From positions 1 to 33,072 of the forward strand of contig CALMFG010000191.1 of assembly GCA_937863465.1 (NCBI GenBank): a stretch of DNA of 33,072 bases, read 5' to 3'. Under the pieces are notes generated by a model, which was not told the origin of the DNA, searched no databases, and saw only the letters and a program-made list of their open reading frames with translations. Source of the DNA: an uncultured Clostridia bacterium (GTDB lineage Bacteria; Bacillota; Clostridia; Christensenellales; CALMFG01). Positions 1 to 33,072 of this stretch are shown here, one piece after another. A program made the translations under genes and the position numbers. Numbering within the stretch: position 1 is the stretch's first letter; every line of letters begins with the position of its first letter.

Positions 1-6
1 ATACCT

Positions 7-816
7 ATGAAAAATTTAATCATCCTCGTCACGGGTGCCTCCTCGGGCATCGGCCGGGCAACGGCCGAGCGTTTCGCCAAACAGGGGCATCTGGTTTTCG
101 GCACATCCAGAAAAGCTAGATTCGAAAAACCCATCAATCCCACATCGGTCAATATGATCCCCATGGAAACCACCGACGAAAAGTCCGTGAAAACTGCGGT
201 CGATTTTGTGTTGCAGCAAACGGGCAGGCTCGACCTTCTGGTCAACTGCGCGGGCTTCGGCATCGCGGGTTCCATCGAAGGCGTTCCGGTTTCCGAGGCC
301 AAAAAGCAGTTCGACGTCAACTTCTTCGGCACGCTCACGGTCATCCAGTCCGTACTGCCGCTTTTCCGCACGGCGGGCACGGGGCAGATCATCAATATCG
401 GTTCGGTCGCGGGGTACATCCCCATCCCGTTCCAGTCCATGTACTCGGCCAGCAAGTTTGCTTTGGAATCGCTGACCGAAACCCTGGCCATGGAGACCAG
501 AAAATTCGGTATCAAGGTCTCTCTGGTGGAGCCGGGCGACACCAAAACCGGATTCACGGCGTCCCGCATCATGTCGGCCGACAAACATATTGAAGAAAAC
601 TATATGCCCGAAAGCCGCAAGGCGATTGCGCAAATGGAAAAGGACGAAGAGAACGGCTGTCCGCCGGATAACGTCGCCAGGGTGGTCTGCCGCATTGCGG
701 GCAAAAAACGTCCGCCTGTCCGCGTCACCGTCGGATTTGCCTATAAGCTGATTTATGGGTTCTCCAGGATTCTCCCCACCAAGTTAAAACTGTTTGTTTT
801 AAAACTAATTTATTAA
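7..816 (+). CDS. SDR family NAD(P)-dependent oxidoreductase
   Basis: Classical short-chain dehydrogenase of 269 aa. The N-terminal Rossmann motif TGASSGIG is at residues 9-16, NCAG (a variant of NNAG) at 80-83, catalytic Ser133, and the YSASK motif with Tyr146 and Lys150. The family reduces ketones or oxidises alcohols in the cytosol with NAD(P)H; the substrate cannot be read from the sequence. The next gene starts 25 nt downstream and encodes a serine-palmitoyltransferase-like alpha-oxoamine synthase, so reduction of that enzyme's 3-keto product (a 3-ketosphinganine reductase role) is a reasonable inference. The start is taken at the ATG just before the Rossmann strand. Only 6 nt of upstream sequence are in the window, so the RBS cannot be checked. 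Confidence 0.9.
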   Translation: MKNLIILVTGASSGIGRATAERFAKQGHLVFGTSRKARFEKPINPTSVNMIPMETTDEKSVKTAVDFVLQQTGRLDLLVNCAGFGIAGSIEGVPVSEAKKQFDVNFFGTLTVIQSVLPLFRTAGTGQIINIGSVAGYIPIPFQSMYSASKFALESLTETLAMETRKFGIKVSLVEPGDTKTGFTASRIMSADKHIEENYMPESRKAIAQMEKDEENGCPPDNVARVVCRIAGKKRPPVRVTVGFAYKLIYGFSRILPTKLKLFVLKLIY

Positions 817-841
817 TACTTTATAAGGAGCAGCAAAGAAG

Positions 842-2026
842 ATGGATTTGTTTAAAAAATGTTATGATTACACTGCGCCGCAGGAAGTCAAGGCGCAAGG
901 GATCTACCCTTACTTTCATCCGCTGGAGTCCATGCAGGATACCGAGGTCATCATCGAAGGCCGAAAGACCATTATGATTGGTTCCAACAACTATTTAGGC
1001 CTCACCTGCGACCCGCGCATGATTGAAGCCGCCAAAAAAGCGGCCGACGAATACGGCACCGGCTGCACCGGCTCCCGTTTCCTCAATGGAACGCTGGATT
1101 TGCACGTGAAGCTGGAAAAGAAGCTCGCCGAGTTCATCGGCAAAGAAGACGCCATCACCTTTGGCACCGGCTTTCAGACCAATCTCGGCATCGTTTCGGC
1201 GCTGGCCGGCAGAAACGATTACATCATCAACGACCGCGAAAACCACGCCAGCATTCTTGACGCCTGCCGCCTGTCTTTCGCGAAAAAGCTGAACTATAAG
1301 CATAACGACATGGAAGACCTTGAGGATGTGTTAAAGCGCATCCCGGACGACGCGGGCAAACTCATCATCACCGACGGTGTTTTCTCGATGGGCGGCGACA
1401 TCGCCGACCTGCCGGGCATCGTCAAGCTAGCCAAGAAATACGGCGCGCGCGTGATGGTGGATGATGCGCACGGACTCGGCATGCTGGGCAAATGCGGCAG
1501 AGGCACGGCCGATTATTTCGGCCTCACCAAGGAAGTGGATGTCATCATGGGCACCTTCTCCAAGTCGCTGGCCGCACTCGGCGGACATATGGTGGCCGAT
1601 ACGCCCATCATCGAATACGTCAAGCACATCAGCCGTCCCTTCATCTTTTCGGCATCGGTGACGCCGGTTTCGGCGGCGGTCGCGCTGAAAGGGCTGGAGA
1701 TTATGGAGAGCGAACCCGAACGCGTGGAGAAGCTGGCCGCCAACGCCACTTACATGCGCGAAGGCTTTAGAAAGCTCAACATCCCGTTCGGCATGTCCAA
1801 AACCGCGATCATCCCGGTCATGACCTACGACGACGACAAGACCTTTATCCTGACCAAAACGCTTTTAGAAAACGGCGTCTACGTCAACCCGGTCATCTCG
1901 CCCGCCGTGGAGAAGGGCAATGCGCTGCTTCGGACGTCCTACACCGCCACGCACACCACCGACCAGCTGGATCAGGCGCTGGCCGTGTTTGCAAGGCTAT
2001 GGCCGCAGTTCTACGGCGTCAACTAA
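842..2026 (+). CDS. alpha-oxoamine synthase, serine palmitoyltransferase-like (PLP)
   Basis: PLP-dependent fold-type I enzyme of 394 aa in the family of serine palmitoyltransferase, 8-amino-7-oxononanoate synthase and glycine C-acetyltransferase, which condense an amino acid with an acyl-CoA or acyl-ACP and release CO2. Visible motifs are GSNNYLGL near residues 47-54, GSRFLNGTLDLH (typical of the family), DDAHGLG, and the PLP lysine Lys241 in GTFSKSLAALGG. The TFSKSL context and the N-terminal GIYPYF segment resemble bacterial serine palmitoyltransferases more than BioF or Kbl, which usually carry TLGKALG-like contexts. RBS AAGGAG lies about 10 nt before the ATG. It is probably co-transcribed with the upstream SDR. 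BioF or Kbl function cannot be excluded by reading; no other biotin or threonine gene is nearby. Confidence 0.85.
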   Translation: MDLFKKCYDYTAPQEVKAQGIYPYFHPLESMQDTEVIIEGRKTIMIGSNNYLGLTCDPRMIEAAKKAADEYGTGCTGSRFLNGTLDLHVKLEKKLAEFIGKEDAITFGTGFQTNLGIVSALAGRNDYIINDRENHASILDACRLSFAKKLNYKHNDMEDLEDVLKRIPDDAGKLIITDGVFSMGGDIADLPGIVKLAKKYGARVMVDDAHGLGMLGKCGRGTADYFGLTKEVDVIMGTFSKSLAALGGHMVADTPIIEYVKHISRPFIFSASVTPVSAAVALKGLEIMESEPERVEKLAANATYMREGFRKLNIPFGMSKTAIIPVMTYDDDKTFILTKTLLENGVYVNPVISPAVEKGNALLRTSYTATHTTDQLDQALAVFARLWPQFYGVN

Positions 2027-2042
2027 ATATCAAAGATACAAC

Positions 2043-2068
2043 AAAGCCCCGAATCTTCGGGGCTTTTT
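2043..2068 (+). terminator. intrinsic terminator after the SDR/oxoamine synthase pair
   Basis: Perfect inverted repeat GCCCCGAA-TC-TTCGGGGC flanked by AAA on the left and TTTTT on the right, 17 nt after the stop of the oxoamine synthase gene. It ends the plus-strand unit and separates it from the convergent permease operon. Confidence 0.9.
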
Positions 2069-2091
2069 GATTGCTATGCGTTGAGTTCGTT

Positions 2092-2997
2092 TTATGCCTT
2101 ATCGGCAAAATAGTTGGCGCCCCAGACGCCCGCGATAATCATCACCGAACCGATGATCTGGTAGAGCAGAATCTGCTCCTTTAGGAAAACCGCGCCCGCG
2201 ATGATGGAGATGACCGTGACGAGGTTGGCGAACATCGCGTTCTGGGAAGCCGAGATATGCCGCACCGTGTAGGTCATGAGGAACAGCGCGATGTTGACCG
2301 TGAAGATGCTTAAGAAAAGAATGGCGATAAGGAATTCTGTGTTGGCCAGCGGCGCCAGATAGGCATAGCCCTTGACGCAGGATTCGCCGATGCCGACCGC
2401 CGAGAAAACCAAGCCCGACAGCACCACCATGACAAAGGTGACCGACGTGGGCGATACCACCTGGGTGGCTTTTCGCGCCAGCACATGGAACATGGAGGCC
2501 GCGATGACCGCCAGCCCCAGAAAGGCGAGTCCCAGCGCCATGTTGGCCGATTCCAGCGTCAGCGAAAACACGCTGATGAGGATGATGCCGAGAAATGAGA
2601 GCACGACAAACCAAATCTGCTTGCCGTTCAGTTTCTCATTGATAAAGACCGCCGCCAGAAAGGCCGTGACCACCGGCACCGAAGCGGTGACTGTGCCCGC
2701 CATGGATGAGGACGTGTACGCCACGCCGTATGTCTCGCCGATGGCGTATAAAATGGGCTGGAGGATAGCGATGGGCAGAACCATCAGCAAATGCTTTCTG
2801 GTCAGCTTCACCTTGATGATGCGAAGCGCCCAGAGCACAACCAGAATCATCGCGGCGATGCTGTAGCGGATGCCCACCATCTGAAATGGTGTGGCCCAGC
2901 GCAGCGCCACCTTGGACGCCATAAAGCTGAACCCGAAAATCAGCGCATAGCCCACCCCCGTGATATAGGGTGAAACGCGAAAATCTCTTTTGCCCAT
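2092..2997 (-). CDS. EamA/DMT-family permease (copy B)
   Basis: Hydrophobic protein of 301 aa with about ten membrane segments arranged as two EamA repeats, the usual size of drug/metabolite transporters. These inner-membrane proteins export or import small metabolites; the substrate is unknown. It is clearly homologous to the neighbouring 3028-3966 product, with near-identical C-terminal segments (for example FANLVTV and the YQIIGSVMIIAGVWGANYF stretch). It starts 30 nt after its upstream paralogue and is most likely transcribed with it from the promoter near 4000-4027. A GGAGCGCAGT stretch precedes the ATG. Confidence 0.88.
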   Translation of the reverse strand: MGKRDFRVSPYITGVGYALIFGFSFMASKVALRWATPFQMVGIRYSIAAMILVVLWALRIIKVKLTRKHLLMVLPIAILQPILYAIGETYGVAYTSSSMAGTVTASVPVVTAFLAAVFINEKLNGKQIWFVVLSFLGIILISVFSLTLESANMALGLAFLGLAVIAASMFHVLARKATQVVSPTSVTFVMVVLSGLVFSAVGIGESCVKGYAYLAPLANTEFLIAILFLSIFTVNIALFLMTYTVRHISASQNAMFANLVTVISIIAGAVFLKEQILLYQIIGSVMIIAGVWGANYFADKA

Positions 2998-3027
2998 ACT
3001 GCGCTCCTTTTTCAGCGATATGCGCCG

Positions 3028-3966
3028 TCAGTTCACAATGGGGACTTCATCTTTGGCGGGTTCGTCCGAATCGGCGGCAAAATAGTTGGCGCCCCAGACG
3101 CCCGCGATGATGAGCACCGAGCCGATGATTTGATAGAGGGTGATCTTTTCTTTTAAGAATATCCCGCCTGCGAGGATAGCGATGACCGTGACGAGGTTAG
3201 CAAACAGCATGTTCTGCGAAGCTGACACCTTGGAGCCTGTGTAGGTCATCAGGAAAAACGCGACGATGGACGAAAGCACGCCCAGGAACAGCCACGACCA
3301 GAGGAAAGGCGTTTCTTTCAGCGGTGCAAAGTAAGCGTATCCCTTCACGCTGGAATCGATGAGCCCCAGAACATTGAACGCCAGCGCTCCCACCACCATC
3401 ATGACAAAGGTGATTTCAATCGCGCTGTAGGTTTTGGTGAGCTTACGGGTCAGCACGGCATAGACAGCAGCGCTTAAGACCGCGAGCATCAAGAACAGAA
3501 TGCCGATGCCGAGTCCTGCCTGTCCGCCGGAAAGGCTCATCACCGAAATTAAGACCACGCCGGCCAGTGAGATGACGATAAAGAGCATCTGCATCCGATT
3601 GAGTTTTTCTTTTAAGAAGATATAGGCCAATCCCGCAGTGAAGACCGGGATGAGCGACATGAATATACCCGACATGGACGCGGACGTGTGCTTGATGCCG
3701 TAGGTTTCCCCGGCAAAATACAGAACCGGCTGAAAAAAGGCCAGAGGCAAAATTGCCCAGAAATCCTTGAGGCGCAGATTGATTTTGATGATTTTAAACG
3801 TTTTTAGGAGCAGGAGCACCGCCACAGCCAGCATAAACCGTAACCCCACCAGCTGCATGGCCGAAGCGTACCGCAGCGCCACCCGTGAAAACATGAACGA
3901 AAACCCAAAAATGATGGCAAATCCAACGCCGCTTAAGTAGGGCAGCAATGCCCGTTTATTATTCAT
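3028..3966 (-). CDS. EamA/DMT-family permease (copy A)
   Basis: Second EamA/DMT transporter, 312 aa, with about ten membrane segments and two EamA repeats. It is the promoter-proximal gene of a two-gene operon with the paralogue at 2092-2997. The C-terminal tail after the last membrane segment is longer and acidic (about 15 extra residues). The two proteins share most of their last 60 residues, which points to tandem duplication. They could work as separate transporters or as a pair; nothing here identifies the substrate. An AAGGAAG Shine-Dalgarno lies upstream of the ATG. Confidence 0.88.
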   Translation of the reverse strand: MNNKRALLPYLSGVGFAIIFGFSFMFSRVALRYASAMQLVGLRFMLAVAVLLLLKTFKIIKINLRLKDFWAILPLAFFQPVLYFAGETYGIKHTSASMSGIFMSLIPVFTAGLAYIFLKEKLNRMQMLFIVISLAGVVLISVMSLSGGQAGLGIGILFLMLAVLSAAVYAVLTRKLTKTYSAIEITFVMMVVGALAFNVLGLIDSSVKGYAYFAPLKETPFLWSWLFLGVLSSIVAFFLMTYTGSKVSASQNMLFANLVTVIAILAGGIFLKEKITLYQIIGSVLIIAGVWGANYFAADSDEPAKDEVPIVN

Positions 3967-3998
3967 GGCTAAAAAACTTCCTTATTATTTTACGACCT

Positions 3999-4027
3999 AT
4001 CGTATCACAAGCGTCCGGCGGTGACAA
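3999..4027 (-). promoter_or_regulatory. sigma-A type promoter for the EamA permease operon
   Basis: On the minus strand, TTGTCA (4022-4027) and TACGAT (3999-4004) are separated by exactly 17 nt, about 35 nt upstream of the permease ATG. Two near-consensus hexamers at ideal spacing support a vegetative promoter. Confidence 0.65.
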
Positions 4028-4088
4028 GCGCGATTCCCTAAAACATAATTTTCTACAAAGAATTCGGTGTAAAACTTAAAAAAACGGT

Positions 4089-4094
4089 TATAAT
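4089..4094 (+). promoter_or_regulatory. -10 element ahead of the DUF1697 gene
   Basis: Perfect TATAAT 33 nt upstream of the DUF1697 start. There is no good -35 at 17 nt, so the promoter may be weak or activator-dependent. It is divergent from the permease promoter within the same 160-nt spacer. Confidence 0.45.
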
Positions 4095-4126
4095 ATCAAT
4101 ATGCATACTCTGAAAGGGGAAAGAAA

Positions 4127-4666
4127 ATGACCGCATACTGCGCGTTTTTACGGGGCATTAACGTGAACGGCGTAAAGATGGATATGCAGGCGCTGAAGGA
4201 TGCCTTTACGGCGATGGGCTTTTTGGATGCCGTCACCGTGCTGAATACCGGCAATGTCGTCTTTACGGCCCGCTCAGAAGTCAAAGCGCTGAAGCTTCTG
4301 CTTGAGCGCGGTCTCTCCGAGCGTTTCTCATACGACGCGCATGTCTTTCTTCGCAGTACCGAACAAATTGCCGAAATCATCGAACGAGCCAAGCTGCATC
4401 CTGTCCCCGAGGAATATCACCTGTACTTTCTGTTATGTGACGACTTAAACGCCATCATCGCGCTGAAAACCTTCTACAACACCGCCCGTCACGCGGACTA
4501 CGAGGAACTGGTTTCTTTCGACAGCGGACTTTTATGGCAAATCCCCAAGGGCGAAACTCTGACTTCCGAATTCGGCAAAGAGGCGCTGGGGCGTCAGTAT
4601 ACCGCGTCGCTGACCAGCCGGAACATGAATACCATCGAAAAAGTCTATGCGCTGATGAAGCCTTAA
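4127..4666 (+). CDS. DUF1697 domain-containing protein
   Basis: Cytosolic protein of 179 aa matching the DUF1697 family along its length. The hallmark is the N-terminal AFLRGINVNG motif at residues 5-14, followed by the LNTGNVVF segment near residues 40-47 and a C-terminal RNMNT segment. The molecular function of the family is not established. The ATG is preceded by AAAGGGGAAAG, a reasonable Shine-Dalgarno. The gene appears to be transcribed alone, with no terminator-like hairpin immediately after it. Confidence 0.88.
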   Translation: MTAYCAFLRGINVNGVKMDMQALKDAFTAMGFLDAVTVLNTGNVVFTARSEVKALKLLLERGLSERFSYDAHVFLRSTEQIAEIIERAKLHPVPEEYHLYFLLCDDLNAIIALKTFYNTARHADYEELVSFDSGLLWQIPKGETLTSEFGKEALGRQYTASLTSRNMNTIEKVYALMKP

Positions 4667-4988
4667 AACCTGAAGGCGCCCCGCTTAAGGAAAATTTTTT
4701 GAGTCATGTGCGGTTAAATCACCAGTCACTTAAGAGAAAGTATATCCCGTCGATATGCTTTTTTATATTCAAAGACCCAGCACATATTAAGACCACGCGG
4801 CACTCTGCCGAAGGATGACTCAGAAAACCATGCATGCGTTCCCGGCCGGTCAGGTCAATATCCGGCTTTTCACCATCCAGAGCAGAATTTTGGTAATTTC
4901 CTTTCAAAAATCGCTTCTTCGCATGGTATAATATAGTCATTCATTTTCTTAAAACTAGAGTATGATTGAAGGAGAATAAATAACACAT
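4667..4988. other. 322-nt intergenic region without a convincing gene
   Basis: AT-richer spacer between the DUF1697 gene and the C11 peptidase gene. Its right end holds the peptidase promoter (see 4924-4932) and RBS. I see no RNA gene, no strong hairpin with a U-tract and no credible ORF. Two ORFs of 73 and 94 codons cross it but lack an RBS and recognisable protein character. Confidence 0.6.
4924..4932 (+). promoter_or_regulatory. extended -10 promoter for the C11 peptidase gene
   Basis: TGGTATAAT is a TGn-extended, perfect -10 hexamer (TATAAT at 4927-4932). No consensus -35 is visible at 17 nt, as is common for extended -10 promoters. The ATG lies 57 nt downstream, after a GAAGGAG Shine-Dalgarno at about 4969-4976. 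Confidence 0.55.
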
Positions 4989-7433
4989 ATGGACAGAGAA
5001 AATAACAAAGGACGGGAGAAGCACGTCACTTCTGGCGGCGGCAGCGTATCCCGCAGAGAAAAGGCCGAAACCGGCAGACCGGTCGGCGCCAACTCCAGCT
5101 ACAGCAGCCGGCCCAAAACCGGTTCCTCACAATCCGGCAGTTCTTCGTCGGACAGCTATTCCAACAGCAGTTCTACCGGCGGCTTCGGCGGACTCGGGAG
5201 CCTCTTTGGTTCTTCTTCCAATAAAGGCACTTCGGGCGGACTCAGTCTGAGAAAGATTATCGTCATCGGCATCGTCATCGTGGTCGGTTTCTTAATCCTG
5301 CGTGCCTGTATGAACAGCGGCGCACTCGATTTGGGTTCCAGCGGGGATTTGCTTTCCGGCCTCACCGGCACAGACTACACTTCCAGCACGACCGAGACGA
5401 CCAGCACCGGCGTCAGCAACACCAATTCGGCGGCGCTCAACACCACCGTCTCCAATCTGGCGCGGGACAAACGCACACAGATTTTAGGCAACGGACAGGA
5501 CACCGTCACCGTGATGATCTATATGCTGGGGTCCGATCTGGAATCCAGCGGCGGCATGGCCACCAGCGACTTAAATGAGATTTTGAGCGCCGATATTGCG
5601 GATAACGTCAACATCATCCTGGAGACCGGCGGCGCTTCCAAATGGCAGAACAGCGTCATCAGCGCCAAAACCAATCAGCGATATCAGTGCGTCAGCGGCG
5701 GACTGAAGCTTTTGCAGGATAACCTCGGCAGACTGAACATGACCGACCCAAATACGCTGTCCGATTTTGTCACCTACTGCAAAACCAACTTCCCGGCCAA
5801 CCGTTATATGCTGGTCATGTGGGACCACGGCGGCGGTTCGGCGGCGGGCTACGGCCACGATGAATACTTTTCGGGCGACACCATGACGCTGGACGAAATC
5901 CATTCGGCGCTGACCCAAGCGGATGTCGATTTTGACTTCATCGGTTTTGACGCCTGTTTGATGGCCACGTATGAGACGGCCGTCATGCTGGAACAGCACG
6001 CTGACTACATGATCGCTTCCGAAGAGACCGAACCCGGCATCGGCTGGTTCTACACCAACTGGGTTTCCGCGTTGTCGGATAACACGTCCATCTCCACACC
6101 CGAACTGGGCAAAATCATCATCGACGATTTTAACGTCAAATGCGCCCAGAATTCATCGGGTGAGCAGACCACGCTTTCGATTATCGATCTGGCCGAATTT
6201 TCAGGTACCGTACCCGAGGCGTTCAACGCGTTTGCCGCTTCCACAGGCGATATGATCGACGCCGACCAGTACGAAACCGTGGCGAATGCCCGTTCCAGCT
6301 CGCGCGAATTCGGTTCGCCATCCAAGCTGAACCAGATTGACCTGATTCATCTGGCGCAGAACCTTAACACCAGCGAAGCGAATGCCCTCATCGACGCTCT
6401 GCAGGGCGCAATTAAATATAACCGGACGTCTAGCACCATCTCCAACGCCAACGGCATCTCGATCTACTTCCCGTTTGAGTCGCTTTCGTCATTAAGCGGT
6501 ATGCTGGATACCTATGACGAGATTGGCATGGATTCTGAATACAGCAGCACCATCAAGCGCTTTGCCAACATGGAAGCCGGCGGACAGGCGATTACCACCG
6601 GTACCTCCAATCCGTTAAGCTCAATTTTGAGCGGCGTCACCGGAAACACCTCTTCCGTTGGCAGCAGTCTGGTGGGAAGCCTCATCGGCTCGCTCATATC
6701 CAACGCCGATTTTAGCAGTATCCTGGGTTCCTCGGACAGCACCACGGGCAGCAACTGGCTCAACACCGACACCATGACCCAGGACACCACGTACTACGAG
6801 ACCAACCATCTGGACAGCGCGAATCTGGTGCTGACCGAAAAGAATGACGGCTATGTGCTCTCCCTCACCGACGCGGAGTGGGATATGGTGCAGGAGATTC
6901 AGTTGAACGTCTTTCTGGATGACGGCGAGGGCTACATCGATTTGGGCCTCGACAACACCTTCAACTTCGACGATGACGGCGATCTCATCATCGACTACGA
7001 CGGCACATGGCTGGCGCTAAACGAGCAGGTCGTGGCCTATTACATGATTTCAAACGAATGGAACGGCGATAATTATGCCATCACAGGCTACGTTCCGGCC
7101 GAGCTCAACGGCGAAGAAGTGCAGATTATCCTAAGCTTCACCAACGACGTGCCCAACGGCCAGGTGCTGGGCGCACGGACGGTTTACGACGACGGTTCGG
7201 TGGCCAAGGGCTTAACCCCGCTGGCCGACGGCGATGTTTTGGATTTCCTCTGCGATTTCTATAACTACGACGAAACCTACGACGATTCCTATTACTTAGG
7301 CGATCCGATGACCGTTTCGGGCGATATCGAAATCTCCAACGTTTCGGTGGGCGATGATCCGGTGCTGTTCACCTACATGCTGACCGATATCTACAACAAC
7401 ACCTACTGGCTGCCCGCCATGAAGTACGAATAA
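4989..7433 (+). CDS. clostripain-related (C11) cysteine peptidase, membrane-anchored
   Basis: Protein of 814 aa. Residues 1-88 are a charged then Ser/Gly-rich low-complexity segment, followed by one membrane helix at about 89-108 (IIVIGIVIVVGFLIL). There is no cleavable signal peptide, so this suggests a type II anchor with the large C-terminal part outside the cell. The peptidase C11 core begins near residue 170 (TVMIYMLGSDLESSGG). The likely dyad is His280 in WDHGGG and Cys323 in FDACLMA, as in clostripain. The final 250 residues are rich in Asp and Tyr and probably form beta domains. Clostripain-type enzymes cleave after Arg or Lys; the target here is unknown. The gene is monocistronic, bounded by its own promoter and a terminator. 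Confidence 0.88.
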   Translation: MDRENNKGREKHVTSGGGSVSRREKAETGRPVGANSSYSSRPKTGSSQSGSSSSDSYSNSSSTGGFGGLGSLFGSSSNKGTSGGLSLRKIIVIGIVIVVGFLILRACMNSGALDLGSSGDLLSGLTGTDYTSSTTETTSTGVSNTNSAALNTTVSNLARDKRTQILGNGQDTVTVMIYMLGSDLESSGGMATSDLNEILSADIADNVNIILETGGASKWQNSVISAKTNQRYQCVSGGLKLLQDNLGRLNMTDPNTLSDFVTYCKTNFPANRYMLVMWDHGGGSAAGYGHDEYFSGDTMTLDEIHSALTQADVDFDFIGFDACLMATYETAVMLEQHADYMIASEETEPGIGWFYTNWVSALSDNTSISTPELGKIIIDDFNVKCAQNSSGEQTTLSIIDLAEFSGTVPEAFNAFAASTGDMIDADQYETVANARSSSREFGSPSKLNQIDLIHLAQNLNTSEANALIDALQGAIKYNRTSSTISNANGISIYFPFESLSSLSGMLDTYDEIGMDSEYSSTIKRFANMEAGGQAITTGTSNPLSSILSGVTGNTSSVGSSLVGSLIGSLISNADFSSILGSSDSTTGSNWLNTDTMTQDTTYYETNHLDSANLVLTEKNDGYVLSLTDAEWDMVQEIQLNVFLDDGEGYIDLGLDNTFNFDDDGDLIIDYDGTWLALNEQVVAYYMISNEWNGDNYAITGYVPAELNGEEVQIILSFTNDVPNGQVLGARTVYDDGSVAKGLTPLADGDVLDFLCDFYNYDETYDDSYYLGDPMTVSGDIEISNVSVGDDPVLFTYMLTDIYNNTYWLPAMKYE

Positions 7434-7446
7434 ACGGGATGACACG

Positions 7447-7477
7447 AAAGGCCGCTCCTTTGCGAGCGGCCTTTTTT
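7447..7477 (+). terminator. intrinsic terminator after the C11 peptidase gene
   Basis: GGCCGCTC and GAGCGGCC form a perfect GC-rich stem with a six-base loop, preceded by AAA and followed by six Ts. It lies 13 nt after the peptidase stop codon. Confidence 0.92.
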
Positions 7478-7484
7478 GTTCCCG

Positions 7485-7513
7485 TTGATTTTAGCTCCGC
7501 TGTATGGTTAAAT
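7485..7513 (+). promoter_or_regulatory. candidate promoter for the NYN-domain gene
   Basis: TTGATT (7485-7490) and TTAAAT (7508-7513) are separated by 17 nt, between the upstream terminator and the NYN gene. The -10 is imperfect, so this is moderate evidence. Confidence 0.45.
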
Positions 7514-7543
7514 AATAGTAACAAGAAAAAAGTGAGGTTAATC

Positions 7544-8287
7544 ATGGAAAACGACAGACGTATGGCCGTGCTGATCGACGCCGACAACGTATCTTCGGAA
7601 TATATTAAAAGCATTTTAAACGAATTGGATAATCACGGTACGCCCACCTACCGGCGCATTTACGGGGACTGGACCAGCCCCCAGATGAGTTCATGGAAAA
7701 AGGTCCTGCTGGACCATTCCATCACACCCATTCAGCAGTACAGCAACACCAAAGGAAAAAACTCGACCGACGCTTCACTGATTATCGACGCGATGGATAT
7801 CCTCTATACCGGACGCGTGGAAGGATTCTGTCTGGTTTCCAGCGACAGCGACTTTACGCGGCTGGCCTCGCGCCTGCGCGAAAGCGGCATGTATGTGCTG
7901 GGCATGGGCGAATCCAAAACACCGCAAGCCTTCCGTGTGGCCTGTGTGCAGTTTAAACTGCTGGAAGCGCTGGCCGAAATGGACAAAACCAACAGCGCGC
8001 CCGCCGGTAAATCTAAAAGCACCTTCAAGGCCGAATCGATCACCAGCGAAACCAAGATTATCGAAGCCATCGCCGACATCGTGGACAAAAGCTGCGGTGA
8101 CGACGGCTGGGCCAACCTGGGCGAAGTGGGGTCCAAGCTTTCCAAGCGGTTCACCGACTTTGATACCCGAAACTACGGCTACAAGAAGCTTTCAGACTTC
8201 GTCATCTCGCTGAATAAGTTCGTTATCGAGCTGCGCAAAGCCCCCAACGCGGGCGGCGCCAACAACTATATCCAAAACAAAAAGTAA
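7544..8287 (+). CDS. NYN domain protein with C-terminal OST-HTH/LOTUS domain
   Basis: Protein of 247 aa. The N-terminal NYN domain (PIN-like fold) has acidic residues Asp12 and Asp14 in LIDADN, the STDASLIIDAMD segment, and the SSDSDFTRLA motif that supplies further metal-binding acids. The C-terminal 80 residues fit the OST-HTH/LOTUS RNA-binding domain. The combination suggests an RNA-processing or RNA-binding nuclease in the cytosol; the substrate is unknown. The reading frame is open back to 7439, but that start would lie inside the preceding terminator. The ATG at 7544 has the Shine-Dalgarno AAGTGAGG at proper spacing and begins directly at the domain, so it is preferred. Confidence 0.88.
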   Translation: MENDRRMAVLIDADNVSSEYIKSILNELDNHGTPTYRRIYGDWTSPQMSSWKKVLLDHSITPIQQYSNTKGKNSTDASLIIDAMDILYTGRVEGFCLVSSDSDFTRLASRLRESGMYVLGMGESKTPQAFRVACVQFKLLEALAEMDKTNSAPAGKSKSTFKAESITSETKIIEAIADIVDKSCGDDGWANLGEVGSKLSKRFTDFDTRNYGYKKLSDFVISLNKFVIELRKAPNAGGANNYIQNKK

Positions 8288-8304
8288 ATACCCAGTCCAA
8301 ATCA

Positions 8305-8330
8305 CCGCAAACCCGTTTTGCGGTTTTTTT
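8305..8330 (+). terminator. intrinsic terminator after the NYN gene
   Basis: CCGCAAA and TTTGCGG form a 7-bp stem with a short loop, followed by seven Ts, starting 17 nt after the stop codon. Confidence 0.92.
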
Positions 8331-8344
8331 ACCCGCTTTTGCCG

Positions 8345-8373
8345 TTGACAATTATTACATGAAACTTTAATAG
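8345..8373 (+). promoter_or_regulatory. promoter for the tldD-pmbA-AKR operon
   Basis: Perfect TTGACA (8345-8350), a 17-nt spacer and TAATAG (8368-8373). A second perfect -10, TATAAT, sits at 8404-8409 without a clear -35. Either could drive tldD, whose ATG is at 8441 behind a GACGAGGT Shine-Dalgarno. Confidence 0.6.
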
Positions 8374-8440
8374 ATTGGTCATGATTAAAAAAAGGCTTTG
8401 CGATATAATGTAGAATACAATTTTAAGTCAGACGAGGTAT

Positions 8441-9877
8441 ATGATGAAAGTACCCTTCAGTGAATATATATTGAGCACCGAACCGCTGGCCCGCGAGCTG
8501 GTCGGCGTTCTGTCCGAATCCTTCGAAGGTGTGTCGCTGCTGGTGACCGACTGTCAGGGAAAAAAGCTCTCGGTGGGCTTTTCGGGCACCAGCGTGGATG
8601 ACGGGCTTTTGGCCGAACGGGGCTTTGTCGTCCGCGTTTATAACGGCATCGGCTACTCCGAGCATTCGTTCAACGCGCTCTATGCCGAGAATTTAAGCGC
8701 CGTAGCGCAGAAGGTAACGCACACCGCGAAAAATGACCTTGCCGCCCTTAGGGCCGCGGGCATTGAGCCCAGCGTGTTCCCCAAGCCCGAAGCCTATGGA
8801 AAAAGCGAAACCTTTCAGGCCGACGTAGCTGTCCTGCCTGCGTCGGTTTCCACCGCCGAAAAGATTCAGCGCATGACCGAGATGATGGAAGACGGGCGCG
8901 CATATAACAGTAAGCTCATCGATTTTAAGGTCATCTACACCGATCTGACCATCTGCAAAGCCTTCTACACGAAAAACAGCACGGCCAAACAGGCCTACAC
9001 ATTCGCCACCGCCAATGCGCTGGCGCTGGCTGCGAAAGACGACAATATGCAATACGAATACGGCGGCGCTTCGGGCAACAAGGGCGTTGAAGTTCTGGAC
9101 GAACTCGCGGCGATGACGCACACCATCATCGATGAAGCTGTGGAACTGCTCTCGGCCGAACGGATTGTGCCCGGCACCTATGAGATCATCTGCGACCCGC
9201 AGGTGACCGGCCTCATTGCGCACGAGGCGTTCGGGCACGGCGTGGAGATGGATATGTTTGTGAAGGAACGCGCCAAAGGCGCCGAATATATGGGCAAAGC
9301 TGTGGCGTCCAAAGTTCTCGATATGCACGACGGCGCAAAGAGCGCCGAAAACGTGGCCACATTCCTGTTCGATGACGAAGGCGTCTTCGGCACCGACACC
9401 AAAATCATCGACCACGGCGTCTTAAAAGCCGGCATCTCCGACCTGCTGTCGGCCATTCGTCTGGGCACACCGCCCACCGGCAACGGCCGCCGCGAAAGCT
9501 ATGAGCGCAAGGCCTACGCGCGTATGACCAACACCTTCTTTGCCCCGGGCAAGGACAAGCTGTCGGATATGATTAAGTCCGTCAAATTCGGATATCTCTT
9601 GGAAAACTACAAGAGCGGCATGGAGGATCCGAAAAACTGGGGCATCCAGTGCATGATCTCCAAAGGCCGTGAGATTAAGGACGGCAAACTGACGGGCAAA
9701 ATCGTCGCGCCCGTCCTGATGACCGGCTATGTTCCGGATGTCTTAAAATCCATCACTGCGGTTTCGGACGATGCGCTGTACCTTAGCGGTTCGGGCCACT
9801 GCGGCAAGGGCTATAAGGAATGGATGAAGACGTCCATTGGCGGCACCTACATCAAGCTGACCGGGAGGCTGGGATAA
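8441..9877 (+). CDS. tldD: TldD/PmbA family metallopeptidase, TldD subunit
   Basis: Protein of 478 aa, the usual TldD size. It carries the catalytic zinc motif HExxxH as HEAFGH, with His261, Glu262 and His266, which PmbA/TldE lacks. In Escherichia coli TldD and TldE form a heterodimer that trims unfolded peptides in the cytosol, including CcdA and the microcin B17 precursor. The stop codon overlaps the pmbA start by 1 nt (TAATG), so the two products are translationally coupled, as expected for an obligate complex. Two adjacent ATG codons (8441 and 8444) could both serve as start. No ribosomal peptide precursor is recognisable in the window, so the natural substrate is unknown. Confidence 0.92.
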   Translation: MMKVPFSEYILSTEPLARELVGVLSESFEGVSLLVTDCQGKKLSVGFSGTSVDDGLLAERGFVVRVYNGIGYSEHSFNALYAENLSAVAQKVTHTAKNDLAALRAAGIEPSVFPKPEAYGKSETFQADVAVLPASVSTAEKIQRMTEMMEDGRAYNSKLIDFKVIYTDLTICKAFYTKNSTAKQAYTFATANALALAAKDDNMQYEYGGASGNKGVEVLDELAAMTHTIIDEAVELLSAERIVPGTYEIICDPQVTGLIAHEAFGHGVEMDMFVKERAKGAEYMGKAVASKVLDMHDGAKSAENVATFLFDDEGVFGTDTKIIDHGVLKAGISDLLSAIRLGTPPTGNGRRESYERKAYARMTNTFFAPGKDKLSDMIKSVKFGYLLENYKSGMEDPKNWGIQCMISKGREIKDGKLTGKIVAPVLMTGYVPDVLKSITAVSDDALYLSGSGHCGKGYKEWMKTSIGGTYIKLTGRLG

Positions 9878-11193
9878 TGGATAGACAACTAAAGACAATC
9901 ATCACCGCGCTGAAAAACAGAACCGACATTGACGGCTGGCTCATCAATCACGGCGTCACCGAATCGCACGAATTTTTCTTGATCAAAACCAAGATGGATA
10001 TGAACCGCACCAAGCAGGTGGCCAAGTCCCGTGTAACCATCTACAAGAACTTTGAAGCAGACGGCCGGAAGTACACCGGTTCGGCGGCCGCCACCCTGCC
10101 GCCGACTCTTTCCGAAACCGAGCTGAAAACCGCGCTGGACGATCTGGTTCTCGGCGCATCCTTCGTCAAAAACGAACGATTCGATTTGGTGGCCAGGCAG
10201 AAAAAGGACGCCGACGCGGTGCCCGCCAGTGTAGCGGGAAAGGACCCCATGGTCTTGGCGTCACGGATTATCAAAGCACTATACAGCCAGAATACCCACC
10301 AGGACGGCCGCATCAATTCGGTCGAGCTGTTTTTGGAGAAAACCGAACGTCGTCTGCTGAACTCACGCGGCGTAGATCAGGCCTACACCACCTACTACGG
10401 CGAAATTGAGCTCATCGTGGACTGGAAACCGTCCGGCGGCGAGAGCGTGGAAATCTTCAACGTCCTGCGCTTTTCGGACGCTGATGAGGAAAAGCTGAAA
10501 GCCTTCGCGGCAGATGCGTTGGAAACCGCACAGCTTCGCGCATCGGCGCAGCCGATGACCGGCGTTAAGGACGTCCCGGTCATCTTAACCCGCACCAGCG
10601 TACCCGAGTTCCTTCGCTACTTCATCCTAAAATCCAGTGCCGAGATGGTGTATCAGCAATATTCGGACATCAAAATCGGCGAGAAGCTGCAGGGTGAGAC
10701 CATCACGGGCGACGCGGTGACGCTACATTTACGCCCCATCATTCCAGGGCTGGCGGGCTCGCGCAGCATCGACAGCGACGGCGTATACCTCACCGATCAT
10801 ACGCTGTATAAAAACGGCGTACTGCAGCAATATCACGGGCAAAACCGTTTTTCGCAATACCTAGGCGTTCCGGCGACCGGCATCATCGAAAACGCCGAGG
10901 TGGAGGGCGGGGCTTCTTCGCTTGCCGATCTAGAAAAATCACCGCACCTCGAGCTCCTCGCGTTCTCCGATTTTCAGATAAACGAGATTACCGGCGACTT
11001 TGGCGGTGAGATTCGCCTCGGGCGATACTTTGACGGCAAAGACACCCGTGTCGTGACCGGCGGCTCCATATCGGGCAATTTCAAGGAGTCGGCCGCGTCC
11101 ATGCGGCTGTCTTCCGAAACCCACACGCAGGACAATATGATCTGCCCCGTGGCGATTCAGCTGAACCATGTGGCCATCGCCAACGCCGTGTAG
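9877..11193 (+). CDS. pmbA: TldD/PmbA family protein, PmbA (TldE) subunit
   Basis: Protein of 438 aa from the ATG at 9877, which overlaps the tldD stop by one base; GGGAGG lies about 8 nt upstream within tldD. A longer in-frame start at 9820 would sit inside tldD and is not favoured. It has the PmbA/TldE fold but no HExxxH motif, in line with its role as the non-catalytic partner that completes the active-site tunnel of the heterodimer. The C-terminal half (GEIRLGRYFDG, VTGGSISGNF) is typical of the family. It forms an operon with tldD and the aldo-keto reductase, whose start follows 18 nt later. Confidence 0.9.
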   Translation: MDRQLKTIITALKNRTDIDGWLINHGVTESHEFFLIKTKMDMNRTKQVAKSRVTIYKNFEADGRKYTGSAAATLPPTLSETELKTALDDLVLGASFVKNERFDLVARQKKDADAVPASVAGKDPMVLASRIIKALYSQNTHQDGRINSVELFLEKTERRLLNSRGVDQAYTTYYGEIELIVDWKPSGGESVEIFNVLRFSDADEEKLKAFAADALETAQLRASAQPMTGVKDVPVILTRTSVPEFLRYFILKSSAEMVYQQYSDIKIGEKLQGETITGDAVTLHLRPIIPGLAGSRSIDSDGVYLTDHTLYKNGVLQQYHGQNRFSQYLGVPATGIIENAEVEGGASSLADLEKSPHLELLAFSDFQINEITGDFGGEIRLGRYFDGKDTRVVTGGSISGNFKESAASMRLSSETHTQDNMICPVAIQLNHVAIANAV

Positions 11194-11211
11194 AAATCGA
11201 GGATAATACGC

Positions 11212-12048
11212 ATGAATATCAATGACAGAGCGAATTTAAAAGACGGCAATACGATGCCCTGGCTGGGTCTCGGCGTTTATCTGCTGGGGGACGGCAGCGA
11301 GGCCGAGCGGACCATCGCCTGGGCGGTGGAGGCTGGATATCGGCTGATTGATACCGCTTCATTCTACAAAAACGAAGCCGGCGTCGGGATGGGCATCCGG
11401 GCCTGCGGCTTACCGCGCGAGGAGCTCTTCCTCACCACCAAGCTTTGGAACAATGAGCAAGGGTACGAGAACGCCATCATCGCCTGCGAAAACAGCTTAA
11501 GACGGCTGAAAACCGATTACCTCGACCTTTACCTCATCCATTGGCCGGGACAGGATAAAGCCCGCCGGCTAAAGACCTGGGAAGCACTGCTGGAACTAAA
11601 AAGTCAGGGCAAAGTGAAATCCGTCGGCGTCAGCAACTTTAAAATTCATCATCTGGATGAAATCATGGCCGCCTTCGGTGAAGCGCCGGTGGTCGATCAG
11701 GTGGAGATGCACCCGTTCTATCCGCAAGAAGAGCTGAGAGCGTACGCTAAGGAAAAAGGTATTGTGCTCACGGCCTGGGGCCCGCTTTTTCACGGGCACA
11801 TTAGGGACGCCAAGGGGATCGACGCCATCGGTGCGCATTACGGCAAAACCGGCGCACAGGCGGTTCTACGCTGGCACCTGCAGAATGGCGTAGCGATTAT
11901 CCCGAAATCCTCCAAAAAAGAACGGCTCATCGAGAATGCGGATATCTTTGACTTTGAGCTGAACGATGCGGATATGCGGGCTTTGGGCTCGCTGAATAAC
12001 GGCACATCCTACGGCGGCGATCCGGATCAGTTTACCATGGGTTTTTAA
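11212..12048 (+). CDS. aldo/keto reductase
   Basis: Protein of 278 aa, a (beta/alpha)8 NADPH-dependent carbonyl reductase. The catalytic tetrad is visible as Asp47, Tyr52, Lys77 and His110, in the contexts LIDTASFY, TTKLW and LIHWPG. The IIPKSSKKERLIEN segment near the C terminus is the family's NADP-phosphate binding region. It resembles the 2,5-diketo-D-gluconate reductase branch, but the substrate cannot be assigned. It lies 18 nt after pmbA with a GAGGATAAT RBS region, so it is likely the last gene of the tldD operon. No functional link to TldD/PmbA is known to me. Confidence 0.9.
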   Translation: MNINDRANLKDGNTMPWLGLGVYLLGDGSEAERTIAWAVEAGYRLIDTASFYKNEAGVGMGIRACGLPREELFLTTKLWNNEQGYENAIIACENSLRRLKTDYLDLYLIHWPGQDKARRLKTWEALLELKSQGKVKSVGVSNFKIHHLDEIMAAFGEAPVVDQVEMHPFYPQEELRAYAKEKGIVLTAWGPLFHGHIRDAKGIDAIGAHYGKTGAQAVLRWHLQNGVAIIPKSSKKERLIENADIFDFELNDADMRALGSLNNGTSYGGDPDQFTMGF

Positions 12049-12049
12049 A

Positions 12050-12080
12050 AGAAAAGGGTCAGAAAATGGCCCTTTTTTCA
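12050..12080 (+). terminator. intrinsic terminator after the aldo/keto reductase gene
   Basis: AAGGGTC pairs with GGCCCTT (one G-U pair) across a short A-rich loop and is followed by a run of Ts. It starts right after the stop codon. Confidence 0.75.
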
Positions 12081-12198
12081 TCTATATTTCACGTGCGCAC
12101 AATGCGGCATCCCTTGAAGCATCAAAAGCCAATACGCGTGATGCGTGATTCTTATATTTCTTACTGTTAAATCCATAACTCAAAATGATAACCCTGTA

Positions 12199-12227
12199 TT
12201 TACATATTGTAGCAGATTTGATATACT
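12199..12227 (+). promoter_or_regulatory. promoter of the BMP lipoprotein gene
   Basis: TTTACA (12199-12204) and TATACT (12222-12227) with a 17-nt spacer. Transcription from here would include the hairpins at 12251-12323 in a long 5' leader. Confidence 0.65.
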
Positions 12228-12250
12228 GCTCATACAATATAAATTTCTGA

Positions 12251-12323
12251 GCGGGAATTACTGAAAAGTGAATAACCGCAGGATATGGGATTCCCTTATC
12301 AACCTCCCAAGCATCCGATTTTT
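12251..12323 (+). promoter_or_regulatory. structured 5' leader, candidate attenuator or riboswitch
   Basis: The first hairpin has stem GCGG/CCGC (12251-12254 with 12276-12279), an internal loop, an inner stem TTACT/AGTGA and a GAAA tetraloop at 12263-12266. The second pairs GGAT (12281-12284) with ATCC (12313-12316), and TGGGA (12286-12290) with TCCCA (12305-12309), and is followed by GATTTTT, which is terminator-like. GGGAAT (12253-12258) can instead pair with ATTCCC (12290-12295), disrupting both hairpins. I recognise no known riboswitch consensus. The pairing is seen in sequence; the regulatory role is inference. Confidence 0.4.
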
Positions 12324-12417
12324 AACTTAATTGAAGTGAGCGAAACAAAATAAACTGATTTTACATAATACAGGTTCATTGTGCTTTGTGTAAAACAGCA
12401 AAGGAAAGGAATCACTC

Positions 12418-13629
12418 ATGAAAACAAGACAGCTTATTGTACTTATCTTGGTGATCTTAATGTTTGTAGCTGGCTGCAGCAGCTTTGCTCCTGCGCCAAC
12501 CCCCGAACCAACGCCGACGCCAGTGCCAACAATGAGCCCGGAAGAAGTGGCGGCCGAGCAGGCACGTATTGAGGCGGAGCTTGAAGCGCAAAAACAGCTT
12601 GAAAAAGAAAATCGGGCTAAGGACTTGAAAATAGTGCTCTTAATCCCCGGCAACCTCGTAGACCAGCCTTATTACAGTTTGGCCTATGAAGGGCTTGAGA
12701 ATATTAACGCAGAATATGGATCAACGATTTCATATGTTGAGATGGGTAAAAGCACAAAGAGCTGGGAAAAGAATTTCATGGCTGTGTTGGAAGAGGACTG
12801 GGATTTTGTCATCGCGCTGAGCGACTTCAGCGGCACCATGTCAAACCTCGTTTACCTGAACGCTGAAGTATATCCTGATACGCATTTTATCCTTTTTGAA
12901 AGTTCAAGTGACAGCACGCCATCGAATGTGATGACGATTAATTTTAAAACAAATGAAGCGACATTTCTTGCTGGCGCATGCGCGGCACTGGTCACATCCT
13001 CAAAAATGGGCCTCGCAAATGAGCAGCCGCTAATTGGATTTGTGGGCGGCATGAACATCTACACAATTAGAAATCTGTTTTTGCTGGGCTACATTGAAGG
13101 CGCGAAATATATCAATAATGATATCAAAATCATGGTTTCGTATTCCGGGACTTTTAGCAGCAAAAAAACCGGAGAGCGGCAAGCGACAACTCAGTATTCA
13201 CAAGGTGTGGATGTCATCTTCCAGGCGGCAGGACAAACGGGTTATGGCGTAATCAACGGAGCGCTGGCGGCAGATCAATATGTGATTGGCGTCGATATTG
13301 ATCAGGCGCTTGAGCTGGAAGAGAAATATCCCGAGAAAGCAGCCCATATTTTAACTTCTATTGTGAAGCAATATGATGGGGCTATCTTCTGGGCGATTGA
13401 CCAATATGCCGCCGATGAATTGGCGTTTGGCACAGGGTACAATTTAGGTATTTCCGAGAACGCGGTGGGCATTGCAAAGAATAGTTATTACGATCAAATT
13501 GATTCGGAGATTCGCGCGCAGCTGGAAGATATTGAAGCGAAAATCGTTTCAAAGGAAATCAATCTTGATAATTTAGAATCTATGGATAATGCGGCGTTTG
13601 ACGAACTGGTCAAATCAGTGGAACCATAA
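12418..13629 (+). CDS. BMP-family (PnrA-like) substrate-binding lipoprotein
   Basis: Protein of 403 aa. It starts with a lipoprotein signal peptide whose lipobox FVAGC ends at Cys20, followed by a Pro/Thr-rich linker (about residues 24-39) and a Glu/Ala-rich helical stretch (about 41-62). The rest fits the periplasmic-binding-like fold of basic membrane proteins (BMP/PnrA), which often bind nucleosides for ABC uptake; examples are the IPGNLVDQPYYSLAYEG region and the later GVDVIFQAAGQTG segment. The protein would be tethered to the outer face of the membrane. Unusually, no ABC ATPase or permease of the nucleoside type is adjacent. Codon use is more AT-rich than in the neighbours. AAAGGAAAGGAAT precedes the ATG. 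Confidence 0.85.
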   Translation: MKTRQLIVLILVILMFVAGCSSFAPAPTPEPTPTPVPTMSPEEVAAEQARIEAELEAQKQLEKENRAKDLKIVLLIPGNLVDQPYYSLAYEGLENINAEYGSTISYVEMGKSTKSWEKNFMAVLEEDWDFVIALSDFSGTMSNLVYLNAEVYPDTHFILFESSSDSTPSNVMTINFKTNEATFLAGACAALVTSSKMGLANEQPLIGFVGGMNIYTIRNLFLLGYIEGAKYINNDIKIMVSYSGTFSSKKTGERQATTQYSQGVDVIFQAAGQTGYGVINGALAADQYVIGVDIDQALELEEKYPEKAAHILTSIVKQYDGAIFWAIDQYAADELAFGTGYNLGISENAVGIAKNSYYDQIDSEIRAQLEDIEAKIVSKEINLDNLESMDNAAFDELVKSVEP

Positions 13630-13672
13630 GCTTTTTTAAGGGTCGGTGACATAAAAATTTCGATAAAAAAAT

Positions 13673-13698
13673 AAAACAGCACGACATGTGCTGTTTTT
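13673..13698. terminator. bidirectional intrinsic terminator
   Basis: AAAACAGCAC and GTGCTGTTTT form a perfect 10-bp stem around a 5-nt loop. T-rich tails exist on both strands, so it can end the BMP gene (plus) and the small gene at 13729-14064 (minus), which converge on it. Confidence 0.88.
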
Positions 13699-13728
13699 CT
13701 TATGCTTAAAAATAATTGCGGTTGTGTT

Positions 13729-14064
13729 TTATACAGCCTGCGCTTCGGCCTGCGCCAGAACACCGCATTCCAGTCCGCAGATGGTATATCCATCCCGAGT
13801 GCCGAACAGGTCTTTGGCAACGCTCACGATGGTCTGATTGTACTTATCGAAAGTGGACTTGCTTTCCGCCGGAACCTTCATGCAGATCAGCGCCTGCTTG
13901 ATGCCGCTGATTTCTGACGCTTTGTCGGTAAAGCTCATATCGATGTCACATTGGTCAATGACTTTAAACATATCCAGGAAATCAGCGTCCGCGCCCAAAA
14001 TCCCCTTGCTGTAATCCAGATTCAACTTCTTGCATACTGTATCAATAAAGTTATTCTGATCCAT
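13729..14064 (-). CDS. small protein of unknown function (111 aa)
   Basis: I do not recognise this protein. The frame is open to 14166, but the ATG at 14064 is preceded by a very strong Shine-Dalgarno (AAGGAGG, 14070-14076) at ideal spacing and lies downstream of a promoter, so it is chosen. The product is a soluble, acidic 111-residue protein with no signal peptide or membrane helix. It has four cysteines (in TVCKKL, DQCDI, LICMKV and a closely following pair in ICGLECG near the C terminus) and a central FTDKASEISGIKQALICM helix-like stretch. It is monocistronic, with its own promoter, an operator-like palindrome and a terminator, so it is probably a real, regulated gene. Confidence 0.7.
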   Translation of the reverse strand: MDQNNFIDTVCKKLNLDYSKGILGADADFLDMFKVIDQCDIDMSFTDKASEISGIKQALICMKVPAESKSTFDKYNQTIVSVAKDLFGTRDGYTICGLECGVLAQAEAQAV

Positions 14065-14084
14065 AGCCGCCTCCTTACAAATGG

Positions 14085-14105
14085 TGTAAAAATTATTTAC
14101 ACCCC
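14085..14105. promoter_or_regulatory. operator-like perfect palindrome ahead of the 111-aa gene
   Basis: GGTGTAAA-aatta-TTTACACC is a perfect 8-bp inverted repeat with a 5-nt centre. It lies between the predicted transcription start and the Shine-Dalgarno of the small gene at 13729-14064. The position suits a repressor site. The protein that binds it is not identifiable. Confidence 0.5.
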
Positions 14106-14184
14106 GTATAATTTTTTTATCATATTTCGGCCGTTTTGTCAAGTCAAACACCGCTTTTTTATACAAACCGTATAAGTTTTTTAT
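14104..14184. repeat. two near-identical CCGTATAA motifs 64 bp apart
   Basis: CCGTATAATTTTTTTAT (14104-14120) and CCGTATAAGTTTTTTAT (14168-14184) differ at one of 17 positions. They flank the promoter of the small gene. They could be duplicated protein-binding sites or a duplicated promoter fragment. Confidence 0.5.
14117..14152 (-). promoter_or_regulatory. promoter of the 111-aa gene
   Basis: On the minus strand TTGACT, a 17-nt spacer and TATGAT lie just upstream of the palindrome at 14085-14105. Both hexamers are one base from consensus. Exact edges are approximate. Confidence 0.6.
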
Positions 14185-14207
14185 ACCCGTAAAAATGTTT
14201 TTCTAAA

Positions 14208-14237
14208 CAAAAAAACCGCATTCTCTGCGGCTTTTTT
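14208..14237. terminator. terminator at the end of the exporter/VanW operon
   Basis: CCGCA and TGCGG form a stem with a 5-nt loop, flanked by eight As on the left and six Ts on the right. Read on the minus strand it ends the VanW-family gene, whose stop is 14 nt upstream. It can also act on the plus strand. Confidence 0.85.
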
Positions 14238-14250
14238 GCCTCGTTTTCCC

Positions 14251-15873
14251 CTAATTCGCATCCTTGGGATTGATATAGTACGTCCCGGCAATCGGCGGAT
14301 AATAGGTTACGATGTCCTTTCCAGTGCCGTCTTCAGTATAATACTGCACCGAAATCTTCTCGCCGGATGCGTTATCCCCTTTTTCATATCCTACCCAAGA
14401 ATACGGGTCGTCAGTTTCGTCATTAAAATCCAGCGGGTAGTAGTACCGGTATGTTTTATATCGGGAACCCAGTGTGGTCGCCGGATAAGCGTACTTGGTG
14501 CCCGGCGCCACATAGGTGCCGTCCGGTGCATATCCCCCTTCGGCCACCAATACCTGCGCGGCCTCTTCGGGTTCAATATTGCTCTGCCAGATCAGCGCCC
14601 GTACGATTACCTGATAGTTGTGGTCGGGTTTGGGCCCGTAAACGGAAGCCGTAATAGTCTTTTTTTCGGTATCCACCTGAACGACCAGATAGACGGTATC
14701 TTCCAGCGTATTGATAATTTTTAAATCCTTCACGCCGTAATCCACCGTGGCGTCCAGCCCGATTGGCACATAGGTGCTCGGTTTGGAGTGCGCGTGCCGC
14801 TCCACGACGCCAAGCTCGGCTAAAAGAAAGGCGTTGTAGACCGTGGTGGATACCTGGCAGACGCCGCCGCCCATCTCCTCCACCAAAACTCCGCCGTACA
14901 GCGTTTTGGCCAGCTGCCATCCGCCCGCCTCGGTGCGCTCACCCGAACAGTCGTTAAACGACCATACTTCGTTTGGCGCAATCACCGACCCGTTGATGTA
15001 GTCGGCCATCTTCACGATATTGGAAACGCGCTTTTCTTCGCTTAATGTCACGCCGTAAAACGATGTGGTGTATTCGGAAATCTTCACCACATTCTCGGAA
15101 AGCGTCTGGGCCGTTTCGTTCGGCGCGGTCAAAACCGCGTTTACCGTGCCAAGGTCGGTTTCTCCGTCGGCAATCCCCTGCGTGATGCGATCCAGCATGT
15201 CCGTTTCGTCCAGCGCGGCGCCGTCCACGCCTTCTTCCCAGGTGATATAATCGCCGTTCGCGGCGTTTTCATCAAACACCAGTCTGGGCTCGGTTGGCGC
15301 TGTAATCAGCGTTTCGGCAAGCGACGCAATCGCCGGCGCTATGGTATCCGTATCTGCGGACAATTCGGTTTCAAAGGCTCTTCCGCTGTTTCGTATATCG
15401 AGTTTTGTGCTTAAATTTAGAAAAAGTCCCTGCGACTTATCCGACAGCATCGCGTTTTCCAATACTGTGTCAAGATTCGTCGTAACGCCCAGTTCGCCGG
15501 CGGTTTTGGTATACTGCGTTCCGTTGAACTCAAAGGAGAATTCGGTGCTCTCCAGTTTTTCCGCCGTTTCATCGGCCAGCGCCGCGCGGGCTTCATCCAT
15601 GGTCAGCCCGGAAATCTCCACGCCGTCCACCGATACCCCGCCGGCAAACTTCCCGGTTTCGAGAATCGCTTCAATCTGTGCGGTACCGGGGCGCAAAGCA
15701 AAACCCAGAATGATGACCGCCGCCAGGCACACCGCGCCCGCCGCGGCCATTATCCATAGCCGCTTCTTTTTACCGTCTGATTTTGTTTTTTGGTGTTTCA
15801 GAGCCGCCCGCTTTTTTCTGGCGGCCTTCAAAGTTTTGATATATATCTGCCTGTCAAAATAAACAGACTGCAT
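14251..15873 (-). CDS. VanW-family, putative peptidoglycan-binding membrane protein
   Basis: Protein of 540 aa. It has a Lys/Arg-rich cytosolic N terminus (1-43), one membrane helix near 44-62, then extracellular domains. The segment GGVSVDGVEISGLTMDEA around residues 78-95 is typical of the peptidoglycan-binding region that precedes VanW domains. The VanW domain spans roughly 260-410, with GVVLSEEKRVSNIV-like residues, NEVWSFND and GGGVCQVSTTVYNA. The C-terminal 120 residues are Tyr-rich and not assigned. VanW's molecular function is not established, and the family is widespread in Clostridia without glycopeptide resistance; no vanA/H/X gene is present. It follows the exporter permease gene by 44 nt and is likely co-transcribed. 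Confidence 0.85.
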   Translation of the reverse strand: MQSVYFDRQIYIKTLKAARKKRAALKHQKTKSDGKKKRLWIMAAAGAVCLAAVIILGFALRPGTAQIEAILETGKFAGGVSVDGVEISGLTMDEARAALADETAEKLESTEFSFEFNGTQYTKTAGELGVTTNLDTVLENAMLSDKSQGLFLNLSTKLDIRNSGRAFETELSADTDTIAPAIASLAETLITAPTEPRLVFDENAANGDYITWEEGVDGAALDETDMLDRITQGIADGETDLGTVNAVLTAPNETAQTLSENVVKISEYTTSFYGVTLSEEKRVSNIVKMADYINGSVIAPNEVWSFNDCSGERTEAGGWQLAKTLYGGVLVEEMGGGVCQVSTTVYNAFLLAELGVVERHAHSKPSTYVPIGLDATVDYGVKDLKIINTLEDTVYLVVQVDTEKKTITASVYGPKPDHNYQVIVRALIWQSNIEPEEAAQVLVAEGGYAPDGTYVAPGTKYAYPATTLGSRYKTYRYYYPLDFNDETDDPYSWVGYEKGDNASGEKISVQYYTEDGTGKDIVTYYPPIAGTYYINPKDAN

Positions 15874-15917
15874 CGCTGTGCCTTTCTCGCAAAAGTCGCC
15901 TTAAACTACCTTCGGCA

Positions 15918-17087
15918 TTATTCATACCGCAGCGCGTCGATGGGGTTCAGCTTGGATGCGCGGATGGCCGGATAGATACCGAATACGATACCCACCGCCA
16001 GAGAGAACCCAATGGAGACGATGACCACCCAGGATTCGATTTCCACCGTCATATCCAGCACACTCCCCAACGGCCCGGTGCTGACGTATGCCAGTCCCAG
16101 CCCCAGAAGACCGCCCAGGCCCGAGACCAGAATCGCCTCAATCAGAAACTGCGTTAGAATATCTTTTCTTGTGGCTCCAATCGCCTTTTGGATGCCAATC
16201 TCACGTGTGCGCTCGGTGACGCTGACCAGCATGATGTTCATGATGCCGATGCCGCCAACCAGCAGTGAGATGGCCGCGATGCCGCCCAGCATCATGGTCA
16301 ATGTTCCAGTGACGCCTTCCAGAGACTCCAGCACTTCGGACTGGTTAAACACCATATAGTTGTCCTCGGATCCGGAAACCTGATAGAGATAGTCCTCAAT
16401 GTTCTCTTGCGCCAGTTCAACGGTATCGCTGCTGGTCGCCGAAGCGTAGATGCTGCTGATATCCGTGTTTTTCATCATGCGCTGTGCTGTGGAGAACGGA
16501 ATCAGGATCATTTCGTCTTCATTGCCCGAAGACGATGTGCCTTCGGATTCCAAAACGCCCACCACCGTAAACCGTGTGCCGCCAATCGAGATTTCCTGTC
16601 CGATGGCCGCATCGGCAGTATTGTAAAGTTCGGTCGCCACTTCAGAGCCCAAAACCGCCACACGCATCCGCTTGTCGCTGTCCTCGTCGGTCAGCTCTCT
16701 TCCGGTCGCCAGCGTGTATTCCACAATCTTGGTGTAGTCCGCGTTGACGCCATAGGTCGAAATATCCTCCATGGTGCTGATAGACGACCGTAAGGTGTAG
16801 GTGGACTGCACATAGGGGCTGACCATTCCCACACCCTCCAGCTCGGATATCGCTTCAATATCCTTGGCGTCCAATGACGTTCTCCGATCCATGATGTTGA
16901 TGGTTAAGAGGTTGCTACCCATGCTCTCAATGCTGGATGTGACCGATGCCGTGGTACCTTGTGCCACCGAAATCAGCGCGGTAACGCTGAATATGCCGAT
17001 GATGATACCCAGCATGGTGAGAAAGGAGCGCATCTTGTGTGCCCATATCGCTTTAACCGCCGATATAAAGGCTTCTGTATATACCAT
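15918..17087 (-). CDS. MacB/YknZ-like ABC exporter permease
   Basis: Protein of 389 aa with the MacB/FtsX architecture. It has an N-terminal membrane helix (about 20-42), a large extracellular domain (about 45-260) and three C-terminal helices, ending in the family signature NPIDALRYE. The VTERTREIGIQKAIGATR motif before the second helix is diagnostic for this superfamily. Such permeases form dimers that couple ATP hydrolysis to export of peptides or small molecules by way of an adaptor. Its start abuts the stop of the ATPase gene with no gap. Together with the neighbours it makes a complete three-part exporter resembling Bacillus YknXYZ. Confidence 0.92.
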   Translation of the reverse strand: MVYTEAFISAVKAIWAHKMRSFLTMLGIIIGIFSVTALISVAQGTTASVTSSIESMGSNLLTINIMDRRTSLDAKDIEAISELEGVGMVSPYVQSTYTLRSSISTMEDISTYGVNADYTKIVEYTLATGRELTDEDSDKRMRVAVLGSEVATELYNTADAAIGQEISIGGTRFTVVGVLESEGTSSSGNEDEMILIPFSTAQRMMKNTDISSIYASATSSDTVELAQENIEDYLYQVSGSEDNYMVFNQSEVLESLEGVTGTLTMMLGGIAAISLLVGGIGIMNIMLVSVTERTREIGIQKAIGATRKDILTQFLIEAILVSGLGGLLGLGLAYVSTGPLGSVLDMTVEIESWVVIVSIGFSLAVGIVFGIYPAIRASKLNPIDALRYE

Positions 17088-17795
17088 CTATTTGGCTCCC
17101 TTCTGTTTATCTTCATGAATCCGGCCGTCGAAGATACGGACGACCCGATCAGCCTCTTCGGCAATATCATTGTCATGTGTAATCAGAATAATTGTGTTTC
17201 CTTCGCTGTGGAGCTGATGCATCATCTTCATGATCTCTTCACCTGATTTGCTGTCCAGGTTGCCGGTCGGCTCGTCCGCCAGCAGAATCGGCGGTTTGTT
17301 GACCAGGCTTCGCGCAATGGCCACGCGCTGCTGCTGGCCGCCCGAAAGCTCGGTCGGGCGGTGGTATATTCTTTCCCCCAGTCCAACCATTTTTAAAGCC
17401 TCAACGGCTCTGGCCCGCCGTTCTTCGACGGGAACACGGTTGTACTTGGCTGGCATCTCAACATTTTCCAGCGCGGTTAAGCGCCGGAAAAGGTTGAACT
17501 GCTGAAAGATAAAACCGATTTTCACGTTTCTAATATGGGCTAATTCATTTTCAGTGTAATTTTCGATGCTGATGCCATCTAAGATATATTCGCCGGATGT
17601 CGGCGTATCCAGACATCCGATCATGTTCATCAGTGTCGATTTCCCCGAACCTGACGGACCGATGATGGCAACAAATTCATGTTCCCGTATTTGCAGGTTA
17701 ACGCCATCCAGCGCATGCACTTCTTCACTGCCCATCTCATAGATCTTGTACATGTTCCGAATGTCGATTATAACCTTGGCTTCTTCTTTCTTCAT
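17088..17795 (-). CDS. MacB/YknY-like ABC exporter ATP-binding protein
   Basis: Protein of 235 aa, a full-length nucleotide-binding subunit. Walker [10 protein letters not shown] is at residues 46-54, the Q-loop in FIFQQFNLF, the signature LSGGQQQR, Walker [13 protein letters not shown] and a switch histidine in LITHD. The sequence type (LolD/MacB/YknY) matches the permease beside it. Its ATG overlaps the adaptor stop by 1 nt (TGATG), and its own stop is directly followed by the permease start. This indicates tight translational coupling of the exporter subunits. Confidence 0.94.
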
Positions 17796-20041
17796 CAGTT
17801 TCCGCCTCCGGGTCCTCCGCCGCCGGCCGGCATCTCACCGCCGCCTCCGCCGCCGGAAGGCATCTGACCGCCGCCTCCGCCGCCTCCGGATTGTGAGGAC
17901 GTAGCTCCCCCGCCTCCGCCGAACATGTTGAATGAGAATCCGCTGCTTTCGTCATCCTCGTCCGTCGTAATCGGAATCAGCACTTCATCGCCTTCGCTTA
18001 AACCCGAAAGTATTTCAACATTGGTTCCGTCGTCCAGCCCGGCTTCCACAACCACGATATTGCCATAGAGCAGTTCTACCAGGTTGGAAAGTGAGACCGA
18101 TAAATTGTTATTGCTGCCGCTCTGAGACATGGTCGGCATATCCCCGCTGTCCATGCCCCCGGACATACCGCTCGGCATCGGCCCGCTTGCGCCATCCATA
18201 CCGCCGCTCGGCATCGGGCCGCTCTGCTGGTCAGAAGCACCGCTCGGCATTGGGCCGCTCTGCTGGTCAGAAGCGCCGCTCGGTACAGGTCCGCTTTCGC
18301 TGCCTGCACTGTCCGAGGTTGCAGTGGTTTCCGAAGTGTCCGTCGATTCAACGCTGATGTATTTCGATAGTGTCTCAAAATCATTTTTTAAGATTGCTTT
18401 TCGAATCTCCGCTTTTTCAGCCAGCGTTCTGTCTGCCTTCACCAGAACATAATCCACCGTTCCGGTCGTCCGCAATGAATCCGAGGAGATCAGCAATGTG
18501 TTATCAGACGACTGCACCTCAATTTCGCAGGTGACCGTCATGGCCAGCTTAAACAGGTCGTTATCATCCACAGCTAAAACCACATCATACGTGGTGATGC
18601 CGCCGGATGCCGAACCCGATGAGGAAATGCTCTCCACGGTGGCGTCAAATTCGCCGTAGTCCAAAGCGTCAATCGTCACCACGGCGCTCTGACCCACTTC
18701 CACGCTGTTGATATCCAGTTCGTCGATGGATACCGATGCGACCCAATCGTCATCCGAATACATGGTCGCAATGGTTGAATCGGCTGGAAGCGTCGTATTG
18801 TTGGCGATGTTCAAGGTACCGACGATGCCGTCCGTCGGCGCCACCAATTGCAGACTGTCCGCCAGCTTAAGGCACGCATCATACTGCTCACGCACTGTTG
18901 CCAGTTCATCGTAAGCCTGTTCCAAAGAGTAACTGTATTTGTCGATATGGAAGAGCACTTCGCCCTTTTCTACCCAATAGTTTTCAAAGTCGTCCTGAAG
19001 TGAGATGGTGCCTTCGGTATCCTTCACATAGACATAATCCACCAGCTCCAAAGTTCCGGTGGCCAGCTCATTGCCCACCTTGGTCGCCGCCGCGCTGTAT
19101 ACGCTGGCTTCCGCGCCGATGGTACGCATGGCTGTCGGCAGAATGACGTAGTATTTATCGTCGATAATCCGCAGTGAGATATCGTCAGAATATCTGTAGC
19201 CTTCAGTACGAATGACCAGAGAGCTGACACTTGATAACGTGTTGTACTCTGCCTCGGTCACCTCAATCTTCATTTCATCCACAGTGGAGATGATGGCGAG
19301 ATATCCGGGGTCCTTGATGGCCTCGTCGGTGGTATCGTCTTCCTCCACCTGAATATCCTTCAGGCGGCCGCTTTCCGGTGCCAGAATATAATAGGTCGTC
19401 TCGGTATCGTCCGATTTGTCCACGGCCGTCTGTTTTTCTTCCAGGCTGTAAGAGAGCGTCTTTAATATCTCATTCATGCCGTCGGCATCCAGTGTGGCGA
19501 TGACGTCTCCGGCACTGACCACCGAACCGGCGCCCAACAGCACCTGATCAACCGCCAGGTCGCACACGGCGTCATAATTCATAGACGTTCCCGAGCTTAA
19601 ATTGCCGTCGCCAGCAATGGTAATCGCGATATCGCCGCGCGTCACGGTTTCGTATGTCGGCGTCACATTGAAGACCGCCATCTTCTCGGCGCGGTTGGTG
19701 ATGATGGCTTTGACCACAAAAAATGCGATGATAACCAAAACAATAATGCCGATAATCCGCATTCTTTTGGTATTTATTCTGTGCAAGAATTTCTTGATTT
19801 TGTCCAGTTTGGGATGCGGTTTGGCGTTTGCAAGTCTTTTGGCTTTCGCCGCCAGATACTTCTCTTTTGCCGCGCTGACCGCTTTGGATTTAGGCTCTTT
19901 CGCCTTTTTCTCTTTCGGCTCTTTCACCTTTTTTACTTTAGGTTCTTTCGCCTTTTTCACCTTAGGTTCTTTTACTTTCTTAGCTTTCGGCTCTTTCACC
20001 TTTTTTTCTTTTATCTGCTTTTCTTTCGTCTGCTCACTCAC
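17795..20041 (-). CDS. MacA/YknX-like efflux adaptor with low-complexity ends
   Basis: Long adaptor (748 aa; typical members are about 400). Residues 1-92 are Lys-rich with repeated KEPK(x)KK units. A membrane helix lies near 95-113. The HlyD-type barrel-sandwich, hairpin and beta-barrel regions follow at about 125-540. Residues about 590-748 are Ser/Met/Pro/Gly-rich, with tandem [12 protein letters not shown] units and poly-Gly runs. The start is GTG, preceded by a strong GAGGAGG Shine-Dalgarno about 8 nt upstream; no nearby ATG fits. It is the first gene of the exporter operon. The adaptor would bridge the permease to the cell wall side; the exported substrate is unknown. Confidence 0.88.
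18204..18296 (-). repeat. 36-bp tandem repeat in the adaptor C terminus
   Basis: Two almost identical 36-bp units (18204-18239 and 18240-18275) plus a diverged partial third encode [12 protein letters not shown]-type repeats. In-frame length suggests expansion or contraction without frameshift. Confidence 0.8.
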
Positions 20042-20109
20042 TGCCTTGATTCCTCCTCGTTTAACGCATCCTCAGCCAAATCCTTTGGCAAAACTATTCT
20101 CCTCATCTT

Positions 20110-20149
20110 AGCCTTGCGGGCTTAATCCTGCCTGAAATCTTCTTTCAGG
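20110..20149 (-). other. two small hairpins in the leader of the exporter operon
   Basis: The 197-nt spacer between surE and the adaptor gene contains AGCC/GGCT (20110-20122) and a perfect 7-bp CCTGAAA/TTTCAGG stem (20131-20149). Neither has a U-tract on the minus strand. I found no consensus promoter, so the adaptor operon could be driven by read-through from surE or by a weak promoter. Confidence 0.35.
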
Positions 20150-20238
20150 TTATTTTAAGGTTGGTCTGCTCCCAACAAAAAACGGACGGTTTTTAACCTA
20201 AAGTTGTTTCTGTACATCCTGATTCTTCTAAAAAAAAG

Positions 20239-20973
20239 TCACTTGTTCAATTTCGCCTTAATCTGGTTTAGGTAGTCATAATCGGTCCGGTCGGTTTTTA
20301 AGGGTGTTAAAGAAATATAGCCGTTCTCAAAGGCGTAAACGTCCGAGGTTTCATCGTTGATAAACGGGTACCAGGTGCCTTTGGCCCAGTACTTTTCACC
20401 GTCGAACTCATAGGCGTGGTCAAAAGGGCGCAGGCCCTGATGCGTAATATGAATGCCTCTGGACGCCGCGTGGATGGCGGAGGGGAAATTGATGTTGAGA
20501 ACCACGCCCGAGTCCAGAATATCGGCGGCCATCACACGCGATAGCAGGGAATCAATCTCTTTTTCAACGATGCCAAAATGATCAAAGTCGGTCGATATGG
20601 CGATGGACGGGATGCCGAGGATGACGCCCTCAAACGCGCCCGATACCGTCCCTGAGTACATGATGTCCGTGCCGAGATTGGCCCCGTCGTTGATGCCCGA
20701 AACCACCAGATCCGGCTTGATGCCCAGGCCAAACGCCGCGAACTTCACGCAGTCTGCCGGCTTGCCTTCCAAGCTCCACGCCGAAACGCCCGGCATAAAG
20801 TCTTCGCATTTTTTAAGACCCATCGGGTCGTGCAGGGTGATGGAATGCGCCGCGCCGCTTTGCTCGCTCTGTGGCGCCACCACATAAGTTTCCCCGTAAG
20901 CTTTCAGTGCTTCGGCCAGAATATGAATCCCCTTGGCTTGAATGCCGTCGTCGTTTACCACCAGTATATTCAT
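20239..20973 (-). CDS. surE: 5'/3'-nucleotidase SurE
   Basis: Protein of 244 aa, typical SurE length. The N terminus ILVVNDDG contains the metal-binding Asp8-Asp9 pair, followed by VVAPQSEQSGAAHSIT with the conserved serine and the VSGINDGANLG motif that completes the metal site. SurE is a cytosolic, metal-dependent phosphatase acting on nucleoside 5'- and 3'-monophosphates and is linked to stationary-phase survival in Escherichia coli. Here it is apparently monocistronic. A TATAAT at 21011-21016 lies upstream, and the GGTGGAG Shine-Dalgarno is about 11 nt before the ATG. Confidence 0.94.
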   Translation of the reverse strand: MNILVVNDDGIQAKGIHILAEALKAYGETYVVAPQSEQSGAAHSITLHDPMGLKKCEDFMPGVSAWSLEGKPADCVKFAAFGLGIKPDLVVSGINDGANLGTDIMYSGTVSGAFEGVILGIPSIAISTDFDHFGIVEKEIDSLLSRVMAADILDSGVVLNINFPSAIHAASRGIHITHQGLRPFDHAYEFDGEKYWAKGTWYPFINDETSDVYAFENGYISLTPLKTDRTDYDYLNQIKAKLNK

Positions 20974-21010
20974 CGAAAAAATCGCTCCACCTTCTTGACA
21001 CTTTATGATT

Positions 21011-21041
21011 ATTATACACTTTTTCCCTTCCGTTGAATCAA
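21011..21041 (-). promoter_or_regulatory. promoter of surE
   Basis: On the minus strand, TATAAT (21011-21016) with TTGATT (21036-21041) at 19 nt. The -10 is perfect; the spacing is slightly long. Confidence 0.45.
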
Positions 21042-21061
21042 TTTAAATCTTTACGACAAGA

Positions 21062-21122
21062 AAAAACGGCTTGCTTTTGGCAAGCCGTTCTTTCATTATT
21101 AAAGCATCGGTTAGGCCGATGT
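21062..21122 (-). terminator. trp operon terminator and an adjoining hairpin
   Basis: AACGGCTTGC and GCAAGCCGTT form a perfect 10-bp stem (about 21065-21090), followed on the minus strand by TTTTTTC. This is a strong terminator about 140 nt after the trpA stop. A second inverted repeat, CATCGG/CCGATG, lies at about 21104-21121, just before it in transcription order. Confidence 0.85.
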
Positions 21123-21230
21123 TACGGGGCGATACGCGGACACAACATCTAAAAAAGCCCATTGCTGGTTACGCGTATATATAATCCGTTTCGCCCTTCT
21201 CTAAACATCTTTGCCGCATTGTTCACAATT

Positions 21231-22013
21231 TTATTCGCCGATTGCGGCCCGCATTTCGCGAATCAGCGCATATCCCGCTTCGGCGCTTTCGTCCAGGAAT
21301 CGGCGCACCAGTGCACTGCCCACGATGACGCCCTCGCCGTATGCGGCCACCTCGGCGGCCTGCGCCGCGTCGGAGATGCCGAAACCCACACAGCGCGGCA
21401 CATCGGTATGCGCTTTAATCTCCTCCAGAAAGCCTTTAAGGCCGCTGTAAACTTTCGCGCGTTCGCCGGTGACGCCGGTGGTGGAAACACAGTAGATAAA
21501 GCCTTCGGCCTTTTCCAAGACAGTCTTCAGGCGGTTCTTGGATGTTCTGGCCACCAGCGTAATCACGTCCAGCGGCAGGTCTCGGGTGACTTGCGTCAGC
21601 TCACCCTGCTCCTCAAACGGCAGGTCGGGGATGATGAGCCCATCGATGCCCGCCGCAACGCAGTCTCTGGCAAAACGCTCAGGCCCGTATTTGAACACGC
21701 TGTTGTAGTACACCAGCAACAGCAGCGGAATATCGGTTTTTTCCCGCGCTTCCTTCACCGCCGCAAACACCGTGTCGGTCATCACACCTTTTTTTAAAGC
21801 CGCCTCGGCGCTCCGCTGAATCACCGGTCCGTCGGCCATGGGGTCCGAGAACGGAACACCCAGTTCGATTAAATCCGCGCCCGCGGCTTCCAGCCCCAGT
21901 ATAGTTTCGGCAATGCTCTGCTCCCCTTGCGCGCCCGGCATAAAGAAAGGAATCAGCGCTTTGCGGTTTCTCGCTTTCAGCGCTTCAAATTTTTCGCTTA
22001 TTCTTGTCTTCAT
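21231..22013 (-). CDS. trpA: tryptophan synthase alpha subunit
   Basis: Protein of 260 aa. The catalytic residues appear as Glu50 ([12 protein letters not shown]) and Asp61 (MADGPVIQ). It cleaves indole-3-glycerol phosphate to indole and glyceraldehyde 3-phosphate, and indole is channelled to TrpB. The N-terminal strand reads IPFFMPG in place of the common IPFITAGDP form. The ATG overlaps the trpB stop by 4 nt, which couples translation of the two subunits of the tetramer. It is the last gene of the operon. Confidence 0.95.
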
Positions 22014-23194
22014 TTCCCTTCCTCCAAATATTCGGCAATCCGCGACACATCCTTGTCGCCGCGTCCCGAAAGATTCACGACCACGACTTCTCCCGGTTTC
22101 AGTTCATCCGCGTGTTTCACGCACCAGGCCAGCGCATGTGCGCTCTCGATGGCCGGAATAATCCCTTCGGTGCGCGTCAGCAGGGCAAACGCCTCCACGG
22201 CTTCATTGTCGGTCACGGCTTCGTAAGTCACCCGTCCGCTGGTCTTTAAGTGCGCGTGCTGGGGCCCGACGCCCGGGTAATCCAGACCGGCCGATATGGA
22301 ATACACCGGCGTAATCTGGCCGAATTCATCCTGCAAAAACAGGCTCTTCATGCCGTGCAGCACGCCGACCGAACCGCAGGTCATGGATGCCGCGTGCTGT
22401 CCGGTCTCGATGCCGAGACCTCCGGCCTCCACACCGACCATGGCCACGTCGTCCTCTAAAAACGGCGCAAACAGACCCATGGCGTTGCTTCCGCCGCCCA
22501 CGCAGGCCACCAGCCTATCCGGCAGTTTTCCTTCGGCTTCCAGCATCTGCGCTTTGGTCTCATCGCCGATAATCCGCTGGAAATCCCGTACCAGCGCGGG
22601 GTATGGGTGCGGCCCCACCACCGAGCCCAGTACATAAAAGGTGTCCTCCACGCGTGCTGTCCATGCGCGGAGCGCCTCGTTGGTCGCGTCCTTCAGCGTA
22701 CCCGTGCCCGAAGCCACCGGCGTCACCGTGGCGCCCAGCATCCGCATACGCGTCACGTTCAGCGATTGGCGCTCAATATCCTCGGTGCCCATAAACACTT
22801 CGCATTCCAGATTAAACAGCGCCGCCGCCGTGGCTGTGGCCACACCGTGCTGTCCCGCGCCGGTTTCGGCAATCACCTTGGTTTTGCCCATGCGCACCGC
22901 CAGCAGTGCCTGACCCAGCACATTGTTGATCTTATGCGAACCGGTGTGGTTTAAATCTTCCCGTTTCAGGTACAGTTTGACGCCGCCCAGCTTTTTTGAA
23001 AGATTCTCGGCATAGTACAGCGGCGTCGGCCGTCCCGAATAGTCTTTCAAAAGCTTCTTATATTCCTTCTGAAATTCGGGCGTGGGCACATAGGTCTGCC
23101 AGGCCTCTTCCAGCACAATCAGCGCGTTCATCAACAGCTCCGGGCAGTACTGCCCGCCGAATTCCCCGTATTTTCGTGAAATCTTCTCGTTCAT
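22010..23194 (-). CDS. trpB: tryptophan synthase beta subunit
   Basis: Protein of 394 aa, the usual TrpB1 length. The PLP lysine Lys88 sits in HTGSHKINN, and the glycine-rich phosphate loop is GGGSNAMG. It condenses indole with L-serine to make L-tryptophan in complex with TrpA. The [12 protein letters not shown] motif with the catalytic glutamate is also present. It overlaps trpF by 4 nt at its start and trpA by 4 nt at its end. Confidence 0.96.
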
Positions 23195-23796
23195 CCGTTT
23201 CTCACCTTTCCAATCAGCCGCGCGACTTTATCTGGGTCTTTATACCCGTCGGTCTCCACCGCGCTGCTCACATCCACCGCCATCGGCGACAGTATCTCAA
23301 TCACTTCTCGTACATTGTTTTCGTCAATCCCGCCCGCCGCAATCAGCGGTGCGTTAAATTTAAAGTCTCCGGCTTTGCGCCAATCGAAGGTCTTGCCCGT
23401 TCCGCCGTGCGCGCTCGCGTCGTATCCGTCCAGCAGGTAGCCTTGAACTTCATATCCGTTGGCGATGGCAAACGTCAACTCGCTTCTCACGCGAAACCCT
23501 TTCCAGACCGGCGTACTGAGCCCCGCACAAAACTCAGGCGTCTCCTCGCCGTGCAGCTGGAGGATATCAAGGCCGCAGGTTTCTTTGGTTTTCAGCAGTT
23601 CTTCGGCGCCCGCGTTGACGAACACCCCGACTGTGATGATTTTGGGGTCGAGTTTTTCAATCATCGCTCTGGCCGCCTCGGGAGTCACCTGCCGTTTGCT
23701 GGGCGCAAACACAAAGCCCACATAGTCGGGCAAAAGCGCATTTGCCCACACCACATCTTCCATTCGTCTAAGCCCGCAAATCTTGATTTTGGTCAT
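23191..23796 (-). CDS. trpF: phosphoribosylanthranilate isomerase
   Basis: Protein of 201 aa with a TIM-barrel fold. The catalytic cysteine is Cys7 in KIKICGLRR, and the general-acid aspartate is in LLDGYDA. The GGTGKTFDW segment is a family hallmark. It performs the third committed step, converting PRA to CdRP. It begins 3 nt after trpC and overlaps trpB by 4 nt. It is shorter than many TrpF proteins by only a few residues, so it appears intact. Confidence 0.94.
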
Positions 23797-23799
23797 GGC

Positions 23800-24570
23800 T
23801 TACGCTCCCCGTAAATCCCGAACGGCTTTCGGAATATTCCCCGCCCGCATCAGCGATTCGCCGATCAGGAGCGCATCCACGCCCGCATCCTTCATCCGTG
23901 CGACGTCGTCCGAAGTAAAAATTCCGCTCTCGCTGACCTTCACTTTCCCGTCGGGAATTTTCGCCGTCAAGGTTTCGGTGACAGCCAGATCCACCGTAAA
24001 ATCGTTGAGATTTCGGTTGTTGATGCCGATGATGTCCACGTTCACATCCAAAACACGCTTTAATTCCTCGGCGTCGTGCACTTCGGTCAGCACATCCATG
24101 CCGAGCTCGGTGGCCAAATCGTATAACTGTTTCATCCGCGCGTTGTCCAGAATCGCCGCAATCAGCAAAATCGCATCCGCACCTAAAAGGTAGCTTTCAT
24201 AAACCTGCCACGGGTCGAAGATAAAATCTTTTCTTAAGACCGGCAGGCGGCTGTTCTGCTTGGCGGTTTTGATGTAGTCCGGGCTTCCGAGGAAAAAGTC
24301 CTGCTCGGTCAGCACCGAAAGCGCCTGAACATCGGCCTTGTCATAGGCCTTGGCGAGGTCTTCCACCGAAAAATCCGGCTTGATGATGCCCTTGGAGGGC
24401 GACGCTTTTTTAATCTCGCCGATAATCGCGATATCGCTGTTTTTCGTCAGCGCCTCTTTAAAGGTGCGCCGAAAGACTTCCGCGCCCTCTTTCATATAGT
24501 CGAGACTGGCCACCTGTTTTAAGGCGTCCAGCCGAATCTTTTTCTTGGCGACGATATCGTCCAGAATCAT
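23800..24570 (-). CDS. trpC: indole-3-glycerol phosphate synthase
   Basis: Protein of 256 aa, a monofunctional TrpC. Visible motifs are IGEIKKASPSKG with catalytic Glu and Lys, LRKDFIFDPWQVYE, and the C-terminal VSESGI and LIGESLMRA phosphate-binding segments. It converts CdRP to indole-3-glycerol phosphate with loss of CO2. It overlaps the trpGD stop by 4 nt (ATGA). TrpC and TrpF are separate here, unlike the Escherichia coli fusion. Confidence 0.95.
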   Translation of the reverse strand: MILDDIVAKKKIRLDALKQVASLDYMKEGAEVFRRTFKEALTKNSDIAIIGEIKKASPSKGIIKPDFSVEDLAKAYDKADVQALSVLTEQDFFLGSPDYIKTAKQNSRLPVLRKDFIFDPWQVYESYLLGADAILLIAAILDNARMKQLYDLATELGMDVLTEVHDAEELKRVLDVNVDIIGINNRNLNDFTVDLAVTETLTAKIPDGKVKVSESGIFTSDDVARMKDAGVDALLIGESLMRAGNIPKAVRDLRGA

Positions 24571-26168
24571 GAAACCGCACCCTGACTGACCTTGCGCATG
24601 GCTTCCAGCGCCGCCTTCGCTTTTCCGCTGGCGAGGATTTCTTTCGCCAATGCCACGCCATCCTGGATGCTGTCGGCCTTGCCCGCAATATACAGTGCCG
24701 CGCCCGCATTGAGGCAGACCAGATTCTGTCGGTCACCCGTCTCGCCGTCCAGAATCGCCTCCACAATCTTGGCGTTGGTTTCGGCGTCCCCGCCCGTGAT
24801 GGCTTCGGGGGCGCAGAGCTTAAACCCGAATTCTTCGGGATCGATGGTGTATTCCTTAATCTCGCCGTTTTCGGTCAGCTCGCAGGCCTTTGTTTTGTCG
24901 CACAGCGTGATTTCGTCCATGCCGTCCATGCCATGCACAATCAGCGCGCGCTTGCTGCCCATGTTCTTCAAAGTTTCGGCAAACATGGTGAGCAGGCTTT
25001 CATCATATACGCCGATGACCTGATATTTGGCATGCGCCGGATTGGTCAGCGGCCCTAAGATGTTGAATATGGTCTTGACGCCCAGTTCTTTTCTAACCGG
25101 CATCACAAACTTCATGGCGCTGTGGTAGACCGGCGCAAACATGAATCCGATGCCCGCTTCCCGGATGCAGGTTTCCACGCCCTCGGGTGGAAGATCCACC
25201 TTCACGCCCAGCGCTTCCAGAACGTCGGCGCTGCCGCATTTGCTGGAAACCGAACGGTTGCCGTGCTTGGCCACCGGCACACCCGCCGCGGCCAGCACAA
25301 AAGCCGAAGCCGTGGAGACATTGAATGTGCCGCCGCCGTCGCCGCCTGTGCCGCAGTTGTCTATCACCGCGTCGCCCGCATGGACGCGCGAAGCCTTGTC
25401 CCGCATCACCAAAGCGCATCCGGTCACTTCGTCCGCTGTTTCGCCTTTGGCGCGCATGGCTGTTAAAAGGCTTGCCATCTGCGCGTGGGTATATTCGCCG
25501 CTCATGATGCCGTTCATCATGGCCGTCGATTGTTCTATGGATAAATCCTCTTTTTTCAACAGTTGTTCCAGATAGGTTTTCATGGTTATCTCTCCTCCGC
25601 TTCCCTTCTCTTCCAGGAATCGTTTCAGTATCTTCTTTCCGTCCGGCGTTAAGATGGATTCCGGGTGGAATTGCAGTCCGAATGTCGGATGGATTTTGTG
25701 GCGCATAGCCATCAGCACACCGTCCTCGGTTTCGGCCAGCGGTTCCAGTGTGTCCGGCAGGGTTTCCATGGCCACGCACAGTGAATGGTACCGTCCGGCT
25801 TCAAAGCGCTCGTCCAAATCCTGCAGCAGGCTCTTTTTTGTGTTCTTTACGGGCCATCGCTTGCCGTGCACAATCTCGGGCGCGTAATCGATGCATCCCC
25901 CAAAAGCCAGCCCCATGGCCTGATGCCCCAGGCAGATGCCCAAAATCGGGATTCTTCCCGACAGAGTGCGGATGAGATCCACACAGATGCCCGCGTCTTC
26001 CGGCCGTCCCGGGCCGGGAGAGATGACGATATGGTCGGGTGCCATGGCGCGTATCTCATCGATGGTGATTTTGTCATTTCGGAAAACCCGGATGTCCGGG
26101 CACATTTCGCCCAAATATTGATACAGGTTATAGGTGAATGAATCGTAGTTGTCGATTAAACAGATCAT
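24567..26168 (-). CDS. trpGD: TrpG-TrpD fusion: anthranilate synthase glutaminase / anthranilate phosphoribosyltransferase
   Basis: Fused protein of 533 aa. Residues 1-190 are the class I glutaminase TrpG, with Cys79 in GICLGHQ and the His/Glu pair in QFHPES; it supplies ammonia to TrpE. Residues 196-533 are TrpD, with DNCGTGGDGGGTFN and KHGNRSVSSKCG binding PRPP and anthranilate. The linker is short (KGSGGEIT). At the junction, Met196 (25583) is preceded by GGAGGAG about 8-10 nt upstream, so free TrpD could also be made from an internal start. The gene overlaps trpE and trpC by 4 nt each. The arrangement resembles enterobacterial TrpGD in domain order. Confidence 0.94.
   Translation of the reverse strand: MICLIDNYDSFTYNLYQYLGEMCPDIRVFRNDKITIDEIRAMAPDHIVISPGPGRPEDAGICVDLIRTLSGRIPILGICLGHQAMGLAFGGCIDYAPEIVHGKRWPVKNTKKSLLQDLDERFEAGRYHSLCVAMETLPDTLEPLAETEDGVLMAMRHKIHPTFGLQFHPESILTPDGKKILKRFLEEKGSGGEITMKTYLEQLLKKEDLSIEQSTAMMNGIMSGEYTHAQMASLLTAMRAKGETADEVTGCALVMRDKASRVHAGDAVIDNCGTGGDGGGTFNVSTASAFVLAAAGVPVAKHGNRSVSSKCGSADVLEALGVKVDLPPEGVETCIREAGIGFMFAPVYHSAMKFVMPVRKELGVKTIFNILGPLTNPAHAKYQVIGVYDESLLTMFAETLKNMGSKRALIVHGMDGMDEITLCDKTKACELTENGEIKEYTIDPEEFGFKLCAPEAITGGDAETNAKIVEAILDGETGDRQNLVCLNAGAALYIAGKADSIQDGVALAKEILASGKAKAALEAMRKVSQGAVS
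25581..25599 (-). promoter_or_regulatory. internal Shine-Dalgarno and ATG at the TrpG/TrpD junction
   Basis: On the minus strand GCGGAGGAG is followed, after a short AT-rich gap, by ATGAAAACC at 25583. This gives a 338-residue protein of the normal TrpD length. The signal is what one would expect of a separate trpD gene, but no stop codon separates it from trpG. Confidence 0.6.
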
Positions 26169-27607
26169 AACGCTTCCACCTCCTCCATCGTGCTGTTTTC
26201 TTCGCCCAGCGCCTTAAACAGCGCGCCCAGCTTGTTGTCGGTCTCCTCGAATTCCTTTTCGGGCACCGAATCGTACACGATACCGGCTCCGGCCTGCGCG
26301 TGCACGCAGTTGTCTTTAAAGAGCAGCGTGCGGATGGTGATGCACACATCCATGTTGCCGCGAAAATCGAAATACCCCACCGCGCCGGCGTACGGCCCGC
26401 GCTTGGTGTTTTCCAGCTCGTCGATAATCTCCATGGCGCGAATTTTGGGCGCGCCCGAAACCGTGCCCGCGGGCAGAACGTGCTTTAACGCATCCACGCC
26501 GTCGATGCCGGATTTCATCTTGCCTTCCACGCGCGAAACAATATGCATCACGTGCGAGAAGTATTCGACATGCATCATCTCTTTCACCGCCACTGTCCCA
26601 AACTCCGAAAGCGCCCCGATGTCGTTGCGGCCCAAATCCACCAGCATGGCGTGTTCGGCGCGTTCCTTCTCGTCGGCCAAAAGCTCTCTGGCCAGCGCTT
26701 CATCCTCGGCCGCGTCCTTGCCCCGCTTACGTGTCCCCGCGATGGGGAAGGTCTCCACCACGCCGTCCGATAGGCGTGTTAAGCACTCGGGCGAAGAGCC
26801 CACGATGTAGTAATCCTTAAAGTCCAGAAAATACATATAGGGCGAAGGATTGACCGAGCGCAGTTTTCGGTAGATGGAAAACGCGTCGGGCGCGGGCGTG
26901 CAGGTGCGGCGGCGCGAGAGCACCACCTGAAAAATGTCGCCTTCTTTGATATATTCTCTCGCTTTGCGTACGTTGTTTTCGTAGGTTTCACGGTTCATGT
27001 TGGCGTAGGTTTTGTACTGTGTGGGGGTCGCCGCTTTTTCGGCAGGCATGGCCGAAGAGAGCACGCGCTTTAACAGCGCGTCCATCTCGGCCGAGATGTC
27101 GGCAATCCGTTCGGCGCTGACGCTGGTTTTGTCGACCAGATAGGAATAGGTCAGACTGTGTTTTAAGTGATCGTAGATGAGCACCTGTTTAAACAGGTAA
27201 ACGTGCATATCGGGGAATCCCATATCATCGGGCGGGATATTCGGCAGTTCCTCCACGTATCGGATGCAGTCGTAGGCGTAAAAACCCGCCACGCCGCCGA
27301 CAAACGGAAAATCGCCCGAAACCTGCTCCACGCGGTAGGCGACCAGCGCCTGCTTGGTGGCGGCAAAGGGATCGGTGCTGGTGACCACGCCCGAAAGCTC
27401 ACCCGAAACGGTCAGCTTGCGGTCGGTGATGGCGATGTGCCCCTCGGGGTTCAGCGCAATCAGACTGTAGCGGCCAAACTGCTCCCCCCGCTCGGCGCTT
27501 TCCAGCAGAAACTGCGCGCCAAAGGGTTTCAGCTTGGCAAAAATCGATATGGGTGTTTCGGTGTCGGCCATCACCGTTTTGATGATGGGCGAAAGAATCG
27601 TTGGCAT
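26165..27607 (-). CDS. trpE: anthranilate synthase component I
   Basis: Protein of 480 aa, full length. The feedback-inhibition motif LLES is at residues 34-37, and the chorismate-binding core shows IAGTRKRG, DLGRNDIG and the VSGAPKIRAMEIIDELE segment. It converts chorismate and ammonia to anthranilate, with the TrpG domain of the next gene. The first ATG (27607) is chosen because GGGAGG lies 8 nt upstream. That Shine-Dalgarno is itself in the 3' arm of a terminator hairpin, so both transcription and translation of trpE may be controlled there. It is the first gene of the trp operon. Confidence 0.95.
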   Translation of the reverse strand: MPTILSPIIKTVMADTETPISIFAKLKPFGAQFLLESAERGEQFGRYSLIALNPEGHIAITDRKLTVSGELSGVVTSTDPFAATKQALVAYRVEQVSGDFPFVGGVAGFYAYDCIRYVEELPNIPPDDMGFPDMHVYLFKQVLIYDHLKHSLTYSYLVDKTSVSAERIADISAEMDALLKRVLSSAMPAEKAATPTQYKTYANMNRETYENNVRKAREYIKEGDIFQVVLSRRRTCTPAPDAFSIYRKLRSVNPSPYMYFLDFKDYYIVGSSPECLTRLSDGVVETFPIAGTRKRGKDAAEDEALARELLADEKERAEHAMLVDLGRNDIGALSEFGTVAVKEMMHVEYFSHVMHIVSRVEGKMKSGIDGVDALKHVLPAGTVSGAPKIRAMEIIDELENTKRGPYAGAVGYFDFRGNMDVCITIRTLLFKDNCVHAQAGAGIVYDSVPEKEFEETDNKLGALFKALGEENSTMEEVEAL

Positions 27608-27608
27608 T

Positions 27609-27641
27609 AAAAAAACCTCCCTTGCAGAAGCAAAGAGAGGT
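27609..27641 (-). terminator. trp leader attenuator hairpin overlapping the trpE RBS
   Basis: On the minus strand ACCTCTCTT pairs with AAGGGAGGT (one G-U pair) around a short loop, and seven Ts follow directly. This is an intrinsic terminator. The ATG of trpE comes two bases later (TTTTTTTAATG), so the GGGAGG Shine-Dalgarno is buried in the stem. Confidence 0.8.
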
Positions 27642-27693
27642 CATGATTGACTGTCGTAATAACGCATCCAAACCAAATAAAAGTGATGGACCG

Positions 27694-27737
27694 CTTTTCT
27701 CTTCTTTTCTCTGCTCGTCTATTTCTAATCTCTTCTG
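27694..27737 (-). promoter_or_regulatory. NAG-triplet array, candidate TRAP-binding site
   Basis: Read on the minus strand, nine triplets CAG, GAG, TAG, TAG, GAG, GAG, AAG, GAG, AAG are separated by 2 or 3 nt throughout. TRAP (MtrB) of Bacillus binds eleven (G/U)AG repeats spaced 2-3 nt and prefers GAG and UAG over AAG and CAG. Position (between promoter and attenuator of trpE) and spacing both fit. TRAP itself is not encoded in this window. Confidence 0.65.
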
Positions 27738-27743
27738 GTGCAG

Positions 27744-27764
27744 TCATCCGTTTCTATCGGATGA
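27744..27764 (-). promoter_or_regulatory. 5' stem-loop of the trp leader
   Basis: TCATCCG and CGGATGA form a perfect 7-bp stem with a 7-nt loop, about 10 nt after the -10 element and just before the triplet array. In Bacillus subtilis a 5' stem-loop in the same place assists TRAP binding. Confidence 0.6.
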
Positions 27765-27773
27765 TTTTCGTGA

Positions 27774-27803
27774 ATTATAGCATACCGCAAGGCGGTCTGT
27801 CAA
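27774..27803 (-). promoter_or_regulatory. trp operon promoter
   Basis: Perfect TTGACA (27798-27803) and perfect TATAAT (27774-27779) with an 18-nt spacer on the minus strand. The spacer contains the inverted repeat ACCGC-AAG-GCGGT. Transcription would start about 165 nt upstream of trpE. Confidence 0.85.
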
Positions 27804-27823
27804 ACCATAAATCCCTTTTTCGC

Positions 27824-29014
27824 CTATTCGTTTTCCTGCCAATCCAAAAGCCGCTGTTCACCGGTTAGCGCGCGGATGTCACTCACTTCCTGGCTGACCT
27901 CCAGCGTGCCGAGGTAGACGCCATTTTCGTCGCGCAACGCAAAATACTGGATGACGATGAACATCCCGTTCATCTCAATCCAAAACTTCGCGTTTGTCTT
28001 CTTTCCCTGCTTAAAGGCGTCCAGAATGCGCTCCACGATATGCACGGATTTCGGCGGATGACAGTTGCGCACATCCCGACCGATGATGGCGGGCGAGCGC
28101 TGGAAGATGCGGCCTTTGGGTTTGGAGAAATACTTGACCTTATCGTTTGCGTCGATCAGCGTCATATCCACCGGCAGGGTGTTCATCATGGCCATTATCT
28201 CGGACATTGAGAGGCTTCCAGTTTCGGTAATCAGACTATTCAAATCATTCGGCATCGTCATTTTTGCTACCTTCCTTTCCGTTCTTTCGGGCGGCGCGAT
28301 GTAGGCAAATCCGTAATCAAAGCTCTGCGCCAGCATATCCTCAAATTCCTCGGCGGTCGCGATCTCGGCCGCCGCAGGGAACAAAATCAATTCCTGTTTG
28401 TCCACCAGCCCATAGAGCAGAAAATAGAGCTGACCCAACGCCGCGTTAAAATCCCGTTCATCCAGATTGCTTTGTCCCAAGAGGCTGTAAGTCTCTTTCA
28501 GCTTGTTTCTGGCCGCGTCGTGCAGCGCCCAGAGCACCTGTAAGCCCAGATACCGCTCCTCGGCTTTTTCCAGATACGGGAACAGGATGTTTTCGAGCTT
28601 CTGCATATGGACATGATACCGATTAAGCTCAGAAATCAGACTGCGCATCCCGTTCTGCGTTTTTTCAGCGTCTTTATTTTTAATGACTGCCTTAAACGCT
28701 TCCAGCCTGCCGATGAGTCCGGCGTTCTCCTGCATGAGTACGTCCAAAAAAGTTCCGGCTTCAGGTTTTTCCCAAGGGTATGCGGACAGCGTGTCATAGA
28801 AAACGTTGATGAGTTTATCGACGTATTCCAGCATCTCGTCCACCGAAACACCGCGTTTCAACTGCTCATACATCACCAAAAAAAGCTCGGTCGGTGTGAC
28901 GGTCTCAATGTCGCGAAGATGTTTATCATACAGCGCGCGGGCGTCCGCTTTTTCCCGGATGCCGAGACAAAACGCAATCAGGCTTTCAATTTTTCTGTCT
29001 CGCAGTTCGGCCAT
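27824..29014 (-). CDS. DUF438 / hemerythrin-like / PAS protein
   Basis: Protein of 396 aa in three parts. An N-terminal DUF438 helical region (1-75) is followed by a hemerythrin-like bundle (about 80-245) with candidate iron ligands in YHVHMQKLE and other conserved His/Glu residues. A C-terminal PAS domain (about 275-396) follows, with the RNCHPPKSVHIVERIL motif characteristic of DUF438 proteins. Such proteins are thought to sense oxygen, nitric oxide or redox state. No kinase or DNA-binding domain is attached. It begins 3 nt after the stop of the hydrogenase-like gene, so the two are one operon. A signalling partnership is inferred from that and not shown. Confidence 0.85.
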   Translation of the reverse strand: MAELRDRKIESLIAFCLGIREKADARALYDKHLRDIETVTPTELFLVMYEQLKRGVSVDEMLEYVDKLINVFYDTLSAYPWEKPEAGTFLDVLMQENAGLIGRLEAFKAVIKNKDAEKTQNGMRSLISELNRYHVHMQKLENILFPYLEKAEERYLGLQVLWALHDAARNKLKETYSLLGQSNLDERDFNAALGQLYFLLYGLVDKQELILFPAAAEIATAEEFEDMLAQSFDYGFAYIAPPERTERKVAKMTMPNDLNSLITETGSLSMSEIMAMMNTLPVDMTLIDANDKVKYFSKPKGRIFQRSPAIIGRDVRNCHPPKSVHIVERILDAFKQGKKTNAKFWIEMNGMFIVIQYFALRDENGVYLGTLEVSQEVSDIRALTGEQRLLDWQENE

Positions 29015-29017
29015 ACG

Positions 29018-30277
29018 CTACTCCTTATTAAAATCCCGTATAAACAGGCTGTCTTCCTTCAAGAGGCTTTCGATGGTCTCGTATCCCAGCCGTTTTAACA
29101 GCTCGATGACGTAAGGGTTGTCCACGGGCGTGGGGTAAACCGCCGTTTCGCCGTATTCGTCCACAAAGGCGGTCGCCCGGTCTTTGTCAATCAGCGCCTT
29201 GGGGCCGCCCACGCATCCGCCCACGCACCCCATGCCTTCGATAAAGTTCGCCTTCGCGTTGCCTTCCAGAATGTCTTTCAGCATGGCCTTGCAGGCCGGA
29301 ACGCCGTCCGCCTGTCGGCTTTTTATGGGAATTTCACGGTCGGGCCGTAAGCGGTTCAGTGTGCTCTGTACCGCCTGACTGACGCCCCCGGTTCGGGCGT
29401 AGATGCGTCCGGCTTTCGAGGAATGGTCGCGCAAGTCCTCTTCCATACTTTCGGGGTCTATCCCCGCCGCGGCAAAGATGTCCCGCATCTCTTCAAACGT
29501 CAGCACATAATCCACCGCATCGGCGATGTCCGCCGCCCTTGCCTCGGCTTTTTTGGCGATGCATGGGCCGATAAACACGGTGACCGCGCCGGGGTTTAAG
29601 CGCTTGGTGGCACGTCCGCAGGCCACCATGGGCGAAACCGACGGCGGCAGATGGGGCACCAACTCGTGATACACCTTTTTAATCATCGCAATCCACATGG
29701 GACAGCAGCAGCTGGTCAGCATGTAGTCGGCATCCGAATGGATGCTCTCGTCAAATTCCAGCGCTTCTTTCAGCGTCAATATATCGGCAAACAGCGCCAC
29801 CTCAATCATCCCGCCGAAGCCCAGCGCCTTGAAAGCCGAACGTAAGCGTCCCGGCGTGGTCTTTTCGGAAAACTGGGAGATATAGGCCGGGGCAATCATC
29901 GCGTAGACCGGCGTTTCGGGGTTTTTAAGCGCCTTGATGACCGGAATAAATTCCTTGATTTCAGCGAGGTTGTGCGCCGCGCATTTTTCGATGCAGTCTC
30001 CACACCCCACGCAGTTTTCGTAAGAGATTTCAATCTCGCCGTCCTCGCCCTTGGTGATGGCGTCAAACGCGCATGTCACATCGCAAGGCGCATCGCCCCC
30101 CTCGCATCGACAGGGGCCGATTTTTACGACCGGCGGGTGTTTATCCGGGTTTAGGAGGCAATCCAGCTGATGCGGGTCAAAGTCCAGCTCGTTTGAGTAA
30201 TCGGATATCTCCTCCTCTAGTCTGCCTTTCAGCCCCGCCCGAACCAGACGGTTATACAGCGATAAAAAAGTCGCCAT
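29018..30277 (-). CDS. [FeFe]-hydrogenase-like iron-sulfur protein
   Basis: Protein of 419 aa. Two Fe4S4 sites are at the N terminus: an atypical set at Cys56, Cys58, Cys65 and Cys69, and a standard CxxCxxCxxxC at Cys89-Cys99. The H-cluster domain follows: L1 is TSCCCPMW at 188-195, L2 is GPCIAKK around 237-243, and L3 is EGMGCVGGCVGG with Cys351 and Cys355. All H-cluster cysteine ligands appear present. L2 lacks the methionine of the catalytic MPCxxK form and L3 ends in GGP instead of GGG. These differences are seen in putative sensory or non-group-A members, so robust H2 turnover is doubtful. No maturase gene (hydE, hydF, hydG) is nearby. Confidence 0.88.
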   Translation of the reverse strand: MATFLSLYNRLVRAGLKGRLEEEISDYSNELDFDPHQLDCLLNPDKHPPVVKIGPCRCEGGDAPCDVTCAFDAITKGEDGEIEISYENCVGCGDCIEKCAAHNLAEIKEFIPVIKALKNPETPVYAMIAPAYISQFSEKTTPGRLRSAFKALGFGGMIEVALFADILTLKEALEFDESIHSDADYMLTSCCCPMWIAMIKKVYHELVPHLPPSVSPMVACGRATKRLNPGAVTVFIGPCIAKKAEARAADIADAVDYVLTFEEMRDIFAAAGIDPESMEEDLRDHSSKAGRIYARTGGVSQAVQSTLNRLRPDREIPIKSRQADGVPACKAMLKDILEGNAKANFIEGMGCVGGCVGGPKALIDKDRATAFVDEYGETAVYPTPVDNPYVIELLKRLGYETIESLLKEDSLFIRDFNKE

Positions 30278-30308
30278 CGCCTTCCTCCCTCTTTTTTAAT
30301 ATTTATAC

Positions 30309-30356
30309 CACAAAGAGGCAGGTTTAAACATTTGCGCTTCCCCTGCCTGCTCTGTG
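30309..30356 (-). terminator. long hairpin between metA and the hydrogenase-like gene
   Basis: CACAGAG-C-AGGCAGG pairs with CCTGCCT-CTTTGTG, giving 14 bp with one bulged base and one G-U pair. It follows metA in transcription order but has no U-tract, so it is a weak terminator candidate, or a structural element in the hydrogenase leader. Confidence 0.45.
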
Positions 30357-30370
30357 ATGTTTGGATGAAT

Positions 30371-31288
30371 TTATTTGATTTCGCTTAGGTTGTACGGCGT
30401 TTCCTGATAGGCGTGGTAGTTCAGCCAGTTGGCAAAGAACAGGTTGGCGTGCGCCCGCCACTTCACGCTGGGTATCTGAGCAATATCATCGCCCGGGTAA
30501 TAGTTCTTAGGGATTTCAATCGCCATCCCCGCGTCTTTGTCCCGTTTAAATTCGGCGTCCAGCGAAAGCGCGTCATATTCCAGATGCCCCGATATAAACA
30601 CGCGCCGTCCGTCCAGGCTGGCCGCAATCAGGACGCCCGCCTCCTTGGAGTGTGCCAGCAGTTTCAGGTCGGGGCACGCGATGATATCGGTGCTCATCAC
30701 CTGAGTATGGCGGCTGTGCGGCGCAAAGAAGGTGTCGTCAAACCCCCGGAGGAGCTTGTTGTTCTTTTCTAAGATATCGTGTTCAAACACGCCGAAAATC
30801 TTGTCATTGACCGCATGCTTTTTGATGCCGTAGTGGTAATATAGTCCGGCCTGCGATGCCCAGCAGATGTACAGCGTGGCATATACATGGTGTTTGCTCC
30901 ATTCCATGATGGCCATGAGCTCATTCCAGTATGCCACTTCCTCAAACGCCATCTGCTCCACCGGCGCGCCGGTGATGACCAGACCATCGAAGTTTTCGTC
31001 CTTCACGTCATCAAAGGTCTTATAAAAAGCATCCAGATGCGCGGCCGAGGTGTTCTTGGATTGATAGGTGGCCGTGCTGAGCAGCGTAATTTCCACCTGA
31101 AGCGGTGTGTTGCCCAAAAGCCGCAAAAGCTGGGTTTCGGTGACCACCTTGGTGGGCATCAGGTTCAAGATAGCAATCCGCAAAGGACGGATATCCTGCG
31201 TATCCGCGCGGTTTTCGCTCATCACAAAGATGTTCTCGTCGGCCAGAATCTTCGAGGCCGGGAGCGCTTCGGGTACTTTGACCGGCAT
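30371..31288 (-). CDS. metA: homoserine O-acetyltransferase (MetA family)
   Basis: Protein of 305 aa, full length for MetA. The nucleophile is Cys142 in YICWASQ, and the His/Glu pair is in SGHLEYD. Residue 111 is Glu (TGAPVE), the residue associated with acetyl-CoA use in MetA enzymes such as that of Bacillus cereus; Gly at this position goes with succinyl-CoA. The predicted reaction is therefore acetylation of homoserine. The product, O-acetylhomoserine, is the substrate of MetY encoded 1 nt upstream. The name homoserine O-succinyltransferase often given to this family would be misleading here. Confidence 0.93.
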
Positions 31289-31289
31289 A

Positions 31290-32588
31290 CTACGACACCT
31301 CCTTTTGCGAGGCTTTCAGCGCGGTGTCCAGATCTTCGATCAAATCCCGCACGTCTTCGAGGCCGATCGACAGCCGCACCATGTCGGCGCTGATGCCCGC
31401 CTCAGCCAGCTGGGTTTCGGAAAGCTGACCGTGCGTGGTGCTCGCCGGATGGATGACCAGCGACTTGGCGTCGGCCACATTGGCCAGAAGCGAAAACAGA
31501 TCCAGCGCGTTGATGAATTTCCGTCCGGCGGCAAGGCCGCCCTTGATGCCGAAGGTGAGGATGCCGCCCGCGCCGTTCGGCAGATACTTCGTGGCCCGCG
31601 CGTGATACTTGTTATCCTTCAGCGTGGGGTAGTTCACCCACGACACAGCCGGATGATTCGCGAGAAACTCGGCAATCTTTTCGGCGTTTTCGCAATGCCT
31701 TTCCACGCGCAAGGATAGCGTCTCCAGCCCCTGCAGGATCAAAAACGCGTTAAACGGGCTGATGCACGCGCCGGTGTCCCGCAGCAGCTGAACGCGCGCC
31801 TTGGTGACATAGCCTGCGTTGCCCGGAATATCCGCGTAGACCACGCCGTGGTAGGTTTGGTCGGGCGCGGTGAAGTCGGGGAATCGGCCGCTCTTCCAGT
31901 CGAAGATGCCGTTGTCGATGATGGCACCGCCGATGCTGGTGCCGTGGCCGCCGATGTATTTGGTCAGCGAATAGACCACGATATCCACACCGAAGCTTTT
32001 AAGGTTGATGAGATAGGGCGTGCCGAACGTGTTGTCCACAATCACCGGCAGACCGTGCTTGTGCGCTAATTTAGCCAGCGCTTCAATATCCGCTACGTTG
32101 ATGTTGGGGTTTCCGATGGTCTCGAAATACAGCGCTTTGGTTTTTTCGTTGATGCTGGCTTCAATCCCAGCCAAGTCGTCGATATCCACAAGGTGGGTCT
32201 GGATGCCGTACTGGCTCGGAAGCCGCTCGGCAAACAGTGTATATGTGCCCCCGTACAGGGTATTGGCCGCGATAATCTCATCGCCCGCCTTGGCGATATT
32301 GAGGATGGCGTAAAAAATGGCCGCCATGCCCGAGGCCGTGACCAGCGCACCCACGCCGCCCTCCAACGCAGTCAAACGCTGTTCCAGTACATCGGTGGTG
32401 GGGTTCATGATGCGCGTATAGATATTGCCGGGCGTTTTCAGCGCAAATAAATCGGCCGCATGGTCGGCGTCGTCAAACGTATAGGACGTGGTCTGATAGA
32501 TGGGCACCGCCCGCGAATGGGTGACCGGGTCGGGGGTGTGTCCGGCGTGCAGCTGCAATGTATTGAAATGATATGATTTTTTGCTCAT
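31290..32588 (-). CDS. metY: O-acetylhomoserine sulfhydrylase
   Basis: Protein of 432 aa in the Cys/Met metabolism PLP family. Lys210 in [10 protein letters not shown] binds PLP, Asp185 in [11 protein letters not shown] contacts the pyridine nitrogen, and [16 protein letters not shown] is the characteristic N-terminal motif. Its length (longer than MetB or MetC, about 380) and the pairing with an acetyl-type MetA indicate direct sulfhydrylation of O-acetylhomoserine to homocysteine. It is the second ORF of its transcript, after a 48-codon leader ORF. The ATG is preceded by AAGGAGAG. metA starts after a single base. Confidence 0.94.
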
Positions 32589-32630
32589 TGTTTTCTCTCC
32601 TTGATTTTTACAGTCTTATTTTCTAAACAA

Positions 32631-32777
32631 CTACTGCGCCGTACTACACATGTTATCCCGGCTGCCCGTGTTGCTTAAGACTGTCCAAATCAGGAAAACG
32701 GATGCCGCAGCAAACAGACCGGCGTCTTTCCCTGCCAGTCGTTTATAGCCATTCAAATTGCATCCGTCAGTCAACAT
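32631..32777 (-). CDS. 48-aa ORF in the metY-metA leader
   Basis: Not recognised. The ORF starts with an ATG at 32777, with AAAAAAGGAGTG upstream at proper spacing, about 47 nt after the -10 of the met promoter. It ends 42 nt before metY. The peptide is MLTDGCNLNGYKRL..., with a hydrophobic stretch (LFAAASVFLIWTVL, about residues 21-34) that could be a short membrane helix, then a polar tail with a final Cys. It contains two Met and two Cys codons but no run of them, so simple leader-peptide attenuation is not evident. It could be a small membrane protein, an uORF or an incidental frame. Confidence 0.55.
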   Translation of the reverse strand: MLTDGCNLNGYKRLAGKDAGLFAAASVFLIWTVLSNTGSRDNMCSTAQ

Positions 32778-32823
32778 GCTAACACTCCTTTTTTAAATCC
32801 TAGTGTTTTACTTGGTTTTTAGT

Positions 32824-32852
32824 ATTATACGGAGTATTCCCGCGCTTGTCAA
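32824..32852 (-). promoter_or_regulatory. promoter of the leader ORF-metY-metA operon
   Basis: Perfect TTGACA (32847-32852) and perfect TATAAT (32824-32829) at exactly 17 nt on the minus strand. It should be a strong vegetative promoter. Confidence 0.85.
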
Positions 32853-32880
32853 CAAAAAAAAGCCCGTTTTAACCCGAGCT
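32853..32880 (-). terminator. terminator of the alpha/beta hydrolase gene
   Basis: On the minus strand AGCTCG pairs with CGGGCT (one G-U pair), followed by eight Ts. It lies directly upstream of the met promoter -35. Confidence 0.75.
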
Positions 32881-32889
32881 TCTACTTCT

Positions 32890-33072
32890 TTATCCTTTTT
32901 CTATCGCCTTAGCCATAGCCGCGATGCGCAATTGAATCTGCCGCGATGCGATTGGCCCTTTTTTGGGCAGTTGGTCATAGCCGTGCACGGTACCGCGTGT
33001 GGCCTCCAGATGCGCTGCCACACCCGCCTGGATTAGTGCCTCGGCGTACGCGTTGCCTTCGTCCCGCAAGGG
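32890..33072 (-). CDS. alpha/beta hydrolase, C-terminal fragment
   Basis: Only the last 60 codons are in the window; the gene enters from the right edge. The visible part reads PLRDEGNAYAEALIQAG, then TRGTVHGYD. This matches the C terminus of hormone-sensitive-lipase-type esterases: the Asp of the catalytic triad normally precedes PLRDEG by one residue, and the catalytic His is in VHGYD. Nothing can be said about its substrate or its start. The stop codon is TAA at 32890-32892, followed by a terminator. Confidence 0.75.
   Translation of the reverse strand, partial: PLRDEGNAYAEALIQAGVAAHLEATRGTVHGYDQLPKKGPIASRQIQLRIAAMAKAIEKG

Follow-up and report, generated by a model that had tools for sequence, protein, structure and literature searches.

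The trp leader and its operon

The window, by which we mean the whole 33,072-nucleotide stretch of DNA from an uncultured Clostridia bacterium that was analyzed here, carries on its minus strand a trp operon with the gene order trpE-trpGD-trpC-trpF-trpB-trpA downstream of a short leader, the features of which are collected in Table 1. The operon is preceded by a promoter that is of the sigma-70 type in a consensus scan, and the transcription start, as read from the minus-strand sequence, falls at approximately position 27768, giving a leader of approximately 161 nt. This leader contains, in order, a 5′ stem-loop, an array of NAG triplets separated by spacers of 2, 2, 3, 2, 2, 2, 2 and 2 nt, with six of the nine triplets being GAG or UAG, and a hairpin whose 3′ arm, GCAAGGGAGG, is followed by U7, a single A, and the trpE ATG at 27607. 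The preliminary description of this locus had claimed a perfect promoter, a 7-bp 5′ stem-loop, nine triplets with this spacing and composition, a U-tailed hairpin ending at the trpE ATG with the Shine-Dalgarno (SD) sequence inside it, and a leader of about 165 nt. All of these hold up: the promoter matches the consensus at 12 of 12 positions with an 18-nt spacer, the stem-loop is recovered by the leader fold, the triplets are an exact match in the sequence, GGGAGG lies in the 3′ arm of the hairpin ahead of U7 and AAUG, and the leader is short.

Table 1. Features of the trp leader and operon in the window (positions are those of the whole stretch)
Feature	Position	Strand	Basis
−35 element TTGACA	27798..27803	minus	consensus scan, 12/12 with the −10 element, 18-nt spacer
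−10 element TATAAT, preceded by TG	27774..27779	minus	consensus scan
5′ stem-loop UCAUCCG/CGGAUGA, 7 bp	27744..27764	minus	leader fold
Nine NAG triplets CAG GAG TAG TAG GAG GAG AAG GAG AAG	27694..27737	minus	chain score
Predicted antiterminator 5′ strand (array stretch pairing with the terminator 5′ arm, ~27629-27639)	27700..27715	minus	pairing probability
Attenuator hairpin GACCUCUCUUUGC-UUCU-GCAAGGGAGGUU, also holding the SD	27614..27642	minus	fold energy, terminator scan
trpE SD GGGAGG in the hairpin 3′ arm	27616..27621	minus	sequence; pairing probability 0.99
U7 tract, shared by the terminator and the SD-to-start spacer	27609..27615	minus	sequence
trpE, anthranilate synthase component I	26165..27607	minus	TIGR00564, over cut-off
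trpGD fusion	24567..26168	minus	NF011201, over cut-off
trpC	23800..24570	minus	NF001377, over cut-off
trpF	23191..23796	minus	closest model NF002298, score under its cut-off
trpB	22010..23194	minus	TIGR00263, over cut-off
trpA	21231..22013	minus	TIGR00262, over cut-off

The chain score of the array is 7.35, against a maximum of 4.3 among 3,000 shuffles (for the 600 nt upstream, 1,000 dinucleotide shuffles; for the 180-nt leader, 2,000 shuffles), none of which scored as well. When the same pattern was scanned for across the organism's own genome, we obtained the trpE leader and one weak, AAG-rich match in trpGD; since a reversed-pattern control also gave one match, the weak one stands at control level, and we rejected it as a further TRAP target. 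It comprises five AAG/GAG triplets with 2-nt spacers (25590-25612, minus strand) where trpG meets trpD in the fusion; they overlap an internal SD (GGAGGAGAG) and ATG, and are possibly a weak TRAP site or a chance occurrence.

The hairpin has a folding energy of −16.4 kcal/mol (z −3.8), with none of 200 shuffles as good, and together with the U7 tract it passes a terminator scan. No terminator lies between the array and this SD hairpin; the terminator itself contains the SD.

Two further elements of the leader region are noted here. Between the −35 and −10 elements lies a short inverted repeat, ACCGC-CTT-GCGGT (27796-27784, minus strand), which may be an operator or may be due to chance. We also considered as a leader peptide, and rejected, a frame of 46 codons with one Trp codon and no recognizable SD (27747-27608, minus strand), which starts at an ATG in the 5′ stem-loop and ends at the UAA of UUUUUUUAAUG, overlapping the trpE ATG.

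The TRAP gene and the computed switch

The preliminary description had read the leader as a target of the tryptophan-binding regulator TRAP, and proposed searches for the genes of TRAP (mtrB) and anti-TRAP (rtpA). The TRAP homologue is present in the same genome: its 91-aa MtrB matches PF02081 with an E-value of 4.4e-39, scores over the cut-off of NF009724, and gives an ungapped phmmer alignment with solved TRAP chains through the conserved core. The neighbors of mtrB, as identified from their translations, are pfkA-like and dnaE-like genes. The search for rtpA gave no match to PF15777 in the genome, with a B. subtilis positive control being detected; anti-TRAP is an accessory feature, and is not required for membership of the B. 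subtilis type. Across the wider group, TRAP is encoded by 41 of 396 genomes of the order and by 89 of 391 of the class.

We propose that, at low tryptophan, TRAP would be unbound and the array, rich in purines, would pair with the hairpin's 5′ arm, rich in pyrimidines, to form an antiterminator; the polymerase would then read through and the SD would be open to ribosomes. With ample tryptophan, TRAP would instead wrap the nine triplets and block the pairing of the array, the hairpin would form, and either transcription would end at the U7 tract or the SD would be hidden in those transcripts that escape.

The two structures that this switch calls for are mutually exclusive in silico. In our folding calculations, the pairing between the array and the 5′ arm of the terminator has a mean probability of 0.79 before the 3′ arm is present, and of 0.04 once it is. 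Masking the triplets in the fold, another check that had been proposed, makes the SD harder to open: the energy needed is 0.6 kcal/mol for a free array and 9.8 kcal/mol when the array is held unpaired, as it would be by TRAP. This coupling between array and SD (9.2 kcal/mol) compares with a mean of 2.9 for arrays swapped in from 15 other leaders, none of which reaches the native value. The complementarity that the preliminary description had noted between the triplet region and the 5′ arm of the terminator is thus borne out as a pairing, but it involves mainly AGCAGAGA...AGA (~27715-27700) and not the AAGAGA and CAGAAG segments that had been named, and is in part expected from base composition. 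We note that, once the full 3′ arm is present, the terminator has a computed probability of 0.85 at equilibrium even without TRAP. As the hairpin is thereby favored in the absence of the protein, the switch must act kinetically or with the help of the ribosome, and read-through would have to depend on the antiterminator forming first, perhaps also on early loading of ribosomes.

Leaders of trpE in TRAP-bearing genomes and alternative explanations

We searched for TrpE in the TRAP-bearing genomes and examined 117 non-redundant upstream regions, 58 of which carry a scored array. In these 58 arrays, 404 of the 483 gaps are 2-nt spacers, and arrays with the window's spacing of 2-3 nt, the conservation of which in relatives had been proposed as a check, precede trpE in many relatives that bear TRAP. 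We found no close relative whose leader could be aligned with that of the window to test this particular hairpin for covariation. Most array leaders keep a separate upstream terminator, either together with a paired SD (26 of 58, four of these having a U-run after the SD) or as the terminator only (16 of 58). The others place the array over the SD (7 of 58), have an SD hairpin without an upstream terminator (7 of 58), or have neither a terminator nor a paired SD (2 of 58).

When only leaders that form an SD hairpin are compared, at least five U residues in a row follow the SD in 5 of the 7 that lack an upstream terminator versus 4 of the 26 that have one (Fisher p 0.009), an association that we regard as suggestive, as related species are counted as independent and the cut-offs were chosen during the analysis. 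When U-runs are instead scored within the final 12 nt, p ranges from 0.0001 to 0.007 across eighteen settings. U-runs do not occur in the terminator-only leaders or in those with the array over the SD. Fifty-five leaders were scored as array-free, and the four of these with a U-run, all from a single family (f48), were reassigned to the array group because their split arrays had been missed by the chain score; a U-run following an SD hairpin is then found in 0 of 51 array-free trpE leaders.

These distributions bear on an alternative in which TRAP controls translation only, with the hairpin hiding the SD and the U-run being a spacer that does not terminate. Translation-only designs do exist, in leader L120 and, with the array over the SD, in leaders L104, L110 and L111, and spacers can be U-rich. 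Nevertheless, we consider this explanation unlikely for the window, where a stem of −16 kcal/mol with U7 passes the terminator scan, and given that U-runs are absent from array-free leaders and concentrated where the upstream terminator is missing. Less probable again is an ordinary terminator that overlaps the SD incidentally, with control exerted on transcription alone and the SD rarely hidden in read-through RNA. While the textbook mode of TRAP action is attenuation at a terminator (PMC3913778), the occurrence of an SD hairpin beside a separate terminator in 26 of the 58 TRAP leaders makes SD sequestering look selected, and the pairing probability of the SD in the window's leader is 0.99. 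Finally, control not by TRAP but by a T-box, by a leader peptide or by a repressor that binds the promoter DNA would find a footing in the inverted repeat of the promoter spacer and in the 46-codon open frame that runs through the leader and has one Trp codon, but is highly improbable when the TRAP gene and the array are both present, the window has no Rfam T-box, and the stop of the frame, which has no recognizable SD, is a by-product of UUUUUUUAAUG. The same search, which gave no match in the window to a T-box, a riboswitch aptamer or any other Rfam element, returned T-boxes at six other trpE loci; none of the findings that had been named as refuting TRAP control was obtained, as the genome encodes TRAP, the triplet spacing recurs in relatives, and neither a T-box nor a convincing leader peptide was found in the leader.

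Taking these points into account, the leader is likely a TRAP-dependent trp attenuator in which the intrinsic terminator and the hairpin that sequesters the trpE SD are one and the same element. The elements of the leader, the TRAP gene and the recurrence in relatives are read from sequence and the mutually exclusive folds are computed, while TRAP binding, termination and translational repression are inferred. The idea, already put forward in the preliminary description, that control of transcription and of translation is merged in a single hairpin draws its support from the SD inside the terminator, the TRAP gene, and the recurrence of the arrangement in other TRAP leaders. If it is correct, the choice between antiterminator and hairpin would also set the translation of transcripts that escape termination.

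Relation to known systems and to other lineages

The TRAP gene, the array and the predicted switch place the leader in the TRAP family, and what sets it apart from the B. subtilis type is the merger of two elements into one. It shares with the B. subtilis trp leader a TRAP gene, a NAG array with 2-3 nt spacers, a 5′ stem-loop, an antiterminator that overlaps the terminator, and a structure ahead of trpE that sequesters the SD (PMC3913778, PMC12288461). In B. subtilis, however, the TRAP-controlled terminator spans +108 to +133 in a leader of 203 nt (PMC3913778), and TRAP separately promotes the structure that sequesters the SD, with a second pause assisting (PMC12288461); the terminator is a separate element, and the SD hairpin that comes after it has a pause site to itself, whereas the window has one hairpin at the start codon. 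The leader is also shorter (~161 versus 203 nt) and has nine triplets, six of them GAG/UAG, in place of eleven, and no anti-TRAP was found here.

A terminator that contains the ribosome-binding site (RBS) is already known from riboswitches. In the dual platforms of Barrick and Breaker (2007, PMC2258182), the terminator is near the gene: no more than 10 nt separate its hairpin from the start codon, and the RBS forms part of the hairpin's 3′ side. The hairpin described here likewise ends 6-8 nt before the trpE ATG, with GGGAGG within its 3′ side, but sensing falls to a protein, wrapped by a triplet array, and not to an RNA aptamer. In the open-licence papers searched, we found no TRAP leader described as having its SD within the terminator.

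The B. subtilis trp leader serves as a teaching example, with two TRAP-controlled steps and two hairpins. Merged leaders add a protein sensor to the dual expression platforms known from riboswitches, and make it possible to ask whether one hairpin serves both steps without a second pause. Together with two-hairpin and direct-occlusion leaders, they form a series on how the control of transcription and that of translation are split or fused in evolution, and it is the recurrence of the merger that makes it interesting.

The merged terminator/SD hairpin occurs in about four lineages, namely the window, leader L186, leader L217 and family f48. In f48, a tract of U6-7 between the SD and the start codon is kept in nine species, eight of which have a recognizable split array; the split array, the SD hairpin and U6-7 are conserved, and the sequence between array and hairpin diverges. 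The split arrays of L230, L234, L237 and L243, all from this family, consist of about 4 + 4-5 triplets with a gap of several bases, and in L230 a hairpin interrupts the array. In L217, the upstream hairpin has a folding energy of about −2.3 to −4.2 kcal/mol, compared to about −8 kcal/mol in L118, which is of the same genus and has no U-run after the SD, and L217 thus looks like an intermediate toward the merged design. It is quite possible, though we put it forward tentatively, that TRAP-using Clostridia have undergone this fusion repeatedly, the SD hairpin gaining a U-run and the older upstream terminator decaying, until one hairpin controls both steps.

Other leaders differ from this arrangement in various ways. 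L100 belongs to a different family within the window's order; besides an SD hairpin followed by a U-run, this leader carries a candidate upstream terminator, so that the only trpE leader of the window's kind in the same order may have a second terminator upstream. L120 has an SD hairpin with no U-run and no detected upstream terminator. In L104, L110 and L111, also from the window's order, the array lies directly over the trpE SD and start codon, and thus one order holds at least two TRAP designs for trpE. The TRAP site of B. subtilis trpG also covers the SD directly; trpG and these three leaders use TRAP and NAG arrays as the window does, but there the protein blocks the ribosome and there is no hairpin switch. 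At L101, L102, L106, L107, L123 and L131, a T-box is found near trpE although the genomes encode TRAP, indicating that TRAP is not always used at trpE. In one TRAP-bearing relative (G047), where a search for trpE found nothing, a TRAP-like array (L263:1656-1678, minus strand, contig C251) lies ~50 nt ahead of a gene that resembles trpB (454 aa), which suggests that trpB2 may be under TRAP control in that relative.
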